From the NCBI RefSeq assembly GCF_020171285.1, contig NZ_JAIUZI010000007.1:124001-188000 (forward strand): 64,000 bases of DNA. Reading direction: 5' to 3'. How positions within the stretch are numbered: position 1 is the stretch's first letter; each line of letters starts with the position of its first letter. The stretch comes from Seohaeicola saemankumensis (GTDB taxonomy: Bacteria; Pseudomonadota; Alphaproteobacteria; Rhodobacterales; Rhodobacteraceae). Below are positions 1 through 64,000 of the stretch, piece by piece. Made by a program: the position numbers and the translations under genes. A model generated the notes under the pieces. It made no database searches and had not been told where the DNA came from. It saw only the letters and a list, made by a program, of their open reading frames with translations.

Positions 1-146
1 ATGACCTCGACGAACGCCGCGCGCTGATCGAACGGTTCGAACTGAGCCAGTCGATCTATCAGAAAGACCCCTGGGCCGAACATGTCGCGGAAATCGCTGA
101 CACCTACAAACCCCTTGCCGATTTTCAGCTGGAGGCCGCAGAATGA
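1..146 (+). CDS. nirB: Nitrite reductase [NAD(P)H] large subunit, C-terminal end (partial)
   Basis: This is the last 47 codons of a gene that begins before the window. Read from position 3, it encodes the stretch RFELSQSIYQKDPWAE and ends PLADFQLEAAE before a TGA at 144-146. That tail is typical of the large siroheme/FAD subunit of assimilatory nitrite reductase, which reduces nitrite to ammonium with NAD(P)H in the cytoplasm. The stop codon overlaps the ATG of nirD by 3 nt (ATGA), so the two subunits are probably translationally coupled. The assignment rests on the tail sequence together with nirD and nasA immediately downstream; the flavin and siroheme domains are outside the window. Confidence 0.85.
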   Translation, partial: DLDERRALIERFELSQSIYQKDPWAEHVAEIADTYKPLADFQLEAAE

Positions 147-490
147 GCACCGTTGCAAACGACTGGGTCGATGTCGGCTCGCTGGACGCCATCCCGCAGC
201 GCGGTGCACGGGTGGTGAAAACACCGCTGGGCTGTGTCGCGGTGTTCCGCACCCACGAGGATCGGGTGTTTGCGCTGGACAATGCCTGCCCGCACAAGAA
301 AGGCCCGCTGGCCGAGGGGATTGTTCACGGTAATTCAGTGACTTGCCCGCTGCACAATTGGGTGTTCGATCTGGAAACCGGGCAGGCGCAGGGGGCCGAT
401 CAGGGGCAGGTCGCAACCTATCCCGCCCGCGTCGATGACGGTCGCATCTGGCTTGAGGCCTCGTTCCTGCAGTTGCGGGCCGCAGAATGA
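143..490 (+). CDS. nirD: Nitrite reductase small subunit NirD, Rieske type
   Basis: A 115-residue protein covering one Rieske-like domain. The [2Fe-2S] ligands are visible as C49-x-H51 (NACPHKKGP) and C68-x2-H71 (TCPLHNW). It is the small partner of NirB in assimilatory nitrite reduction to ammonium. Enterobacterial NirD has lost these Cys/His ligands, whereas this one keeps them, so it may carry a real cluster and transfer electrons. The gene sits between nirB and nasA with 4-nt ATGA overlaps on both sides, which indicates one polycistronic nitrate/nitrite assimilation transcript. Family assignment is firm; the electron-transfer role is inferred. Confidence 0.93.
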   Translation: MSTVANDWVDVGSLDAIPQRGARVVKTPLGCVAVFRTHEDRVFALDNACPHKKGPLAEGIVHGNSVTCPLHNWVFDLETGQAQGADQGQVATYPARVDDGRIWLEASFLQLRAAE

Positions 491-3102
491 CGGCGGTCAA
501 GACAGCCTGCCCTTATTGCGGTGTTGGCTGCGGGGTACTGGCAGGGGCCGACGGCAGCATCGCCGGCGACCCCGATCACCCGGCCAACTTCGGGCGGCTG
601 TGCTCCAAGGGTACCGCTCTGGGCGAAACGATCTCGCTCGAGGGGCGGCTGCTGGCGCCGCAGGTTGGCGGGCAGGATACGACGTGGGACGCCGCATTGA
701 CCCTGGTCGCGGACAAGTTCCGCGCCGCCATGGATGAATACGGGCCTGATTCCGTTGCCTTTTATGTCTCTGGCCAGTTGTTGACCGAAGACTACTATGT
801 CGCCAACAAGCTGATGAAGGGCTACATCGGCAGCGGCAACATCGACACCAATTCGCGCCTTTGCATGGCCTCTTCGGTGACCGGTCACAAGCGCGCCTTT
901 GGCAGCGACACCGTGCCCGGCACCTACGAGGATTTCGAAGAAGCCGAGGTGGTGGTCCTTGTTGGATCGAACCTGGCCTGGTGCCACCCGGTTCTGTTCC
1001 AGCGTATCGTGGCCGCCAAGAAGGCGCGCCCGGAAATGAAAGTCGTGGTGATCGATCCGCGATCCACGGCCACCGCAAAGATCGCCGATCTGCATCTGTC
1101 GGTCCGCCCCGATGGCGACGCGGCGCTGTTCAACCTGTTGCTGGAGGCGATCGAGGCCCGCGGGTTGATCGACGGGTCCTATACCGATGCTTATGTCAAC
1201 GGGATGGAGGCTGCGTTGGAGGCCGCGCGCGGCACCGACCCGGCGCTGACCGGCCTGTTGCCGCAGGACATCGCCGCATTCCTCGACCTGTGGTGCGGCA
1301 CCGACAAGGTGGTCACGCTCTACTCCCAGGGGGTCAACCAATCCTCGGGCGGCACCGACAAGGTCAACGCCATCCTGAACTGCCACCTGGCCACCGGGCG
1401 CATCGGCAAGCCGGGGCAGGGGCCGTTTTCAATTACCGGCCAGCCCAACGCCATGGGCGGGCGCGAGGTCGGCGGTCTGGCCAACATGCTGGCCTGTCAC
1501 CTGGACATCGAGAACGCCGATCACCGCCACGCGGTCCAGACCTTTTGGGCGGCGCCGACCATCGCCGACAAACCCGGTCTGAAGGCGGTGGACCTGTACC
1601 GTGCCTGCGCCGAGGGTAAGATCAAGGCGCTGTGGATCATGTCCACCAACCCGGTTGTGTCCCTGCCGGACGCCGACGCCGTGGCCGAGGCGATCCGCGC
1701 GGTGCCCTTTACCGTGGCCAGCGACATCGTCATCGACACCGACACCAACCGTCTGGTCGACGTGCTGCTGCCGGCCACCGGCTGGGGCGAGAAATCTGGC
1801 ACCGTGACCAATTCCGAACGCCGCATCTCGCGCCAGCGCCCGTTCCTGCCGGCACCGGGGCAGGCGAGGGCGGACTGGGACATCATCGCCGATGTCGGCC
1901 GCCGGATGGGTTGGACCGAAGCCTTTGATTTCGCGACCGAGGCCGAGGTGTTCCGGGAATACGCGGCGCTGTCGTCGGTATCCGGCCTGCTGGGGCGCGA
2001 TTTCGACATCTCCGGTCTCGCCGATATCAGCGATGAAGCCTACGACCAGCTGCAGCCGACCCTGTGGCCGGTGCCGCGCGAAAAGGCGGCGGGCGACCGG
2101 TTCTTTGCAAGTGGTGGTTTCTTCCACGCCGACGGCAAGGCGAAAATGCTGCCGATCACCCCGCCCGCGCCGGTTGCGATACCCGCCGGGCATCAGTTGC
2201 GCCTGAACACGGGCCGGGTTCGGGACCACTGGCACACGATGACACGCACGGGCCGCGCGCCGCGATTGGGCGCGCATATGGCGGAACCCTACGTGGAGCT
2301 GCACCCCGAGGATGCGGCGGCGCTGGGGCTGGGCGATGCCGGGCTCGCCGTGGTGGAGAATGAACGCGGCAAGGCCACGTTGCGGGTCCTGATCACGCCA
2401 AAGGCGCAAAAAGGATCGGCTTTCGTTCCGATGCATTGGACCGGGGAAACCGCGGCCAGTGGTCGGGTGAACACGCTGGTCGATGCGGTGACGGACCCGG
2501 TCTCGGGTCAGCCAGCGTCCAAGGGCAGTACGGTTTCGATTCGGCCGTTCGAGGCCGCCTGGTACGGCTTTGCCGCCAGCGATTCCGCGATGCGCCCCAA
2601 CCGCCCCTATGCCGCGATCGCCCGCAGCAAGACCGGCTGGCGTGCCGAGGTCGCGGGCTGCAAGACACCGGGCGACTGGGAGGCTGAGGCGCGCTCTGTG
2701 CTGAACCTTGGCGGTGGCACGGCCAGCGTGGTCGAAGACCCGGCAACCGGGGTGGCCCGCGTGGCCATCAGCGACGACGGCATTCTGCGCGGCCTGTTCT
2801 TTTCCGCCCGCGAACCGGTGGCGGTGGCGCGCACGGCAATGGTTGGCCTGATCGGGACAGATGTGTCGCCGATGGTGGCGCTGGCGGGCGTACCCGGTGC
2901 GGACCAGCCCGCGCGCGGCGCCATTGTCTGTGCCTGTTTCGACGTCGGCACCGAACAGATTCGCCGCGCCATCGCGGATGGTGCCGACAGTGTCGAGGCA
3001 CTGGGCGCGTGTCTGAGCGCGGGAACCAATTGCGGATCCTGCCGGCCGGAGTTGCAGGAAATTCTGGACGCGGCATCGGCGGTCAAGTTGGCGGCTGAAT
3101 AA
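487..3102 (+). CDS. nasA: Assimilatory nitrate reductase catalytic subunit NasA
   Basis: An 871-residue molybdopterin oxidoreductase that reduces nitrate to nitrite in the cytoplasm. The N-terminal [4Fe-4S] motif is C8-x2-C11-x3-C15-x23-C39 (CPYCGVGCG ... RLCSKG), followed by the bis-MGD domain with SRLCMASSV, where the family places the Mo-ligating cysteine. The molydopterin dinucleotide-binding barrel follows at about residues 570-680. The last 50 residues form a BFD-like [2Fe-2S] domain with C-x-C (VCACFDVG) and C-x2-C (NCGSCRPEL), as in bacterial NasA that accepts electrons from NADH- or ferredoxin-linked partners. It overlaps nirD by 4 nt. The molybdenum cofactor genes moaD, moaE and moaB lie elsewhere in the window. 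Confidence 0.95.
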   Translation: MTAVKTACPYCGVGCGVLAGADGSIAGDPDHPANFGRLCSKGTALGETISLEGRLLAPQVGGQDTTWDAALTLVADKFRAAMDEYGPDSVAFYVSGQLLTEDYYVANKLMKGYIGSGNIDTNSRLCMASSVTGHKRAFGSDTVPGTYEDFEEAEVVVLVGSNLAWCHPVLFQRIVAAKKARPEMKVVVIDPRSTATAKIADLHLSVRPDGDAALFNLLLEAIEARGLIDGSYTDAYVNGMEAALEAARGTDPALTGLLPQDIAAFLDLWCGTDKVVTLYSQGVNQSSGGTDKVNAILNCHLATGRIGKPGQGPFSITGQPNAMGGREVGGLANMLACHLDIENADHRHAVQTFWAAPTIADKPGLKAVDLYRACAEGKIKALWIMSTNPVVSLPDADAVAEAIRAVPFTVASDIVIDTDTNRLVDVLLPATGWGEKSGTVTNSERRISRQRPFLPAPGQARADWDIIADVGRRMGWTEAFDFATEAEVFREYAALSSVSGLLGRDFDISGLADISDEAYDQLQPTLWPVPREKAAGDRFFASGGFFHADGKAKMLPITPPAPVAIPAGHQLRLNTGRVRDHWHTMTRTGRAPRLGAHMAEPYVELHPEDAAALGLGDAGLAVVENERGKATLRVLITPKAQKGSAFVPMHWTGETAASGRVNTLVDAVTDPVSGQPASKGSTVSIRPFEAAWYGFAASDSAMRPNRPYAAIARSKTGWRAEVAGCKTPGDWEAEARSVLNLGGGTASVVEDPATGVARVAISDDGILRGLFFSAREPVAVARTAMVGLIGTDVSPMVALAGVPGADQPARGAIVCACFDVGTEQIRRAIADGADSVEALGACLSAGTNCGSCRPELQEILDAASAVKLAAE

Positions 3103-3122
3103 GGTCGCGGGAACGGCGCGGT

Positions 3123-4022
3123 TCAGCCGCCCCGTTCCATCCGTTGCCGGAACACTCGCGGCGGCACGCCCGTACCGCGCGCAAACACGCGGCTGAAATG
3201 AGCGGGGTCGTTATAGCCAAGCTCGTAACCGATCTCGGCGGCGCCAAGGTTTGTATAGATCAGCATCCGCCGCGCCTCTCGCAGCACCCGGTCGTTGATC
3301 AGCGCCGAAGCGGGTCTGCCGGTGGCTTGTCGCACGATCCTGTTCAGGTGGGTCGGCGATACGGCCAGTCGCGCGGCATAGTCTGCCACTGGATTACGTT
3401 CGCGGAACACCTCTTCGACCAGCGCCTCGAACCGCCGGAACAGCGGGTGATGCCGCCCTGCCTCGGCATCGTCGGCCACAGCCACGATGGCCCGGGCCAT
3501 CAAACCCAGCAGCGACCCGGCCTGGGACCGCAGGACCTGTGCGCGGGCAAATCCCTGGCCGTCGTATTCCGTAAAGATCCGCTGGATCAGGCGCCGCAGG
3601 TCCGGTGTGCAGGGCACGGTGCGCGGTTCGGCGAGAAGGGGGCGCAGCCCCTCGCCAGACCGCAGGCTGTTGTCCAGCAAATCGGATGTCAGCGTGACCA
3701 CCCAGCCCTGTGTTCCGGGCAGGAACGAAAACCCGTGCACATGGCCGGCCGGTACGCTGATCGCGGTTCCCGGAGCCAGCGCCACCTCGCGCCCGTCGAA
3801 ATCGGCGGTGCCGCCGCCGGCTTCGATCAGCAGGAACTGGTGCAGCCGGGCGTGGCGATGGGGCCGGAATTCCCAGTCGTGCACCTGCGAGCGGGTTTCA
3901 ATGGTTTCGCAATGCACCACGTCCGGCAATTCCGAAGTTTCGCCGAACAGGTTGTAGTTTCGGATCGTATCGCGGTCGGGCTGCATGTTCGAAATGTACA
4001 AGTAGTTGCGCGGTTCGTCCAT
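3123..4022 (-). CDS. pobR: AraC-family transcriptional regulator, probable activator of pobA
   Basis: A 299-residue regulator with an N-terminal cupin-like effector domain (about residues 45-130; HRHARLHQF and the P-G-x-A turn APGTAISVPAGHVHG are visible) and a C-terminal double helix-turn-helix of AraC/XylS type (about 200-295; VSPTHLNRIVRQATG and EIGYELGYNDPAHFSRVF). It is transcribed divergently from pobA across 81 bp, the usual arrangement for AraC-type PobR, which activates pobA in response to 4-hydroxybenzoate. The ATG at 4022 has no clear ribosome-binding site; an internal ATG at 3986 is an alternative. The effector and the gene name are inferred from context. Confidence 0.8.
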   Translation of the reverse strand: MDEPRNYLYISNMQPDRDTIRNYNLFGETSELPDVVHCETIETRSQVHDWEFRPHRHARLHQFLLIEAGGGTADFDGREVALAPGTAISVPAGHVHGFSFLPGTQGWVVTLTSDLLDNSLRSGEGLRPLLAEPRTVPCTPDLRRLIQRIFTEYDGQGFARAQVLRSQAGSLLGLMARAIVAVADDAEAGRHHPLFRRFEALVEEVFRERNPVADYAARLAVSPTHLNRIVRQATGRPASALINDRVLREARRMLIYTNLGAAEIGYELGYNDPAHFSRVFARGTGVPPRVFRQRMERGG

Positions 4023-5276
<1,254 letters not shown>

Positions 5277-5426
5277 CCCTATCATCGTTGCGCCAGAGCC
5301 TGCGCAGCGATCGGACACAAGACAGGGGCGCGGCAATGGGTCCGCGCTCCAAGTCGTTCAAAGTCTTGCGGTGAAAGCCGAATCCGCGCATTTGTGCCGT
5401 CGCGATATTGCCCCGAGGGGATACCG

Positions 5427-6677
5427 ATGACCGCGATGACCGAAGATCAGGGCAAGGTGCTTCGCCTGGCCCGCCTGCGCCGTGCAGCGACCGGTGTTCT
5501 GGCCGGGCTGGTTGCCGTTTTCCTGATTACCCTGACGATTTCCGATCCGCCCGGTTGGGTGCTATTCATCCGCGCCGTGGCCGAGGCCGGAATGGTGGGC
5601 GGGCTGGCCGACTGGTTTGCCGTGACGGCGATCTTCCGGCATCCGCTGGGCATTCCCATTCCCCATACCGCGCTTTTGAGAACGCGCAAGGACGAGGCGG
5701 CGGAGAATATCGGCAAGTTCATCCGCGACTATATCCTGGTCCCGGATGAGATCGCCGGCAATCTGGCACGGGTCAACCCGGCCCGCGTGATCGGCGGGTG
5801 GCTGGTCGAAAAAGGCAACGCCGCCCATGTTGCCGAATTGCTGATGGCGGGGGTCGACAACGTGCTGACGCGCGATGCGCCAGAGTTGCGCACGGAACTG
5901 CGCAAACTGGTTGAGACCCTGCTGCAGGACAGCGACAAATCCTCGGCGTTGGGCCGGATGATGGCCGAGATCCTGCGTGGCGGGCTTGGCGGGGCCGGGT
6001 TCAGCCAGGTGGTGGTGGAACTGGAGGCACATATCGAGGCCAATCGCGCCGATATCACGCAGCTGGTGCATGACAACAGCCGATGGTGGATTTCGGCGCC
6101 GGTGGACAGGCAGGTTGCGAACCTGATCGTGGATGCGGTGTTGTCGCTATTGGAGGATCTGCGCAACCCGGAGTCCGACAGCCGCAAGGCGTTCGAGGGT
6201 CGGGTGTTCGACGTGCTGAAGCGGTTGGAGACAAGTGGTGCGCTGAACGCCTTTCTGGTCGGCCCCGATGGCGCCAGCGATGCGGACCGCCTTGCCGGGC
6301 AGATCACCGAGGCCATTGGCGAGCTGTTCGCGACGCTGCGCCCGCAAGCTGACGAGAAGGGCGCGAGGGCCGAGATCGAGGCCGCTTTGAAACGGGCAGC
6401 GGAACGCCTGGGGCGGGGATTGCTGGACGATCCGGCGATGGCGGATTCTCTGAACGCCCGGATCGCCTCGGTGGCCGAAGATCTGGCGCATCGGCATCGC
6501 GACACCATCGGCGGCTATGTCGCCGCGACGCTGCGGAACTGGGACACCGACCTGCTGATCGAAAGGTTCGAGACCGAGGTGGGACCGGACCTGCAGTTTG
6601 TCCGCATCAACGGCGCGCTGCTGGGCGCGATGATCGGCGGGGGTATCTTTGCGTTGGAACGCCTGCTGGGCGGCTGA
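5427..6677 (+). CDS. DUF445 family membrane protein
   Basis: A 416-residue protein of the DUF445 family. An N-terminal membrane helix (about 20-45) is followed by the family signature VGGLADWFAVTAIFRHPLG, a long helical cytoplasmic or periplasmic body, and a short C-terminal hydrophobic segment (LLGAMIGGGIFALERLL) that may be a second anchor. No reaction is known; members are thought to be inner-membrane proteins of the envelope. I chose the ATG at 5427 because GAGGGG lies 6 nt upstream; a GTG at 5394 is in frame but has no such site. It converges on a phasin-like gene. Confidence 0.85.
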   Translation: MTAMTEDQGKVLRLARLRRAATGVLAGLVAVFLITLTISDPPGWVLFIRAVAEAGMVGGLADWFAVTAIFRHPLGIPIPHTALLRTRKDEAAENIGKFIRDYILVPDEIAGNLARVNPARVIGGWLVEKGNAAHVAELLMAGVDNVLTRDAPELRTELRKLVETLLQDSDKSSALGRMMAEILRGGLGGAGFSQVVVELEAHIEANRADITQLVHDNSRWWISAPVDRQVANLIVDAVLSLLEDLRNPESDSRKAFEGRVFDVLKRLETSGALNAFLVGPDGASDADRLAGQITEAIGELFATLRPQADEKGARAEIEAALKRAAERLGRGLLDDPAMADSLNARIASVAEDLAHRHRDTIGGYVAATLRNWDTDLLIERFETEVGPDLQFVRINGALLGAMIGGGIFALERLLGG

Positions 6678-6693
6678 TCTCAGCCGGCTTTTT
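6672..6693 (+). terminator. Short hairpin spanning two converging stop codons
   Basis: GGCTGA (6672-6677) and TCAGCC (6680-6685) form a 6-bp stem with a 2-nt loop, followed by a run of T at 6689-6693. The stem contains the TGA of the DUF445 gene and, on the other strand, the TGA of the phasin-like gene. It could act as a weak intrinsic terminator for the plus-strand gene. The stem is short, so confidence is limited. Confidence 0.35.
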
Positions 6694-7015
6694 GCAACAG
6701 CGGTTCAGCGGCCTCGCGGGCACGGGTGCGCGCCAGTTCCATTACGTCCCGCGTGTCCGCCGCCAGCTTGTCAGCCCCGTTGCGGAGGAAGTCCGCGTGC
6801 AATTGCCCCACGGTCTTGAGGTCTTTGGCCGACATGATGGACTTGGCGTGTTTGGCCACCTCGCGGGCATTGCCGGCGACCTGTGCCCGGATCGTGCGGT
6901 CGATGTCGACGGTGCCTTTTAGTGCCAGTTGCCCGGCCTGTGCCATCGCCATGTAATACCGTGCGGTGCGATCCTGCAGTGCGTTGATCTGGGTAAGATA
7001 TTCAGTGTTGGCCAT
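6680..7015 (-). CDS. Phasin-family protein
   Basis: A 111-residue, almost wholly alpha-helical protein without cysteines or membrane segments. The central stretch SAKDLKTVGQLHADFLRN followed by a charged amphipathic helix ending AAEPLLQKAG follows the pattern of alphaproteobacterial phasins, which coat polyhydroxyalkanoate granules. No PHA synthase or other granule gene lies nearby, so the role is a family inference; it could also be a general small stress-related helical protein. It ends facing the DUF445 gene with only 2 nt between the two stop codons. Confidence 0.65.
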   Translation of the reverse strand: MANTEYLTQINALQDRTARYYMAMAQAGQLALKGTVDIDRTIRAQVAGNAREVAKHAKSIMSAKDLKTVGQLHADFLRNGADKLAADTRDVMELARTRAREAAEPLLQKAG

Positions 7016-7186
7016 TGTCGTGTCTCAGCGGTTGCGACTCGTCGTGGCGGAATATGTGACCGGGGATGACCCGTTTCAACCACAGAATGCTGCAGTGCGG
7101 CAATTGGCTGCGATCCCGTTGCGGCGCCGCTTTCAACTCTGATCGCCGCGTGCTTTGCTTTGCCGCGACGACGAGGAGGATCAGGA

Positions 7187-8047
7187 ATGTCAGTGGTAAC
7201 CTATGAAAAAGACGGGCGGATCGCGCGGGTGACGTTGAACCGGCCGGATGTGATGAATGCGATCAACGACGAACTGCCGGTCGAGCTGGCCGGTGCCGTG
7301 GCCCGGGCGGATGCCGATCCGGGGGTGCACGTCGTCGTGTTGTCAGGAAACGGACCGGCGTTTTGCGCAGGCTATGATCTGACGTTTTACGCCGAGGGCA
7401 ACGGGTCAGGCCAGGTGACTCAGGACATGCCGTGGGATCCGATCAAGGATTACCGGTTCATGTGGGAAAACACCCAGCACTTTATGTCGCTGTGGCGCGC
7501 GGCCAAGCCGGTGATCTGCAAAGTGCACGGGTTTGCCGTGGCCGGCGGTTCGGATATCGCGCTGTGCGCGGATCTGACTGTCATGGCCGAGAACGCTCAG
7601 ATCGGCTATATGCCGGCCCGCGTCTGGGGATGCCCGACAACCGCGATGTGGGTCTACAGGCTGGGTCCGGAACGGGCCAAGAGGATGTTGTTCACGGGTG
7701 ACAAGATCACCGGGCGCGAGGCGGCGGATCTGGGTTTGGTGCTGGAAGCGGTGCCCGATGACCAGTTGGACGACCGGGTCGAGACGTTGGCCGCGCGTAT
7801 GGCCAGCGTACCGGTGAACCAGTTGGCGATGCAGAAACTGGTGATCAATCAGGCGATCGAACAGACCGGGTTGATGCAGACACAGCGTCTGGCGACAATT
7901 TTCGACGGGATCACCCGGCATAGTCCCGAGGGCATCAACTTTAAGACCCGGTCCGAGGATGTCGGCTGGAAGCAGGCGGTGACGGAACGGGATCAGGGCA
8001 CATGGGACTGGACCGCGAATGAAGAGCTGCCAAAGCGCAACCGCTAG
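7187..8047 (+). CDS. Enoyl-CoA hydratase/isomerase family protein (crotonase)
   Basis: A 286-residue crotonase-superfamily enzyme. The first oxyanion-hole region is AFCAGYDLTFYAEG and the second is HGFAVAGGSDIALCADL, with the substrate-facing stretch IGYMPARVWGCPTTAMW after it. Family members hydrate, isomerise or hydrolyse acyl-CoA thioesters in the cytoplasm. The residues after the second oxyanion loop are not the classic Glu pair of beta-oxidation hydratases, so the reaction is uncertain. GAGGAGGA ends 6 nt before the ATG at 7187, which sets the start. The gene converges on the DMT transporter: both end inside GCTAGC, overlapping by 4 nt. Confidence 0.85.
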   Translation: MSVVTYEKDGRIARVTLNRPDVMNAINDELPVELAGAVARADADPGVHVVVLSGNGPAFCAGYDLTFYAEGNGSGQVTQDMPWDPIKDYRFMWENTQHFMSLWRAAKPVICKVHGFAVAGGSDIALCADLTVMAENAQIGYMPARVWGCPTTAMWVYRLGPERAKRMLFTGDKITGREAADLGLVLEAVPDDQLDDRVETLAARMASVPVNQLAMQKLVINQAIEQTGLMQTQRLATIFDGITRHSPEGINFKTRSEDVGWKQAVTERDQGTWDWTANEELPKRNR

Positions 8048-9024
8048 CCGCCCCGACCAGCGGTCGGCCGGGTGACGCGCCGGGCTTTTTGCTGTTCGCG
8101 CAGAAAAACGAACAGCCCGGCCCCCATGATCAGCGCCATGCCGATCCAGACCTCCCAGTCGGGCAGGTCCGACCAGATCAACCAGCCCCAGAACACCGCC
8201 AGCGGCAGGCCCGCGTATTCGAAGGGAGCCACGGTGGCGGCATCGGCCAGCCTGTAGGCCTGACCGAGGCAATACCCGATAATGGCCGAGTTAAAGCCGA
8301 GACCCAGCAGCAGCCCCCAGTCTTCGGGGGCGGGGCGGATCCAGGCGCGAAACAGGAACTGGATGCTGGCATTGTCCGAACCTTCGGCGAAACGGCCGTC
8401 GCCGGCCACGATCCAGAATCCCAAGGATACGATGATGAACACCCCCTGAATGTACACCGCCAGGGCCGATGCCTTGGTCGTTGCGCCCAGTTTGCGGGTC
8501 ATGAGTTGAAGGATGGCATAGGTCAGCGCGGCGACCACCGGCAACAGCAGGACGATCCGGCTGGCCTGAAGCGATTCGGCGCTGGCCCAGGGCCGTTGCA
8601 TGATCACGACACCGGCAAACCCCACCAGAACGGCGCCCAGCCGCAACGGGCCGACCTTTTCGCCCAGAATCGGGATCGACAGAACCGTAATGAACAAGGG
8701 CGCGACGAAAAACAGGGCGGTTGCATCGGCCAGCGGGATGACGGCAAGCGCCAGAAAGAAGCACATATTCGAAATCACGACCATCACACCGCGCAGCAGG
8801 TGCAGCCCCGGTTGCCGTGTCTTGAGCAAATGCAAACCACCTTCTGCCTGCACCAGCATCAGGCTGAACAGGATTCCGATGGCGGAGCGCACAAATACGA
8901 CCTGGTGCAGCGGATACCCGCCCGACAGCTGTTTGATCAGCATGTCGTTAATCGAAATCGCCAGAATACCGCCCAGAACAAAGGCGATCCCCGCGCCGGG
9001 GCGGGAGTGGGGCGTACGATCCAA
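8044..9024 (-). CDS. DMT-family (EamA) transporter
   Basis: A 326-residue polytopic membrane protein with two EamA repeats, about ten hydrophobic helices, and a basic C-terminal tail (REQQKARRVTRP). Conserved EamA features include the helix-ending VPLADATALFFVAPLF type turn in the first repeat and PFEYAGLPLAVFWGWL in the second. It probably exports a small metabolite; the substrate is unknown. I prefer a TTG start at 9024 because AGGAG lies 9 nt upstream, while the in-frame ATG at 9087 lacks a site and adds a hydrophilic, Arg-rich leader unlike the family. Confidence 0.8.
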   Translation of the reverse strand: MDRTPHSRPGAGIAFVLGGILAISINDMLIKQLSGGYPLHQVVFVRSAIGILFSLMLVQAEGGLHLLKTRQPGLHLLRGVMVVISNMCFFLALAVIPLADATALFFVAPLFITVLSIPILGEKVGPLRLGAVLVGFAGVVIMQRPWASAESLQASRIVLLLPVVAALTYAILQLMTRKLGATTKASALAVYIQGVFIIVSLGFWIVAGDGRFAEGSDNASIQFLFRAWIRPAPEDWGLLLGLGFNSAIIGYCLGQAYRLADAATVAPFEYAGLPLAVFWGWLIWSDLPDWEVWIGMALIMGAGLFVFLREQQKARRVTRPTAGRGG

Positions 9025-9145
9025 GGGGTGATGCTCCTGTCTGTTTCGGTTGCGCGGGCGATCATCGCCCTTTGGTCGTATATACACTGGACCGCAAATT
9101 GTGCTGCATTATGTTGCTAGCAAATCTCAGGAGGGGACCCGCACC

Positions 9146-9673
9146 ATGCATATGAGCGATCAACGCGAAATCCAGGCCGACCCGGCGACGGTCTATGCCG
9201 CCATTCTGGATCCTCAGGTGCTGAAGGTCTGCGTGCCCGGCGCGCAAGAAGTCGAAGGCAATCCTCAGGATGGATACAATGCGGTCGTCACGCAGAAGGT
9301 CGGGCCGGTCAAGGCGACGTTCAAAGGCGTGGTGACCATGTCGGACATGGTCGAGAACGAGAAGATCACCATCGCGGGCGAAGGCAAGGGCGGCGCGGCC
9401 GGTTTCGCCAAGGGCGGGGCAACGGTCACGCTGGCCCCGGCGGGCGAAGGCAAAACGCTGCTGAGTTATGATGTCGACGCCAAAGTCGGCGGCAAGCTTG
9501 CGCAGCTTGGCAGTCGCCTGATCGACGGGTTCGCCAAGAAAATGGCGGATCAGTTCTTTGCCAACCTGCAAAACGCACTGGAAGATCCGACCGACGCAGA
9601 GGCCGCCGCGGAGGCGGAAGCGGCGCCGGAACAGAAAAAGGGCTGGTTCCGGAAGCTGACCGGAGGCAGCTGA
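9146..9673 (+). CDS. CoxG-like SRPBCC-fold protein
   Basis: A 175-residue protein of the carbon monoxide dehydrogenase subunit G (CoxG) family. It starts with the typical QREIQADPATVYAAILD and continues with VCVPGAQEVE and GPVKATFKGVV, a lipid- or cofactor-binding SRPBCC fold. After residue about 145 it has an Ala/Glu-rich linker and a basic WFRKLTGG end. CoxG proteins serve aerobic CO dehydrogenases and related molybdenum hydroxylases, probably in membrane attachment or maturation, but no such operon lies here, so this copy stands alone. CAGGAGGGG is placed 9 nt before the ATG at 9146. Confidence 0.85.
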   Translation: MHMSDQREIQADPATVYAAILDPQVLKVCVPGAQEVEGNPQDGYNAVVTQKVGPVKATFKGVVTMSDMVENEKITIAGEGKGGAAGFAKGGATVTLAPAGEGKTLLSYDVDAKVGGKLAQLGSRLIDGFAKKMADQFFANLQNALEDPTDAEAAAEAEAAPEQKKGWFRKLTGGS

Positions 9674-9733
9674 GCGGGTCCTGTTGGCCACGCATTTTCG
9701 CGCATAGCTGTGTGCGTTCCCGCAGTGGCTGGG

Positions 9734-9750
9734 TTTGACCGAACGGTCTA
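9734..9750. promoter_or_regulatory. Possible TetR-type operator/promoter before the ABC exporter genes
   Basis: The palindrome GACCG-AA-CGGTC (9737-9748) sits about 36 bp before the ABC ATPase start and overlaps a TTGACC that could serve as a -35 element. Such GACC/GGTC palindromes are typical operators of TetR-family repressors, and ABC-2 exporters are often controlled this way. No repressor gene is adjacent, so the reading is tentative. Confidence 0.4.
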
Positions 9751-9783
9751 GTGTCTGGCTTTGTCCAATCCGGGGGAACAGCC

Positions 9784-10737
9784 ATGACGCCCATCTTGTC
9801 CATCCAGGACCTGCGGAAATCCTACGCGGGTGGTTTCGAGGCGCTCAAAGGGGTCAGTCTGGACATCCACGAGGGCGAGATCCTCGCCCTGCTTGGCCCG
9901 AACGGCGCGGGCAAGACCACCCTGATTTCAACGATCTGCGGCATCACGACGATGACCTCTGGACAGGTGAGCGTCGGCGGTCACGATATCGTCCACGACT
10001 TTCGCGCGGCCCGGTCGATGATCGGGCTGGTCCCGCAAGAGGTCAACCTGGAGCCATTCGAAAAGGTCTGGAACACGGTGCGGTTCTCGCGCGGGCTGTT
10101 TGGCAAACCGCGCAACGATGCGCTGATCGAACAGATCCTCCGCAAGCTGTCGCTGTGGGACAAGAAGGACAGTACCATCAAGGAATTGTCTGGCGGGATG
10201 AAACGCCGTGTGCTGATTGCAAAGGCGCTGAGCCATGAACCGAGGGTTCTGTTCCTAGACGAACCGACCGCTGGCGTCGATGTCGAGCTGCGCAAGGACA
10301 TGTGGGATATCGTGGCCGAACTAAAGGCGGACGGGGTCACCATTATCCTGACCACCCACTACATCGAAGAGGCCGAGGCGATCGCCGACCGGGTCGGCGT
10401 GATCAACCATGGCGAGCTGCTGCTGGTCGAAGAGAAATCGGCGCTGATTGCGCGGATGGGGCAGAAACAGATCGAGGTTCAATTCGGCGAGCCGCTGGGC
10501 GCGGTGCCCGCGTCGTTGGCCCGGCACGGTCTGGAATTGGGGCAGGACGGCCAGTCGCTGATCTATACCTACGACACCCAGGCCGAGCGGACGGGGATTA
10601 CCACGCTGCTGAACGATGTGGCGCAGGCCGGGCTGGTGCTGCGCGACGTGCAGACGCGGCAAAGCAGCCTGGAGGATATCTTTGTCGGGTTGGTGTCTGA
10701 CCGCAAGCCGGCGAACCGGCCGGGAGAGATGCAATGA
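9784..10737 (+). CDS. ABC-2 type exporter, ATP-binding protein
   Basis: A 317-residue ABC ATPase of the drug/antibiotic exporter (DrrA/CcmA-like) group. Walker A is GPNGAGKTT (about residues 39-47), the signature is LSGGMKRR, Walker B is [13 protein letters not shown], and the switch His follows in [11 protein letters not shown]. The last 90 residues are the extra C-terminal domain common in this group. It powers the permease encoded by the next gene, which it overlaps by 4 nt (ATGA). The substrate cannot be told from sequence. The start at 9784 follows a GGGGGA site. Confidence 0.92.
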
Positions 10738-11495
10738 ACTGGACCGCGATTTCCGCAATCTACCGTTTCGAAATGGCGCGATTCTTTCGCACCCTGTTGC
10801 AGAGTTTCCTGTCGCCGGTGCTGTCGACCTCTTTGTATTTTGTTGTGTTCGGCGCGGCCATCGGCAGCCGTATCACCGAGGTCGAGGGCGTCAGCTATGG
10901 TGCCTTCATCGTGCCCGGACTGGTGATGCTGTCGGTGATGACCCAGTCGATTTCGAACGCGGCATTTGGCATCTATTTTCCGAAATTTGTCGGCACGGTC
11001 TACGAACTGTTGTCGGCTCCGATCACCTTTATCGAGATCGTGATCGGATATGTCGGTGCGGCGGCGACCAAGGCGTTGTTCATCGGAACGGTCATTCTGA
11101 TAACATCGTCGTTCTTTGTGGACCTGGAGATCGTGCATCCGCTGGCGATGGTGGCCTTCCTGCTGCTGACCTGCCTTAGCTTTGCGCTGTTCGGGTTCAT
11201 CATCGGTATCTGGGCGCGCAGTTTCGAACAGTTGCAACTGATCCCCCTGCTGATCGTCACGCCCTTGGTCTTTCTGGGTGGTTCGTTTTATTCGGTGTCG
11301 ATGCTGCCACCGGCGTGGCAGACCGTGACGCTGTTCAACCCGGTCCTGTACCTGATTTCCGGGTTCCGCTGGGCCTTCTTTGGCATGTCGGATGTGCCGG
11401 TGGGGATGAGCTTGCTGGCGATCACGTTCTTCACCAGCCTGTGCATCGGGGCGATCTGGTGGATCTTTCGCACCGGATGGCGGCTGAGGGAATAG
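10734..11495 (+). CDS. ABC-2 type transporter permease
   Basis: A 253-residue integral membrane protein with six predicted membrane helices and the ABC-2 family loop [16 protein letters not shown] between helices five and six. The N-terminal [16 protein letters not shown] amphipathic segment is the usual lead-in that contacts the ATPase. It forms the membrane channel of the exporter with the preceding ATPase, from which it is translated by ATGA overlap. The substrate is unknown; NodJ-like and drug-export permeases are the closest groups by pattern. Confidence 0.9.
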
Positions 11496-11606
11496 GTACA
11501 TCTGGCGTTGCAATTTTGCCTGTGACCGGGTGATTTTCCGCGATACGGACGTTCCGTCGCGTGACGCGACTTGTTTGTCGGGGGGTGGCATTCTACATCG
11601 GGCAGC

Positions 11607-12404
11607 ATGAACATTCGCCTCCCGTTTATCAAAAACGCGCCTCTTGTGGCCGTGGTGCGCCTGTCGGGCGCGATTGGCATGGCCGGGCGCGGGTCGCTCA
11701 GTGACACTGCGCTGGCCCCGATTCTGGAAAAGGCCTTTCGGCGCGGCAAGCCCGATGCCGTCGCGCTGGAGATCAACTCGCCTGGCGGATCGCCGGTGCA
11801 GTCTTCGCTGATCGGATCGCGTATCCGGCGCCTGTCCGAGGAACTGGACGTACCGGTTTACGCATTCGTCGAAGATGTTGCCGCGTCAGGCGGGTATTGG
11901 CTGGCGGCCTCCGCGGACGAGATCTGGGCCGATGACAGCTCGGTTCTGGGGTCTATCGGAGTCATCTCGGCCGGGTTCGGGGCGCATATTCTGTTGGCAA
12001 GGCAGGGCGTCGAACGGCGGGTCTATACGGCCGGCGACTCCAAATCCATGCTTGATCCCTTTACTCCGGAAAAACCCGAAGACGTGGCCCGGCTGCGTGT
12101 CATTCTGGGCGATATCCACGACAATTTCATCGCTCATGTAAAGGCCCGGCGCGGAGACAAGCTGGACGGCAAGGCCGATCTTTTCACCGGAGAGATCTGG
12201 TTGGCGCGGCGCGCCACCGAACTGGGGCTGATTGATGGGATCGGACATCTGCGGCCCAAGATGAAAGAGCGGTTCGGCGACAAGGTGCAGTTCCGCCGAT
12301 ACGGTCTGCGACGCCCGTTCCTCAGCCGGTTTGGCGCCAGCCTGGCACAGGATGCAATCACCGGCATCGAGGAGCGCGCAGCCTACGCGCGTTTTGGCCT
12401 CTGA
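11607..12404 (+). CDS. S49-family serine peptidase (SppA/SohB-like)
   Basis: A 265-residue member of the signal-peptide-peptidase A family with a single protease domain. The probable nucleophile Ser is in EDVAASGGYWLAASAD, and the general-base Lys is likely in GDSKSMLDPFTPEK, the spacing seen in short S49 enzymes. It lacks a clear signal peptide, although the N-terminal stretch APLVAVVRLSGAIG is hydrophobic, so it is either cytoplasmic or weakly membrane-bound. It heads a tight group with the small zinc-ribbon gene and the antiporter. The start at 11607 is chosen because the next upstream start (11571) adds a non-conserved leader. Confidence 0.88.
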   Translation: MNIRLPFIKNAPLVAVVRLSGAIGMAGRGSLSDTALAPILEKAFRRGKPDAVALEINSPGGSPVQSSLIGSRIRRLSEELDVPVYAFVEDVAASGGYWLAASADEIWADDSSVLGSIGVISAGFGAHILLARQGVERRVYTAGDSKSMLDPFTPEKPEDVARLRVILGDIHDNFIAHVKARRGDKLDGKADLFTGEIWLARRATELGLIDGIGHLRPKMKERFGDKVQFRRYGLRRPFLSRFGASLAQDAITGIEERAAYARFGL

Positions 12405-12405
12405 C

Positions 12406-12576
12406 GTGATTTTCAAGGTCGTTACCCTGTTTCTGGTAGCCATGGCCGTACTGGCCATGTTCGGGAAGCTGCGCTTTCCCGGCCAGAACAGGCTGTCCTC
12501 GGCGCGGTGCCCCAAGTGCGGACGGTTCCGTATCGGAAAGGGCCCATGTACCTGTGGCCACGGAGGGCGCTCATGA
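12406..12576 (+). CDS. Small membrane protein with zinc-ribbon-like tail
   Basis: A 56-residue protein starting at GTG 12406, one base after the S49 protease stop, and overlapping the antiporter start by 4 nt (ATGA). Residues 1-20 form one hydrophobic helix (FKVVTLFLVAMAVLAMFG), followed by a short basic linker and a tail with four cysteines as C-x2-C and C-x-C (CPKCGRF ... GPCTCG), which could bind one zinc ion. I recall similar short proteins in other Rhodobacteraceae but no assigned function. Its position inside a coupled cluster supports it as real. It may be an accessory factor of the protease or the antiporter; that is inference. Confidence 0.72.
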   Translation: MIFKVVTLFLVAMAVLAMFGKLRFPGQNRLSSARCPKCGRFRIGKGPCTCGHGGRS

Positions 12577-13520
12577 CGCCGTGGTTGCTGAGCGGGCTGG
12601 GCCTGACGATCCTGTTGCTGGCGGGCGATGCACTGGTGCGCGGTGCGGTCAACCTGAGTTTGCGGCTTGGCGTGCCGGCGCTGATCGTCAGCCTGACGAT
12701 CGTGGCTTTTGGGACCTCGGCCCCCGAACTGCTGATCGCGATCAAGGCCGTGCAGGAAAACGCGCCGGGCATCGCGCTGGGTAACGTGGTTGGGTCGAAC
12801 ACGGCGAACATTCTGCTTGTGCTGGGTATTCCGGCGCTGCTGGCGACATTGCACACCAGCGAGTGCGACACCCGGAAAACCTATGTGTTTATGCTGGCGG
12901 CCTCGATCCTGTTCATCGGACTGGCGATGTGCGGAACATTCACGCTGCTGAGCGGCGCGGTGCTCTTGGGGGCGCTGGGGCTGATCCTGGCCGATGCCTT
13001 TCGCGACGCCCATGCTCATCGGTGCAACGGGGACGACGAGCCGTTGGACGGTCTGGAAGAAGCAGACCCCGAGATGCCCTATTGGCGGGTTGCCATCTAT
13101 CTGGTGCTGGGTCTGATCGGCCTGCCTCTGGGCGCGCATATGCTGGTGGACAACGCAAGCATCATTGCCCGCACTTACGGAGTCAGTGACACAGTGATCG
13201 GCCTGACTCTGGTGGCGGTGGGAACGTCACTGCCGGAACTGGCGACCACGGTCATGGCGGCGCTGCGCCGTCAGGCGGATGTCGCGCTGGGCAATGTGAT
13301 CGGCTCCAACATGTTCAACCTGCTTGCGATCGTCGGGATCGCCACGCTATTCGGCGAGATCCCGGTAGATCCCGCCTTTCTGCAGTTCGACCTCTGGGTG
13401 ATGCTGGGGGCGTCGCTGCTGTTGATCCCCTTTGTGTTTCTTGGCCGCGATATCACCCGGACCTGGGGCATCGCGCTGACGGCGCTATATGCGGTTTACG
13501 TGGGTGCCGTGCTGATGTGA
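12573..13520 (+). CDS. Calcium/sodium antiporter (CaCA family, YrbG-like)
   Basis: A 315-residue inner-membrane cation exchanger with two inverted repeats. Each repeat carries the alpha motif: VAFGTSAPELLIA followed by GNVVGSNTANI in the first half, and VAVGTSLPELATT followed by GNVIGSNMFNL in the second. These contain the acidic and polar residues that bind Ca2+ and Na+. A hydrophilic acidic loop (about residues 150-175) separates the halves. It exchanges Ca2+ for Na+ or H+ across the membrane. The start at 12573 is supported by GGAGGG 5 nt upstream and overlaps the small zinc-ribbon gene. Confidence 0.92.
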   Translation: MTPWLLSGLGLTILLLAGDALVRGAVNLSLRLGVPALIVSLTIVAFGTSAPELLIAIKAVQENAPGIALGNVVGSNTANILLVLGIPALLATLHTSECDTRKTYVFMLAASILFIGLAMCGTFTLLSGAVLLGALGLILADAFRDAHAHRCNGDDEPLDGLEEADPEMPYWRVAIYLVLGLIGLPLGAHMLVDNASIIARTYGVSDTVIGLTLVAVGTSLPELATTVMAALRRQADVALGNVIGSNMFNLLAIVGIATLFGEIPVDPAFLQFDLWVMLGASLLLIPFVFLGRDITRTWGIALTALYAVYVGAVLM

Positions 13521-13551
13521 TATCGGCCCGGACCAAGTTCGGAGAGAGCCT

Positions 13552-14334
13552 ATGACACGCAGCCTTGTAACCGGTGCCGGTATTCGTCTGGGGCGCGCGA
13601 TGGCCCTGTACCTGGCCGCGCGCGGACACGACGTCGCCGTGCACTTTGCATCGTCGTCCGATGCTGCCGAAGACACGGCCGCCGAGATCCGCGCATTGGG
13701 CCGCAAGGCGGTCACGCTGCAGGCCGACCTGCTGAGCGAGGAACAGGTTCAGGGCCTGTTGCACCGCGCCGCAGAGGCGCTGGACGGTCCGATCACCTGT
13801 TTGGTCAACAATGCCTCGATCTTTGAATACGACAACATCCGGTCGGCGACCCGTGACAGCTGGGATCGCCATATGGAGAGCAACCTGCGCGCGCCTTTCG
13901 TGCTGACGCAGGCGATGGCGGCACAGGGGCTGGCCCCCCATACCGATGTCGCCGGCGAACCGGTTGCCAGCGGGCTGGTGGTGAACATGATCGACCAGCG
14001 TGTTCACAAGCTGACACCGGAATTCATGAGCTACACAATCGCCAAGATGGGGCTTTGGGCTCTGACGCGAACCTCGGCGCAGGCGCTGGCTCCGGCGATC
14101 AGAGTGAATGCGATCGGGCCGGGACCGACCCTGCAAGGGCACCGGCAGAGTGCCGAGCATTTCGCGGCGCAACGGGCCAATACTGTGCTGGGCCGGGGGG
14201 CCGGTCCCGATGACATATGTGCTGCGCTTGGCTACTTTCTGGATGCCCCATCGGTGACCGGACAGTTGATTTGTACCGATGGCGGGCAGCACCTTGGCTG
14301 GCAGACGCCCGACGTTTTGGGGTTGGATAAATAA
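13552..14334 (+). CDS. Pteridine-reductase-type short-chain dehydrogenase (FolM/PTR1-like)
   Basis: A 260-residue NADPH-dependent SDR. Instead of the usual TGxxxGxG, the nucleotide loop is TGAGIRLG, the TG-x3-R-x-G variant of pteridine reductases (PTR1, FolM), where the Arg contacts the NADPH phosphate. The active site fits the same group: NMIDQ supplies the Asp and SYTIAKMGLWALTR supplies Tyr and Lys, followed by RVNAIGPGPTL. The likely role is reduction of dihydrobiopterin, dihydromonapterin or dihydrofolate. It is 31 nt after the antiporter gene and may be read from that transcript. Specific substrate is inferred from motifs. Confidence 0.8.
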   Translation: MTRSLVTGAGIRLGRAMALYLAARGHDVAVHFASSSDAAEDTAAEIRALGRKAVTLQADLLSEEQVQGLLHRAAEALDGPITCLVNNASIFEYDNIRSATRDSWDRHMESNLRAPFVLTQAMAAQGLAPHTDVAGEPVASGLVVNMIDQRVHKLTPEFMSYTIAKMGLWALTRTSAQALAPAIRVNAIGPGPTLQGHRQSAEHFAAQRANTVLGRGAGPDDICAALGYFLDAPSVTGQLICTDGGQHLGWQTPDVLGLDK

Positions 14335-14624
14335 GTGCCCTTGGGTCAAGTTTTGCACCGGTGCCAAAGTCGTTACCAAAACGTTACAAAAATGCCTTTC
14401 ATTTCATATGCTTGGCACGGGTTCAAAAAATTTAACTGAAAAATCAGTGCATTGCGGGTGTGTCTAAAATTTAGGCAACTTGGCGAAGGGACCAATATTC
14501 AACGGAAAATTTGGACTCGCCACAAGTTATCTCCAAACTTATCCACATAATCCGTGGATTTGTTTTGGGTTGATCGGGGCGCGTCAAGATTGCAGCCGCG
14601 CGTGGAGAATCATATGTCTCGGGT
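14335..14624. other. AT-rich intergenic island upstream of uvrC
   Basis: These 290 bp are strikingly AT-rich against the GC-rich surroundings and contain no convincing gene. They hold a perfect DnaA box (14539-14547), a near match at 14527-14535, and a direct repeat of CGTTAC followed by A-rich sequence (14371-14381 and 14382-14392). A run such as TTCAAAAAATTTAACTG near 14430 would melt easily. The region probably includes the uvrC promoter. Whether the DnaA boxes mark a replication origin or DnaA control of uvrC cannot be decided here. Confidence 0.55.
14539..14547 (+). promoter_or_regulatory. Perfect DnaA box
   Basis: TTATCCACA matches the strongest DnaA-binding 9-mer exactly. It lies 78 bp before uvrC in an AT-rich stretch, with TTATCTCCA 12 bp upstream as a weaker candidate. 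Confidence 0.5.
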
Positions 14625-16505
14625 ATGAGCGACACAGAGCAGATTTCCGACGATTTACCTGTCTTGACCGGTCACGCCTGCATTCAGGGGTACCTGAAGA
14701 CGCTGGACAATTCTCCGGGGGTCTACCGGATGCTCGATGCGCAGGCGCGCGTGCTCTACGTGGGCAAGGCGCGAAACCTGCGGGCGCGGGTGTCGAACTA
14801 TGCGCGGCCGGCCGGGCACAGCGGGCGGATCGACCGGATGATCCGCGAAACCGCCTCGATGATGTTCCTGACGACACGGACGGAAACAGAGGCGCTGCTG
14901 CTGGAACAGAACCTGATCAAGCAGCTCAAGCCCAAGTACAACGTGCTGCTGCGCGACGACAAAAGCTTTCCCAATATCCTGGTCGCCAAGGATCACGATT
15001 TTCCGCAGATCAAGAAACACCGGGGCGCAAAAAAAGAGAAAGGCGCCTACTTTGGTCCGTTTGCCAGCGCCGGAGCGGTCAACCGCACTCTGAACCAGCT
15101 GCAGAAAGCGTTCCTGCTGCGAAACTGTTCGGATTCGATGTTCGCCAGCCGCACCCGTCCCTGTTTGCTATATCAGATCAAGCGTTGTTCGGGGCCTTGT
15201 GTCGGGCTGATATCTCCCGAAGCCTATGGCGCGAGCGTGACTGACGCCGAACGGTTCCTGTCGGGCCGGTCGACCCGTGTCCAGGAAGAGTTGGCCGAAC
15301 AGATGCAGGCGGCCTCGGAGGCAATGGAATTTGAACGCGCCGCCGCCCTGCGCGACCGGATCCGGGCGCTGACGCAAGTGCAGACCAGCCAGGGGATCAA
15401 CCCGCGCGGCGTGGCCGAGGCCGATATCATCGCCCTGCACATGGACGGTGGCCAGGCCTGCGTTCAGGTCTTCTTTATCCGTGCAAACCAGAACTGGGGT
15501 AACCGCGATTATTATCCCCGTGTGGGGGCCGACGTGTCGGCGGCCGAGGCGATGGAGGCTTTCCTGGGGCAGTTCTACGACAACAAGGAACCGCCGAAAC
15601 AGGTGATCCTTTCTGACGATATCGAAAACGCGGACCTGATGGCCGAGGCGCTGTCGGGCAAGGCCGGACGGAAGGTAGAGCTGCTGGTGCCGCAGCGGGG
15701 TGAAAAGGCGGAACTGGTCGCGGGGGCGCTGCGCAACGCGCGGGAGTCCTTGGCACGGCGCATGTCGGAGAGCGCGACACAGGCCAAACTGCTGCGCGGT
15801 CTGGCCGAGGCGTTTGACCTGGACGGCCCGCCGCAGCGGATCGAGGTCTATGACAACTCGCATATCCAGGGCACCAATGCGGTGGGCGGCATGATCGTGG
15901 CAGGCCCCGAGGGCATGATGAAAAACGCCTATCGCAAATTCAACATCCGCGGGGATGACCTGACGCCGGGCGACGATTTCGGCATGATGAAGGAAGTGCT
16001 GAACCGCCGCCTGACCCGGTTGCTGAAGGAAGACCCCGACCGCGAAAAGGGATTGTGGCCCGACCTGATGCTGATCGACGGGGGCGCCGGCCAGGTCAGC
16101 GCCGTGGCCGAAATCATGGCCGCGCACGGGATCAGCGATATCCCCTTTGTCGGTGTCGCCAAGGGCATCGACCGGGACGCGGGCAAGGAGGAGTTTCATC
16201 GTCCGGGTCAGCGCGCTTTTGCCCTGCGCCGAAACGATCCGGTGCTGTACTTCGTGCAGCGGCTGCGCGACGAGGCCCACCGTTTTGCGATCGGCACCCA
16301 TCGCGCCAAGCGCGCCAAGGCCATCGGCGCGACCCCGCTGGATGAGGTGCCGGGCGTCGGTGCCACCCGGAAACGGGCGCTGCTGGCGCATTTCGGGTCC
16401 GCCAAGGCGGTCAGCCGCGCCAATCTGTCAGACCTCAAGGCGGTCGACGGTATCTCGGATGCCTTGGCCGAAAACATCTATGACTTCTTTCATGAAAAAG
16501 GCTGA
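14625..16505 (+). CDS. uvrC: Excinuclease ABC subunit C
   Basis: A 626-residue nucleotide-excision-repair nuclease, normal for the family. The N-terminal GIY-YIG nuclease shows GVY (32-34) and YVGKA (45-49), which makes the 3' incision. A UVR motif that binds UvrB follows ([13 protein letters not shown], about residue 230). The RNase H-like domain for the 5' cut contains the Asp-bearing [10 protein letters not shown] and [10 protein letters not shown]. Two helix-hairpin-helix units close the protein ([30 protein letters not shown]). It acts in the cytoplasm with UvrA and UvrB. The ATG at 14625 has only a weak ribosome-binding site. Confidence 0.97.
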
Positions 16506-16512
16506 AGGTTTT

Positions 16513-16576
16513 GAGGGGGCGCTGCCCCCGCCGCCCCAGGGCGGCTCCCCCGGAGTATTTTCGAAGAGATGAAAGG
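16513..16576. repeat. Intergenic repeat, copy A (two GC hairpins plus GGAGTATTT core)
   Basis: Between uvrC and pgsA lie a hairpin GGGGGC-GCT-GCCCCC (16515-16529), a second hairpin GCCGCCC-CA-GGGCGGC (16530-16545), and then the core GGAGTATTT (16552-16560) followed by AGAGATGAAA. The same core occurs at 40500-40534 and, inverted, at 59556-59603. This is a dispersed intergenic repeat; the hairpins may also end uvrC transcription. Confidence 0.75.
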
Positions 16577-16652
16577 GCGCGCACGATGTCACCGGTCACG
16601 GTCCTGCGCTTCGCGTCTTTCCTGTCCCGTTCGCCCGCTATAAGGTCGCGCC

Positions 16653-17318
16653 ATGCATTGGAACCTGCCCAATATCCTGACCCTGTTGCGTCTGCTGGCC
16701 GCCCCCGGACTGGCCGTGATGTTTCTCTATTTCACGCGACCTTATGCGGATTGGTGCGCGTTGATCCTGTTTGTCGGCGCCGCGGTCACCGACTGGTTCG
16801 ACGGCTATCTTGCGCGGGCTTGGAAGCAGGAAACAAAGATTGGCGCCATGCTGGACCCGATTGCCGACAAGGCCATGGTCATCATCGCGCTGATGGTGAT
16901 CGTCGGCTTCTCATCGATGTCGCCCTGGCTGGTGCTGCCGGCGACGGTGATCCTGTTTCGCGAAGTCTTTGTCTCGGGCTTGCGCGAGTACTTGGGCGAT
17001 ACCGCCGGTACGCTCAAGGTGACGCAATTGGCGAAGTGGAAAACCACGGCGCAGATGATCGCCATCGCGGTGCTGTTTTCGCAGGGCATTTTTGAACACT
17101 ACCTTGGTATGTCCGCCTATGGCATGGACGCGCAGCTGGTCGATGACATCCTCAGCAACCGGGTCGAGGATCTGCACGGGCTGCGCTGGAAACTGGCGGG
17201 GATGGACTGGACCGGGCGCGTGGGTTTGTGGCTGTTGTGGCTGGCAGCGACGCTGACGCTGATCACCGGCGCAGACTATCTGCGAAAATCACTGCCCTAT
17301 CTGAAGGAGACGCGTTGA
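16653..17318 (+). CDS. pgsA: CDP-diacylglycerol-glycerol-3-phosphate 3-phosphatidyltransferase
   Basis: A 221-residue inner-membrane enzyme that makes phosphatidylglycerophosphate, the first committed step to phosphatidylglycerol and cardiolipin. The CDP-alcohol phosphotransferase motif is complete: D50-G51-x2-A54-R55-x8-G64-x3-D68-x3-D72. Five to six hydrophobic helices follow the family layout. A hydrophilic insert of about 40 residues before the last helix (MDAQLVDDILSNRVEDLHG) is a little longer than in E. coli. Its stop overlaps the moaD start by one base (TGATG). Confidence 0.95.
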   Translation: MHWNLPNILTLLRLLAAPGLAVMFLYFTRPYADWCALILFVGAAVTDWFDGYLARAWKQETKIGAMLDPIADKAMVIIALMVIVGFSSMSPWLVLPATVILFREVFVSGLREYLGDTAGTLKVTQLAKWKTTAQMIAIAVLFSQGIFEHYLGMSAYGMDAQLVDDILSNRVEDLHGLRWKLAGMDWTGRVGLWLLWLAATLTLITGADYLRKSLPYLKETR

Positions 17319-17563
17319 TGGAGGTGCTATATTTCGCCTGGGTCCGCGAGCGGATCGGCCTGCCGCGCGAAACGGTGGAAACCGGTGCGGAAACCGTTCG
17401 GCAGCTGATTGACGAGCTGCGGTCCCGCGAGGCCCGCTATGAGGCCGCGTTTGCCGACCTCAGCGCGTTGCGGGTGGCGCTGGATCAGGAGCTGAGCGAC
17501 TTTGACGCCACTCTTTCGGGGGTGCGTGAAGTGGCCTTCTTTCCGCCGATGACCGGGGGCTGA
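17318..17563 (+). CDS. moaD: Molybdopterin synthase sulfur-carrier subunit
   Basis: An 81-residue ubiquitin-fold protein beginning MEVLYFAWVRERIG and ending FFPPMTGG. The C-terminal Gly-Gly is the site where a thiocarboxylate is formed to donate sulfur to precursor Z (cPMP) in molybdopterin synthesis. Length and tail are standard. It is coupled to pgsA (TGATG) and sits 1 nt before moaE, its partner subunit. The cofactor would serve the nitrate reductase at the start of the window, among other enzymes. Confidence 0.95.
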   Translation: MEVLYFAWVRERIGLPRETVETGAETVRQLIDELRSREARYEAAFADLSALRVALDQELSDFDATLSGVREVAFFPPMTGG

Positions 17564-17564
17564 G

Positions 17565-18008
17565 ATGCGGATTTCGGTGCAGCGGGAGCCCTTCGATCTG
17601 GGGGCGGAGGCCGATAGCTTTGCCCGCGGCGCGACCGACATGGGCGCTGTCGTAACCTTTACCGGCGTGGTGCGCGATGCGCCGGGCGGTGGGTTGCGCG
17701 CGATGGAAATAGAACATTATCCGGGCATGACCGAGAAGGCGATCCGGACCATCGCGGAAGAGGCACAGGCGCGCTGGTCGCTGGGCGACGTGCTGGTCAT
17801 TCACCGCTACGGTAGCCTGGTTCCCGGCGAAAGGATCATGATGGTCGCCACCGCCGCGCCGCACCGCAAAGATGCGTTCGAGGCGGCGGAGTATCTGATG
17901 GATTACCTGAAGTCGCGGGCACCGTTCTGGAAGAAGGAAATCGGCGCGGGCGAGGCCGGCTGGGTCGCGGCCAAGGACGAGGACGAGGCGGCGCTGGATC
18001 GCTGGTAG
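17565..18008 (+). CDS. moaE: Molybdopterin synthase catalytic subunit
   Basis: A 147-residue enzyme that, with MoaD, converts cyclic pyranopterin monophosphate to molybdopterin. Conserved stretches are TFTGVVRD, EIEHYPGM, IHRYGSLVPGE, and the active-site segment RAPFWKKEIG, with the essential Lys residues. The length matches the family. It is the last gene of the uvrC-pgsA-moaD-moaE run, with 1 nt after moaD. Confidence 0.96.
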   Translation: MRISVQREPFDLGAEADSFARGATDMGAVVTFTGVVRDAPGGGLRAMEIEHYPGMTEKAIRTIAEEAQARWSLGDVLVIHRYGSLVPGERIMMVATAAPHRKDAFEAAEYLMDYLKSRAPFWKKEIGAGEAGWVAAKDEDEAALDRW

Positions 18009-18084
18009 GGGAAAAGTCTCGTCGCCATGCGAGATGCGCGGTCGCCGGAAACGGGTGTATCCGATCAGATAGAAGCGGCGGTGA

Positions 18085-18414
18085 TCAGCCCTGCGATCTC
18101 ATCCGATCGACATGGGCGCGCAGTTCTTCGGCCTCGTGGCGGGCGTCGCGCAGACCGTCCATCGCGGCGCGCAGCTCGGCTTCGGTCTGGGTCAGCTGGT
18201 TGGTGAGCTCGGCTTCGCGCTGCTGCAGGTAGGTAATGGCCTGGTCGCGCGTTTCTTCCGCTTCGTGGAGTTCCTGGCTCATCCGGTCGAGATCGGCGAC
18301 GTCGCTCTGCCGCACGCGGGTAAAACGATGCACCAGCCAATTGGCGAACCATCCCATGCAGAACGCCACGAAGAGGATGATCGCGGTGGCGATGATGAAT
18401 TCTGTGCGGCTCAT
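18085..18414 (-). CDS. Membrane-anchored coiled-coil protein
   Basis: A 109-residue protein with one N-terminal membrane helix (FIIATAIILFVAFCMGWFANWL) and, from about residue 35 on, a continuous coiled coil rich in Glu, Ala, Arg and Gln. There is no enzymatic motif. It starts immediately after the stop codon of the large OmpA-type gene (TAA then ATG on the minus strand with no gap), so the two are co-transcribed and probably work together at the cell envelope. Function unknown; a scaffold or spacer role is a guess. Confidence 0.8.
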   Translation of the reverse strand: MSRTEFIIATAIILFVAFCMGWFANWLVHRFTRVRQSDVADLDRMSQELHEAEETRDQAITYLQQREAELTNQLTQTEAELRAAMDGLRDARHEAEELRAHVDRMRSQG

Positions 18415-20364
18415 TTATTCGGTCTCCCCCGCGGCGGGCTCTGCCGGTGTCTCGTCGGTGCTGTCTGCCTCGGGATCGGTCTGTGACGCATCCGTCGCGT
18501 CACCCAGATCCTGCTCCACGGCTTCCAATGTTGTTTCACGTTCGGTAGTGCCCGGAGCGGGCCGGATCAGGCGGAATTCGATCCGGCGATTGTCTTCGCG
18601 CCCTTCTTCGGCGTCGTTCGGTGAAATCGGTCGGGATTCGCCGTAACCCTTTGCGACAAAGCTGGAGGTCGGCACCCGCCGGGCGCGCAGTTCGTTCAGA
18701 ACCGACTGTGCACGGGACTGGCTGAGCTGCATGTTCATCTCTTCCCGGCCCTGGCTGTCGGTATGACCCTGGATTTCCAGTCGCAGGTCGCCGCACTCTC
18801 GCAGCACGTCTGCGATCTTGTCCATCGTGTCGAGCGAGTCCGCGGCGATGGTGGCCGAGCCCGGTTCGAAGGTGATCTTGGAGACCTTCTGATGATCCAT
18901 GATCTGCGCTTCGCAAATCTCGGGATCAGGGGCCTTGTCCTGGGGTTCGGGAGGCGGGCGGTAGGTGATGTCGAGTGTATAGTCCTCGGCCTCGCCCAGC
19001 TTGTCCGACAGGAGCCGGGCGATTTCGGCATTGGCGTCTTCGTTGCTGCTGGTGCCGCGCAGTTCGACACGGTCGGGCAGAACGGTCAGGGCACCGTTGT
19101 TCAGCAGGGCCAGCGCCTCGAGCCCGGCCAATACCCGGACCGGCCAGTCGGCGGGCAGATCAGGCACGAGACGGGTCGCGGTATAGACCTGATCGGAGCC
19201 AAAGCGCGCACGGGCAAAACTGTCGACCATGCTGCGCAGGTGTTCGTCGCTTAGCCGTCCGCGCAGCTGCACCAATCCCTCGGGGCTGCGGGTCGCTGAA
19301 AACTCCGGCGGACCGGAGGTGCCATCCTCCTTGGGCTGTGGCAGCACCGCGTGCAGCGAAAAGACCGGCGGCAGGTCGGTTTCCAATTCGCCGACGGCGC
19401 GATCGAACAGGGCCGGGTCGGTGCCCTGGGCCGCGACCAGCGTCACATCTGCATTCGAGAAGGTGATCGAACCGCCGCCCAGCCTGGCCAGCGTGGAGAT
19501 CCCCAGCTGAGCGGCCGCTGACCAGTGTGGAGACGGGACACCCATTCCGATGGTGCAATCCGCCGGGCCGGCGAGGCCGGCGCGCCAGGCGGCGTCGAGG
19601 ATTATGGCTCTGGAGTCTTCTGTTTCCGCCGAACAGGCGTCAAAGCGGGCACCGTCTTCGTCGATCAGGAACCGAAGAGTGAACGGGGTGATCACCGGGC
19701 GCGGCGCGGCGATCTCCAGCGCCAGGCGCAGGCCAGGCGGGGCAGCGCGCGTCAACTCGGTTTCCAGCTGTTTCTTTTCATTCGCACTGTTGGAAATCGC
19801 GGTGATCTTGACGTAGCCGGCAGCAACAGAAACCTTGGATCTGGGCAGGCGGCGCAGAGAAATTGCCGCATAGCTAAGGGCGTCGTCCCAACCGTCGGGG
19901 GCCGGGTAATCGGCGGTTTCCAGAAGGTCGGTGACCCGAGTGTCGTCGGCGATTTCCTGCAACCGGAACAGCAGCGTGTCACGATCTGTGCTGCTGGGCA
20001 CAAGGCCGATGATCGAAATGCCGCTGTCGTTGCGCAGGATTTCCGCCGAGAATCTGGGCGGGGCAAGGTCTGCCGACGGGGTTACGTCTAGGCCGTCGAT
20101 CACCCGGGCCGCGTCGACGACGCCGCCGGCCTCACTGATGGCGCTGAACCGGGCGGCTTCGTCCGGGGCGGTTCCGGTCAGGATAACGCGCAGGCCGTCG
20201 CCTTCGACTTCGGCCCAATGGAACCCGGAGGAATCGAGTGCTCTGCGCACCCCGATTTCGGAATTCTGTTCCACCGCGGTCACAGCGTAACTGGCGGCAA
20301 CCAGTGAAAGTACAGCCGCCAACAAGAAGGCTGCTCCGACGACAAACAGGAAAGAAAGGCGCAT
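18415..20364 (-). CDS. Large OmpA-family envelope protein with BON-like repeats
   Basis: A 649-residue protein with an N-terminal membrane anchor (about 5-30), several BON-like alpha/beta repeats across 35-450 (for example VEGDGLRVILTGTAPDEAAR), and a C-terminal OmpA peptidoglycan-binding domain (about 490-610). The latter shows ITFEPGSATI, IQGHTDSQG, LSQSRAQSVLNEL and GYGESRPI, including the Asp and Arg that hold diaminopimelate. The last 40 residues are an acidic low-complexity tail (DATDASQTDPEADSTDET). The layout recalls ArfA-like proteins that tether membrane to cell wall. Co-transcribed with the coiled-coil protein downstream. Confidence 0.88.
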   Translation of the reverse strand: MRLSFLFVVGAAFLLAAVLSLVAASYAVTAVEQNSEIGVRRALDSSGFHWAEVEGDGLRVILTGTAPDEAARFSAISEAGGVVDAARVIDGLDVTPSADLAPPRFSAEILRNDSGISIIGLVPSSTDRDTLLFRLQEIADDTRVTDLLETADYPAPDGWDDALSYAAISLRRLPRSKVSVAAGYVKITAISNSANEKKQLETELTRAAPPGLRLALEIAAPRPVITPFTLRFLIDEDGARFDACSAETEDSRAIILDAAWRAGLAGPADCTIGMGVPSPHWSAAAQLGISTLARLGGGSITFSNADVTLVAAQGTDPALFDRAVGELETDLPPVFSLHAVLPQPKEDGTSGPPEFSATRSPEGLVQLRGRLSDEHLRSMVDSFARARFGSDQVYTATRLVPDLPADWPVRVLAGLEALALLNNGALTVLPDRVELRGTSSNEDANAEIARLLSDKLGEAEDYTLDITYRPPPEPQDKAPDPEICEAQIMDHQKVSKITFEPGSATIAADSLDTMDKIADVLRECGDLRLEIQGHTDSQGREEMNMQLSQSRAQSVLNELRARRVPTSSFVAKGYGESRPISPNDAEEGREDNRRIEFRLIRPAPGTTERETTLEAVEQDLGDATDASQTDPEADSTDETPAEPAAGETE

Positions 20365-20428
20365 GGGCAGTGGTATCTTTGGCTCGCTCGTTGCCGTAGC
20401 TCTTACAGCCTGGGGCGGTTTTGTTCAA

Positions 20429-21406
20429 TCATGCCAGCAAGGCGGCCACAAAGAAGATGAGCGGAATCAAGCCGGTGTCGCGGTTGGCGCGAAAGAGCTG
20501 CAGCATCTTGCCGCTGTCGTCAGGGTCAAAGCCGCGCAATTGCCAGGCCATGTGCCATCCCATCGCCCACGGCCCGACCAGCGCCAGGGCCATGGCCAGT
20601 ATCGATGCGGCCGGGGTCAGCGCGCTGATGATCGCCAGCGCCATCAGCGCGACGGTCACGACAAGAAAATACTTCAGCCACTGCACACTATCCTTGCCGA
20701 ACAGCAGAGCCGTCGATTTGACTCCGATCAAGGCGTCATCCTCGGTGTCCTGATGGGCATAGATGGTGTCGTAGAACAGCGTCCACGCGATGCCAGCGGC
20801 ATAAAGAATGACCGCGGGCCAGTGCAGGGCGCCGGCATGCGCTGTCCAGGCCAGCATCGCGCCCCAGTTGAACGCCAGACCCAGGAACACCTGCGGCCAC
20901 CAAGTAAACCGCTTGGCAAAAGGGTAGATCGCCACCGGGAACAGCGACAGAACGCCAAGGGCAATGGCGGCCCGGTTAAAGGTCAGCAGGATCGCGAGCG
21001 CTGCCAGAGATTGCAGGACCATCCAGACGGCGGCCTGTTTCGTGGTAACCTGACCCGAGGGGATCGGGCGGGACCGGGTCCGCTCGACCTGGGCGTCGAA
21101 ATCCTTGTCGGTGATGTCGTTCCAGGTGCAGCCGGCACCGCGCATCAGCCAGGCGCCCAGACCGCAGCCAAGGGCGATCCACGCATCTTCCCATCTGGGG
21201 GACTGATCCCAGAGCATGGCCAGCACGAGCCCCCACCAACAGGGCAACAGCAACAGCCAGGTTCCGATCGGTCGGTCGGCACGGGACAGGCGCAGGTACG
21301 GGCGGGCAAAGGCGGGGGCATACCGATCGACCCAATTGCCGGTCACGGCATCCGCAACCTGCCCGTTTGGCGCTGGTTCATCTGGTACTGGCGCATTGCC
21401 TTGCAT
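20429..21406 (-). CDS. ubiA: 4-hydroxybenzoate polyprenyltransferase
   Basis: A 325-residue membrane prenyltransferase that attaches the isoprenoid tail to 4-hydroxybenzoate in ubiquinone synthesis. The first Mg2+/diphosphate motif is N96-D97-x2-D100-x3-D104 (NDITDKDFD) and the second is YAHQDTEDD, near residue 225. About eight hydrophobic helices fit the family. The N-terminal 35 residues are hydrophilic and slightly longer than usual. It is divergent from rsmE with only 11 nt between the starts, so promoters must overlap the coding ends. It shares its substrate, 4-hydroxybenzoate, with PobA. Confidence 0.95.
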   Translation of the reverse strand: MQGNAPVPDEPAPNGQVADAVTGNWVDRYAPAFARPYLRLSRADRPIGTWLLLLPCWWGLVLAMLWDQSPRWEDAWIALGCGLGAWLMRGAGCTWNDITDKDFDAQVERTRSRPIPSGQVTTKQAAVWMVLQSLAALAILLTFNRAAIALGVLSLFPVAIYPFAKRFTWWPQVFLGLAFNWGAMLAWTAHAGALHWPAVILYAAGIAWTLFYDTIYAHQDTEDDALIGVKSTALLFGKDSVQWLKYFLVVTVALMALAIISALTPAASILAMALALVGPWAMGWHMAWQLRGFDPDDSGKMLQLFRANRDTGLIPLIFFVAALLA

Positions 21407-21417
21407 ATGTAGGATCC

Positions 21418-22146
21418 ATGAAAGCGAAGGTCAGGCTGTATGTAGAGCACGCCTTGGGGGTGGGGCAATCGGTTCCTTTGACACGGGACCAGGCACATTA
21501 CCTGTTCGGGGTAATGCGTCTGGGCGTGGGCGACGGGGTGCTGTTGTTCGACGGTCGGTCCGGGGAATGGCGGGCAGAGGTGTGCGAGGCTGGCAAGCGG
21601 GGCGGGACGCTGAGCGTTCAGCAGCAGACGGCACCGCAGCGCGATCCGCCGGACCTGTGGCTGCTTTTTGCCCCGATCAAGAAGGCGCGCACCGATTTCA
21701 TCGTTGAGAAGGCGGTCGAGTTGGGCGCGGCGCGCATTCTGCCAGTGCAGACGGAATTCACCAATGCCGAACGTATCCGGCAGGACCGACTGCAGGCGCA
21801 TGCGGTCGAAGCCGCCGAACAATGCGGCGGCACTTTTGTGCCCGAGGTCGCCGCCCTGCACCGCCTGGATCGCCTGTTGGCGGACTGGCCGGCGGACCGG
21901 CACCTGCTGTTTTGCGACGAGGCGGCTGCCGGCGCCTTGGCGGGGCTGCCTTCACCCGATGCCGAAAGCGGCCCGTGGGCGATCCTGATCGGGCCCGAAG
22001 GCGGGTTTTCAGAGGCAGAGCGCGCGCGTTTGCATGCGCTGCCTTTTTCCCGCACGCTCAGCCTCGGGCCGCGCATCCTGCGGGCTGATACGGCGGCGGT
22101 GGCGGCTCTTACCCTGTGGCAGGCAACGTTGGGAGACTGGCGATGA
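21418..22146 (+). CDS. rsmE: 16S rRNA (uracil(1498)-N(3))-methyltransferase
   Basis: A 242-residue SPOUT-fold methyltransferase that modifies U1498 of 16S rRNA. Visible family blocks are RDQAHYLFGVMRL near the N terminus, KKARTDFIVEKAVELG, QTEFTNAER and AVEAAEQCGG, and the SAM-binding knot LIGPEGGFSEAE with LSLGPRILRADTA. The ATG at 21418 follows AGGATC. Its stop overlaps the next gene by 4 nt (ATGA). Confidence 0.95.
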   Translation: MKAKVRLYVEHALGVGQSVPLTRDQAHYLFGVMRLGVGDGVLLFDGRSGEWRAEVCEAGKRGGTLSVQQQTAPQRDPPDLWLLFAPIKKARTDFIVEKAVELGAARILPVQTEFTNAERIRQDRLQAHAVEAAEQCGGTFVPEVAALHRLDRLLADWPADRHLLFCDEAAAGALAGLPSPDAESGPWAILIGPEGGFSEAERARLHALPFSRTLSLGPRILRADTAAVAALTLWQATLGDWR

Positions 22147-22670
22147 GTTTTATTCGCCCCGAAGCCAAGGCCGCGCTCTGGCGTTGGCGTGAGGTTATCG
22201 CCGGCGTGGCTCTGGCGGTCCTCGGCGCCAGCTGGGTGACGGGGCCCGGCGGTCTGCTGGGCTGGGTCGGGCTGGCGCTGGTCGCCGCTGGGACGGCGCT
22301 GGTGGTGATCGGTATTCAGCGGGCCCGTTTCCGGCGCACCATCGGCGGTCCGGGCATCGTGCAGGTCGATGAAGGGCAGATTACCTATTTTGGCCCGCTG
22401 ACCGGCGGCGCTGCGGCTGTTGCAGATCTGCAAAGCCTGGCGCTGGACCCCACGGCCAAACCGGCCCATTGGGTGCTGGTCCGGCGGGGCGAGCCGCCGT
22501 TGACGATCCCGGTGAATGCCGAGGGCTCGGATGCGCTGTTCGATGCCTTCGCCAGCTTGCCCGGGTTGCGGGTCCAACGCATGCTGGCCGAGCTGAATGG
22601 CAACACGCCTCACCCGGTCGTGATCTGGGAGCGCAGCTCTGACCGGCCACCACGGCACCGGTTGCATTGA
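22143..22670 (+). CDS. Conserved membrane protein of unknown function
   Basis: A 175-residue protein translated from an ATGA overlap with rsmE. Two hydrophobic helices (VIAGVALAVLGASWVTGPGG and LGWVGLALVAAGTALVVIGI, about 18-60) are followed by a soluble beta-rich domain of about 110 residues (VQVDEGQITYFGPLTGG, LRVQRMLAELNG). No catalytic motif or metal-binding pattern is visible. The topology, two helices then a small domain, resembles PH-like membrane proteins, but I cannot assign it. It precedes gshA by 67 bp. Confidence 0.8.
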   Translation: MSFIRPEAKAALWRWREVIAGVALAVLGASWVTGPGGLLGWVGLALVAAGTALVVIGIQRARFRRTIGGPGIVQVDEGQITYFGPLTGGAAAVADLQSLALDPTAKPAHWVLVRRGEPPLTIPVNAEGSDALFDAFASLPGLRVQRMLAELNGNTPHPVVIWERSSDRPPRHRLH

Positions 22671-22737
22671 CACTTCTGGCATTTGCCCTCACTTCTGAGC
22701 CGCGAACACAAAAAGACACAGGATCGGAGCGCCCAAA

Positions 22738-24108
22738 ATGTCCATTCCCCAGTCCGGTGGCGGACCGATCGAACGACACGAACAGCTGGCCGAGTATCTG
22801 GCCGATGGGTGCAAATCCAAGGAACAGTGGCGGATCGGCACCGAACACGAGAAGTTCGGCTATTGCCGCGACACTCACAAACCACTGCCCTACGAGGGGG
22901 AACGTTCCATTCTGGCGGTGCTGGAGGGTCTGCGCGACGGGCACGGCTGGGCCCCCCTGACCGAAGGTGACAAGCTGATCGGGCTGGAAAAGGACGGCGC
23001 CAACGTCAGCCTTGAACCCGGCGGTCAGCTGGAACTGTCCGGCGCACCACTGGAAACCATCCACGAAACCTGTGACGAGGTGAACGCGCACCTCGCCGAC
23101 GTCAAGGATATCGCCGACAAGATCGGCGTCGGCTTCATCGGCCTCGGCGCCGCGCCGGAATGGACCCACGACCAGATGCCGATGATGCCCAAGGGGCGCT
23201 ACAAGCTGATGGACGCCTACATGGACAAGGTCGGCACCTCGGGCAAGATCATGATGCGGCGCACCTGCACCGTGCAGGTCAACCTCGACTTCGCCTCCGA
23301 GGCCGACATGGTGCAGAAACTGCGCGTTGCGCTGGCGCTGCAACCGGTCGCCAATGCGCTTTTCGGCAACTCGCCCTTCTTCGAAGGCAAGCCCAACGGC
23401 GTCAAAAGCTGGCGCGGATGGGTCTGGGACCGGCTCGACGATGCCCGCACCGGCATGCTGCCCTTTGTCTTCGACGACGGCTTTGGATTTGAATCCTGGG
23501 CTGACTACGCGCTCGACGTGCCGATGTACTTCGTCTATCGCGACGGCAAATATGTCGACGCGTTGGGCCAGTCCTTCCGCGATTTCCTCAAGGGCGAGTT
23601 GCCGGCATTGCCGGGCGAGACCCCGACGCTCAGCGATTGGGCGGACCACCTGACCACCATCTTCCCCGAGGCGCGGATCAAGAAGTTCATCGAGATGCGC
23701 GGTGCCGATGGCGGCCCGTGGCGCCGGCTCTGTGCGCTGCCCGCCTTCTGGGTTGGTCTCATGTACGAACAGGGGCCGCTCGATGCGGCATGGGATCTGG
23801 TCAAGGGTTGGGATGACGAGATGCGACAGGCGCTGCGGGTCGCGGCCTACACCGACGGGCTGGCGGCCGAGGTGAACGGCGTCAAGATGCTGGATCTTGC
23901 CCGCGAAACCGTCGCGCTGTCCGAGGCGGGCCTGAAGCAACGCGCGCGTCCGGGCGCCGGTGGCCTGGTGCCGGATGAAACGCACTTCCTGAACGCGCTG
24001 AAGGAAAGCGTCGAAAGCGGCAAGGCCCCGGCTGACGAACTGCTGGATCAGTACAACAGCACCTGGGGTGGCGATATCAGCCGGATTTACGACCAGTTCA
24101 GCTACTAG
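22738..24108 (+). CDS. gshA: Glutamate-cysteine ligase, proteobacterial/plant type
   Basis: A 456-residue enzyme of the group shared by alphaproteobacteria and plants; it joins glutamate and cysteine in the first step of glutathione synthesis. Signature parts are RIGTEHEKFGY near the N terminus (acidic metal ligands), the glycine-rich LEPGGQLELSGAP, MMRRTCTVQVNLDF and the PLFANSPF-like NALFGNSPFFEGKPNG. The length is normal for the group. It is transcribed after the unknown membrane protein and converges on plsY. Confidence 0.95.
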   Translation: MSIPQSGGGPIERHEQLAEYLADGCKSKEQWRIGTEHEKFGYCRDTHKPLPYEGERSILAVLEGLRDGHGWAPLTEGDKLIGLEKDGANVSLEPGGQLELSGAPLETIHETCDEVNAHLADVKDIADKIGVGFIGLGAAPEWTHDQMPMMPKGRYKLMDAYMDKVGTSGKIMMRRTCTVQVNLDFASEADMVQKLRVALALQPVANALFGNSPFFEGKPNGVKSWRGWVWDRLDDARTGMLPFVFDDGFGFESWADYALDVPMYFVYRDGKYVDALGQSFRDFLKGELPALPGETPTLSDWADHLTTIFPEARIKKFIEMRGADGGPWRRLCALPAFWVGLMYEQGPLDAAWDLVKGWDDEMRQALRVAAYTDGLAAEVNGVKMLDLARETVALSEAGLKQRARPGAGGLVPDETHFLNALKESVESGKAPADELLDQYNSTWGGDISRIYDQFSY

Positions 24109-24169
24109 GGTTCAGTTGGCCGCGCGTTCCCAGACCGCGATCATGGCCATCCCCCCGGGCCGGGAAGGT

Positions 24170-24778
24170 TCAGCCTTTCTGGCCGATCCGCGGCTCGGAT
24201 CCGGCACGGATCCGGCTGATGTTGGCGCGATGCCGCCAATAGACCAGCAGGGTCAGAACCATACCCAGTATCACCGTGCCGCTGAACCCAAGGAACACGG
24301 CCCAGACACTGGAAAACGCCGCTGCGGCCAGCGCGCCGATCGATGATGTCCGGCTGATCGCGGCCGCCGCAAGCCAGGTTGCGCAGCAGGCCAGACCGAC
24401 GGGCCAGGCCAGCGCCAGCCAGATGCCCAGAAAAGTCGCGACGCCCTTGCCGCCGCGAAACCGCAGCCACACCGGGTAGCAATGGCCGAGAAAGGCGAAC
24501 AGCGCGGCGATCTGTACGGCGTCCTCGCCGGCATAGGTGCGGGCCAGCAGAACCGCCACCGCGCCCTTGCCGCCGTCCAGCAGCAGGGTCAGGGCCGCCG
24601 CCAGCTTGTTTCCGGTGCGCAGCACGTTGGTGGCGCCGATGTTTCCCGACCCGATCTCGCGCAGGTTGCCCAGACCCATGATCCGGGCCAGCACGAGGCC
24701 GAACGGGATCGAGCCGAGCCCGTAGCCTGCGAGGGCCCAGAAAATCAACTGAGCGGTGGGCGTGTAGAGTTCGGGCAT
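24170..24778 (-). CDS. plsY: Acyl-phosphate glycerol-3-phosphate acyltransferase
   Basis: A 202-residue inner-membrane enzyme with about five helices that acylates glycerol-3-phosphate from acyl phosphate, starting phospholipid synthesis. The three PlsY motifs are visible: GSIPFGLVLA, GSGNIGATNVLRTG and LDGGKGA, and later FLGHCYPVWLRFRGGKGVAT. It is the last gene of the minus-strand pyrB cluster and overlaps the dihydroorotase-like stop by one base (TGATG). Confidence 0.95.
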   Translation of the reverse strand: MPELYTPTAQLIFWALAGYGLGSIPFGLVLARIMGLGNLREIGSGNIGATNVLRTGNKLAAALTLLLDGGKGAVAVLLARTYAGEDAVQIAALFAFLGHCYPVWLRFRGGKGVATFLGIWLALAWPVGLACCATWLAAAAISRTSSIGALAAAAFSSVWAVFLGFSGTVILGMVLTLLVYWRHRANISRIRAGSEPRIGQKG

Positions 24779-26055
24779 CAGGCTCTCCGATAGACCGGGG
24801 TTCCGGCGACATAGGTTGCAAGGACCCTACCCTGCATTCGCTGGCCGTCAAACGGGGTGTTGCGCGATTTGGATTTCAGGGTGGCCCGATCCAGAACAAA
24901 GGGCGCGTCCGCATCGAACAGCACCAGGTCGGCCGGGGCGCCTGGGCTCAGCCGGCCCGAGGGCAGATCCAAGCGGAGGGCCGGGTTCAGCGCCATTGCG
25001 CGGAACAATTGCGGCAGCTCCATCTGGCCCGCGTGATACAGGCGCAGCGCCGCCGGCAGCAGGGTCTCGAGCGCGACCGCGCCTGAGGCGGCCTCCTCGA
25101 ACGGTAATCGCTTGGATTCCTCGTCTTGCGGGGTGTGCATGGAGCTGATGATGTCGATCAGCCCGCTGCGCAGGGCCTCGACCACGGCCATGCGGTCGTC
25201 TTCGGATCTAAGTGGCGGTTTTATCTTGAAAAAAGTGCGGTAGTCGGCAACGTCCAGCTCGTTCAGGGTCAGGTGGTGGATGCTGACACCGGCGGTGATG
25301 TCGAGGCCGTTTTTCTTGGCGCGCTCCAGCGCGGGCAGGGCGCGGGCGGTGGTGATCTGGTCGGCATGATATTTCGCGCCGGTCATCTCGATCAGCGCGA
25401 TGTCGCGGTCCAGCCCCATGCGTTCGGCCATCGGCGACACGGCGGGCAGCCCGCGCAGCGAGGCGAATTTGCCGGAGGTCGCGGCGGCGCCCTGGCTCAG
25501 CCCCGGGTCCTGCGGATGGGCGATGACCAGCGCGCCGCAGGATCGAGCGTAGGTCAGGGCGCGCGAAAAAACTTTCGTGTTTTCAACAACATGATCGCAG
25601 TCCGAGAAAGCGACGGCACCGGCATCCATGAGAAATCCGATCTCGGTCATCTCGCGGCCTTCGCGGTTCTTGGTGAGCGCGGCGATGGGCAGGACGTTGA
25701 CCGGCGCGTCGACCTGGGCGCGGCGGGTGACGAATTCAAGCGCCTCCGGGCTGTCGATGGCGGGCGTAGTATCGGGGCGGGTGACGATGGTGGTTATGCC
25801 GCCGGCCGCCGCCGCCAGACCGGCGGACTTGTAGCTTTCCTTGTGCCGTTCGCCGGGTTCGCAAACCTTGACGCCCAGATCGACGATGCCGGGCGCCAGG
25901 CATTTCCCATTGCAGTCAATGATTTGCGCGGCGCCTGCCGGCGGTGTGCCATCGCCTTGCGCGGCAATGAGACCGTCCTGCACCAGCAGCCATCCGGGCG
26001 CGTCGGTACCGGTTTCGGGGTCGATCAGCCGGGCGTTTTTGAACAGCGTGCTCAT
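24778..26055 (-). CDS. Dihydroorotase homolog lacking metal ligands (PyrX/PyrC'-like)
   Basis: A 425-residue amidohydrolase-fold protein clearly related to class I dihydroorotase but apparently inactive. The metal-binding motif normally reads PGxxDxHxHxREPG; here it is PGIVDLGVKVCEPG, so both His are replaced (G61, K63) and the Arg is Cys65. The later DHAPH motif, with the catalytic Asp, is replaced by MHTPQ. In Pseudomonas such non-catalytic DHOases hold aspartate carbamoyltransferase (PyrB) in a complex; pyrB is the first gene of this same cluster. I chose ATG 26055 with GGAG upstream; ATG 26082 (ATGA overlap) is possible. Confidence 0.85.
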   Translation of the reverse strand: MSTLFKNARLIDPETGTDAPGWLLVQDGLIAAQGDGTPPAGAAQIIDCNGKCLAPGIVDLGVKVCEPGERHKESYKSAGLAAAAGGITTIVTRPDTTPAIDSPEALEFVTRRAQVDAPVNVLPIAALTKNREGREMTEIGFLMDAGAVAFSDCDHVVENTKVFSRALTYARSCGALVIAHPQDPGLSQGAAATSGKFASLRGLPAVSPMAERMGLDRDIALIEMTGAKYHADQITTARALPALERAKKNGLDITAGVSIHHLTLNELDVADYRTFFKIKPPLRSEDDRMAVVEALRSGLIDIISSMHTPQDEESKRLPFEEAASGAVALETLLPAALRLYHAGQMELPQLFRAMALNPALRLDLPSGRLSPGAPADLVLFDADAPFVLDRATLKSKSRNTPFDGQRMQGRVLATYVAGTPVYRRA

Positions 26056-26078
26056 CGTATCTCCGTTGGTTTGGGCGG

Positions 26079-26468
26079 TCATATCAGGGTGGCCCGTTCG
26101 ATTTGCGCCACGGTCGCGGCGGGGTCGGCCTGATACTTGATCAGGTGCTTGTCGCCGCCGTTTGTGACGATTTGTACAAAACTCCCAAGCGTTTTGACCG
26201 TTTTGACCTGAGCCAGCGGCACCCGCTGACCGGCCGGACCGGTCAGCGCGGTGCTGTCCAGTTCCCAGACAGCTGACAGTTCTTCGGAGGCAAGGTACCA
26301 GCCGCGCACCCCGATGCCGCCGATCCCGGCCACGAGGCCGGTCCAGACAAAGGGGTTGTCCATCAGCCAGAGAACCAGCATCGCGGTGGCGCTGGCGAGC
26401 GCCGCCAGCCAGAGGTGGCTGCGGATGTAGACGCTGCGGTCGGCGGCAAAGGTGATGGTGTCAATCAT
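26079..26468 (-). CDS. Small membrane protein with PH-like domain
   Basis: A 129-residue protein with two membrane helices (about 20-37 and 42-58) and a C-terminal domain of about 65 residues (VWELDSTALTGPAGQRVPL, VKTLGSFVQIVTNGGDKH) in a pattern of short strands and a final helix like bacterial PH-like domains. No known motif identifies a ligand. It overlaps the preceding gene by 4 nt (ATGA) and is followed closely by the dihydroorotase homolog. Function unknown. Confidence 0.75.
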   Translation of the reverse strand: MIDTITFAADRSVYIRSHLWLAALASATAMLVLWLMDNPFVWTGLVAGIGGIGVRGWYLASEELSAVWELDSTALTGPAGQRVPLAQVKTVKTLGSFVQIVTNGGDKHLIKYQADPAATVAQIERATLI

Positions 26469-27013
26469 AGGATCACCAGTGCCAGCACGAGGACGATCAG
26501 CGCCATCACTACGGCAAAGAGGGTGGCGCCGATCCGGCGCGCCTGGTCGCGGGCCTGGCGGGGCGGCACGCGTGGGGCGGTAAAGGGTTTGGCGCTGTCG
26601 GTTTGCATGGCGGTCGCGGTCCAGTCGGTTCCGGGTTCGTGGAATTGCGCGGTCAGCGTCAGGCTGGCGGCGGGGGTCAGGGTCATCGCCTGCCCCTGAA
26701 AGGCGCGGCTGCGCAGCACCATGACCCAGCCGGTCAGCCCGTCGATGCGGCTCTGGCTGGCGGCGACCTGATCGTGGGGAATACCCAGCCCGTCGGACAG
26801 GTAGCCGGACAGGCCGAGCTCTTCCATGTCGGCGACGTTGAAGATGTCGATCTGGTCGGGGTCCAGCCCGCTGACGCCCAGCAGTTGATCGGCCGCGCCG
26901 GGTTCGCGCAGAAAACGGGCCTGTTCGGGGGGCATGTTCAGCGCGAACAGGCGCACCACACCGCGTTCGCCGGCGGCAACGTCCAGAGAGGGGCTGTCAG
27001 GCGTCATGCGCAT
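26465..27013 (-). CDS. Tail-anchored protein of unknown function
   Basis: A 182-residue protein with a soluble N-terminal region of about 150 residues and one C-terminal membrane helix (IGATLFAVVMALIVLVLALVIL), so it is likely anchored with the bulk in the cytoplasm. Stretches such as LGLSGYLSDGLGIPHDQV and GWVMVLRSRAF do not match a family I recognise. The start is ATG 27013, which has AAGGA 6 nt upstream and overlaps the end of the preceding gene; ATG 27007 is an alternative. Sits in the pyrB cluster. Confidence 0.75.
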   Translation of the reverse strand: MRMTPDSPSLDVAAGERGVVRLFALNMPPEQARFLREPGAADQLLGVSGLDPDQIDIFNVADMEELGLSGYLSDGLGIPHDQVAASQSRIDGLTGWVMVLRSRAFQGQAMTLTPAASLTLTAQFHEPGTDWTATAMQTDSAKPFTAPRVPPRQARDQARRIGATLFAVVMALIVLVLALVIL

Positions 27014-27479
27014 CGCCTTTCCTTGCGGTATCGACCGCCGCCTGCAGCGTGGCGCGGACGGATTTGCCGTCGGGCAGAAAGGCCATGACGATGGCCTGCC
27101 GGCTTTCAAGCCGGACCCGCAGCGCCCAGCCCATCCAAGGGCGGATCCGCAGGATATCACACAGATCGACATCGGCGTTCTGGGTGTCGTCGCGCGTGTT
27201 GCGAAAGATCAGCCGGTCATTGGTCAGCAGCCAGCAATCATCCCGCCTGCGGGGCCATTCGTCGTAGTCGCCGAAAACAAAGATGTAGATTGCCATGACC
27301 AGCGGAAAACTGGCGATCCAGAAAAACAGATCGTCCCGACCGCCGAACGCGCCGCCGAATCCGCCCAGTATCAGCGCCGTAATCGCGCCGACGAACAACA
27401 GCTTGCGGGCAAAGACCCGGAAGTCGGGCCGCCATTCCGCCAGAAGGGTTTCGCCGTGGTGCAGGGGGACGTCGGTCAT
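26997..27479 (-). CDS. Membrane protein with PH-like domain
   Basis: A 160-residue protein: a short N-terminal soluble piece ([20 protein letters not shown]), two membrane helices (about 28-45 and 52-70), and a C-terminal domain with [13 protein letters not shown], the W/Y-x-L-T-N-x-R strand pattern typical of bacterial PH-like membrane proteins. It starts within the pyrB stop (ATGA) and runs into the tail-anchored protein. Such domains are structural; no role is known in this cluster. Confidence 0.78.
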
Positions 27480-28417
27480 GCGGCGCGGGCCTTGGCCAGA
27501 TTGCGGGCGAGCAGCTCCATCGCGGCCATGCGCACGGCGACGCCCATTTCGACCTGATCCTGAATCACTGAGCGATTGATGTCATCGGCCAGCGTCCCGT
27601 CGATTTCGACACCGCGGTTCATCGGGCCGGGGTGCATGACGATGGCGTCGGGTTTGGCCAGTCCCAGTTTCTCGGCGTCCAGCCCGTAGCGGTGGTAGTA
27701 TTCGCGCTCTGACGGGATAAAGCCGCCGTCCATACGTTCGCGTTGCAGGCGCAGCATCATCACCACGTCGACATCGGCCAGCCCCTTGCGCATGTCGTCA
27801 TAGACCTCGACCCCAAACTGGTCGATCTGGGACGGCATCAGGGTCGGCGGGCCGATCAGGCGGATGCGGTTTTCCATCTTGCCCAGCAACAGGATGTTGG
27901 ATCGCGCCACGCGGGAATGGGCGATGTCGCCGCAGATGGCGATGTTGAGCCGGTGCAGCCGCCCCTTGGCGCGGCGGATGGTCAGCGCGTCCAGCAGCGC
28001 CTGTGTGGGGTGTTCGTGGCGGCCGTCGCCGGCGTTGAGCACCGCGCAGTTGACCTTTTGCGCCAAAAGGTCCACCGCGCCGGAATGCGGGTGGCGCACC
28101 ACCAGCAGGTCGGGGTGCATGGCGTTCAGCGTCATCGCGGTGTCGATCAGGGTTTCGCCCTTTTTGATCGAGCTGGCCTGCATCGCCATGTTCATCACGT
28201 CGGCGCCCAGCCGTTTTCCGGCCAGTTCGAAACTGGCCTGGGTGCGGGTGGAGGCCTCGAAGAACATGTTGATCTGGGTGAGACCGGCCAGCACGTCGGC
28301 GTGTTTGTCCGATTGCCGGTTTAGGTCGACGTAGGTTTCGGCCAGATCGAGGATCGCGGTGATGTCCTGCGGCCTGAGCTGTTCGATCCCAAGAAGGTGG
28401 CGATGGGCAAAGGTCAT
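27476..28417 (-). CDS. pyrB: Aspartate carbamoyltransferase catalytic subunit
   Basis: A 313-residue enzyme that carbamoylates aspartate in pyrimidine synthesis. The carbamoyl-phosphate site is [13 protein letters not shown] (the S-T-R-T motif), followed by RHPHSGA, the [14 protein letters not shown] block that binds aspartate and phosphate, and MHPGPMNRG near the C terminus. The start at 28417 matches the family N terminus (HLLGIEQL). No regulatory subunit gene (pyrI) is present; instead the cluster contains a degenerate dihydroorotase that may take its place as a structural partner. Confidence 0.96.
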
Positions 28418-28500
28418 GGGGCAGCTCCGTCGGGGCAATCGGGTTGCTTATAGGAAGGCCGCCGGGCGGGGGCAATATTGACGGTGGTTTTTGACCGGGC

Positions 28501-29169
28501 TCAGTCGGCGTTTTCCGGCCGGGCGTCCGGGTGTTCGGGGGTTTTGAGACAGCCTCCGTCGGGCTGGCAGGTGAACCCCTGTTCGCAAAGCGTGCCGGTG
28601 GGGCAGCGGGTGGCGCCGACCTCGGAACAGCCGCCGTCGGCGAGGCAGAGCTGACCGGGTTTGCACCATTTGCCATAGCCGCAGTCGACCGCCAGTTGCG
28701 GCACGCAGCCGCGGATCAGCGAGCATTTGAAGCCGGGGCGGCATTGCGACCCGTTCGGGCAGAGAAAGGTATTGGGGCGGGTGCAGCCGCCCGTGGGCAG
28801 GCAGGTGGTGCCGGCCGGACAGGTGGTGCCCAGCCCGTCGCAGCGGGTTTCACCGCGTTTGAGGCAGGTGCCGCCGTGTCCGCAGGTGGAGCCGGGCGGA
28901 CAGGTGCCGGGACCGCAGCGGGTGGTTCCGAAAGGTTCGCAGCGCAGGCCGTCGGCGCTGCAGAGTTGGCCGGCGGGGCAGCTGCGGCCGCCGCCGCAAT
29001 AGGTGCCGCCCAGCGGGATGCAGTAGCCGTCCCAGGTGCAGGTCTGGCCCGACCGGCAACAGGTGTTGAACCCGCAGGCGGTCTGACCCGGCGGACAGCT
29101 GTTGTGCGCGGCGGCGGTGGCGGCAACGGGGGCGAGCAAGAGGCAGAACAGGAGCAGGACGAGGCGCAT
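28501..29169 (-). CDS. Secreted cysteine-rich repeat protein
   Basis: A 222-residue protein with a signal peptide (MRLVLLLFCLLLAPVAATAA) and a mature part in which I count 30 cysteines. They are arranged as seven repeats of about 18-26 residues with four cysteines each, roughly C-x4-6-C-x4-5-C-x4-6-C (for example CGPGTCPPGSTCGHGGTC and CPTGTLCEQGFTCQPDGGC), joined by short linkers often containing GxTxC. The pattern looks like eukaryotic-type disulfide-rich modules and implies oxidative folding in the periplasm or outside. The C-terminal tail is acidic. Function unknown. It is divergent from the uracil-DNA glycosylase gene. Confidence 0.8.
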   Translation of the reverse strand: MRLVLLLFCLLLAPVAATAAAHNSCPPGQTACGFNTCCRSGQTCTWDGYCIPLGGTYCGGGRSCPAGQLCSADGLRCEPFGTTRCGPGTCPPGSTCGHGGTCLKRGETRCDGLGTTCPAGTTCLPTGGCTRPNTFLCPNGSQCRPGFKCSLIRGCVPQLAVDCGYGKWCKPGQLCLADGGCSEVGATRCPTGTLCEQGFTCQPDGGCLKTPEHPDARPENAD

Positions 29170-29274
29170 GGTAACAGGGTCTACGGGGTGGGCCATCGAG
29201 ACAAGGTGAATTTTGCGGGCGTTTTGCCGGCGGGTTCGGCTTTCCCTTGCCGCGCGGAGGGGTAGAGTGGGCGC

Positions 29275-30060
29275 ATGGATTCGGCTTTGGACTTTCATAG
29301 CGCCCGGGCGTTGCTGGAGTGGCAGGTGGAACTGGGCGCTACCGAGGCGATCGGGGATGTGCCGGTCAACCGGTATGAGCTGCCGGACAAGCAGGCCAAA
29401 CCGGCGCAGGCGAAACCGGCAGCGCAGGCGATCCAGCCGGGTGTTGCGCCGGTGGAGGAGAAGGCGGCGGATCCGGTGAGGGTGGCGCGCGAGGCGGCAG
29501 CCGGGGCCGGGTCGCTGGATGCGCTGGCCGGGGCGCTGGCGGCATTCGAGCATTGCGAGCTGAAGAAGGGTGCGCGCAACCTGGTGTTTTCGGACGGGGT
29601 GGCGGGCGCGCCGGTGATGATCATCGGCGAGGCGCCGGGCCGCGACGAAGACCGCGAGGGGCGTCCCTTTGTCGGGCGCGCCGGGCAGTTGCTGGACCGG
29701 ATGCTGGACGCGATTGCGCTGAACCGGGCCGAAAACGTCTATATCACCAACGTGCTGCCGTGGCGGCCGCCGCAGAACCGCGATCCGCTGCCCGAAGAGA
29801 TCGCCATGCTGAAACCGTTTCTGAAGCGGCATGTCGAACTGGCCCGGCCAAAGGTGATCGTGCTGATGGGAAACATCAGCTGCCAGGCGGTGCTGGGCAA
29901 GCGCGGCATCACGCGGTTGCGCGGCCAGTGGGATGACGCGATGGGGGTGCCGGTGCTGCCGATGTTTCACCCGGCCTATCTGCTGCGCCAGCCTCAGGCC
30001 AAGCGTGCGGCCTGGGCGGACCTTCTGGACCTGAACGCGCGCCTGAGAGAGCTGACATGA
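29275..30060 (+). CDS. Family-4-like uracil-DNA glycosylase without Fe-S ligands
   Basis: A 261-residue DNA repair enzyme that removes uracil from DNA. An N-terminal 80-residue Ala/Pro-rich extension precedes the glycosylase domain with MIIGEAPGRDEDREG (active-site loop), RPFVGRAGQLLD, ITNVLPWRPPQNRDP and FHPAYLLR. Family 4 enzymes bind [4Fe-4S] with four cysteines; here the corresponding positions are F91, C94, W163 and L179, so three of four are lost. Catalysis may still be intact. It overlaps the phosphoesterase gene by 4 nt (ATGA). Confidence 0.88.
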   Translation: MDSALDFHSARALLEWQVELGATEAIGDVPVNRYELPDKQAKPAQAKPAAQAIQPGVAPVEEKAADPVRVAREAAAGAGSLDALAGALAAFEHCELKKGARNLVFSDGVAGAPVMIIGEAPGRDEDREGRPFVGRAGQLLDRMLDAIALNRAENVYITNVLPWRPPQNRDPLPEEIAMLKPFLKRHVELARPKVIVLMGNISCQAVLGKRGITRLRGQWDDAMGVPVLPMFHPAYLLRQPQAKRAAWADLLDLNARLRELT

Positions 30061-30656
30061 AGATACTCGCCTTTTCCGACCTGCACATGGCCCGCGCCCG
30101 CGCTGCCGATATCGTGACCGCCAGCGCGGGTGCCGATCTGGTAATCGGGGCGGGCGATTTCTGCAACATGCGGCAGGGGCTGGACGAGGCGATGGCGATG
30201 CTGGCGGGGATTACCGCGCCGGTGGTGGCAGTGCCGGGCAACGCCGAAAGCATCGAGGAGCTGCAGGCCGCGGCGCCGTCGGGATGGAGCGTGCTGCATG
30301 GCAACGGCTGCGAGGTGCTGGACCTGAAGATTTTTGGGTTGGGCTATGCCGTGCCCGAAACGCCCTTTGGCGGCTGGTCCTGTGATCTGTCCGAAGCAGG
30401 GGCCGAAGCCATGCTGGCGGGGTGCGCAGCGGCGGACATCCTGGTGCTGCATTCGCCGCCCAAGGGGGTCGCGGACGAGACTTCGCAGGGGATGTCGGTG
30501 GGGTCGGTGGCGATCCGCGCGGCGATTGAACGGGTGCAGCCGCAGCTGGCGGTCTGTGGCCATATCCACGACAGCTGGGGCAAGACCGGCAGCATCGGGC
30601 GGACGCAGGTCGTCAACCTGGGGCCGAGGGTCAACTGGTTCGAGGTGCCCGCGTGA
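30057..30656 (+). CDS. Metallophosphoesterase family protein
   Basis: A 199-residue calcineurin-like phosphoesterase. The metal-binding motifs are ILAFSDLHM (D-x-H), GAGDFC (GD), VPGNAES in place of the more common GNHE/D, LHSPP, and CGHIHDSWG (GH-x-H). The Asn of the third motif is kept while the His is replaced by Ala. It would hydrolyse a phosphomono- or diester in the cytoplasm; the substrate is not evident. It is coupled at both ends by 4-nt overlaps (ATGA with the glycosylase, GTGA with the LysE gene). Confidence 0.85.
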   Translation: MKILAFSDLHMARARAADIVTASAGADLVIGAGDFCNMRQGLDEAMAMLAGITAPVVAVPGNAESIEELQAAAPSGWSVLHGNGCEVLDLKIFGLGYAVPETPFGGWSCDLSEAGAEAMLAGCAAADILVLHSPPKGVADETSQGMSVGSVAIRAAIERVQPQLAVCGHIHDSWGKTGSIGRTQVVNLGPRVNWFEVPA

Positions 30657-31273
30657 TCGATACCGTCACCCTGTTGGCGTTCATTCCGGCGGCTTTGGCG
30701 CTGAACCTGACGCCGGGGGCGGACATGATGTTTTGTCTCGGGCAGGGGCTGCGGTCAGGCGCGCGACCGGCGGTGGCGGCGAGCGCCGGTATTTCGGTGG
30801 GCGCAATGGTGCATGTGACGCTGGCGGGCCTGGGGCTGGGCGCGGCGGTGGCGGCGATGCCGTGGCTGTTCGACGCGATCCGCTGGGTCGGGGTGGGCTA
30901 TCTGCTGTACCTCGCCTGGGGTGCGGTAACGCGGGGGGCGGTGCCGGCGGATGCACCGCAGATCCCGGCAGCGCGGGCGTTTCGCGCCGGGTTGATGGTG
31001 AACCTGACCAACCCCAAGGTGATCCTCTTCGTTCTGGCCTTTATCCCGCAATTCGTCGACCCCGCCGCCGGGCCGCTGCTGGGGCAGTTCCTGGTCTTTG
31101 GCGCGATCCTAAGCCTGGGCGGGTTCGTGATCAACGGCGCGGTGGGCATTTTTGCGGGCCGTGCCCGGCGGTGGCTGACCGGGTCGCCGGGCGTGACCCG
31201 TGCGCTGGGCTGGATCAGCGGTGGAATCTTCGCGGCGCTGGCGCTGCGGCTGGCGATGATGGAAAGGGCATGA
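30653..31273 (+). CDS. LysE/RhtB-family amino-acid exporter
   Basis: A 206-residue inner-membrane protein with six hydrophobic helices. The family start (LLAFIPAALALNLTPGADMMFCLGQGLRSG) is recognisable by the NLTPGxD motif, and VNLTNPKVILFVLAFIPQF marks the fourth helix. It likely exports an amino acid or a related small molecule; which one is unknown. The GTG start at 30653 overlaps the phosphoesterase stop. Confidence 0.9.
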   Translation: MIDTVTLLAFIPAALALNLTPGADMMFCLGQGLRSGARPAVAASAGISVGAMVHVTLAGLGLGAAVAAMPWLFDAIRWVGVGYLLYLAWGAVTRGAVPADAPQIPAARAFRAGLMVNLTNPKVILFVLAFIPQFVDPAAGPLLGQFLVFGAILSLGGFVINGAVGIFAGRARRWLTGSPGVTRALGWISGGIFAALALRLAMMERA

Positions 31274-31276
31274 GCC

Positions 31277-31819
31277 ATGTCACGCATTGACGAAACGATG
31301 GAGTTTGTACCGGTACGCATCGCGGTTCTGACGGTGTCGGACACGCGCGCACTGGCGGACGACCGGTCGGGCCAGGTTCTGGTCGACCGGATCGCGCAGG
31401 CGGGGCATGTTCTGGCGGATCGCAGGATCGTGCAGGATGAGCGCGACCAGATCGCGGCGCAGCTGCGTGACTGGATCGCCGACGAGGCCGTCGACGTTGT
31501 GATTTCCACCGGCGGCACCGGGCTGACCGGGCGCGACGTGACCGTCGAGGCGCATCGCGACGTCTATGAAAAAGAGATCGAGGCATTCGGCACCGTGTTC
31601 ACCATGGTGTCGATGAACAAGATCGGCACCAGCGCGGTGCAGAGCCGCGCAACGGGCGGTGTCGCGGGCGGCACCTATCTGTTTGCGCTGCCCGGCAGCC
31701 CCGGCGCCTGCAAGGATGCCTGGGATGAAATCCTGCAATGGCAGCTGGATTACCGGCACCGGCCCTGCAACTTCGTGGAAATAATGCCGCGATTGGACGA
31801 GCATTTGCGACGGAAATAG
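31277..31819 (+). CDS. moaB: Molybdenum cofactor biosynthesis protein B
   Basis: A 180-residue MoaB/MogA-type protein. The molybdopterin-binding motif is VVISTGGTGLTGRDVTVEA, preceded by TVSDTRALADDRSG and followed by LPGSPGACKDAW. MoaB/MogA proteins adenylylate molybdopterin before molybdate insertion. It follows the LysE gene by 3 nt and may be read from that transcript. It complements moaD and moaE found 14 kb earlier. Confidence 0.94.
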   Translation: MSRIDETMEFVPVRIAVLTVSDTRALADDRSGQVLVDRIAQAGHVLADRRIVQDERDQIAAQLRDWIADEAVDVVISTGGTGLTGRDVTVEAHRDVYEKEIEAFGTVFTMVSMNKIGTSAVQSRATGGVAGGTYLFALPGSPGACKDAWDEILQWQLDYRHRPCNFVEIMPRLDEHLRRK

Positions 31820-31926
31820 CTCAGACCCGCGTTGAAATGACTGGTAAACCGCTTGTGGCTTGGCATTTTTCCCGGCCCCGCTACCTTATGTACGTGGCAG
31901 CGTGAAGCGACCTGAAGGAATTGGAA

Positions 31927-33387
31927 ATGCGGTTCTTGCGGCAAAGTCTGGTGGGTGTGTTCCTTGCCGCGCTGACGCTTGCGCTGTTGCTGTATGCGGC
32001 GCAGCTGGTGATGGGCGCGGTGCGCGAGCGCATGGCGGACGACGGGCGGCCGCCGCAGGCCCGCGAACGGGTGTTTGCCGTCAATGTGGTCACGGCACGG
32101 CCCGGCACGGTGGTGCCGCTGCTGGAAGCCTACGGCCAGATCCAGAGCCGGCGGACATTGGAATTGCGCGCCGCCACCGGCGGGCGGGTGATCTGGCTGT
32201 CGGACGCGTTCGAGGATGGCGGCGCGGTTGCGGCGGGCGATGCATTGGTGCGGATCGACCCGGCGGACACGCAGTCGGCCCGCGACCGGGCGCAGAGCGA
32301 CCTGCTGGATGCGCAGGCCGAGGGGCGGGACGCGGAACGCGCCCTGTTGCTGGCACGCGACGAGTTGAAAGCGGCCGAGGATCAGGCCGAACTGCGCGAG
32401 CGGGCATTGACGCGGCAGCAGAACCTGCAGGAGCGTGGCGTCGGCATGGCGGCCAGCGTCGAGACGGCGGAATTGGCGGCGGCCTCGGCCCGGCAGTCGG
32501 TTCTGGCGCGGCGGCTGGCGGTGGCGCAGGCCGAAGCACGGATCGATCAGGCCGCGACCCGGCTGTCGCGGGCCCGGATCGCGCTGGAGATCGCCGAACG
32601 GGATCTGGCCGACACGGAACTGAGCGCGCCGTTTCCCGGCACGCTGAGCGCGGTGAACGTGGTCGAGGGGCGGCTGGTGTCGCCAAACGAAAAGCTGGCG
32701 GAACTGATCGACCCGGACGCGCTGGAGGTGGCATTTAGGGTGTCGACGGCGCAATACGTGCGGCTGCTGGATGATGATGGGCGGCTGATCACGGCGCCGG
32801 TCACCGCGCGGCTGGACGCCAGCGGCGCCGATCTCGTGGCCACGGGCCGGATCAGCCGCGCCAGCGCGGCGGTGGGCGAGGGGCAGTCGGGCCGGGTGAT
32901 CTTTGCCAGGCTGGACGCGGCGCCCGGTTTCCGCCCCGGCGATTTCGTGACCGTGGCGGTGGAAGAACCGGCGATTGACGACGTGGTGCGGGTTGCGGCC
33001 TCGGCGCTGGATGCGGCCGAGACGGTGCTGGTGATCGGCGCGGAAGACCGGCTGGAGGTCCTGCAGGTGCGGCTGGTGCGGCGGCAGGGCGACACGGTGC
33101 TGATCCGGGGCGAGGGCCTGGCGGGGCGCGAGGTCGTCATCGGGCGCACACCGCTGCTGGGCAAGGGGATCAAGGTGCGCCCGCTGCGCGAGCAGGCCTC
33201 GGCCGAGCCCGAACCCGACCTGTCGATGCTGGAGCTGAGCGACGAGCGGCGCGCCCGGTTGATCGCCGCCATCGAGGGCAGCACGCGGCTGCCGGACGAG
33301 ATCAAGGCCAATATCCTGACCAAGCTGAACGAGGCCAAGGTACCCGCGCGGCTGGTGCAGCGGATCGAAGCCCGGATGGGGGGCTGA
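31927..33387 (+). CDS. RND efflux periplasmic adaptor (membrane fusion) protein
   Basis: A 486-residue adaptor with an N-terminal membrane anchor (about 8-28), a lipoyl half-motif, a long coiled-coil hairpin (residues about 110-210, rich in Ala, Arg, Glu), and a beta-barrel domain. The C-terminal 90 residues (LSMLELSDERRARLIAAIEG ... PDEIKANILTKLNEAKVPA) are an unusual helical extension found in some alphaproteobacterial adaptors. It links the inner-membrane pump of the next gene to an outer-membrane channel. AAGGA lies 7 nt before the ATG at 31927, which supports this start over TTG 31921. Confidence 0.88.
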   Translation: MRFLRQSLVGVFLAALTLALLLYAAQLVMGAVRERMADDGRPPQARERVFAVNVVTARPGTVVPLLEAYGQIQSRRTLELRAATGGRVIWLSDAFEDGGAVAAGDALVRIDPADTQSARDRAQSDLLDAQAEGRDAERALLLARDELKAAEDQAELRERALTRQQNLQERGVGMAASVETAELAAASARQSVLARRLAVAQAEARIDQAATRLSRARIALEIAERDLADTELSAPFPGTLSAVNVVEGRLVSPNEKLAELIDPDALEVAFRVSTAQYVRLLDDDGRLITAPVTARLDASGADLVATGRISRASAAVGEGQSGRVIFARLDAAPGFRPGDFVTVAVEEPAIDDVVRVAASALDAAETVLVIGAEDRLEVLQVRLVRRQGDTVLIRGEGLAGREVVIGRTPLLGKGIKVRPLREQASAEPEPDLSMLELSDERRARLIAAIEGSTRLPDEIKANILTKLNEAKVPARLVQRIEARMGG

Positions 33388-33391
33388 GACG

Positions 33392-36300
33392 ATGATCCGC
33401 GAGTTGCCCAAGGGCGCGGGCGGGCTGCTGAGCTATTTCACCCGCCACAGGACGGCGGCGAACCTGCTGTTGGTGGTGTTGCTGGTGCTGGGGGCGGCAG
33501 CGATCCCCAACATGCGGGCGCAGTTCTTTCCCGACGTGATCGTCGAAAACGTCACCGTGCAGGTGGAATGGGAAGGCGCCGGCCCCGAGGACGTGGACAG
33601 CGCCATCGTTCAGGTGATGGAGCCGACCCTGCTGGCGGTGGACGGGGTCGAAAGCTCTGCCTCCGTCTCGCGCGAGGGGCGGGCGACGATGGTGCTGGAG
33701 TTCGAGCCGGGCTGGGACATGTCGCGGGCCGCCGACGAGGTGCAGGCGGCGGTGGACACGGTCACGACATTGCCGGAGGACACCGAAGACCCGACAGTGC
33801 GGCGCGGGGCCTGGCGGGACCGGGTGACCGATGTGGTGATCACCGGGCCAATCGCGCCCGAGCAGCTGGGCCTGTTCGCGGATGAATTCGTCACCCGGCT
33901 GTTCAAGGCGGGGGTGACCCGGACCACGATCCGCGGCGTGGCGGCGCCGCAGACGCTGGTCGAAGTGCCGACCATGCAGTTGATTGCCAACGATATCGCC
34001 ATGGCCGATATCGCCGCCGCCATCGCCGCCGAGGTCGACGCCGATCCGGCGGGCGATGTGACGGGCGCCAATGCGCGGGTGCGCACCGGCACCGAGAAAC
34101 GCTCGCCCCAGGATCTGGCGGGGATCGTGCTGCGGTCGAACCCGGACGGGTCCAAGCTTACGGTAGGCGACGTGGCGACGATCCGCGTCGAAGGCGTGGA
34201 CCGCAACCGCAGCTACTTCGTTGGCGATGACCCGGCGATGTCGATCCGCGTGGACCGGTCGGACCGGGGCGATGCGATCCGCATTCAGCACCGGGTCGAG
34301 GAGGTGGCGGCGCAGATGCAGCTGAGCCTGCCGCAGGGGGTCACGTTGGAGCTGATCCGAACCCGCGCCGAGGCGATCACCGACCGTCTGAACATCCTGG
34401 TGGACAACGGGCTGGTCGGGCTGGTGCTGGTGGTGTGCCTGCTGTTCTTGTTCCTGAATGCGCGGATCGCCTTTTGGGTGGCCGCCGGTATTCCGGCGGC
34501 GATGTTTGCGGCAATCGCGCTGATGTATGCCTTTGGCCTGACCATCAACATGGTCAGCCTGTTCGGGCTGATCATCACGCTGGGCATCGTGGTGGATGAC
34601 GCCATCGTGGTCGGAGAACACGCCGATTTCCGCGCCCGGCGGCTGGGTGAACATCCGGTGGCGGCGGCGGAGAACGCCGCGCGCCGGATGGCGATGCCGG
34701 TGCTGGCGGCGACGCTGACGACGGTGATCGCCTTTTTCGGGCTGACTGCGATTGGCGGCCGGTTCGGTGACCTGATCAAGGATATCCCCTTTACCGTGAT
34801 CGTGGTGCTGCTGGCGTCGCTGGTGGAATGTTTCCTGATCCTGCCCAACCACATGTCCCATGCCATCGCACATTCGTCGAAGGAGCATTGGTACGACCTG
34901 CCCAACCGGGTCGTGAACATGGGGTTCCGATGGGTCCGGGACCACCTGTTCCGGCCGTTGATGGGCTGGGTGGTCTGGGGGCGGTACGTGGTGCTGGCGG
35001 GGACCGTGGTGATCCTGGCCAGCCAGCTGGCGCTGTTTATCGGCGGTGACGTGAAATGGCGGTTCTTCAACGCGCCGGAACGCGGATCGGTGACCGGCAA
35101 CTTTGCTATGGTCGAGGGCGCGACGCGTTCAGACACGCTGGCGATGATGCGCGAAATGCAGCGCGCGACCGAGGAACTGGGCCGCGAATACGAAGAGAAA
35201 CACGGGCGCAACCCGCTGCAGTATGTGATGGCGGAAATAGGCGGTAATGCCGGGCGCGGGCTGTCGGGGGTGGAGATCAAGGACACCGACCTGTTGGGCG
35301 GGATATCCATCGAACTGATCGACGCCGATTTGCGGCCCTATTCCAGTTTCGCCTTTGTCGCCGACCTGCAGGACCGCGTCGGGCATCATCCGATGGTGGA
35401 AACCGTCAGCTTCCGGGGCTGGCGGTCGGGGCCGGGGGGCGATGCGCTGGACGTGCAGATCTTTGGCGCCGATGTGCAGACGCTGAAGGACGCCAGCGAG
35501 GATCTGCGCACCGCGCTGTTGCGGTATCCGGAGGTGTCGGCGGTCGAGGACAACCTGGCCTATGACAAGGAAGAGCTGATCCTGGACCTGACGCCGCAGG
35601 GGCAGGCGCTGGGGTTCACCATCGACGCGCTGGGCCGGGCCTTGCGGCACCGGCTGAATGGGATCGAGGCGGCGACCTATCCCGACGGACCCCGCAGCGC
35701 CGCTATCCGGGTGGAACTGCCCGAGGGTGAACTGACCGCCGATTTCATGGACCGGACCCTGATGCGGACCCCCAAGGGGATCTATGTGCCGCTAGCCGAT
35801 ATCGTCAGCGTCGAACAGCGCACCGGGTTTTCCACCGTGCGGCGCGAGAACGGGATACGCCTGATCAGCGTCACCGGCGACATATCCGAAGACGACCCGG
35901 CCCGCGCCGAAGAGATCCAGACCGCGCTGAAGGATGAGATCCTGCCCGAAATCGCCAGCCAGCGGCAGGTAGAATGGCGGATGTCAGGCCTGAGCGAGCA
36001 GGAAGATGATTTCCTGAAAGAGGCGCGCACCGGGCTGATCCTGTGCCTGACCGGTATCTACCTGGTGCTGGCCTGGATCTTTGCCAGCTGGACCCGGCCG
36101 CTGGTGGTGATGGCGATCATCCCCTTTGGTCTGGTCGGTACGATCTATGGCCACCATTTGTGGGATGTGCCGCTGAGCATGTTCACGGTTGTCGGGCTGT
36201 TGGGAATGACCGGGATCATCATCAACGATTCCATCGTTTTGGTGACCACGATCGACCAGTACGCGCAGGATCGCGGGTTGATCCCGTCGATCGTGGATGC

Positions 36301-36790
36301 CGCCGCCGACCGGCTGCGGCCGGTGCTGCTGACCACGCTGACGACGGTGCTGGGGCTGGCGCCGCTGCTGTATGAACAGTCGCAGCAGGCGCAATTCCTG
36401 AAGCCGACGGTGATCACGCTGGTGTACGGGCTGGGGTTCGGGATGTTTCTGGTGCTGCTGGTGGTGCCGGCGCTGGTGGCGGTGCAGAACGATGTCGCGC
36501 GCCCAATCACCGCGTTGCGGCGGGCGCTGCGCAGCCCGAACCGGGCCGTACGGGCGGTGGTCGTGGCGACCGGTCTGGTGGTGCTGGGGTGGCTGGCGGT
36601 GACGCTGGGCTGGGCGCTGGCGACCGGGACCCTGCCGCAGGCGCTGATCGATGCGGTGCCTGCGCTGAATGCGCTGTCGCCGGTGCGCGCCGGCCTCGCG
36701 TTGTTCGTGCCGGGGGCTCTGGCGATTACGGTTGTGGCGTTCCTGCTGTCGGCGCTGGTCTATGGGCGCGGCGCGGCGCGGCAGGTCTAA
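33392..36790 (+). CDS. RND-family efflux pump, inner-membrane subunit
   Basis: A 1132-residue proton-driven pump. The typical AcrB/MdtB layout is present: an N-terminal helix (LLLVVLLVLGAAAIPNMRAQFFPDV), a periplasmic porter domain, helices with the proton-relay Asp in IITLGIVVDDAIVVGEHADF, a second porter half, and helices ending near residue 1030. A C-terminal extension of about 100 residues adds two or three hydrophobic helices (VVVATGLVVLGWLAVTLGWAL; AITVVAFLLSALVYG), which standard RND pumps (about 1030-1050 residues) lack. The gene follows the adaptor by 4 nt. Its end overlaps the converging Nudix gene by 4 nt. Confidence 0.93.
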   Translation: MIRELPKGAGGLLSYFTRHRTAANLLLVVLLVLGAAAIPNMRAQFFPDVIVENVTVQVEWEGAGPEDVDSAIVQVMEPTLLAVDGVESSASVSREGRATMVLEFEPGWDMSRAADEVQAAVDTVTTLPEDTEDPTVRRGAWRDRVTDVVITGPIAPEQLGLFADEFVTRLFKAGVTRTTIRGVAAPQTLVEVPTMQLIANDIAMADIAAAIAAEVDADPAGDVTGANARVRTGTEKRSPQDLAGIVLRSNPDGSKLTVGDVATIRVEGVDRNRSYFVGDDPAMSIRVDRSDRGDAIRIQHRVEEVAAQMQLSLPQGVTLELIRTRAEAITDRLNILVDNGLVGLVLVVCLLFLFLNARIAFWVAAGIPAAMFAAIALMYAFGLTINMVSLFGLIITLGIVVDDAIVVGEHADFRARRLGEHPVAAAENAARRMAMPVLAATLTTVIAFFGLTAIGGRFGDLIKDIPFTVIVVLLASLVECFLILPNHMSHAIAHSSKEHWYDLPNRVVNMGFRWVRDHLFRPLMGWVVWGRYVVLAGTVVILASQLALFIGGDVKWRFFNAPERGSVTGNFAMVEGATRSDTLAMMREMQRATEELGREYEEKHGRNPLQYVMAEIGGNAGRGLSGVEIKDTDLLGGISIELIDADLRPYSSFAFVADLQDRVGHHPMVETVSFRGWRSGPGGDALDVQIFGADVQTLKDASEDLRTALLRYPEVSAVEDNLAYDKEELILDLTPQGQALGFTIDALGRALRHRLNGIEAATYPDGPRSAAIRVELPEGELTADFMDRTLMRTPKGIYVPLADIVSVEQRTGFSTVRRENGIRLISVTGDISEDDPARAEEIQTALKDEILPEIASQRQVEWRMSGLSEQEDDFLKEARTGLILCLTGIYLVLAWIFASWTRPLVVMAIIPFGLVGTIYGHHLWDVPLSMFTVVGLLGMTGIIINDSIVLVTTIDQYAQDRGLIPSIVDAAADRLRPVLLTTLTTVLGLAPLLYEQSQQAQFLKPTVITLVYGLGFGMFLVLLVVPALVAVQNDVARPITALRRALRSPNRAVRAVVVATGLVVLGWLAVTLGWALATGTLPQALIDAVPALNALSPVRAGLALFVPGALAITVVAFLLSALVYGRGAARQV

Positions 36791-37206
36791 CGGCGGGCCA
36801 GCGCCAGTTCCATGACCTCGGCGACGCTGGCGCTCATCGGCAATTCACCGGCGCGGATGCGGGCGCAGTCGACCCATGCGGCGTCGGTGATGTCATCGGC
36901 GGCGACCGGATCGCCCGAGCGGAACCGGCAGAGAACGGCAGCCAGCAGGTAATGCACCGCGACCGAACCGTCGGGGTGATGCCGGAGCACGTCGACATTC
37001 GTCAGATAGCCCAGCGGGTCGGCAAGCACCCCGGTTTCCTCTTGCAGTTCGCGCACAGCGGCCTGAAGCGCGGTTTCGCCCAGTTCCACATGGCCGCCGG
37101 GAAACCCCCAGAGCCCGGCGTCGGGCGATTTGCCACGCCGCGCCAGCAGCACCTGATCGCCCCGGATCAGCACCGCGATGGCGCCGAGAAGTGGGGTGCG
37201 GGACAT
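36787..37206 (-). CDS. Nudix hydrolase
   Basis: A 139-residue enzyme with an intact Nudix box, G38-x5-E44-x7-REUxEExGU (GGHVELGETA ... RELQEETGV), which binds Mg2+ and splits nucleoside diphosphates linked to another group. The context after the box (PLGYLTNVDVLRHHPDGS) resembles ADP-ribose- or MutT-like hydrolases, but substrate cannot be told. It converges on the RND pump with a 4-nt overlap, and its start lies 5 nt after the end of the DsbD-alpha-like gene, so the two minus-strand genes are probably co-transcribed. Confidence 0.9.
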   Translation of the reverse strand: MSRTPLLGAIAVLIRGDQVLLARRGKSPDAGLWGFPGGHVELGETALQAAVRELQEETGVLADPLGYLTNVDVLRHHPDGSVAVHYLLAAVLCRFRSGDPVAADDITDAAWVDCARIRAGELPMSASVAEVMELALARR

Positions 37207-37211
37207 GCCGG

Positions 37212-38042
37212 TCAGCCCGGCGTGCAGCCGAGGATATCGACAGCGTGGCGGTTGCCGAGCACGGTGAAGCGCAGCTGCGAGCGGTCGAGGGCAAAGCTGC
37301 TGCCGGTTTCGGAAATCAGTTCGCCCGATGCGGTCAGGGTGTCGCCGCTGCGGGTGACGTCGATGCCCGAGACCCAGATCGACGGGTCGCCGGGTTCGAT
37401 CACCGCCAGTTCGCGGCCGCCGGCCGATGGCATGCGGATGCGCGCCTCGACCCGGATGCCATCGGCGGTCGGGCTCAGGCGGCAGGTGGCGGCGCGAACG
37501 CCGGCCTCCTGGGCGGAATAGGGGCGCTGGGCCAGCGCCGCGACGATGGCCGGGTTGCTGCCCGCCGCCGCATCAAGATCATGGTCGAATTTCAGGGTGC
37601 CGGGCACGCAGATGTCGGAACAGACGCCGACCTCCATCACGCCGCGCAGGCGGACGGGCTGGCCGGCGCGCGAGGGGGTGATTTCGACCGGCAGCACCAG
37701 TTCGCGCTGATAGCCGATGGTGCGCAGGCCGCCGCTGTCGAAGACCTGTGGCGCGGGCCATGTGATGGCGACATCGCCGACGTTGCGCGAGCCTCGCCAG
37801 CTGAAGCTGGGCGGGATGCCGGCATCGCCGGGCGCGCGCCAGTAGGTTTTCCAGCCGTCCTTGAGCGTCAGCCGCAGGGCGGTCTGGTAGGTGCCGCGCG
37901 GCGTCATTCCGCCATCGAGCACGTCGATGCGCACCAGATCGCCGACGCCGCCGAACCGGGTGTCGGCGCGGGCGGGCAGGGCGGTCAGCACCAGGGCGGG
38001 CAATAGTGCGGCGCAGAGGGCCAGACGGGTGATCATTCGCAT
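37212..38042 (-). CDS. Stand-alone DsbD-alpha-like periplasmic protein
   Basis: A 276-residue secreted protein with a signal peptide ([19 protein letters not shown]) and a DsbD N-terminal-type immunoglobulin-like domain, seen in [18 protein letters not shown] and [14 protein letters not shown] cysteine pair C-x3-C (CSDICVPG) occupies the place of the active-site pair that receives electrons in DsbD. No transmembrane or thioredoxin domain follows, so it is only the periplasmic part. A role in thiol reduction or cytochrome/copper handling is likely. Four ATG codons cluster at 38036-38048; AAGGGG placed 7 nt before ATG 38042 favours that one. Confidence 0.8.
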
Positions 38043-38190
38043 CATCATGCCCCTTAGATGCGCCTTGATGGCTGAAATGCCAAGTCACGATCCGGTCAAC
38101 ATATTGCAATTTTCGCAGGTTTTGACGGCGACCCTTGCACTGGGTCGGGGGCGGGGCCATTCTTGGAGGAGAAAAGCAAGGGCGGACCAA

Positions 38191-38748
38191 ATGGATCTGA
38201 CAGGCAAACTTCTGATCGCGATGCCGGGGATGGGAGACATCCGGTTTGAACACTCGGTGGTGTTCATGTGCAGCTATGGCGACGAGGGCGCAATGGGGCT
38301 GATCGTGAACAAACCGGCCGCTGATCTGCGGCTGGGTGATTTGCTGACCCAGCTGGAGATCGCACCGGAACAGCCCAGTCATGCGCAGATGCCCGTCTAT
38401 TTCGGTGGACCGGTGGAGACGGCGCGTGGTTTTGTCCTGCACTCGCCCGACTATGATGCCAACCTGCATTCGATGCGCGTGAGCGATGCGTTCCGCATGA
38501 CCGCCACGCTGGATATCCTGGAGGACATAGCCAGCGGCGAGGGGCCGGAAAAGGCGCTGATGATGCTGGGCTATGCCGGTTGGGGGCCCGGGCAGCTGGA
38601 GCAGGAGATCGCGATGAATGGCTGGCTGACGGCCGAGGCCGATACCAGCCTGTTGTTCGGTATGCCGGATGACGAGAAATGGGGCGCGGCGCTGAAGTCG
38701 CTGGGGGTGGACCCGCTGAGCCTGTCGGCCAGCGCGGGACATGCCTGA
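38191..38748 (+). CDS. YqgE/AlgH family protein (UPF0301)
   Basis: A 185-residue protein of the YqgE/AlgH family, starting with the usual [16 protein letters not shown] and containing [24 protein letters not shown] and [15 protein letters not shown]. AlgH in Pseudomonas influences alginate and global regulation, but the molecular activity is unknown; the fold is a small alpha/beta domain. The start at 38191 agrees with the family N terminus. It is divergent from the DsbD-alpha-like gene. Confidence 0.9.
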
Positions 38749-38819
38749 GGTTTGACACGCGGGGCCGGTGGCCGCTCACCCGGCCCCATGGGGCCAGCTT
38801 CGCGGCGGCAGCGCGCGTG

Positions 38820-39152
38820 TCAGTCCTGACCGCAGAACAGCGAGTAGAGCAGACCGATCACCTGTTCGGTGTTGGTATCGGCCAGCGAATAGAAGATGGT
38901 TTTGCCGTCGCGACGGGTGCTGACCAGCCCTTCGTCCCGCAGCCGCGCCAGCATCTGGCTGACCGCCGCCTGCCGGATGCTGAGCAGCGCCTCGAGTTCG
39001 CCCACCGATTTCTCGCCCGCGCCGAGGTGGCACAGGATCATCAACCGGCCTTCATGTGCCAGCGTCTTGAGAAAGGCGGCAGCATCTGTGGCGCGGTGCG
39101 CCATGTCCCGAGGGGTCTCGGGCGTCAGGGACTGAACGGGCTGAGCGGTCAC
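38820..39152 (-). CDS. ArsR-family regulator with SqrR/BigR-type cysteine pair
   Basis: A 110-residue winged-helix regulator. The DNA-recognition helix is SIRQAAVSQMLARLR. If the GTG at 39152 is the start (GAGG 8 nt upstream), the two cysteines fall at residues 41 (LMILC41HL) and 107 (LFC107GQD), exactly the positions of the reactive pair in Rhodobacter SqrR and equivalent to BigR. In those proteins persulfides join the cysteines through sulfur atoms and release DNA. So this is likely a sulfide/persulfide sensor. No sulfur-oxidation gene is next to it, and its targets are unknown. A GTG at 39212 is a longer alternative without a ribosome-binding site. Confidence 0.82.
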   Translation of the reverse strand: MTAQPVQSLTPETPRDMAHRATDAAAFLKTLAHEGRLMILCHLGAGEKSVGELEALLSIRQAAVSQMLARLRDEGLVSTRRDGKTIFYSLADTNTEQVIGLLYSLFCGQD

Positions 39153-39208
39153 GGGTGGATCCTCATATTCGGCTTTCCCGACATAATGCCTCAGAAATCG
39201 GGGGTCTG

Positions 39209-40465
39209 TCACCCCTCTGTTGCATCATCGCCCGCAGGATCGGTCGCGGGGGCGCCGCCCTGGAAGGAATTGCCGTTCACGTAATCACATGGGGCCTCTT
39301 GCATCTGCAGGTGCAGCCCGTCGCCGATGTAGGGGTGCGCGCGCGCGAGCGCTTCGTTCACCTCGATGCCGAGGCCGGGTGTTTCGGGCGGGGTGATGAA
39401 GCCGTCTTCGACCCGGATCATGTTGTTGATCAGCGCCGCGTGGAACGGGGTTTCGATGGTTTCGGCCATCAGCAGGTTGGGGATCGAGGTGGCAAGATGG
39501 ATGTTGGCGGCCCATTCCACGGGGCCCGCATAGAGGTGCGGGGCCATTTGCGCGTTATAGGCTTCGGCAATGGCGGCGGTTTTCTTCATCTCCCAGATGC
39601 CGCCGGCGCGGCCCAGGGCCGGTTGCAGGATGGTGGCGGCCCCGGCGCGCAGGACGGCGGCGAACTCTGCCTTGGTGGTCAGCCGTTCGCCGGTGGCGAC
39701 GGGGATGCGCACGGCGCGCGCGACGCGGGCCATTTCGTCGATATTGTCGGGCGGAATCGGTTCTTCGAACCAGAGCGGCGCATAGGGTTCAAGCGCCTGG
39801 CCCAGCCGGATCGCGCCGGCGGTGGTGAATTGCCCGTGGGTGCCAAAGAGCAGATCGGCCCGGGTGCCGACCGCCTCGCGGATCGCCTTGCAGAAGGCCA
39901 CCGACTGCACGATGTCGGACATCGCGGGCATGTGACCGCCGCGCATGGTGTAGGGGCCGGCGGGGTCGAATTTAACCGCCGTGTAGCCGCGTGCAACCAG
40001 ATCGAGCGCGCTTTCGGCGGCCTGATCGGGGGCGGTCCAGAAATCGGTCAGATTGTGCTGGGCCAGCGGGTAGAGGTAGGTATAGGCGCGGATGCGATCG
40101 TTCATCCGCCCACCCAGCAGCGCCCAGACCGGACGCTCTCGGTGCTTGCCGAGAATATCCCAGCAGGCGATTTCCAGCCCCGAGAAGGCGCCCATGACGG
40201 TGAGATCGGGGCGCTGGGTGAAGCCCGAGGAATAGGCGCGACGGAACATCAGTTCGATGTTTTCGGGGTTTTCGCCGGCCATGTGGCGGGTGAAGACATC
40301 GGTGATGACGGCGCGCATCGCCTCCGGTCCGACGGAGGAGGCATAGCATTCGCCCCAGCCGGTGATGCCGGTGTCGGTGGTGAGTTTCACCAGGATCCAG
40401 TAGCGCCCGCCCCAGCCGGGTGCGGGCGGGGCGGTGACGATGATGTCGAGATCTTGCAGTTTCAT
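39209..40465 (-). CDS. Enolase-superfamily (mandelate racemase/muconate lactonizing) protein
   Basis: A 418-residue enolase-superfamily enzyme of the sugar-acid dehydratase type. Family marks are K165-F-D (AVKFDPAG), HGQF at 210-213, the ligand Glu in WFEEPIPPD (234-235), TGERL (E260), and H310. At two positions where dehydratases of this group usually carry Asp, this protein has Gly208 (FGTHGQ in place of D-F-H-G) and Ala283 (LQPALGRAGG in place of QPD). That leaves the metal site and the His-Asp dyad altered. Substrate unknown; galactonate- or galactarate-type acids are reasonable. Near an alcohol dehydrogenase and an ArsR regulator. Confidence 0.82.
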   Translation of the reverse strand: MKLQDLDIIVTAPPAPGWGGRYWILVKLTTDTGITGWGECYASSVGPEAMRAVITDVFTRHMAGENPENIELMFRRAYSSGFTQRPDLTVMGAFSGLEIACWDILGKHRERPVWALLGGRMNDRIRAYTYLYPLAQHNLTDFWTAPDQAAESALDLVARGYTAVKFDPAGPYTMRGGHMPAMSDIVQSVAFCKAIREAVGTRADLLFGTHGQFTTAGAIRLGQALEPYAPLWFEEPIPPDNIDEMARVARAVRIPVATGERLTTKAEFAAVLRAGAATILQPALGRAGGIWEMKKTAAIAEAYNAQMAPHLYAGPVEWAANIHLATSIPNLLMAETIETPFHAALINNMIRVEDGFITPPETPGLGIEVNEALARAHPYIGDGLHLQMQEAPCDYVNGNSFQGGAPATDPAGDDATEG

Positions 40466-40499
40466 GGGCAACGGTCCGGATGTGCGGCGGCGGAGGGAC

Positions 40500-40534
40500 G
40501 CCTCCGGCGGGAGTATTTGTGGAAGAGATGAAAG
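40500..40534. repeat. Intergenic repeat, copy B
   Basis: GCCTCCGGCGGGAGTATTT followed by GTGGA and AGAGATGAAAG lies between the alcohol dehydrogenase and the enolase-superfamily gene. It shares GGAGTATTT and AGAGATGAAA with copies A (16513-16576) and C (59556-59603). The start contains a short CGCC/GGCG hairpin. Confidence 0.75.
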
Positions 40535-40535
40535 A

Positions 40536-41627
40536 CTAGCGGTCGAAGAGGATGACGTTCCGTTTGGCGCTGCCGGTCTTGGTGTCGGCGATGGCCTCGT
40601 TGATCTGGTCGAACCGCCAGCGGCCCGAGATCAGCTCGTCGAGTTTCAGGCGGCCCTGCTGGTAGAGGTCGATCATCCAGGGGATGTCGCGCTGGATCAC
40701 CACGTCGCCCATTTTCGAGCCGATGAAGCCCTGTCCGAGGAAGGACATGGTGACCGGTTCGTATTCGGCCATGGCGCCGGAGTGGGGCATGCCGATCATA
40801 ACCGCCTTGCCGCCGCGGCCGAGGTAACGGGGGGCGGAATCGTAGGCGGGAATGGCGCCGACCGTGACGAGGACGGCGTCGGCGCCGCGCCCGCCGAGGG
40901 CCCGAAACGCGGCTTTCCACGGGGCCTTGTGGGTTGCGAGAACGCCGTCGGTGGCGCCGAATTCGCGGGCGATGTCGAGTTTGTCCTGCGTCATGTCGAC
41001 CGCGACGATGCGGCGGGCACCGGCGATTCGGGCGCCCTGGATCGCGTTCAGCCCGACGCCGCCGGCGCCGATCACCACGACGTCCTGACCGGCGCGCAGT
41101 TTGGCGGCGTTGACCGCCGCGCCGACGCCGGTGATCACGCCGCAGGACAGCAGGCAGGCCACGTCGCGGCCCATGTCGTCGGGGATGCGCACGATCTGGC
41201 GGTGATTCACCACCACCTTTTCGGCAAAGGCGCCGCAGGCCATCGCCTGCATCAGCGGGCCGCCGTCGGCGGTTTTGATCGGGCCCCTGAGCCCGTCATA
41301 GGGGGTTTCGCAGATGGTGGGTTCGCCGCCCGCGCAGCTGGGGCAGGAGCCACAGGCGCGAATCAGGGTGACGACCACGGGATCGCCGACGTTGAAGTTT
41401 CCGGCGCCGGTTCCGATGGCGGTGACGGTTCCGGCGGCCTCGTGCCCGTAGACGGCCGGCAGATCGCCGCCCCAGGCGCCTTCGGCGTAGGAGATGTCGG
41501 AATGGCAGATGGCCACGGCGTCGAGGGTGACTTCGACTTCGCCGAAGCCGGGCGCGGCGATCTGGATATCCTCGATGACCAGCGGGGCGCCGAATTCGCG
41601 GCAGACGGCCGCTTTGATGGTTGGCAT
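40536..41627 (-). CDS. Zinc-dependent alcohol dehydrogenase (MDR family)
   Basis: A 363-residue medium-chain dehydrogenase. Catalytic zinc ligands are C41 (ICHSD), H62-E63 (GHEAAG) and a Cys in LLSCGVITG; the structural zinc is held by C92, C95, C98 and C106 (CGSCPSC ... TIC). The NAD-binding loop is VIGAGGVGLNAI, with Asp (VAVD) at the end of the second strand, so NAD is preferred over NADP. It belongs to the class III-like group that acts on alcohols or S-adducts; the substrate is not evident. Co-oriented with the enolase-superfamily gene downstream. Confidence 0.9.
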   Translation of the reverse strand: MPTIKAAVCREFGAPLVIEDIQIAAPGFGEVEVTLDAVAICHSDISYAEGAWGGDLPAVYGHEAAGTVTAIGTGAGNFNVGDPVVVTLIRACGSCPSCAGGEPTICETPYDGLRGPIKTADGGPLMQAMACGAFAEKVVVNHRQIVRIPDDMGRDVACLLSCGVITGVGAAVNAAKLRAGQDVVVIGAGGVGLNAIQGARIAGARRIVAVDMTQDKLDIAREFGATDGVLATHKAPWKAAFRALGGRGADAVLVTVGAIPAYDSAPRYLGRGGKAVMIGMPHSGAMAEYEPVTMSFLGQGFIGSKMGDVVIQRDIPWMIDLYQQGRLKLDELISGRWRFDQINEAIADTKTGSAKRNVILFDR

Positions 41628-41706
41628 GGGTGATCTCCCTGTTTTTGGGACAGCGTGAACCGGGCGGGGTGCTGTCGCAAGCTTGAAAGCGACGTGGCGG
41701 GTCGGT

Positions 41707-42906
41707 TCACGCTAAGGAAAACCGGGTCCGCATGAACAGGAACAGGCCGACCACCAGCAGGGCCATGGACAGCAGGAAAGGCGCGCCGGGCTGGTAGAGC
41801 GCCGCCCCCTCGCGGGTAAAGGCGGAAAACACGCTGGCCATCATCAGCGGCGAGACGATCATCGACAGGGCGTGAACGCTGGTCATCACGCCCTGCAACT
41901 CGCCCTGCTGATCGTCGGAGACGATGCGCGACATGATCCCCTGCAGCGCCGGGGAGACCACCGCGCCGAGTGCGGCCAGCGGCGTCAGGATCAGCGCCAG
42001 GGTGCCGCTGGTCACAAAGGCCAGCAGGCCGAATGTGATCATGTCGAACACATGACCCCAGATCACCGTGAACCGTTCGCCGAACCAGCGCAGCGTCAGT
42101 CGGATCAGCCAGCCCTGGACGATGGCCATGGTCACCCCGAAAAGACCCAGCGACAGGCCGATCACCTGCGGTGTCCAGCCAAAGCGTTCTTGTGTGAAAT
42201 ACGACCAGATCGCCGGGTAGACATAGAGCGCCACGGAATAGAAGAAATAGACCGCCAGCAGCGGGCGGATCGCGGGCAGGCGGGCGATTTCGCGAAAGGC
42301 GCTGAGCGGGTTGGCCCGGGCCCAGGTGAAGCGGCGGCGGGTGCGGTCGGTGACGGTTTCACCCATCACCCAGTAGCCAAAGACAAAGTTCAGCGCAGCC
42401 AGACCTGCGGCGGCATAGAATGGCGCGCGGGTGCCGAATTCGCCCAGCAGCCCGCCGATCAGCGGACCCAGCACGAAACCGGCGCCAAAGCCCGCGCCGA
42501 TCAGGCCGAAATTGGCGGCCTTTTGCGTGGGTTCCGAGATATCGGCCATGTAGGCCCCGGCGGTGGCCTGGGTGGCGGCGGTGATACCGCCCACGATGCG
42601 GCCGAGCAGGAGCAGCCAGATCGACCCGGCCAACGCCATCACGAGGTAGTCCGCCGCCATCACGGCCAGCGAGATCAGCATCACCGGGCGGCGGCCGAAA
42701 CTGTCCGACAGGTTGCCGATGATCGGGCTGAACAGGAACTGCATCACCGCGAAGACGGTGGACAGCACGCCGCCCCAAAGCGCGGCGTCGGCCAGCGAGC
42801 CGCCCTGAACCTCGCGGATGAGATCGGGCATGATCGGCATGATCAGGCCGATGCCCATGGCGTCGATCATCACGGTGACGAGGATGAATAGGACGGGCAG
42901 ACGCAC
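41707..42906 (-). CDS. MFS transporter, TetA/drug:H+ antiporter-like
   Basis: A 399-residue major-facilitator protein with twelve hydrophobic helices. The drug-efflux start MIDAMGIGLIMPIMPDLI, motif A (GNLSDSFGRRPVMLIS) and a motif-C-like glycine-rich helix (LIGAGFGAGFVLGPLIGG) place it with TetA-type exporters. It may expel tetracycline-like or other small compounds; resistance is not proven by sequence. It is read in the same direction as the alcohol dehydrogenase 79 bp further on. Confidence 0.9.
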   Translation of the reverse strand: MRLPVLFILVTVMIDAMGIGLIMPIMPDLIREVQGGSLADAALWGGVLSTVFAVMQFLFSPIIGNLSDSFGRRPVMLISLAVMAADYLVMALAGSIWLLLLGRIVGGITAATQATAGAYMADISEPTQKAANFGLIGAGFGAGFVLGPLIGGLLGEFGTRAPFYAAAGLAALNFVFGYWVMGETVTDRTRRRFTWARANPLSAFREIARLPAIRPLLAVYFFYSVALYVYPAIWSYFTQERFGWTPQVIGLSLGLFGVTMAIVQGWLIRLTLRWFGERFTVIWGHVFDMITFGLLAFVTSGTLALILTPLAALGAVVSPALQGIMSRIVSDDQQGELQGVMTSVHALSMIVSPLMMASVFSAFTREGAALYQPGAPFLLSMALLVVGLFLFMRTRFSLA

Positions 42907-42984
42907 GGAACACTCTCGGGGTTTTGCCCGGACGCTAGGGGGTGGCGCGCCTTTGGAAAAGGGGGAATGTGGGTTGGCGTGGCG

Positions 42985-44322
42985 TCATGTCGGGGCCAGT
43001 TCGCGGGCCAGCGCGGCAAAGGCGCGGGCCTCGTCCGGGGCCTGGCCCATCTGCGCCGCCGGGGTGAACAGCGTGGCGGTGTCCAGATCGGGCCAGCGCC
43101 GTGCGGCGATGCGGGCCAGCGGCGTGCCGGTTTCCTGAACCTCGCGACAGGCGGATTTCACGGCGGCCTGCGCCTCGGGCCGGGGCATGTGGGCGGTCAG
43201 CGCAAAGCTGAGCGCCTCGGCGTGGATCATGTCGAGGCCACCGGTGAAGGCGGCGGTCATGGCCTTCGGTTTCGGGGTCATCGCGGCACAGAGCGCGCCG
43301 GCGACCTGCAGCGCCGATCCGGCGCCCAGAACGATCTGCGGCAGGCACATCCATTCGGTGAACCACGCGGCCCCGTCGCGCTGGTGCCGGGGCATCGCCG
43401 CCCCGTGCAATATGGCGGTTTGCCCGGCGGTGTGACGGGCCAGTGCCACCAGCGCCGAGGGCGCGACCGGGTTTTGTTTCTGCGGCATGGTCGAGGAGGC
43501 GCCAGCGCCGCCCAGATCCAGTTCCGCGATGCCGCTTTGCACCATGGCGGTGGCGTCTTCGCCGATCTTGCCAAGGGCCAGCGCAGTGCGGGTCATCCAG
43601 TCGGCGATCCGCAGGATCGGGGTGCGGTCCGTGTGCCAGCCGCGACCGGGATCGCCCAGGCGAAGGTCGGCGGCCAACCGGGCGCGGGTTTCGGCCGCCT
43701 GCCGGCCAAGGGCCGAGGCGGTGCCGGCGGCCCCAGAGAGCGACACCAGCAGGCAGTCGGCGCGCAGGGCGGGCAGCTCCTTTGTCAGGGTGATCAGCGG
43801 CATGCCCCAGGCGGCGGTCACCGCGCCAAAGCTGGTCGGGGTGGCGTGTTGGCCAAAGGTACGCGCGGCCATCGGTAGGTCGGCGTGGGTTTCGGCCAGG
43901 GCGGCCAGCGGCGTGATTACCCCGCGCAGACCGTTTTCCATTTGCGCCAGCGCCTGCCTGAGCCGGAGCATCAGACCGGTGTCGATGATGTCCTGCGAGG
44001 TCGCGCCCCAATGCAGGTACTGCGCGTGCTCCGGTGCCTGCATCTCGGTGCGGAATGCCGCCACCAGGCCCGGAACGCAGACACCGTTCTGGCCAGTGGG
44101 TTCCGCCAGATGCCCGGGGTCGATCTGGATCTCCATCGCGGCGCGGGAAATGGCGGCGGCGCTGGCCTCGGGGATCACACCCAGCGCGCCCTGCGCCTTG
44201 GCCAGGGCGCCCTCGACCAGGATCATCGCGCGGATTTCGGCGCTGTCGGTGAAAAGGCGGCCCACCTCGGTGGCGGGAAACAGACGCGCGTACATCGGGC
44301 TGTCGAATACGGAACCGGCCAT
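42985..44322 (-). CDS. pcaB: 3-carboxy-cis,cis-muconate cycloisomerase
   Basis: A 445-residue fumarase/aspartase-superfamily enzyme that lactonizes 3-carboxy-cis,cis-muconate in the protocatechuate branch of the beta-ketoadipate pathway. Family blocks are HWGATSQDIIDTG, RTFGQHATPTSFG and the signature ASSTMPQKQNP with the flexible loop Ser. The ATG at 44322 overlaps the stop of the preceding esterase by one base (TGATG). With pcaD two genes upstream it forms a small pca cluster, although pcaGH, pcaC and pcaIJ are not in the window. Confidence 0.94.
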   Translation of the reverse strand: MAGSVFDSPMYARLFPATEVGRLFTDSAEIRAMILVEGALAKAQGALGVIPEASAAAISRAAMEIQIDPGHLAEPTGQNGVCVPGLVAAFRTEMQAPEHAQYLHWGATSQDIIDTGLMLRLRQALAQMENGLRGVITPLAALAETHADLPMAARTFGQHATPTSFGAVTAAWGMPLITLTKELPALRADCLLVSLSGAAGTASALGRQAAETRARLAADLRLGDPGRGWHTDRTPILRIADWMTRTALALGKIGEDATAMVQSGIAELDLGGAGASSTMPQKQNPVAPSALVALARHTAGQTAILHGAAMPRHQRDGAAWFTEWMCLPQIVLGAGSALQVAGALCAAMTPKPKAMTAAFTGGLDMIHAEALSFALTAHMPRPEAQAAVKSACREVQETGTPLARIAARRWPDLDTATLFTPAAQMGQAPDEARAFAALARELAPT

Positions 44323-45035
44323 CACAGCGTCCTTTCGATGTGGTCGAGCAAGGCGGCAAGCCCGGCGGGATCGGACAGGAACGGCGAATGCGACGTGGGC
44401 ATCGCGTGAACGGTCCCTTCGGGCCAGTCGCGGCACATTTCGGCCTGGTGCTCGGGCGGGATGGTGCGGTCGTCGGTGCAGCGGATGTAGGCCTTGGGCA
44501 CCGCGGCAAAGCGGTCGGTGATCTCGGCGGGGGTGGTTTGCGGCAGCGTCGCCTGCGGGCCGAGGTGCGCGAGGGCGAAATCGCGGGCCTCGGCGCTGCA
44601 GTCGTGGTAGAGCGCGGCGGGTGCGGCCTCGGGTTTGAACGTGTAGGTGGCGCCGTCGTCGCCACGGCTCAGCGCGCCCTTCAGCGGCTGGCGGGCGGCG
44701 GCGCGGGCGCGGTCGACCATCGACTGGCCATCGGCGGGGACATAGGCGCACAGAAACACCAGCCCGCGCATCGCCTGCGGCGCGGTCTCGGCGGCTAGCC
44801 CGATCGGGTAGCCGCCCCAGGAATGGCCGACCAGGATGCTGTCGGGGGTCGAGGCCGCCAGCACGGCATCGCGGCACCGTTCCAGCGTCTGATCGGCGAG
44901 CGGGGTTGTGTCGTTACCATGGCCCGGCAGGTCGATGGCACGGGCATCATGCCCCAGCGCGGCCAGCGCCGGGATCAGGTCGCGCCAGCACCACGCGCCG
45001 TGGCAGGAGCCGTGAACAAGCAGGAAACGGGCCAT
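44322..45035 (-). CDS. Alpha/beta hydrolase of the methylesterase/hydroxynitrile-lyase group
   Basis: A 237-residue serine hydrolase. The start FLLVHGSCHGAWCWRDLIP and the nucleophile elbow GHSWGGY match the plant-type methylesterase/hydroxynitrile-lyase (and bacterial EstC-like) group; the rest of the triad is probably Asp in CTDDRTIPP and His in TSHSPFLSD. Between pcaD and pcaB, it might release aromatic acids from methyl esters to feed the pathway, but this is inference. It lies 20 nt after pcaD and overlaps pcaB by one base. Confidence 0.85.
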   Translation of the reverse strand: MARFLLVHGSCHGAWCWRDLIPALAALGHDARAIDLPGHGNDTTPLADQTLERCRDAVLAASTPDSILVGHSWGGYPIGLAAETAPQAMRGLVFLCAYVPADGQSMVDRARAAARQPLKGALSRGDDGATYTFKPEAAPAALYHDCSAEARDFALAHLGPQATLPQTTPAEITDRFAAVPKAYIRCTDDRTIPPEHQAEMCRDWPEGTVHAMPTSHSPFLSDPAGLAALLDHIERTL

Positions 45036-45055
45036 GTCAGGTCTCGGTCAGAGGG

Positions 45056-45844
45056 TTATGCATGGCCGGTGTCGGCGATGAACTTGCCGAGCAAGGCGGC
45101 ATAGTCGGCGGGTTTTTCCACGCAGGGCAGGTGGCCGGCGCCCCGGATCAGGTGGAACTGAGAACCGGGCACAAGGTCCACGGTTTCGCGCACCATATCC
45201 GGCGGGGTCGATCCGTCGGCGTCCCCGGCAATGCCCAGAACCGGCAGCCGCAACCCGCTGACCGGGGTATAGAAATCGGTGCCCGAGATGGCGGCGGCGC
45301 AGCCGGTCCAGCCCTCAACCGGCTGGCGCAGGAACATGTTGCGCCACAGCTCCAGCTCTGGGGTGGCGCGGAACGACTTGCTGAACCAACGTTCCATGGT
45401 GCCGTCAACCAGCGCGCCAAGCCCCTGCGAGCGGGCGGTTTCGATGCGGTCGGCCCACATCTGGGCGGTGCCGATCTTGGCGCCGGTGTTGGACAGGACC
45501 ACGGCGCGGACCATGTCCAGCCGCTTGACGGCGAGACCCTGCGCGATCATGCCGCCGATGGACAGGCCGACGAACAGGCAGTCGCGCACCTGCAGATGAT
45601 CGAGCAGCGCCTCGGCATCGCGCACCAGCGCCCCCATCGAATAGGGACCGCGCGGCAGGGAGGAGAGCCCGTGTCCGCGCTTGTCAAAGCGAATGATGCG
45701 CAAGCCGGCGGGCAGCAACGGCAGTACCGCATCCCACAGTCGCAGGTCGGTGCCCAGCGAATTGGCGAAGACGACCGATGCACCGTCCGGGTCGCCGTCG
45801 ATCCGGTAGTGCAGGCGGACGTCGCCGAGGTCAGCTATCATCAT
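45056..45844 (-). CDS. pcaD: 3-oxoadipate enol-lactonase
   Basis: A 262-residue alpha/beta hydrolase that opens 3-oxoadipate enol-lactone to 3-oxoadipate. Features are FANSLGTDLRLWD, IRFDKRGHGLSS, the Ser elbow GLSIGGMIAQGL, and His in RGAGHLPCVEKP. The start at 45844 follows GGGAG by 9 nt; a second ATG at 45841 is next to it. It is first in the pcaD-esterase-pcaB run. Upstream lies a pair of AT-rich palindromes that separates it from the threonine dehydratase-like gene. Confidence 0.92.
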   Translation of the reverse strand: MMIADLGDVRLHYRIDGDPDGASVVFANSLGTDLRLWDAVLPLLPAGLRIIRFDKRGHGLSSLPRGPYSMGALVRDAEALLDHLQVRDCLFVGLSIGGMIAQGLAVKRLDMVRAVVLSNTGAKIGTAQMWADRIETARSQGLGALVDGTMERWFSKSFRATPELELWRNMFLRQPVEGWTGCAAAISGTDFYTPVSGLRLPVLGIAGDADGSTPPDMVRETVDLVPGSQFHLIRGAGHLPCVEKPADYAALLGKFIADTGHA

Positions 45845-45887
45845 GCGGAACGCTCCCGTGTTCGGTGACAGACGCGGTCTGGCGCAG

Positions 45888-45943
45888 AAATTTCTTTGAA
45901 AGAAATTTGGCAAAAATCTTTGAAAGATTTTTGGGCGCGCGGG
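45888..45943. repeat. Tandem AT-rich palindromes, copy 1
   Basis: Two perfect palindromes stand side by side: AAATTTCTTT-G-AAAGAAATTT (45888-45908) and CAAAAATCTTT-G-AAAGATTTTTG (45911-45933), followed by GGCGCGCGGG. The same arrangement occurs at 54233-54284. It lies after the threonine dehydratase-like gene and before pcaD, where it could end transcription, but the fixed two-hairpin plus GC-box layout suggests a dispersed repeat. Confidence 0.75.
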
Positions 45944-45970
45944 TTGCGGCGGGCGGGCATGGGGCTGGCG

Positions 45971-46945
45971 TCACGCATGGGTTTCCAGCGCCTGCCGGAA
46001 CAGGCCGCTGTCGGCATTGCCGCCCGATGCGACGGCGATCACCGTGTCGCCCGCCGTACTGGCCGGGTGGAACAGCGCCGCCGCCAGGGCCACAGCACCG
46101 CCTGGCTCGATCACGATCTTGAGCCGGGTAAAGGCCAGCGCCATGGCGCGCAGGGCGTCTTCTTCGCTGACGACGAGACCGGGGCCGCAAAGACGCTGCA
46201 TGATGGGAAAGGTCAGTTCGCCGGGCGAGGGCGTGATGATCGCGTCGCAGAGCGATCCGCTCAGGCGCGGGTTCCTTTCGATCCTGCCCGATTGCAGGGA
46301 TCTTGCGACATCATCGAAACCTTCCGGTTCGACCGGGCGCACGCGCAGGCCGGGCGCCTTGGTCTCCAGCGCCAGTGCGACGCCCGCGGTCAGCCCGCCG
46401 CCGCCGCAGGGGATCAGCACCTCGGCCTGGTCAATGCCCAGTTCCGCCGTCTGTTCGGCTATTTCAAGCCCGCAGGTGCCCTGACCGGCGATCACCTGCG
46501 GTTCGTCATAGGGTTTGATCAGGGTCAGCCCGCGTTCGGCGGCCAGTTGCGCGCCAATGGCGTCGCGGTCGCCACTGGCCCGGTCGTAGAGCACAACTTC
46601 GGCCCCGTAGGCGCGGGTGTTCTCGACCTTGATCCGGGGGGCGTCGGACGGCATCACGATGACCGCCGGCACGCCGTGCAGCTTGGCGGCCAGGGTGACC
46701 CCCTGCGCATGGTTGCCGCTGGAAAAGGCGATGACGCCGCGCGCGCGCGTGGCGGGATCAAGCGCCGAGAGCGCTGACCAGCCGCCGCGAAACTTGAAAC
46801 TGCCGGTGTGCTGCAGGCATTCGGGTTTCACCAGAACCCGACGCCCGGCGATGTCGTCCAGAAAGGGCGAGCCGAGCAGCGGCGTGCGGCGCGCGTGGCC
46901 CTGCAGCCGTCGCGCGGCGGCCTCGATCATATCCAGACTGCTCAT
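45971..46945 (-). CDS. Threonine/serine dehydratase-like PLP enzyme
   Basis: A 324-residue fold-type II PLP enzyme. The PLP Lys is in TGSFKFRGG, the phosphate loop is CGGGGLTAG, and the substrate loop is SSGNHAQG. This matches biodegradative threonine dehydratase, serine racemase and related lyases; there is no C-terminal ACT regulatory domain, so it is not the feedback-controlled IlvA of isoleucine synthesis. It overlaps the upstream hydrolase gene by 4 nt (ATGA) and belongs to the run of three genes at 45971-48458. Confidence 0.88.
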   Translation of the reverse strand: MSSLDMIEAAARRLQGHARRTPLLGSPFLDDIAGRRVLVKPECLQHTGSFKFRGGWSALSALDPATRARGVIAFSSGNHAQGVTLAAKLHGVPAVIVMPSDAPRIKVENTRAYGAEVVLYDRASGDRDAIGAQLAAERGLTLIKPYDEPQVIAGQGTCGLEIAEQTAELGIDQAEVLIPCGGGGLTAGVALALETKAPGLRVRPVEPEGFDDVARSLQSGRIERNPRLSGSLCDAIITPSPGELTFPIMQRLCGPGLVVSEEDALRAMALAFTRLKIVIEPGGAVALAAALFHPASTAGDTVIAVASGGNADSGLFRQALETHA

Positions 46946-47772
46946 TTGCTGTGGTCCAGCAACTGGCGGATCAGGTCCAGCGATTCCGGCTCGTCGAGAA
47001 AGGGCACGTGACCCCTGTCGGCCACGTCGGCAGAAATCATACCCGGGTGGCGCTTGTGCATTTCCGCCAGTGTTGCGGCGGTCAGGATGTCCGAATTGGC
47101 GCCGCGCAGCGCGGCAACCGGGAGGTTGCGCAGCGCCTCGAAAAACAGCCACATGTCCGGGATCGCACCGGTGGCGGCCTGGTCCAGCAGCGCGTTGTGC
47201 AGTTTGGGATCATAGCGCAGTTCCAGCCCGTCGCCGGTCTGGTGGTACTGGATCTCGGCCTGTTTGCGCCAGACCTCGAGCGGGACGCCGGGGAACTGCG
47301 GGGCCATGGCGGCGGCAAGGTCGAGCGCGGCGGCGTCCAGCGTCCTGGCGGCGGGTTTCTTGCCCACGTAGTCCATGATCCGGGCGATGCCCACGGGTTC
47401 GACAACCGGCCCGATGTCGTTCAGGATCACGCCCGACAGCCGTTCGGGATGGCTGGCGGCCAGCGCCATGGCGATCAGCCCGCCGCGCGAGGTGCCCAGC
47501 ACCGTCACCTTGTCCAGACCGAGGTGATCGAGCAGTTCCAGCACGTCGTGACCTTCGCGCAGAACGTTGTAGTTCTGGTAATCGGGATCGTAGTCCGACT
47601 GTCCGCGCCCGCGGTAATCCAGCGTGATCATGCGCAGGTCCTGCACATGCGGCGCGAGGAAAGAGAAATCGCGGCTGCAGCGGGTCAGACCGGCCAGACA
47701 CAGCAGCGGCTGGCCCTGGCCTGTGTCCTCGAACCAAAGCTTGCGGCCATCCGTGGTGGAAAAGAAGCTCAT
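46942..47772 (-). CDS. Alpha/beta hydrolase
   Basis: A 276-residue hydrolase with the classic features: oxyanion region CLAGLTRCSRDF, the DYRGRGQSD strand turn, nucleophile elbow GTSRGG, and His in VADRGHVPFLDEPE. It resembles bacterial enol-lactone and epoxide hydrolase relatives, without marks that fix the substrate. It overlaps the genes on both sides by 4 nt, so it is tied to the dehydratase and the haloacid dehalogenase in one transcript. Confidence 0.87.
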   Translation of the reverse strand: MSFFSTTDGRKLWFEDTGQGQPLLCLAGLTRCSRDFSFLAPHVQDLRMITLDYRGRGQSDYDPDYQNYNVLREGHDVLELLDHLGLDKVTVLGTSRGGLIAMALAASHPERLSGVILNDIGPVVEPVGIARIMDYVGKKPAARTLDAAALDLAAAMAPQFPGVPLEVWRKQAEIQYHQTGDGLELRYDPKLHNALLDQAATGAIPDMWLFFEALRNLPVAALRGANSDILTAATLAEMHKRHPGMISADVADRGHVPFLDEPESLDLIRQLLDHSK

Positions 47773-48458
47773 TGCGCGCCCGCGACGTCGGGAATGGTGG
47801 TCAGGTCGGACAGCACATGCGCCGGGGTCCAGGGCAGCCGGTCCACCGGTTCGCCGGCCCGGTTGACCCAGGCCGTGACAAAGCCGTAGCCAGAAGCCGC
47901 CGCCGCATCCCAGCCGTTGGAGGAGACAAAAAGCACCTCGCCGGGCGCACAGCCAAAGCGCTGGCCAACAAGGTCGTAAACCCGGCGGTCCGGTTTAAAG
48001 ATGCCGACGGATTCCACCGACAGCACGTCATCGAGCACGTCGCCGATACCTGCGGATTGCACCGCGCCGTCGAGCATCGGCGGTGAACCGTTGGACAGGA
48101 TCGCGGTGTTCATGCCCATATCCTTGAGCGCGGTCAGCATGGTGGGGACTTCGGGATAGGCCTGAAGCTCCCAGTAGAGCGCCAGCAGGCGTTCGCGCAG
48201 GGCCGGGTCGCCGTCGAGCCCGGTCGCCTCGAGCGCCCAGTCCAGCCCGTTTTGCGTGACTTCCCAGAAATCTGTATGCACATCGGCCACGGCGCGCAGC
48301 CAGGAATACTGCAACTGTTTCAGCCGCCAGCGCGCGGCGACATCGCTCCAGCGCTCTTTGAGAGCGGGAAATGCGGGTTCGGCGGCGGCCTGCCGCGCGG
48401 CGGCGGCAACGTCGAACAGGGTACCATAGGCGTCGAATACGCAGGTTGTAATGGGCAT
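47769..48458 (-). CDS. (S)-2-haloacid dehalogenase, type II (HAD family)
   Basis: A 229-residue HAD enzyme. The nucleophile Asp9 is in VFDAYGTLFD, motif II is ILSNGSPPML, motif III Lys is in IFKPDRRVYDL, and SSNGWDAAAASGYGF is the typical type II dehalogenase end motif. It removes halide from L-2-haloacids such as 2-chloropropionate by an ester intermediate. GGAGG lies 7 nt before the ATG at 48458. It heads the run of three minus-strand genes. Confidence 0.92.
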   Translation of the reverse strand: MPITTCVFDAYGTLFDVAAAARQAAAEPAFPALKERWSDVAARWRLKQLQYSWLRAVADVHTDFWEVTQNGLDWALEATGLDGDPALRERLLALYWELQAYPEVPTMLTALKDMGMNTAILSNGSPPMLDGAVQSAGIGDVLDDVLSVESVGIFKPDRRVYDLVGQRFGCAPGEVLFVSSNGWDAAAASGYGFVTAWVNRAGEPVDRLPWTPAHVLSDLTTIPDVAGAQ

Positions 48459-48590
48459 AGGGATCCTCCGGATTGGGCGCAGATTTGCACAGGAGCGCGG
48501 GAGGGGAAAGGGGGTCCCTGCAGGGGCGGGGGTTGCCTTGGGGCCGCCGGCGCGGTTTCCTGCGCCACAGTGGCAGGAGGAGACCCAGGC

Positions 48591-49661
48591 ATGGAAACGG
48601 CGTTCACCCGGCTGGCGGGCATCCGATATCCGATCATACAGGCCCCGATGGCAGGTGTTTCGACCCCGGCGATGGCGGCGGCGGTCAGCAATGCGGGGGG
48701 GCTCGGCTCTCTGGGGGTCGGTGCCGCCGGGGCCGCCGGTGCGCGGGCGATGATCCGCGAGACCCGCGGCGCCACCGAAGGACCGTTTCACATCAACCTG
48801 TTCTGCCACCGCCCGGCGGTGGCCGACCCGGCGAGAGAGGCGGCCTGGTTGCGCCGTCTGGAGCCGTTGTTTGCCGGGTACGGGGCCGCACCGCCGGTGG
48901 CGCTGCAAGAGATCTACACCAGCTTTCTGGTTGATGACGCGATGCAGGCGGTGCTGCTGGAGGAACGTCCGGCCGTCGTCAGTTTCCACTTTGGCCTGCC
49001 GCAGCCCGAGCGGGTCGCGGCGCTGAAGGCGGCGGGGATCGTGCTGATGTCCTCGGCCACCTCTCTGGCCGAGGGGCGCGCCGGGCAGGCGGCGGGCATG
49101 GATGCGGTGATCGCACAGGGTTGGGAGGCGGGGGGCCATCGCGGGGTGTTCGACCCCGCGCTGCCGGACGAGCGTCTGGCGTGTCTGGAGCTGACCCGCA
49201 TTCTGGCGCGGGAGCTGGAGGTTCCGGTGGTTGCCGCCGGCGGGATCATGACCGGCGGCAATATTGCGGCGGCGCTGGCGGCGGGCGGCGCGGCGGCGCA
49301 ATTGGGCACGGCCTTTGTCGGCTGTCCGGAAAGCGCGGCGGACGAGGGGTATCGCGCGGCGTTGCTGGGCGCGGCGGCGGGGCAGACGACCATGACCCCG
49401 GCCATATCGGGACGCCCGGCGCGCTGTCTGGCGAACCGCTTTACAGGCTGGGCCGAGACGGTGGTGGCGGGCGATGTGCCGGATTACCCGATCGCTTATG
49501 ACGCGGGCAAGGCGCTGAACGCGGCAGCCAGGGCAAGGGGCGAATTCGGCTATGGCGCGCAATGGGCCGGGCAGGGGGCCGCACGGGCGCGCAGCCTACC
49601 GGCAGGCGACATGCTTGCCGTGCTGGAGACGGAATTGCGGGCGGCCCTGCGCGGGGCGTAA
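48591..49661 (+). CDS. Nitronate monooxygenase (2-nitropropane dioxygenase)
   Basis: A 356-residue FMN-dependent TIM-barrel enzyme. Marks of the class I group are the start RYPIIQAPMAGVSTPAMAA, the catalytic His in QGWEAGGHRG, and the phosphate-binding VAAGGIMTGGNIAAAL with GTAFVGCPES. It oxidises toxic alkyl nitronates to carbonyl compounds and nitrite. GGAGGA precedes ATG 48591. It is divergent from the haloacid dehalogenase gene. Confidence 0.9.
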   Translation: METAFTRLAGIRYPIIQAPMAGVSTPAMAAAVSNAGGLGSLGVGAAGAAGARAMIRETRGATEGPFHINLFCHRPAVADPAREAAWLRRLEPLFAGYGAAPPVALQEIYTSFLVDDAMQAVLLEERPAVVSFHFGLPQPERVAALKAAGIVLMSSATSLAEGRAGQAAGMDAVIAQGWEAGGHRGVFDPALPDERLACLELTRILARELEVPVVAAGGIMTGGNIAAALAAGGAAAQLGTAFVGCPESAADEGYRAALLGAAAGQTTMTPAISGRPARCLANRFTGWAETVVAGDVPDYPIAYDAGKALNAAARARGEFGYGAQWAGQGAARARSLPAGDMLAVLETELRAALRGA

Positions 49662-49702
49662 AGCGCCCCCGGGGCGGGTGCTTTCGATCAGACAGAAGCC
49701 GC

Positions 49703-50008
49703 TCAGCTTTCCGGGGCGCTGCCGGCGCGGCGGACCGGGATGCGGTCGGCGGGCATCACCCGGACGGCAGGGCGTTCGCCGGGCGCCACGCCCTGTGTGT
49801 CGTCGTCTGCCCCGTGCAGGCTGGCGAGTCTTCCGTTCAGTTCGTCGGCGAGAAGGTGCACTTTGTCCGCGACGCGCGGTTCGGAGAGAACCACGGCGGC
49901 CATCAGCATGCCGCACAGGCCCATGGTGGACCAGATCATCAGGCGTAGCACGCGCGAGCGTCGGGGGGCGGGAGAGCTGTCGCCCTCTATCAGGTCAGTC
50001 TGTGTCAT
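49703..50008 (-). CDS. Small single-pass membrane protein, unknown function
   Basis: A 101-residue protein with a short cytoplasmic N terminus, one membrane helix (LMIWSTMGLCGMLMAAVVL, about 23-41), and a hydrophilic part of about 60 residues ending PVRRAGSAPES, likely in the periplasm. The ATG at 50008 is the start that leaves the usual short leader before the helix; upstream ATGs at 50020 and 50038 are possible. No motif is recognised. It stands alone between the nitronate monooxygenase and fabI. Confidence 0.6.
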   Translation of the reverse strand: MTQTDLIEGDSSPAPRRSRVLRLMIWSTMGLCGMLMAAVVLSEPRVADKVHLLADELNGRLASLHGADDDTQGVAPGERPAVRVMPADRIPVRRAGSAPES

Positions 50009-50206
50009 GAGACGGATCATGATCGAAAAAGATGGCAAACCGTTGGCGGCTGCGTGGAAACATTTCGAAAACAGTGCCTTGGCCGGGGAGACAATATGGC
50101 CATTTTGCGCGCCTCGCCCGCCCCCTGTCAGGGGGGCGGAGGCAGCGGGATCGCTGCATCCGGTGATCTCTGGCGGGAGCAGATGGCGCTGGCCCCGCGC
50201 GGGGGG

Positions 50207-50998
50207 TTACAGGTGGTCGGGCTGCGGCATGCCGAGGATGTGGAAACCGCCGTCGACCCGGACGATTTCACCGGTTGTGCAGGCCCCCGCATCGGAGGCG
50301 AGGTAAACCGCTGTGCCGCCGACCGCCTCGAGCGTGGCGTTGCTGCGCAGGGGGGCGTTCTGGTCTGTGTGTTTGTAGGTTTTGCGCGCCCCGCCGATGG
50401 CGGCCCCGGCCAGGGTCTTCATCGGGCCGGGCGAGATCGCGTTGACGCGGATGCCCTCGGGGCCCAGATCGTTGGCCAGATAGCGGGTCGCCGATTCCAG
50501 CGCAGCCTTGGCGACGCCCATGACGTTATAATTCGGGACCACACGGTTTGAGCCCTGATAGGTCAGTGTCAGCAGGGTACCGCCGTTTTCGACCATCAGC
50601 GGGTGCGCCCGGCGGGCGACCTCGATAAAGGAATAGGCCGAGATATCCAGCGAGTTCTTGAAATTGGCCCGGCTGGTGTTCAGGAACCGCCCGGTCAGTT
50701 CGGATTTGTCGGAAAAGGCGATGGCGTGCACGACGAAATCGATGGTCGGCCAGCGGTCGGCCAGCTGCGAGAACGCCGCATCCAGCGAGGCATCGTCGGT
50801 AACATCGACATCGACCATGAAATCGGAGCCGACGGATTGCGCCAGCGGTTCCAGTCGTTTGCCAAAGGCTTCGCCCTGATAGGTAAAGGCCAGTTCGGCC
50901 CCGGCACCGGCCATGGCGCGCGCAATGCCCCAGGCGATCGACCGATCATTGGCGACGCCCATGATCAGGCCGCGTTTCCCTTTGAGAAGTTCAGACAT
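50207..50998 (-). CDS. fabI: Enoyl-[acyl-carrier-protein] reductase FabI
   Basis: A 263-residue NADH-dependent reductase that completes each fatty-acid elongation cycle. The atypical SDR loop GVANDRSIAWGIA and the catalytic Tyr-x6-Lys (YNVMGVAK) are present, with ISPGPMKTLAG as the flexible substrate loop. It is downstream of fabB by 8 nt and so belongs to the fabA-fabB-fabI operon. FabI is the usual target of triclosan. Confidence 0.96.
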   Translation of the reverse strand: MSELLKGKRGLIMGVANDRSIAWGIARAMAGAGAELAFTYQGEAFGKRLEPLAQSVGSDFMVDVDVTDDASLDAAFSQLADRWPTIDFVVHAIAFSDKSELTGRFLNTSRANFKNSLDISAYSFIEVARRAHPLMVENGGTLLTLTYQGSNRVVPNYNVMGVAKAALESATRYLANDLGPEGIRVNAISPGPMKTLAGAAIGGARKTYKHTDQNAPLRSNATLEAVGGTAVYLASDAGACTTGEIVRVDGGFHILGMPQPDHL

Positions 50999-51006
50999 CT
51001 TATTCG

Positions 51007-52236
51007 TTACCCACGGTATTTGGACAGGATCATGGATCCATTGGTGCCGCCGAAGCCGAAGCTGTTGGTCATGACGCTGTCGAGACCGGCATCGAACACA
51101 GTTTCCAAAGCGATTTCCGAGGGATCAAGCGCCGGGTCCAGCGTTTCGACGTTGATCGAGCGGGCGATGAAGTCGTTGTCGAGCATCAGCAGGCAGAAGA
51201 TCGCCTCGAGCGCACCGGCGGCCCCCTGGGCGTGGCCGGTCATCGACTTGGTTGAACTGATCGGCGGGGTGCTGCCCTGGCCGAACACGCGGCGCACGGC
51301 TTCGACTTCTCCGACGTCACCGACCGGGGTCGATGTGCCGTGGGCGTTGATATAGCCGACCTTGCGGCCCTCGGGCAGGGTGGACAGCGCCAGCCGCATG
51401 GCCCGTTCGCCGCCTTCGCCCGAGGGGGCAACCATGTCATGACCGTCCGAAGTGGCGGCGTAGCCGGTGACCTCGGCATAGATCTTGGCGCCGCGCGCCT
51501 TGGCGTGTTCCAGTTCCTCGAGCACGACGATGCCGCCGCCGCCCGAGATCACGAAACCGTCGCGGTTGGCGTCGAAGGCGCGCGAGGCGGTTTCCGGCGC
51601 GTCGTTGTATTTCGACGACATCGCGCCCATTGCGTCAAAGAGGCACGACAGGGTCCAGTCCAGCTCTTCGCCGCCGCCGGCGAACATCACGTCCTGTTTG
51701 CCCAGCATGATCTGTTCGGCGGCGTTGCCGATGCAATGCAGCGAGGTCGAGCAGGCGGAGGTGATGGAATAGTTGATGCCCTTGATCTTGAACGCGGTCG
51801 ACAGGTTGGCCGAGATCGTCGAGCTCATGCACTTGGGCACCGCGAAGGGGCCGATGCGTTTGGTCGCGCCGGTCTTGGCGACGGTCTGATGCGCGGTCAG
51901 CATGGCGCTGGTCGATGGCCCGCCCGACCCGGCCACCAGGCCGGTGCGCGGGTTGACGATGTCGTCCTCGCCCAGGCCCGCGTCGGCGATCGCCTCTTGC
52001 ATGGCGATATGGGCATAGGCCGCACCCGGCCCCATGAAGCGCAGCGTGCGTTTGTCGACATGCTGGGTCACGTCGATGTCCAGCGCCCCTGCGATCTGGC
52101 TTCGAAAGCCGTGTTCAACCATGTCGGGGGCCGCGACGATCCCGGACTTGCCCGTTTTCAAAGACTCGAGCACTTCTGCTGCGTTGTTTCCGATGGACGA
52201 GACAATGCCCAGCCCTGTGACGACGACGCGACGCAT
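51007..52236 (-). CDS. fabB: 3-oxoacyl-ACP synthase I FabB
   Basis: A 409-residue condensing enzyme. The nucleophile Cys162 is in SACSTSLHC, and the two active-site His are in NAHGTSTPVGD and MTGHAQGAAGA, which mark it as a KAS. Its position next to fabA identifies it as FabB, needed with FabA for unsaturated fatty acids. It follows fabA by 32 nt and precedes fabI by 8 nt. Confidence 0.95.
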   Translation of the reverse strand: MRRVVVTGLGIVSSIGNNAAEVLESLKTGKSGIVAAPDMVEHGFRSQIAGALDIDVTQHVDKRTLRFMGPGAAYAHIAMQEAIADAGLGEDDIVNPRTGLVAGSGGPSTSAMLTAHQTVAKTGATKRIGPFAVPKCMSSTISANLSTAFKIKGINYSITSACSTSLHCIGNAAEQIMLGKQDVMFAGGGEELDWTLSCLFDAMGAMSSKYNDAPETASRAFDANRDGFVISGGGGIVVLEELEHAKARGAKIYAEVTGYAATSDGHDMVAPSGEGGERAMRLALSTLPEGRKVGYINAHGTSTPVGDVGEVEAVRRVFGQGSTPPISSTKSMTGHAQGAAGALEAIFCLLMLDNDFIARSINVETLDPALDPSEIALETVFDAGLDSVMTNSFGFGGTNGSMILSKYRG

Positions 52237-52268
52237 CGGCGGTCTCCTTTATTCCATAGTTGCTGGCG

Positions 52269-52778
52269 TCAGGCGTCCGACAGCGCGACCCTCATATCCT
52301 TGACATGATAGATGGTTTCCCCATCCGCCTCCACCCGGCCATTGGCGACGCCCATTGTCAAGCGCCGCGTCTGCAGGGCCTTGGTGAAGTCGACATAATA
52401 GGTCAGCATCTTGCGGTCCGGACGCACCATTCCGGTCAGCTTGACCTCGCCGACGCCAACGGCCATGCCGCGGCCAGTCCAGCCGCGCCAGCCCAGGTTG
52501 AAACCGGTCAGCTGCCACAGCCCGTCAAGCCCGAGACACCCCGGCATGATCGGGTTGCCGGGAAAGTGGCAGTCAAAAAACCAGAGATCGGGGGTGATGT
52601 CGAACTCCGCCACCACGTGACCCTTGCCGTTTTCGCCACCATCGTCCGAAATTTCGGTGATGCGGTCCATCATGAGCATCGGTGGTTCGGGCAGCTGCGC
52701 GTTGCCGGGGCCAAACAGTTCGCCCCGTGCACATTTGAGCAAGTCCTCTTTGTCAAAACTGCTGGGGTATTGGGCCAT
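52269..52778 (-). CDS. fabA: 3-hydroxydecanoyl-ACP dehydratase/isomerase FabA
   Basis: A 169-residue hot-dog-fold enzyme that dehydrates 3-hydroxydecanoyl-ACP and isomerises the double bond to start unsaturated fatty acids. His71 ([14 protein letters not shown]) and Asp85 (LGLDGLW) form the active pair, one residue off E. coli numbering (70/84). First gene of the fabA-fabB-fabI operon, divergent from irr across 210 bp. Confidence 0.97.
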
Positions 52779-52920
52779 GCTGCCGTGTCTCCTGCCAAAG
52801 CGTCGTTTTAGATCTGGCTTCCTCTAGCACCCGGTTCAAGGGTCCTGCAAGGGTTCTGCACGGGTGGCGCGGCGGTCCGGCGCGCGCAAGGCGGCAGCGG
52901 GCGGAACGAGTTTGCGAATG

Positions 52921-52936
52921 AATTTCATTTGAAATT
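52921..52936. promoter_or_regulatory. Palindrome in the irr/fabA promoter region
   Basis: AATTTCA-TT-TGAAATT is a perfect inverted repeat 53 bp before irr, with the AT-rich ATTATATATC (52951-52960) just downstream as a -10 candidate. Fur-family regulators bind such A/T-rich palindromes, so it may be an autoregulatory Irr or other iron-regulator site. It does not match the published Irr box exactly, so the owner is unknown. Confidence 0.45.
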
Positions 52937-52988
52937 TGGCCCGTCGCGGCATTATATATCATGTCATCAGACCAGGCAGGACTCGCAG

Positions 52989-53408
52989 ATGACGTCACAG
53001 ACCAATACCTACGCGACCGATTGGCTGTCGGGTGCCGGATTGCGCCCGACCCGGCAGCGAATGGCCTTGGCCGAGTTGCTGGTTGGCGACGGCCGCCACC
53101 GGCATGTCACGGCGGAAAGCCTGTTCGAGGCGGCAAAAGCCAATGGGGCAGCGGTGTCGCTGGCGACCGTCTACAATACCCTGCGCGCGTTTTGCGACGC
53201 GGGGGTACTGCAAGAGATCACCGTGGATGGGTCCAAAAGCTATTTTGACACCAATACCCACGATCACCCGCACTTCTTCTGGGAAGATGAAGGGCGGCTG
53301 TCGGACGCGCCTGCAGACCAGCTTCAGATCACCCGCCTGCCAGATGCCCCCGACGGCGTCGAGATCGCCTCGGTCGACGTGGTGATCCGGCTGCGGCGCA
53401 AGACCTGA
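52989..53408 (+). CDS. irr: Iron response regulator, Fur family (Irr-type)
   Basis: A 139-residue Fur-family regulator. The winged-helix domain is LRPTRQRMALAELL to SLATVYNTLRAFCDAGVL and the metal/heme site is THDHPHFFWEDEGRL, with the HxH and downstream acidic pattern of Irr rather than the Cys pairs of Fur. Irr represses or activates iron genes under iron limitation and is destabilised by heme; this copy lacks the N-terminal Cys-Pro heme motif of Bradyrhizobium Irr, as is common in Rhodobacterales. ATG 52989 gives the usual short N terminus. Confidence 0.9.
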   Translation: MTSQTNTYATDWLSGAGLRPTRQRMALAELLVGDGRHRHVTAESLFEAAKANGAAVSLATVYNTLRAFCDAGVLQEITVDGSKSYFDTNTHDHPHFFWEDEGRLSDAPADQLQITRLPDAPDGVEIASVDVVIRLRRKT

Positions 53409-53420
53409 CCTGCGCGCCCT

Positions 53421-54221
53421 GTGGCCGTGCATCCTCTGCTGACACCCGACGACGTCGATACTTATCAGCGCGATGGCGTCGTGCTGGTGCGCGGGCTGTT
53501 TGCAGATCAGGTGGACCTGCTGCGCGCGGGGGTCGAGGCCAATATGGCCGATCCCGGGCCCTATGCATCGAACAACGAAAAACCGGGGCAGACCGGACGG
53601 TTCTTTGACGACTATTGCAACTGGACCCGGTTTGCCGAGTTTCGGGAGGTGGTCGAAACCTCGGACGCCGCGGCGGTGGCGGCAGACCTGATGCAATCGG
53701 ACCGGGTGCAGATGTTTCACGATCACGTGCTGGTCAAGGAGCCGGGCACCTCGATGGCGACCCCGTGGCATCAGGACGGGCCCTATTACTTTGTCGAGGG
53801 CCGCCAGACCGTCAGTTTCTGGTCGCCGCTGGATCCGGTCCGCGAGGCGACGCTGCGCTGCGTGGCGGGATCGCACGCCTGGGCGCGGGAGGTCTTGCCG
53901 ACACGCTGGGTGTCCGAGGCGGGGTTCTTTCCCGACGAAGGTCAATACATGCCGGTTCCGGACCCCGAGGCGGAGGGGATGCGGATCGTCGAGTTCGAAA
54001 TGCAGCCAGGCGATGCCGTCGCTTTTCATTTCCGCACCCTGCACGGGGCGCGCGGAAACAGTTCGGCGGTCCGCCGCCGGGCGTTCTCGCTGCGACTGGT
54101 GGGTGACGATGCCCGTTATGTCGAACGTCCGGGCCCGACGTCACCGCCGTTTCCCGGGCATGGGATGGCCGCCGGGCAGCGGCTGCGCGAAGATTGGTTT
54201 CCCACGATCCTGTCCCGCTAG
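53421..54221 (+). CDS. Phytanoyl-CoA dioxygenase (PhyH) family protein
   Basis: A 266-residue Fe(II)/2-oxoglutarate-type oxygenase. The metal facial triad is probably H-x-D in TPWHQDGPYY and the distal His in FHFRTLHGARGN, with a nearby Arg for 2-oxoglutarate. The start DGVVLVRGLFADQVDLLR is typical of the family. Substrate unknown; relatives hydroxylate lipids, ectoine or secondary metabolites. The GTG start at 53421 is 12 nt after irr; another GTG at 53427 is possible. It may be read from the irr transcript. Confidence 0.85.
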   Translation: MAVHPLLTPDDVDTYQRDGVVLVRGLFADQVDLLRAGVEANMADPGPYASNNEKPGQTGRFFDDYCNWTRFAEFREVVETSDAAAVAADLMQSDRVQMFHDHVLVKEPGTSMATPWHQDGPYYFVEGRQTVSFWSPLDPVREATLRCVAGSHAWAREVLPTRWVSEAGFFPDEGQYMPVPDPEAEGMRIVEFEMQPGDAVAFHFRTLHGARGNSSAVRRRAFSLRLVGDDARYVERPGPTSPPFPGHGMAAGQRLREDWFPTILSR

Positions 54222-54232
54222 CGCAACGGCCC

Positions 54233-54284
54233 AAAATTCTTTCAAAGAATTTTGACGGAAAATTTGAAATTTTCCGGCGCGCGG
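54233..54284. repeat. Tandem AT-rich palindromes, copy 2
   Basis: AAAATTCTTT-C-AAAGAATTTT (54233-54253) and GGAAAATTT-G-AAATTTTCC (54257-54275) are perfect palindromes side by side, followed by GGCGCGCGG (54276-54284). This is the same two-hairpin plus GC-box layout as at 45888-45943. It lies between two converging genes and could also terminate both. Confidence 0.75.
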
Positions 54285-54294
54285 TGCGAGGGGG

Positions 54295-55164
54295 TCAGAA
54301 CCATTGGCCCGGTTCCATCAGGCCGAGGTCCAGCAATTGCCGCGAATGCCATTCGAACGGGGTCGAATTGTGCCAGCGAAAGCTGTGAATGTCGAAGGTG
54401 GAGCCGGGGTTGCGCTTTAGGGCCTTGGCGGTGCGGAAGGAACAGATCGCCGCGGTCAGGTTGTGGTGCCACGGGCAGGCGTAGGTGTTGTACTCTTCGT
54501 CGTTGAAGGTGTGATCCGTCCGCAGCTGCAGATCCGGCGCGGCGCGGAACAGGGCGATTCGGTCGATCTTGCGGCTGACGGCAGGTATGTGTTCCTCGTA
54601 TCGCCAGCGCAGCCCGCCAAAGAAGTCGAGCTGTCGTTCCTTGGGGTGGTTGTGGTTGCTGGCGTCGTTTCGGGCCAGGGCGTAATAGCCGGATTTGTCC
54701 AGTTGGGCGCGGTCCAGCGAGACGGCATTCGGGCAGATTTCCAGATCGTCGGCATACAGGTCGATGACATAGGTCAGCATGGCATCGCGGCGTTCTTCGG
54801 TGTGAAACGCCAGCATTTCGCCGACCGTGCGCGTCTCGCAGAATGGATAGAACAGGTATTCGGCATTGAAACAGTAATAGAGCCACGTGCCCTGCGCGGC
54901 CGCGATCACCTTGTTGACGGCATCGAATACCGCCATGCGCGGGCCACAGTTGAACGGTACCCTGTGCACCTTGTCGGCCAGATCTTCGGGCAGGCTGAAG
55001 GCATCCGGCATCAGCGCCACGACGGAGACGAACCCGCACTGGATATGGTGACGCAGGGTGGTTGCGATTTCGACGTCGTCCTCGACAAAGATCAACGCCA
55101 CCGGCCCTTTGGCCAAAACGGCTTTGCCCCGGCGCAGGAAATCGTTGAGCGATGAGTAGTTCAT
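54295..55164 (-). CDS. Protein of unknown function, possibly glycosyltransferase-like
   Basis: A 289-residue soluble protein. It begins MNYSSLNDFLRRGKAVLAKG and continues with a Rossmann-like stretch VALIFVEDDVEIATTLRHH, then HRVPFNCGPRMAVFDAVNK and LYYCFNAEYLFYPFCETRTV. A second, His-rich part (ACPWHHNLTAAICSF; HSFRWHNSTPFEWHSRQLL) is notable. The overall plan, an alpha/beta start with acidic residues, suggests a glycosyltransferase-2-like fold, but I see no proper DxD motif. ATG 55164 has AGGCGGA 7 nt upstream. Divergent from miaB. Confidence 0.7.
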   Translation of the reverse strand: MNYSSLNDFLRRGKAVLAKGPVALIFVEDDVEIATTLRHHIQCGFVSVVALMPDAFSLPEDLADKVHRVPFNCGPRMAVFDAVNKVIAAAQGTWLYYCFNAEYLFYPFCETRTVGEMLAFHTEERRDAMLTYVIDLYADDLEICPNAVSLDRAQLDKSGYYALARNDASNHNHPKERQLDFFGGLRWRYEEHIPAVSRKIDRIALFRAAPDLQLRTDHTFNDEEYNTYACPWHHNLTAAICSFRTAKALKRNPGSTFDIHSFRWHNSTPFEWHSRQLLDLGLMEPGQWF

Positions 55165-55287
55165 GAAATTCGTCCGCCTGTTGCCGTTCTGGCGTTTTGC
55201 AACAGACTCGGTTAATTGCGCGTGCATTGCAAGATGCCGCAGATGTGTCTATGCCGCCCGCTTGATCAGATCCGGAAGGCCGAAACG

Positions 55288-56607
55288 ATGACCGTGCCCA
55301 AGAAGCTATTTATCAAGACCTACGGCTGTCAGATGAATGTCTATGACAGCGAACGCATGGCCGAGGCGCTGGGCGGCCAGGGATATGTGGAAACGCAAAG
55401 CCCGGATGATGCGGATATGATCCTGCTGAATACCTGTCATATTCGGGAAAAGGCGGCCGAGAAGGTCTATTCCGAACTGGGCCGGTTCCGTGGGCTGAAA
55501 GACGCGCGCCCCGACCTCAAGATCGGCGTGGCGGGCTGTGTCGCGCAGGCCGAGGGCGAAGAGATCATGCGCCGTCAGCCGCTGGTCGATCTGGTCGTCG
55601 GGCCGCAAAGCTATCACCGTTTGCCCGAGCTGGAAGCGAAAACCCGCAACGGGGACAAGGCGCTGGACACGGATTTCCCGCCCGAGGACAAGTTCGAGGT
55701 TCTGAAGAACCGGCCCAAGTCGAAACGCGCCCCGGCGGCCTTTCTGACCGTGCAGGAGGGCTGTGACAAGTTCTGCGCCTTCTGCGTGGTGCCCTATACA
55801 CGGGGCGCCGAGGTCAGCCGGCCGGCCGACCGCATCCTGTCAGAGGCGCGCGACCTAGTTGACCGCGGCGTGCGCGAGATCACCTTGCTGGGGCAGAACG
55901 TCAATGCCTATCACGGGGCCGGAGCGACGGGCGACCTGACGTTGGCCGGGTTGATCTGGGAGCTGGACAAGATCGACGGGCTGGAGCGGATCCGGTTCAC
56001 GACCAGCCACCCCAACGACATGGGCGATGACCTGATCGAGGCGCACGGGACCTGCGCCAAGCTGATGCCCTATCTGCATCTGCCGGTGCAGTCCGGGTCG
56101 GATCGAATCCTGAAGCGGATGAACCGGTCGCATACCGCCGAAAGCTATCTGCGGCTGATCGAGCGAATCCGCGCCGCCCGCCCCGATATCCTGATGTCCG
56201 GCGATTTTATCGTCGGGTTCCCCGAAGAGACCGAGGCGGATTTCCAGGCCACGCTGGACCTGATCGAAGAGGTGAATTACGGCTATGCCTATTCGTTCAA
56301 ATATTCGACCCGGCCCGGCACCCCGGCCGCCGAACGTCCGCAGGTCGACGACGATGTCGCGTCCGAACGGCTGCAGCGGCTGCAGGCGCTGATCACCCGG
56401 CAGCAACGCTCGGCCCAGGACGCGATGGTTGGCCGCGAGGTCAGTGTTCTGTTTGAAAAGCCGGGGCGGTTTGACGGCCAGATGGTGGGCAAATCCGACT
56501 ACCTGCACGCGGTCCATGTCAAGGACTCCGGCGCCGCCGTGGGCGACATCGCGCGGGTGAAAATTGTCAGTTCCGGCGCAAATTCCCTAGCTGGCGAACG
56601 CGTCTGA
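55288..56607 (+). CDS. miaB: tRNA-2-methylthio-N6-dimethylallyladenosine synthase
   Basis: A 439-residue radical-SAM methylthiotransferase that adds a methylthio group to i6A37 of tRNAs. Two iron-sulfur clusters are indicated: the auxiliary one by C14 (YGCQMN), C50 (NTCHIRE) and C84 (GCVAQ), and the SAM one by C-x3-C-x2-C (GCDKFCAFC). A TRAM RNA-binding domain ends the protein ([13 protein letters not shown] ... [14 protein letters not shown]). ATG 55288 follows GGAAGG. It leads the conserved run towards phoH, ybeY, corC and lnt, here interrupted by three envelope genes. Confidence 0.96.
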
Positions 56608-56688
56608 CAGCGATCGCTCCTGCCGGTCGCAGGGTCAGTCAGAGGTCTGGCGGGCAGGCGATAGGGATCGGCCTGCCCTCCGGATGGT

Positions 56689-57021
56689 TCAGTGCCCGGG
56701 AGGGGTCGTCGCCATGATTTTGCGCAGGGTGCTGGCCATATACTCGTGCTCGCCCTGCCCGTATTCGTCACGGCAGACCCGTTCGCCGATGGCATGCGCC
56801 TGCGGATAGGTATAGCCGATCTTGACCAGGTCCTCGACAAAGATTGCGTTGGGCCGATCCCAGATCACCTGGCTCCACGGTCCGCGGAAACAGCTGATCG
56901 TGATGGCGTTGCCGTCTGTTCCGGGCTTGGTCGGAATACGTTTCAGTTGTTCAGCCGAGACAGCGGTCACGGCAAGACAGGACAGCACCAGCGCTGCCCC
57001 GGTAGTTGCAAGAAATTTCAT
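56689..57021 (-). CDS. Small secreted protein, unknown function
   Basis: A 110-residue protein with a signal peptide (MKFLATTGAALVLSCLAVTAVSA) and a mature part of about 87 residues with two cysteines (ISCFRGPWSQVIWDRP and ERVCRDEYGQGEH) that may pair. No known family is apparent. It is transcribed opposite to its neighbours, with a long promoter region shared with the OmpA-like gene. Confidence 0.7.
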   Translation of the reverse strand: MKFLATTGAALVLSCLAVTAVSAEQLKRIPTKPGTDGNAITISCFRGPWSQVIWDRPNAIFVEDLVKIGYTYPQAHAIGERVCRDEYGQGEHEYMASTLRKIMATTPPGH

Positions 57022-57502
57022 AGTCAAACACCCCCATGTTTGCCAAGGCCTGCCCCCGAACACCGGAATGATGCTCAAGAGGCCTTGTTCCCAGAAATCG
57101 AACAATAAGAGAAATATACAGAATTCCGGCATCCCGTGGAAGCGTCCCGGTGGCCCCAGGTGCCGGTCTATTGTTCCGCGACCGGAAACAGATCTGCCTG
57201 TTCATCGCCTTTGCCGCGAGATGACGCGACAATTCATTTTCCCGGTCTCGGGTCGGTGTCCAAAATCGCCACATTTCCAGGCCCGAAATCCCGCCTTTTG
57301 CGGCCATTACAAAAGTGATTCGGGATAATTCAGCGGTTTTCTGGTGAGTGTCGCGCGTAATGACACAATATGTGGTAATTTTTCCTTCACATGGACGCAT
57401 GACTTTCATAATCTGGCCACAACATTTTCGGGCGGCCGTCGTCCGGGCGTCGTCCGGGGCGTGGACCAGACGGCCAGAGGGTATAGGTGAAGGAATTCTG
57501 CG
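57022..57502. other. 481-bp intergenic region between divergent envelope genes
   Basis: This region holds the promoters of two divergent genes, the small secreted protein (minus) and the OmpA-like protein (plus). I see no convincing gene in it: the short open frame at 57136-57318 lacks codon bias and a ribosome-binding site. Notable sequence: GTGTC...GACAC inverted repeat (near 57346-57364), overlapping CACA-ATA-TGTG (57364-57374), and AT-rich stretches around 57311-57330. These are candidate binding sites without known owner. Confidence 0.5.
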
Positions 57503-58081
57503 GTGATTGAACTGAGACTGAAGGGCGCGCTCCTGCTGTTTGCCGCACTGGTGGCGCTTGCCGGCGGCCTGCTCGCGCCGGCGCATGCTCAGGACGCGGG
57601 AACGCAGCAGCGCACGGTGATCGGCGAACGGTATATTCCGACCATCTGGGTGGATCCGGACGGCTGCGAACACTGGGTCATGGACGATGGCGCCGAGGGC
57701 TACATGACCCCTCACGTGCGCCGCGACGGCACCCCGGTCTGCCGCCGGGGCAACCTGTGCGGTACGATGCCCAGCGACCAGTTCTTTGCCACCGACAGCT
57801 ACCGTATCAACGCGGCCGGGCAGCAGCGCCTGGCCGAATTCTTCCGCACCACCGGCGCCAGCGGCTATATCGTCACCGGTCACACCGACAGCCGGGCGTC
57901 GGATGCCTATAACCTGCGCCTGTCCAAGAACCGCGCCAATTCGGTCGCCCGCGTCGGGCGCGCTACGGGCGCGCGCATTGTCGAAATTCGCGGCTATGGC
58001 GAACGCGACCCGCGCGTGCCCAACACCAGCGCGGCCAATATGGCGCAGAACCGTCGCGTCGAAATCATCTGCGTGAACTGA
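57503..58081 (+). CDS. OmpA-family protein with an N-terminal 33-residue shared module
   Basis: A 192-residue secreted protein. The signal peptide (LLFAALVALAGGLLAPAHAQ) ends near residue 30. Residues 48-80 (IWVDPDGCEHWVMDDG ... DGTPVC) form a module repeated in the following lipoprotein. The C-terminal OmpA domain, about 88-192, has FATDSYRINAAGQQRLAEF, TGHTDSRAS, LSKNRANSVAR and GYGERDPRVPN, which should bind peptidoglycan. The GTG start has AAGGA 8 nt upstream. It is 11 nt before the lipoprotein gene, so the two are co-expressed. Confidence 0.88.
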   Translation: MIELRLKGALLLFAALVALAGGLLAPAHAQDAGTQQRTVIGERYIPTIWVDPDGCEHWVMDDGAEGYMTPHVRRDGTPVCRRGNLCGTMPSDQFFATDSYRINAAGQQRLAEFFRTTGASGYIVTGHTDSRASDAYNLRLSKNRANSVARVGRATGARIVEIRGYGERDPRVPNTSAANMAQNRRVEIICVN

Positions 58082-58092
58082 GGGGAATGAAC

Positions 58093-58386
58093 ATGAAACG
58101 TGTAAAAGGTATTGTTCTCCTTGCCGCACTGGGTGGGCTGGCCGCCTGCGAAGCGACCGACAAAACCGTCGACCGTGGCATCGACGCCAAGGATCTCAGC
58201 ACGCTCAAGGCAGGCATCTGGGTCGACCCGACCGGCTGCGATCACTGGATCATCGACGACGGCCTGGAAGGGTACCTGTCGCAGCGGCTGGCACCCGACG
58301 GCAAGCCGGTCTGTTCCGGCGTGGCGCCCCCGGGCGTGGCCACCGGCCCCTTCAAGGAAGGCTCGAAGATCGTCGATGCGATCTGA
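58093..58386 (+). CDS. Small lipoprotein carrying the same 33-residue module
   Basis: A 97-residue lipoprotein with lipobox LGGLAAC19 after a short hydrophobic signal. Residues 42-74 (IWVDPTGCDHWIIDDG ... DGKPVC) align without gaps to residues 48-80 of the preceding OmpA-like protein; 20 of 33 positions are identical, including two cysteines that may form a disulfide. The rest is short and polar. ATG 58093 is favoured by the GAGGGG placed about 8 nt upstream; ATG 58087 is in frame. A strong terminator follows the gene. Function unknown. Confidence 0.82.
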   Translation: MKRVKGIVLLAALGGLAACEATDKTVDRGIDAKDLSTLKAGIWVDPTGCDHWIIDDGLEGYLSQRLAPDGKPVCSGVAPPGVATGPFKEGSKIVDAI

Positions 58387-58407
58387 ATGCCCAAAAAGTT
58401 CATCCCC

Positions 58408-58441
58408 AACGGCCGCCCGAGACCCCGGGCGGCCGTTTTTT
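58408..58441 (+). terminator. Rho-independent terminator after the lipoprotein gene
   Basis: A perfect 12-bp stem, AACGGCCGCCCG (58408-58419) with CGGGCGGCCGTT (58426-58437), closes a 6-nt loop and is followed by a T run to 58441. It ends the OmpA-lipoprotein transcript 22 nt after the stop codon. Confidence 0.88.
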
Positions 58442-58532
58442 GTTTCAACCCGGTGAAAATCCATCCGGCCATCTTGCGCCCCCGACGCGAAGTTGGCACG
58501 CTTCGGATACGGATCCAGACGAGGAGAGTGGA

Positions 58533-59549
<1,017 letters not shown>

Positions 59550-59555
59550 CCGGCC

Positions 59556-59603
59556 CTTTCATCTCTTTGCAAATACTCCGGGGGTGCGGGGGCTGGCCCC
59601 CGC
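59556..59603. repeat. Intergenic repeat, copy C (inverted)
   Basis: Read on the minus strand this is a GC hairpin (GCGGGGGC-CA-GCCCCCGC, 59586-59603) then GGAGTATTT and AGAGATGAAA, the same core as copies A and B. It lies between phoH and ybeY. Confidence 0.75.
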
Positions 59604-59618
59604 TGTTCCGGGATCCAG

Positions 59619-60131
59619 ATGACGTTAGACATATCCATAGAAGATCCGCGCTGGCAGGCGCTGGACCTCGCCGTCCTGGCCGAGACGGCGGCCTCTGCCA
59701 CCCTGCGGCGCCTGGATCTTGACGGCGACAACTGTGAGCTCAGCCTGCTGGCTTGCGATGATGCCCGCATCGCCACGCTCAACGCTGAATTCCGGGACAA
59801 ACCCATGCCTACCAACGTGCTCAGCTGGCCGGCCGAGGATCTGTCCCCCGATACCCCGGGGGGGCGGCCCGCCGCACCGGAGCCTGATTTCACCGGCGAG
59901 ATCGCGTTGGGCGACATCGCGATCGCCTGGGATACCTGCGCGCGCGAGGCCGAAAACGCGGGCAAACCCATGGCCGCGCATGTAACGCATCTGCTCGTTC
60001 ACGGGGTGTTGCACCTGCTGGGATACGATCACGTGCGTGACGTGGATGCCACTGTGATGGAACAACTTGAAACGGAAATACTTGGCACATTGGGTATCGA
60101 TGACCCATATAGAGTCCCTGACGGGCTGTAG
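59619..60131 (+). CDS. ybeY: Endoribonuclease YbeY
   Basis: A 170-residue zinc endoribonuclease that matures 16S rRNA 3' ends and takes part in ribosome quality control. The zinc-binding motif H-x3-H-x5-H is complete in LLVHGVLHLLGYDHVRD. PTNVLSWPAED is the other conserved stretch, and a family-typical insert (PDTPGGRPAAPEPDF) follows it. The gene is between phoH and corC as in most proteobacteria. Confidence 0.96.
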   Translation: MTLDISIEDPRWQALDLAVLAETAASATLRRLDLDGDNCELSLLACDDARIATLNAEFRDKPMPTNVLSWPAEDLSPDTPGGRPAAPEPDFTGEIALGDIAIAWDTCAREAENAGKPMAAHVTHLLVHGVLHLLGYDHVRDVDATVMEQLETEILGTLGIDDPYRVPDGL

Positions 60132-60154
60132 CGGCCTCTATTCGGATAGGGAAA

Positions 60155-61081
60155 ATGGGTGACATAGACGGCAGTTCTGGCGCAGCGCATCGCGCGCAGC
60201 CCTTGGACGACAGCGACGAAGACAGCAGCGAATCCATTGAGAAACAGGGATTCTTTGGCCGGATCATCGACGCGCTCACACCTTCCGAAGACAGTGGGGA
60301 AGAGGCTCTGAACGGTCACAACGTTCCGGCCGCCACACCGTTGGGCATGATCAACCTGCGCCGGATGCGGGTCGAGGATGTCGCGATTCCGACGGCGGAA
60401 ATCGTCGCCGTCTCCAATGCGATCACGCTGGAGGAACTGGTGCAGGTGTTCCGCGAAAGCGGATTTACGCGCATTCCGGTCTACGAGGGAACGCTGGACA
60501 CGCCGCTTGGCTTTGCCCATCTCAAGGACGTCGCGCTGACCCATGGGTTTAACGGTGGCGGTCATGAATTCGATCTCGATTCGATGCTGCGCCCGCTGCT
60601 GTTCGTGCCGCCGTCGATGCCGATCGGTGTGCTTCTGACCAAGATGCAGACTGAACGCCGGCACATGGCGTTGGTGATCGATGAATATGGTGGCGTTGAC
60701 GGGTTGCTGACCATCGAGGACCTGATCGAACAGGTTGTCGGCGAAATCGAGGATGAACACGACACCGACGAGGCACAGCTGTGGATTCGCGAAAAGCCGG
60801 GCTGCTATATCGCGCAGGCCCGCGCGCCACTGGATGAATTCGAGGCTGAGATCGGCCGGTCGCTGACCAGCCACGATGCCGTGGACGAGGAAGAAATCGA
60901 CACGCTCGGCGGGCTGGTCTTCATGCTGTCGGGCCGGGTGCCGACGCGGGGCGAGGTGATCCAGCATCCCGACGGACCCGAGTTCGAGGTCATGGATGCC
61001 GACCCGCGCCGTATCAAACGCCTGCGCGTCCGCCTGCCCGGCGGTGACACGGCCCTGGCGGCGCCGGACGCCGAGGCATGA
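60155..61081 (+). CDS. corC: CorC/HlyC-type transporter-associated protein with CBS pair
   Basis: A 308-residue soluble protein: an acidic N terminus, two CBS domains (about 75-200; VAIPTAEIVAVSNAI, MALVIDEYGGVDGLLTIED) and a C-terminal CorC_HlyC domain (about 220-300; LDEFEAEIGRSL, DTLGGLVFMLSGRVP). Relatives affect Mg2+/Co2+ efflux and bind AMP-type ligands; no membrane domain is present. It overlaps lnt by 4 nt (ATGA). Confidence 0.9.
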   Translation: MGDIDGSSGAAHRAQPLDDSDEDSSESIEKQGFFGRIIDALTPSEDSGEEALNGHNVPAATPLGMINLRRMRVEDVAIPTAEIVAVSNAITLEELVQVFRESGFTRIPVYEGTLDTPLGFAHLKDVALTHGFNGGGHEFDLDSMLRPLLFVPPSMPIGVLLTKMQTERRHMALVIDEYGGVDGLLTIEDLIEQVVGEIEDEHDTDEAQLWIREKPGCYIAQARAPLDEFEAEIGRSLTSHDAVDEEEIDTLGGLVFMLSGRVPTRGEVIQHPDGPEFEVMDADPRRIKRLRVRLPGGDTALAAPDAEA

Positions 61082-62577
61082 TGCCACTGGCGCGCTGGCC
61101 CTTGTGGCGGCGCATGGCGCTGGCGGCGCTGGCCGGGGCTCTGGCGGCCTTTGGGCTGGCGCCGGTCGGCCTGTGGATCGTGACCCTGCTGCTGTTACCG
61201 CTGCTGCCGGTACTGCTGCTGGCCTCGGGCACACCCCGGCAGGCGGCGCTGTCGGGCTGGGCATTCGCCACCGGCTGGTTCGCGCACGGGCTGTTCTGGA
61301 TCATCGAGCCGTTTTTTGTCGAACCCGAGATTTATGGGTGGATGGCGCCATTCGCGCTGGTTTTCATGGCGGGCGGGCTGGCGTTGTTCTGGGGGCTGGC
61401 CTTTGGGCTGGCGCACCGGTGGGGGCGGACATCGCCAGGGCGGGTCTGGTTGCTGATCGGGCTGCTGTCGCTGGCCGAGGTGGCGCGGGCCTATGTGCTG
61501 ACCGGTTTTCCCTGGGCGGCGCTGGCGCAGATCTGGACCGGGTCGGACACGTTGCTGTTGCTGGCCTGGATCGGGCCGCAGGGGCTGGCGGTGCTGACAT
61601 TGGCGGTGTCTGTGCTGCCCGGCTGGGCGATTGCCACGCGCGCACCGCTGGAAGGGCACGTTGCGGCCTTGCTGCCCGCCTTTGTCCTGGCAGCGGCGAC
61701 CATGCTGGCAGTGCAGACCAAGCCGCCGGCGCCGAATACGGATTTCACGGTCCGGGTGATCCAGCCGAACGCGCCGCAGCACCAGAAGTGGGATCCGGCT
61801 CATATGCCGACCTTTTTCCGCCGCCAGGTCGAATTTACCGCCATCGAACCGCGTCCGGATCTGATCGTCTGGCCCGAAAGCGCGGTTCCGGCGCTGTTGG
61901 AGCAGGCGGAGCCGTATTTCGACGTCATCTCTCAGGCAGCGGGAGGCAGCGCGGTGGTGCTGGGCATCCGGCGGCTCGAGGGGCGGCGGCTGTTCAACAC
62001 GGCGGTCTACCTGGATGGCGACGGGGCCGTCGGCGGGACCTATGACAAGCACCACCTGGTGCCCTTTGGCGAGTATGTGCCGCTGGGCGATCTGGCTGCG
62101 CAGGCCGGGCTGCACGGGTTTGCCGCACGGGATGGGCAGGGGTACAGCGCCGGTCCCGGACCACAGCTGATGTCGCTGGGGCCATTGGGCCGGGCGCTGC
62201 CGCTGATTTGCTACGAGGCGGTGTTTCCACAGGATGTGAACGGCGCGCCGGAGCGGCCCGATCTGTTGCTGCAACTGACCAACGATGCCTGGTTCGGCCA
62301 GCGGTCCGGACCGTACCAGCACCTGGCCCAGGCCAGGATGCGGGCGGTGGAGCAGGGTCTGCCGATGATCCGCGCGGCCAATACCGGGGTTTCGGCGGTG
62401 ATCGACCCGCTGGGTCGGGTCCGGCGTTCGATCCCGCTGGGCGAGGCGGGATATGCCGATGCGGCACTGCCGGCCCCCTTGCCGCCGACGCTATATGCGC
62501 GGACAGGCGATCTACCTGTGATTCTTTTGCTACTCATCGGCACGGTGGCGCTGGTCTGGCGGCAAACCCGGAAATAG
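61078..62577 (+). CDS. lnt: Apolipoprotein N-acyltransferase
   Basis: A 499-residue inner-membrane enzyme that adds the third acyl chain to lipoproteins. About six N-terminal helices (residues 1-200) precede the nitrilase-like periplasmic domain with Glu in IVWPESAVPAL, Lys in YDKHHLVPFGEYVP and nucleophile Cys in LICYEAVFP; a last helix (VILLLLIGTVALVW) closes the protein. Two adjacent ATGs (61078, 61081) can start it. The lipoprotein of this window (58093-58386) would be one substrate. Confidence 0.95.
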   Translation: MMPLARWPLWRRMALAALAGALAAFGLAPVGLWIVTLLLLPLLPVLLLASGTPRQAALSGWAFATGWFAHGLFWIIEPFFVEPEIYGWMAPFALVFMAGGLALFWGLAFGLAHRWGRTSPGRVWLLIGLLSLAEVARAYVLTGFPWAALAQIWTGSDTLLLLAWIGPQGLAVLTLAVSVLPGWAIATRAPLEGHVAALLPAFVLAAATMLAVQTKPPAPNTDFTVRVIQPNAPQHQKWDPAHMPTFFRRQVEFTAIEPRPDLIVWPESAVPALLEQAEPYFDVISQAAGGSAVVLGIRRLEGRRLFNTAVYLDGDGAVGGTYDKHHLVPFGEYVPLGDLAAQAGLHGFAARDGQGYSAGPGPQLMSLGPLGRALPLICYEAVFPQDVNGAPERPDLLLQLTNDAWFGQRSGPYQHLAQARMRAVEQGLPMIRAANTGVSAVIDPLGRVRRSIPLGEAGYADAALPAPLPPTLYARTGDLPVILLLLIGTVALVWRQTRK

Positions 62578-62580
62578 CGG

Positions 62581-62609
62581 TTGACCGGGCATGGGTGCGG
62601 GCGTAACCC
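62581..62609 (+). promoter_or_regulatory. Candidate sigma-70-type promoter of metK
   Basis: TTGACC (62581-62586) and TAACCC (62604-62609) are separated by 17 bp and end about 10 bp before the riboswitch, so that a transcript starting near 62616 would begin with the RNA element. The -10 box is weak. Confidence 0.4.
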
Positions 62610-62618
62610 CACCAGATA

Positions 62619-62663
62619 CCTGTCACAACGGCTTCCTGGCGTGGCGGAGAACCCTAATGGAGC
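62619..62663 (+). ncRNA. SAM/SAH riboswitch upstream of metK
   Basis: The sequence TCACAACGGCTTCCTGGCGT (62623-62642) is a near-exact match to the SAM/SAH riboswitch core I know from Rhodobacterales. A 5-bp stem pairs 62622-62626 with 62641-62645 (one G-U), and the loop GCTTCC can pair with GGAGC at 62659-62663 to make the pseudoknot. That GGAGC is the ribosome-binding site of metK, 7 nt before its ATG. When S-adenosylmethionine or S-adenosylhomocysteine binds, the site is hidden and translation falls, giving feedback control of SAM synthesis. Confidence 0.9.
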
Positions 62664-62669
62664 GCTTTC

Positions 62670-63851
62670 ATGTCCCGTAAGAATTACACTTTCACTTCGG
62701 AATCCGTATCCGAGGGGCACCCCGACAAGGTGTGCGACCGCATTTCCGACGCCGTGTTGGATGCCTTTCTGGCCGAAGAGCCGCAGGCGCGCGTGGCCTG
62801 TGAAACCTTTGCCACCACCAACCGGGTAGTGATCGGCGGCGAGGTGGGCCTGTCGGATCAGGACAAGCTGCACGAGTACATGGGCAAGATCGACCAGATC
62901 GCCCGGGACTGCATCAAGGACATCGGGTACGAGCAGGACAAGTTCCATTGGAAGACCTGCGAAATTACCAACCTGCTGCACGAGCAGTCCGCCCACATCG
63001 CGCAGGGTGTTGACGCCTCTGCCGACAAGGACGAGGGCGCGGGCGACCAGGGTATCATGTTCGGTTACGCCACCACCGAAACACCGGCGCTGATGCCGGC
63101 GCCGATCCAGTACAGCCACGCGATCCTGCGGCGGCTTGCCGAGGTGCGCAAGAATGGCACCGAACCGGCGCTGGGCCCGGATGCGAAATCGCAGCTGTCG
63201 GTGGTGTACGAGGATGGCAAGCCGGTTGGCGTCAGCTCGGTCGTGTTGTCGACCCAGCATCTGGACGAGGCGCTGACCAGCGCCGACATCCGCGCTATCG
63301 TCGAGCCCTATATCACCGAAGTGCTGCCCGAGGGCTGGCTGAGCGCCGCGACCGAGTGGCACGTGAACCCGACCGGGAAGTTCGTGATCGGCGGCCCCGA
63401 CGGCGATGCCGGTCTGACCGGGCGCAAGATCATCGTCGACACCTATGGCGGCGCGGCCCCGCATGGCGGCGGCGCGTTCTCCGGCAAGGATCCGACCAAG
63501 GTGGACCGCTCGGCCGCCTATGCGGCGCGCTACCTCGCCAAGAACGTGGTGGCAGCAGGCATGGCAGAACGCTGCACCATCCAGCTGAGCTATGCCATCG
63601 GGGTGTCCAAGCCGCTGTCGATCTATGCCGATACGCACGGCACCGGCGACGTCGCGCCTGCCGACATCGAGAAAGCCGTGGGCGCGGTCATGGACCTGAC
63701 CCCGCGCGGCATTCGCGAGCACCTGCAGATGAACAAGCCGATCTATCAGCGCACGGCGGCCTACGGTCATTTCGGCCGTGAACCGGATGCGGACGGCGGT
63801 TTCAGCTGGGAGAAAACGGATCTGGTCGAGGCGCTGAAAAAGGCGGTGTGA
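62670..63851 (+). CDS. metK: S-adenosylmethionine synthase
   Basis: A 393-residue enzyme that makes S-adenosylmethionine from methionine and ATP. Conserved blocks are [19 protein letters not shown] near the N terminus, [12 protein letters not shown], and the P-loop-like [19 protein letters not shown] in the C-terminal half, with the active-site Lys. The usual length is 380-420. It is controlled by the SAM/SAH riboswitch in front of it and ends at a strong terminator. The MiaB, UbiG-type and rRNA methyltransferases of the cell, including RsmE here, depend on its product. Confidence 0.97.
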
Positions 63852-63879
63852 CCGGGATCGTTTCCGAAGCGGTTTTGAG

Positions 63880-63904
63880 CGGGCGGCCATGGGCCGCCCG
63901 TTTT
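63880..63904 (+). terminator. Rho-independent terminator after metK
   Basis: A perfect 9-bp stem, CGGGCGGCC (63880-63888) with GGCCGCCCG (63892-63900), a 3-nt loop and TTTT, 28 nt after the metK stop. The remaining 96 bp of the window show no supported gene. Confidence 0.85.
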
Positions 63905-64000
63905 GCGTTTCGCAGGCTGCGATGATGTGCGGCCCCGCCCAGCGTCCGGGGTAGTCGCAATCACAAAGAAGCGGAATGCGGGGCTATCGAAGGGCCGCGG

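Follow-up and report, generated by a model that had tools for sequence, protein, structure and literature searches.

What kind of protein places about 30 cysteines in a chain of some 200 residues, and what could it do for the bacterium that makes it? This question is raised by a minus-strand gene in the 64,000-nucleotide stretch of Seohaeicola saemankumensis DNA that we analyzed (the window). A first-pass annotation had described its product as a secreted protein with seven four-cysteine repeats and had left adhesion, toxin-like and metal-binding roles open.

A cysteine-rich, probably exported protein

The gene and its features lie next to two genes that, judging from their sequences, we take to be udg and pyrB:

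28504..29169, minus strand: Cys-repeat protein gene, stop codon at 28501-28503; 222 amino acids, 44 homologs, dN/dS about 0.11
29107..29169, minus strand: putative signal peptide, about residues 1-21, read from sequence
29020..29097, minus strand: module 1, six-Cys N-terminal cap, residues 25-50 (C-x6-C-x4-CC-x5-C-x5-C), from the alignment; cap also present in the long array of locus L071
28939..28998, minus strand: module 2, residues 58-77, from alignment and Cys spacing
28864..28917, minus strand: module 3, residues 85-102, from alignment and Cys spacing
28783..28842, minus strand: module 4, residues 110-129, from Cys spacing among homologs
28705..28761, minus strand: module 5, residues 137-155, non-Cys pairwise identity 0.77; best conserved together with module 6
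28627..28683, minus strand: module 6, residues 163-181, non-Cys pairwise identity 0.78
28549..28605, minus strand: module 7, residues 189-207, missing from 40 of 44 aligned sequences, most Ruegeria included
27476..28438, minus strand: pyrB, encoding aspartate carbamoyltransferase; follows downstream as the next gene, with a probable ATG start at 28417; conserved neighbor by synteny
29275..30060, plus strand: udg (uracil-DNA glycosylase), divergent; conserved neighbor by synteny

The N-terminus (MRLVLLLFCLLLAPVAATAAA) reads as a Sec-type signal peptide, and a hydrophobic N-terminus is also found in the homologs. Of the 31 cysteines, one (Cys9) lies inside this putative signal peptide, where no lipobox can be read. 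The other 30 fall in a mature part of about 201 residues, in agreement with the earlier count. This mature part is 15% cysteine, as against 0-2.5% in nine neighboring proteins, has a pI of 7.7 and contains 37 glycines, 20 prolines and only three histidines. A long open reading frame on the plus strand (window 28531-29265) overlaps the gene and is probably a by-product of high GC content. We rejected it as a true gene because stop codons interrupt the antisense frames in most homologs sampled.

Cysteine spacing defines seven modules

The numbers of residues separating consecutive cysteines of the mature protein are 6,4,0,5,5,7 in module 1 and 5,5,6,7, then 4,5,5,7 and 6,5,5,7 in modules 2 to 4, followed by 5,5,5,7 in modules 5 and 6 and 5,5,5 in module 7. 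The consensus is C-x5-C-x5-C-x5-C-x7, with a period of 26 residues and seven-residue spacers between the four-Cys modules. Of the 29 Cys gaps, 17 equal five, whereas 20,000 shuffled versions of the mature sequence gave at most 8. The described number of seven repeats is therefore correct, whereas their uniformity is not: the first module has six cysteines, and only the following six have four. There are no CxC or CxxC clusters in the window protein (no Cys gap of 1 or 2) and only a single CC pair. Among homologs, the gaps within modules are near-constant, and the linker between modules 3 and 4 (residues 103-109) is the sole strongly length-variable gap, ranging from 7 to 20 amino acids. Near-fixed spacing within modules combined with a variable gap between two of them is expected for separately folding modules.

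The cysteines are kept under purifying selection

A scan of species genomes yielded 44 loci, the majority named Ruegeria and the remainder belonging to Phaeobacter marinintestinus, Tropicibacter, Falsiruegeria, two Rhodobacteraceae records (EL53 and KLH11) and one alphaproteobacterial metagenome-assembled genome. We aligned 43 of these with the window protein. Every one of the 44 sequences keeps all cysteines of modules 1-3, 5 and 6, and C110 and C117 of module 4 are missing in two (loci L007 and L008). In each of the 57 loci counted, a few of which represent one genome seen twice, the mature protein has an even number of cysteines: 10, 20, 24, 26, 30 or 32, with 26 or 30 in most members. Over 74 usable pairs, the median dN/dS is 0.107, with most of the variation at third codon positions. 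This is a genuine gene under constraint. Because the aligned sequences keep their Cys columns, the pattern is not a product of chance; this conservation and the dN/dS together also reject decay, which loss of the cysteines among homologs would have indicated. The description of a protein of secreted type, densely packed with disulfide-like modules, is supported.

Conservation outside the cysteines is uneven. Among 13 representatives, pairwise identity at non-Cys positions is highest in modules 6 and 5 (0.78 and 0.77) and reaches 0.68, 0.58, 0.52, 0.44 and 0.33 in modules 2, 4, 1, 3 and 7, respectively. Individual non-Cys residues, aromatics among them, are conserved in the 44-sequence alignment; those in modules 5 and 6 are R144, F147, K148, Y165, K167 and W168.

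One chromosomal place and probable vertical descent

At all loci showing both flanks, the gene sits between divergent udg and co-directional pyrB; in the stretches covering L005 and L053, no pyrB was detected. Relatives that do not carry the gene, and in which both flanking genes were found, have 92-340 bp between udg and pyrB. A scan upstream of pyrB loci recovered a Cys-dense open reading frame solely at the window's own locus. Carriers make up 15 of 298 sampled Rhodobacteraceae genomes (about 5%), and a class-wide sample gave matches in 3 of 385 genomes, one of them the window itself, so the claim that such proteins are rare in alphaproteobacteria was borne out. In a pyrB tree, one clade holds 18 of 20 carriers (support 96/87), and the positions of G116 and G161 were not resolved. 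The GC3 of the gene is 0.851, compared with 0.80-0.85 in three neighbors, and phage and plasmid records contain no match to the protein. Taken together, the chromosomal place, the spread, the pyrB tree, the neighbor-like GC3 and the lack of phage or plasmid matches fit one gain in a subclade followed by vertical descent. Recent transfer is not favored, given the GC3 and the phage and plasmid records.

Between the gene and pyrB, we found no promoter- or terminator-like site, which makes co-transcription of the two possible. Small open reading frames lie between pyrB and pyrC on the minus strand (26079-26468, 26465-27172 and 26997-27479; window 26079-27479). Matches to them recur at carrier loci and are weaker or absent near pyrB in relatives.

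Module number varies from about two to at least twenty

The shortest and longest members differ widely in length. In genome G116, which has 10 cysteines, only two full modules are present, scoring best against module 7 (then 5) and module 6. The reduced copy in G288 has 20 cysteines and retains modules 5 and 6, others having been lost. At the opposite extreme, G067 has an expanded array at the udg-pyrB place (L071 2-1516, minus strand, plus L070), with a contig gap inside it and at least 20 modules. Its first contig encodes a signal-type N-terminus and a six-Cys cap, after which twelve four-Cys modules run to the contig end; the second starts inside the array and carries eight modules before leading to pyrB. 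In the four-Cys modules of both contigs, every gap pattern is 5,5,5,7. By pairwise score, modules 2-8 of the first contig are for the most part module-6 and module-5 types in alternation, and later ones resemble module 4.

Exported-type proteins of other alphaproteobacterial families also gave matches, one in G481 (loci L078/L119; 8.9e-10 with the module profile) and one in G838 (locus L080; 8.2e-13). Both have C-x5-C-x5-C-x5/6-C modules similar to those of the Cys-repeat family, but these are fewer and less regular. The stretch read at L078 contains neither udg nor pyrB. In the G838 protein, three Cys modules at the N-terminus precede a long C-terminal region outside the Cys pattern, which gives coiled-coil-like matches below the cut-off (best Pfam E = 0.00086). 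We regarded the weak matches that the class-wide sample gave in G370, G386, G561 and G606 as chance or unrelated.

Predicted fold and disulfide pairing

An AlphaFold2 model built from ten sequences (mean pLDDT 82.5, pTM 0.42) has nearly one short strand per cysteine in the first half of the protein, and a three-module fragment was modeled with a mean pLDDT of 78.4 and a pTM of 0.45. The fold is thus predicted to be strand-rich. Foldseek comparison of the full-length and three-module models with the PDB returned no match at E ≤ 0.001. We did not take as meaningful one fold match from a viral library, to Tetraselmis virus 1 (8.6e-4), whose TM-scores were 0.17 and 0.07.

The architecture of the protein and the constraint on it are well supported; export and disulfide formation are strongly suggested. 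The invariant Cys columns, the even Cys counts and the presence of DsbB in the source genome all favor a disulfide-bonded array. A co-occurrence with particular Dsb systems, which had been put forward as a check, is not supported: all 27 genomes tested, whether carriers or non-carriers, have DsbB. In the four-Cys element of scytovirin, C1 pairs with C3 and C2 with C4. The module sequences might also point to another arrangement: in module 4 of L007, L008 and L057, C1 and C2 are lost together and C3 and C4 are kept, a loss that pairing C1-C2/C3-C4 would fit more simply than C1-C3/C2-C4.

Comparison with known proteins

Searches of Pfam, NCBIfam (window protein alone), PHROGs and PADLOC gave no significant match and thus no known family for the protein, and a sequence search of the PDB gave nothing below E = 0.08. 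The literature searched contains no description of a Cys-repeat family between udg and pyrB, and the main texts of two exoproteome studies, of Ruegeria pomeroyi with Synechococcus and of Phaeobacter DSM 17395 mention no Cys-rich protein.

The best PDB sequence match of profile A2 is the cyanobacterial high-mannose lectin scytovirin (2jmv, 2qsk and 2qt4), which at E = 0.084 is not significant. The likeness consists of tandem domains and a repeated C-x5-C-x5-C-x5-C pattern, with RCSNNKQCDGARTCSSSGFC in the profile alignment. Each scytovirin domain has two internal disulfides, and a Cys7-Cys55 bridge links the two domains (PMC8004682). In contrast to these two bridged domains, members of the Cys-repeat family have a six-Cys cap and from two to at least twenty modules. 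Scytovirin was absent from the fold matches listed for the full-length and three-module models. The module profile itself best matches the amino-terminal part of granulin in the PDB (1i8x and 6cku; E = 0.66, not significant), and granulin is also the first fold match of the three-module model (E = 0.47, not significant). Shared features are a C-x5-C-P-x-G-T-x-C motif and short β-hairpins. Granulin has 12 cysteines with several CC pairs, a pattern that the Cys-repeat protein, with its one CC pair, does not follow. Two families of Cys-rich, extracellular-type modules, DUF7107 (PF23416; E = 0.071) and Dickkopf_N (PF04706; E = 0.21), were each weakly matched by one of 11 A2 sequences, and the window protein itself matched neither in Pfam. 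We conclude that the Cys-repeat proteins form a genuine family that the libraries and literature searched do not describe, and that it belongs to a general kind already known: disulfide-rich repeat proteins.

Possible functions

We tentatively propose that the protein may be an exported, fully disulfide-bonded array of β-hairpins whose modules 5 and 6 bind a ligand in the envelope or outside the cell. The Sec signal peptide would direct export, and the mature protein would probably be fully oxidized. After the six-Cys cap, four-Cys modules of 26 residues would follow in a row, each consisting of short β-strands stapled by disulfides from the ordinary DsbA/DsbB pathway. Such a protein would most likely act as a rigid binder or scaffold, either periplasmic or exposed on the cell surface. 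Its ligand site would lie in modules 5 and 6, at the six conserved residues named above, with the remaining modules serving as spacers or extra copies. The array is favored by the median dN/dS, the strands predicted by AlphaFold2 and the scytovirin match. That modules 5 and 6 may form the functional core is suggested by their highest non-Cys identity, their retention in G288 and the module matches of G116, and the alternating module-6 and module-5 types in G067 also favor this part of the proposal. Against the array stand the lack of a significant PDB fold match, a pTM of only 0.42-0.45 and scytovirin and granulin matches below significance. Against a ligand, the neighbors suggest no partner, udg and pyrB being housekeeping genes, and the conservation of modules 5 and 6 could stem from folding constraints rather than binding.

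The array might instead be a purely structural spacer: a stiff, disulfide-stapled rod in the envelope or periplasm that binds no specific ligand and for which length is what counts. Such a rod would allow the number of modules to change freely, as it does across lineages, G116 having about two and G067 at least 20. We nevertheless consider this rather unlikely, since the non-Cys positions of modules 5 and 6 are conserved far above those of modules 3 or 7, and since 26 or 30 cysteines are common to most members.

It seems improbable that the protein is an array of antimicrobial or toxin-like peptides secreted against other cells. Its dense Cys modules do resemble many small secreted effectors, and the six-Cys cap has the C-C-CC-C-C order known from knottin-type peptides. 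However, no immunity-like gene is adjacent, the gene occupies one fixed chromosomal place with no phage or plasmid match, PADLOC returned nothing and purifying selection is strong; the toxin role envisaged by the first-pass annotation is accordingly not favored. We give still less credence to a role in accepting and giving disulfides, as a redox buffer of the periplasm or a substrate in envelope stress: the high Cys content and the presence of DsbB in every genome tested would suit it, but a redox sink has no need of conserved non-Cys residues, aromatics included, and DsbB is present independently of gene carriage. Least probable is a metallothionein-like protein with reduced, metal-binding cysteines, for which the 15% Cys content speaks but which is disfavored, as is the metal-binding role suggested earlier, by the predicted export into an oxidizing compartment, C-x5-C spacing with a single CC pair in place of the CxC/CxxC clusters of metallothioneins, three histidines in the mature part and even Cys numbers in all loci, which fit disulfides.

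Returning to the disulfide-bonded binding array, we also entertain, as an unlikely but more specific idea, that the family represents a new bacterial protein architecture, a ladder of 26-residue disulfide-stapled hairpins that can be extended indefinitely and has a lectin-like module, providing roseobacters with a multivalent binding rod for algal or bacterial glycans.

Regular disulfide-repeat proteins are uncommon in alphaproteobacteria, and here one has been kept vertically in a marine clade. Its vertical retention, strong constraint and varying module number (about two to at least twenty) provide a natural length series in which to study the folding and binding of disulfide-stapled arrays. 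Roseobacters live with algae; if the module is indeed lectin-like, the family would offer a lead to a carbohydrate-binding protein in these bacteria.
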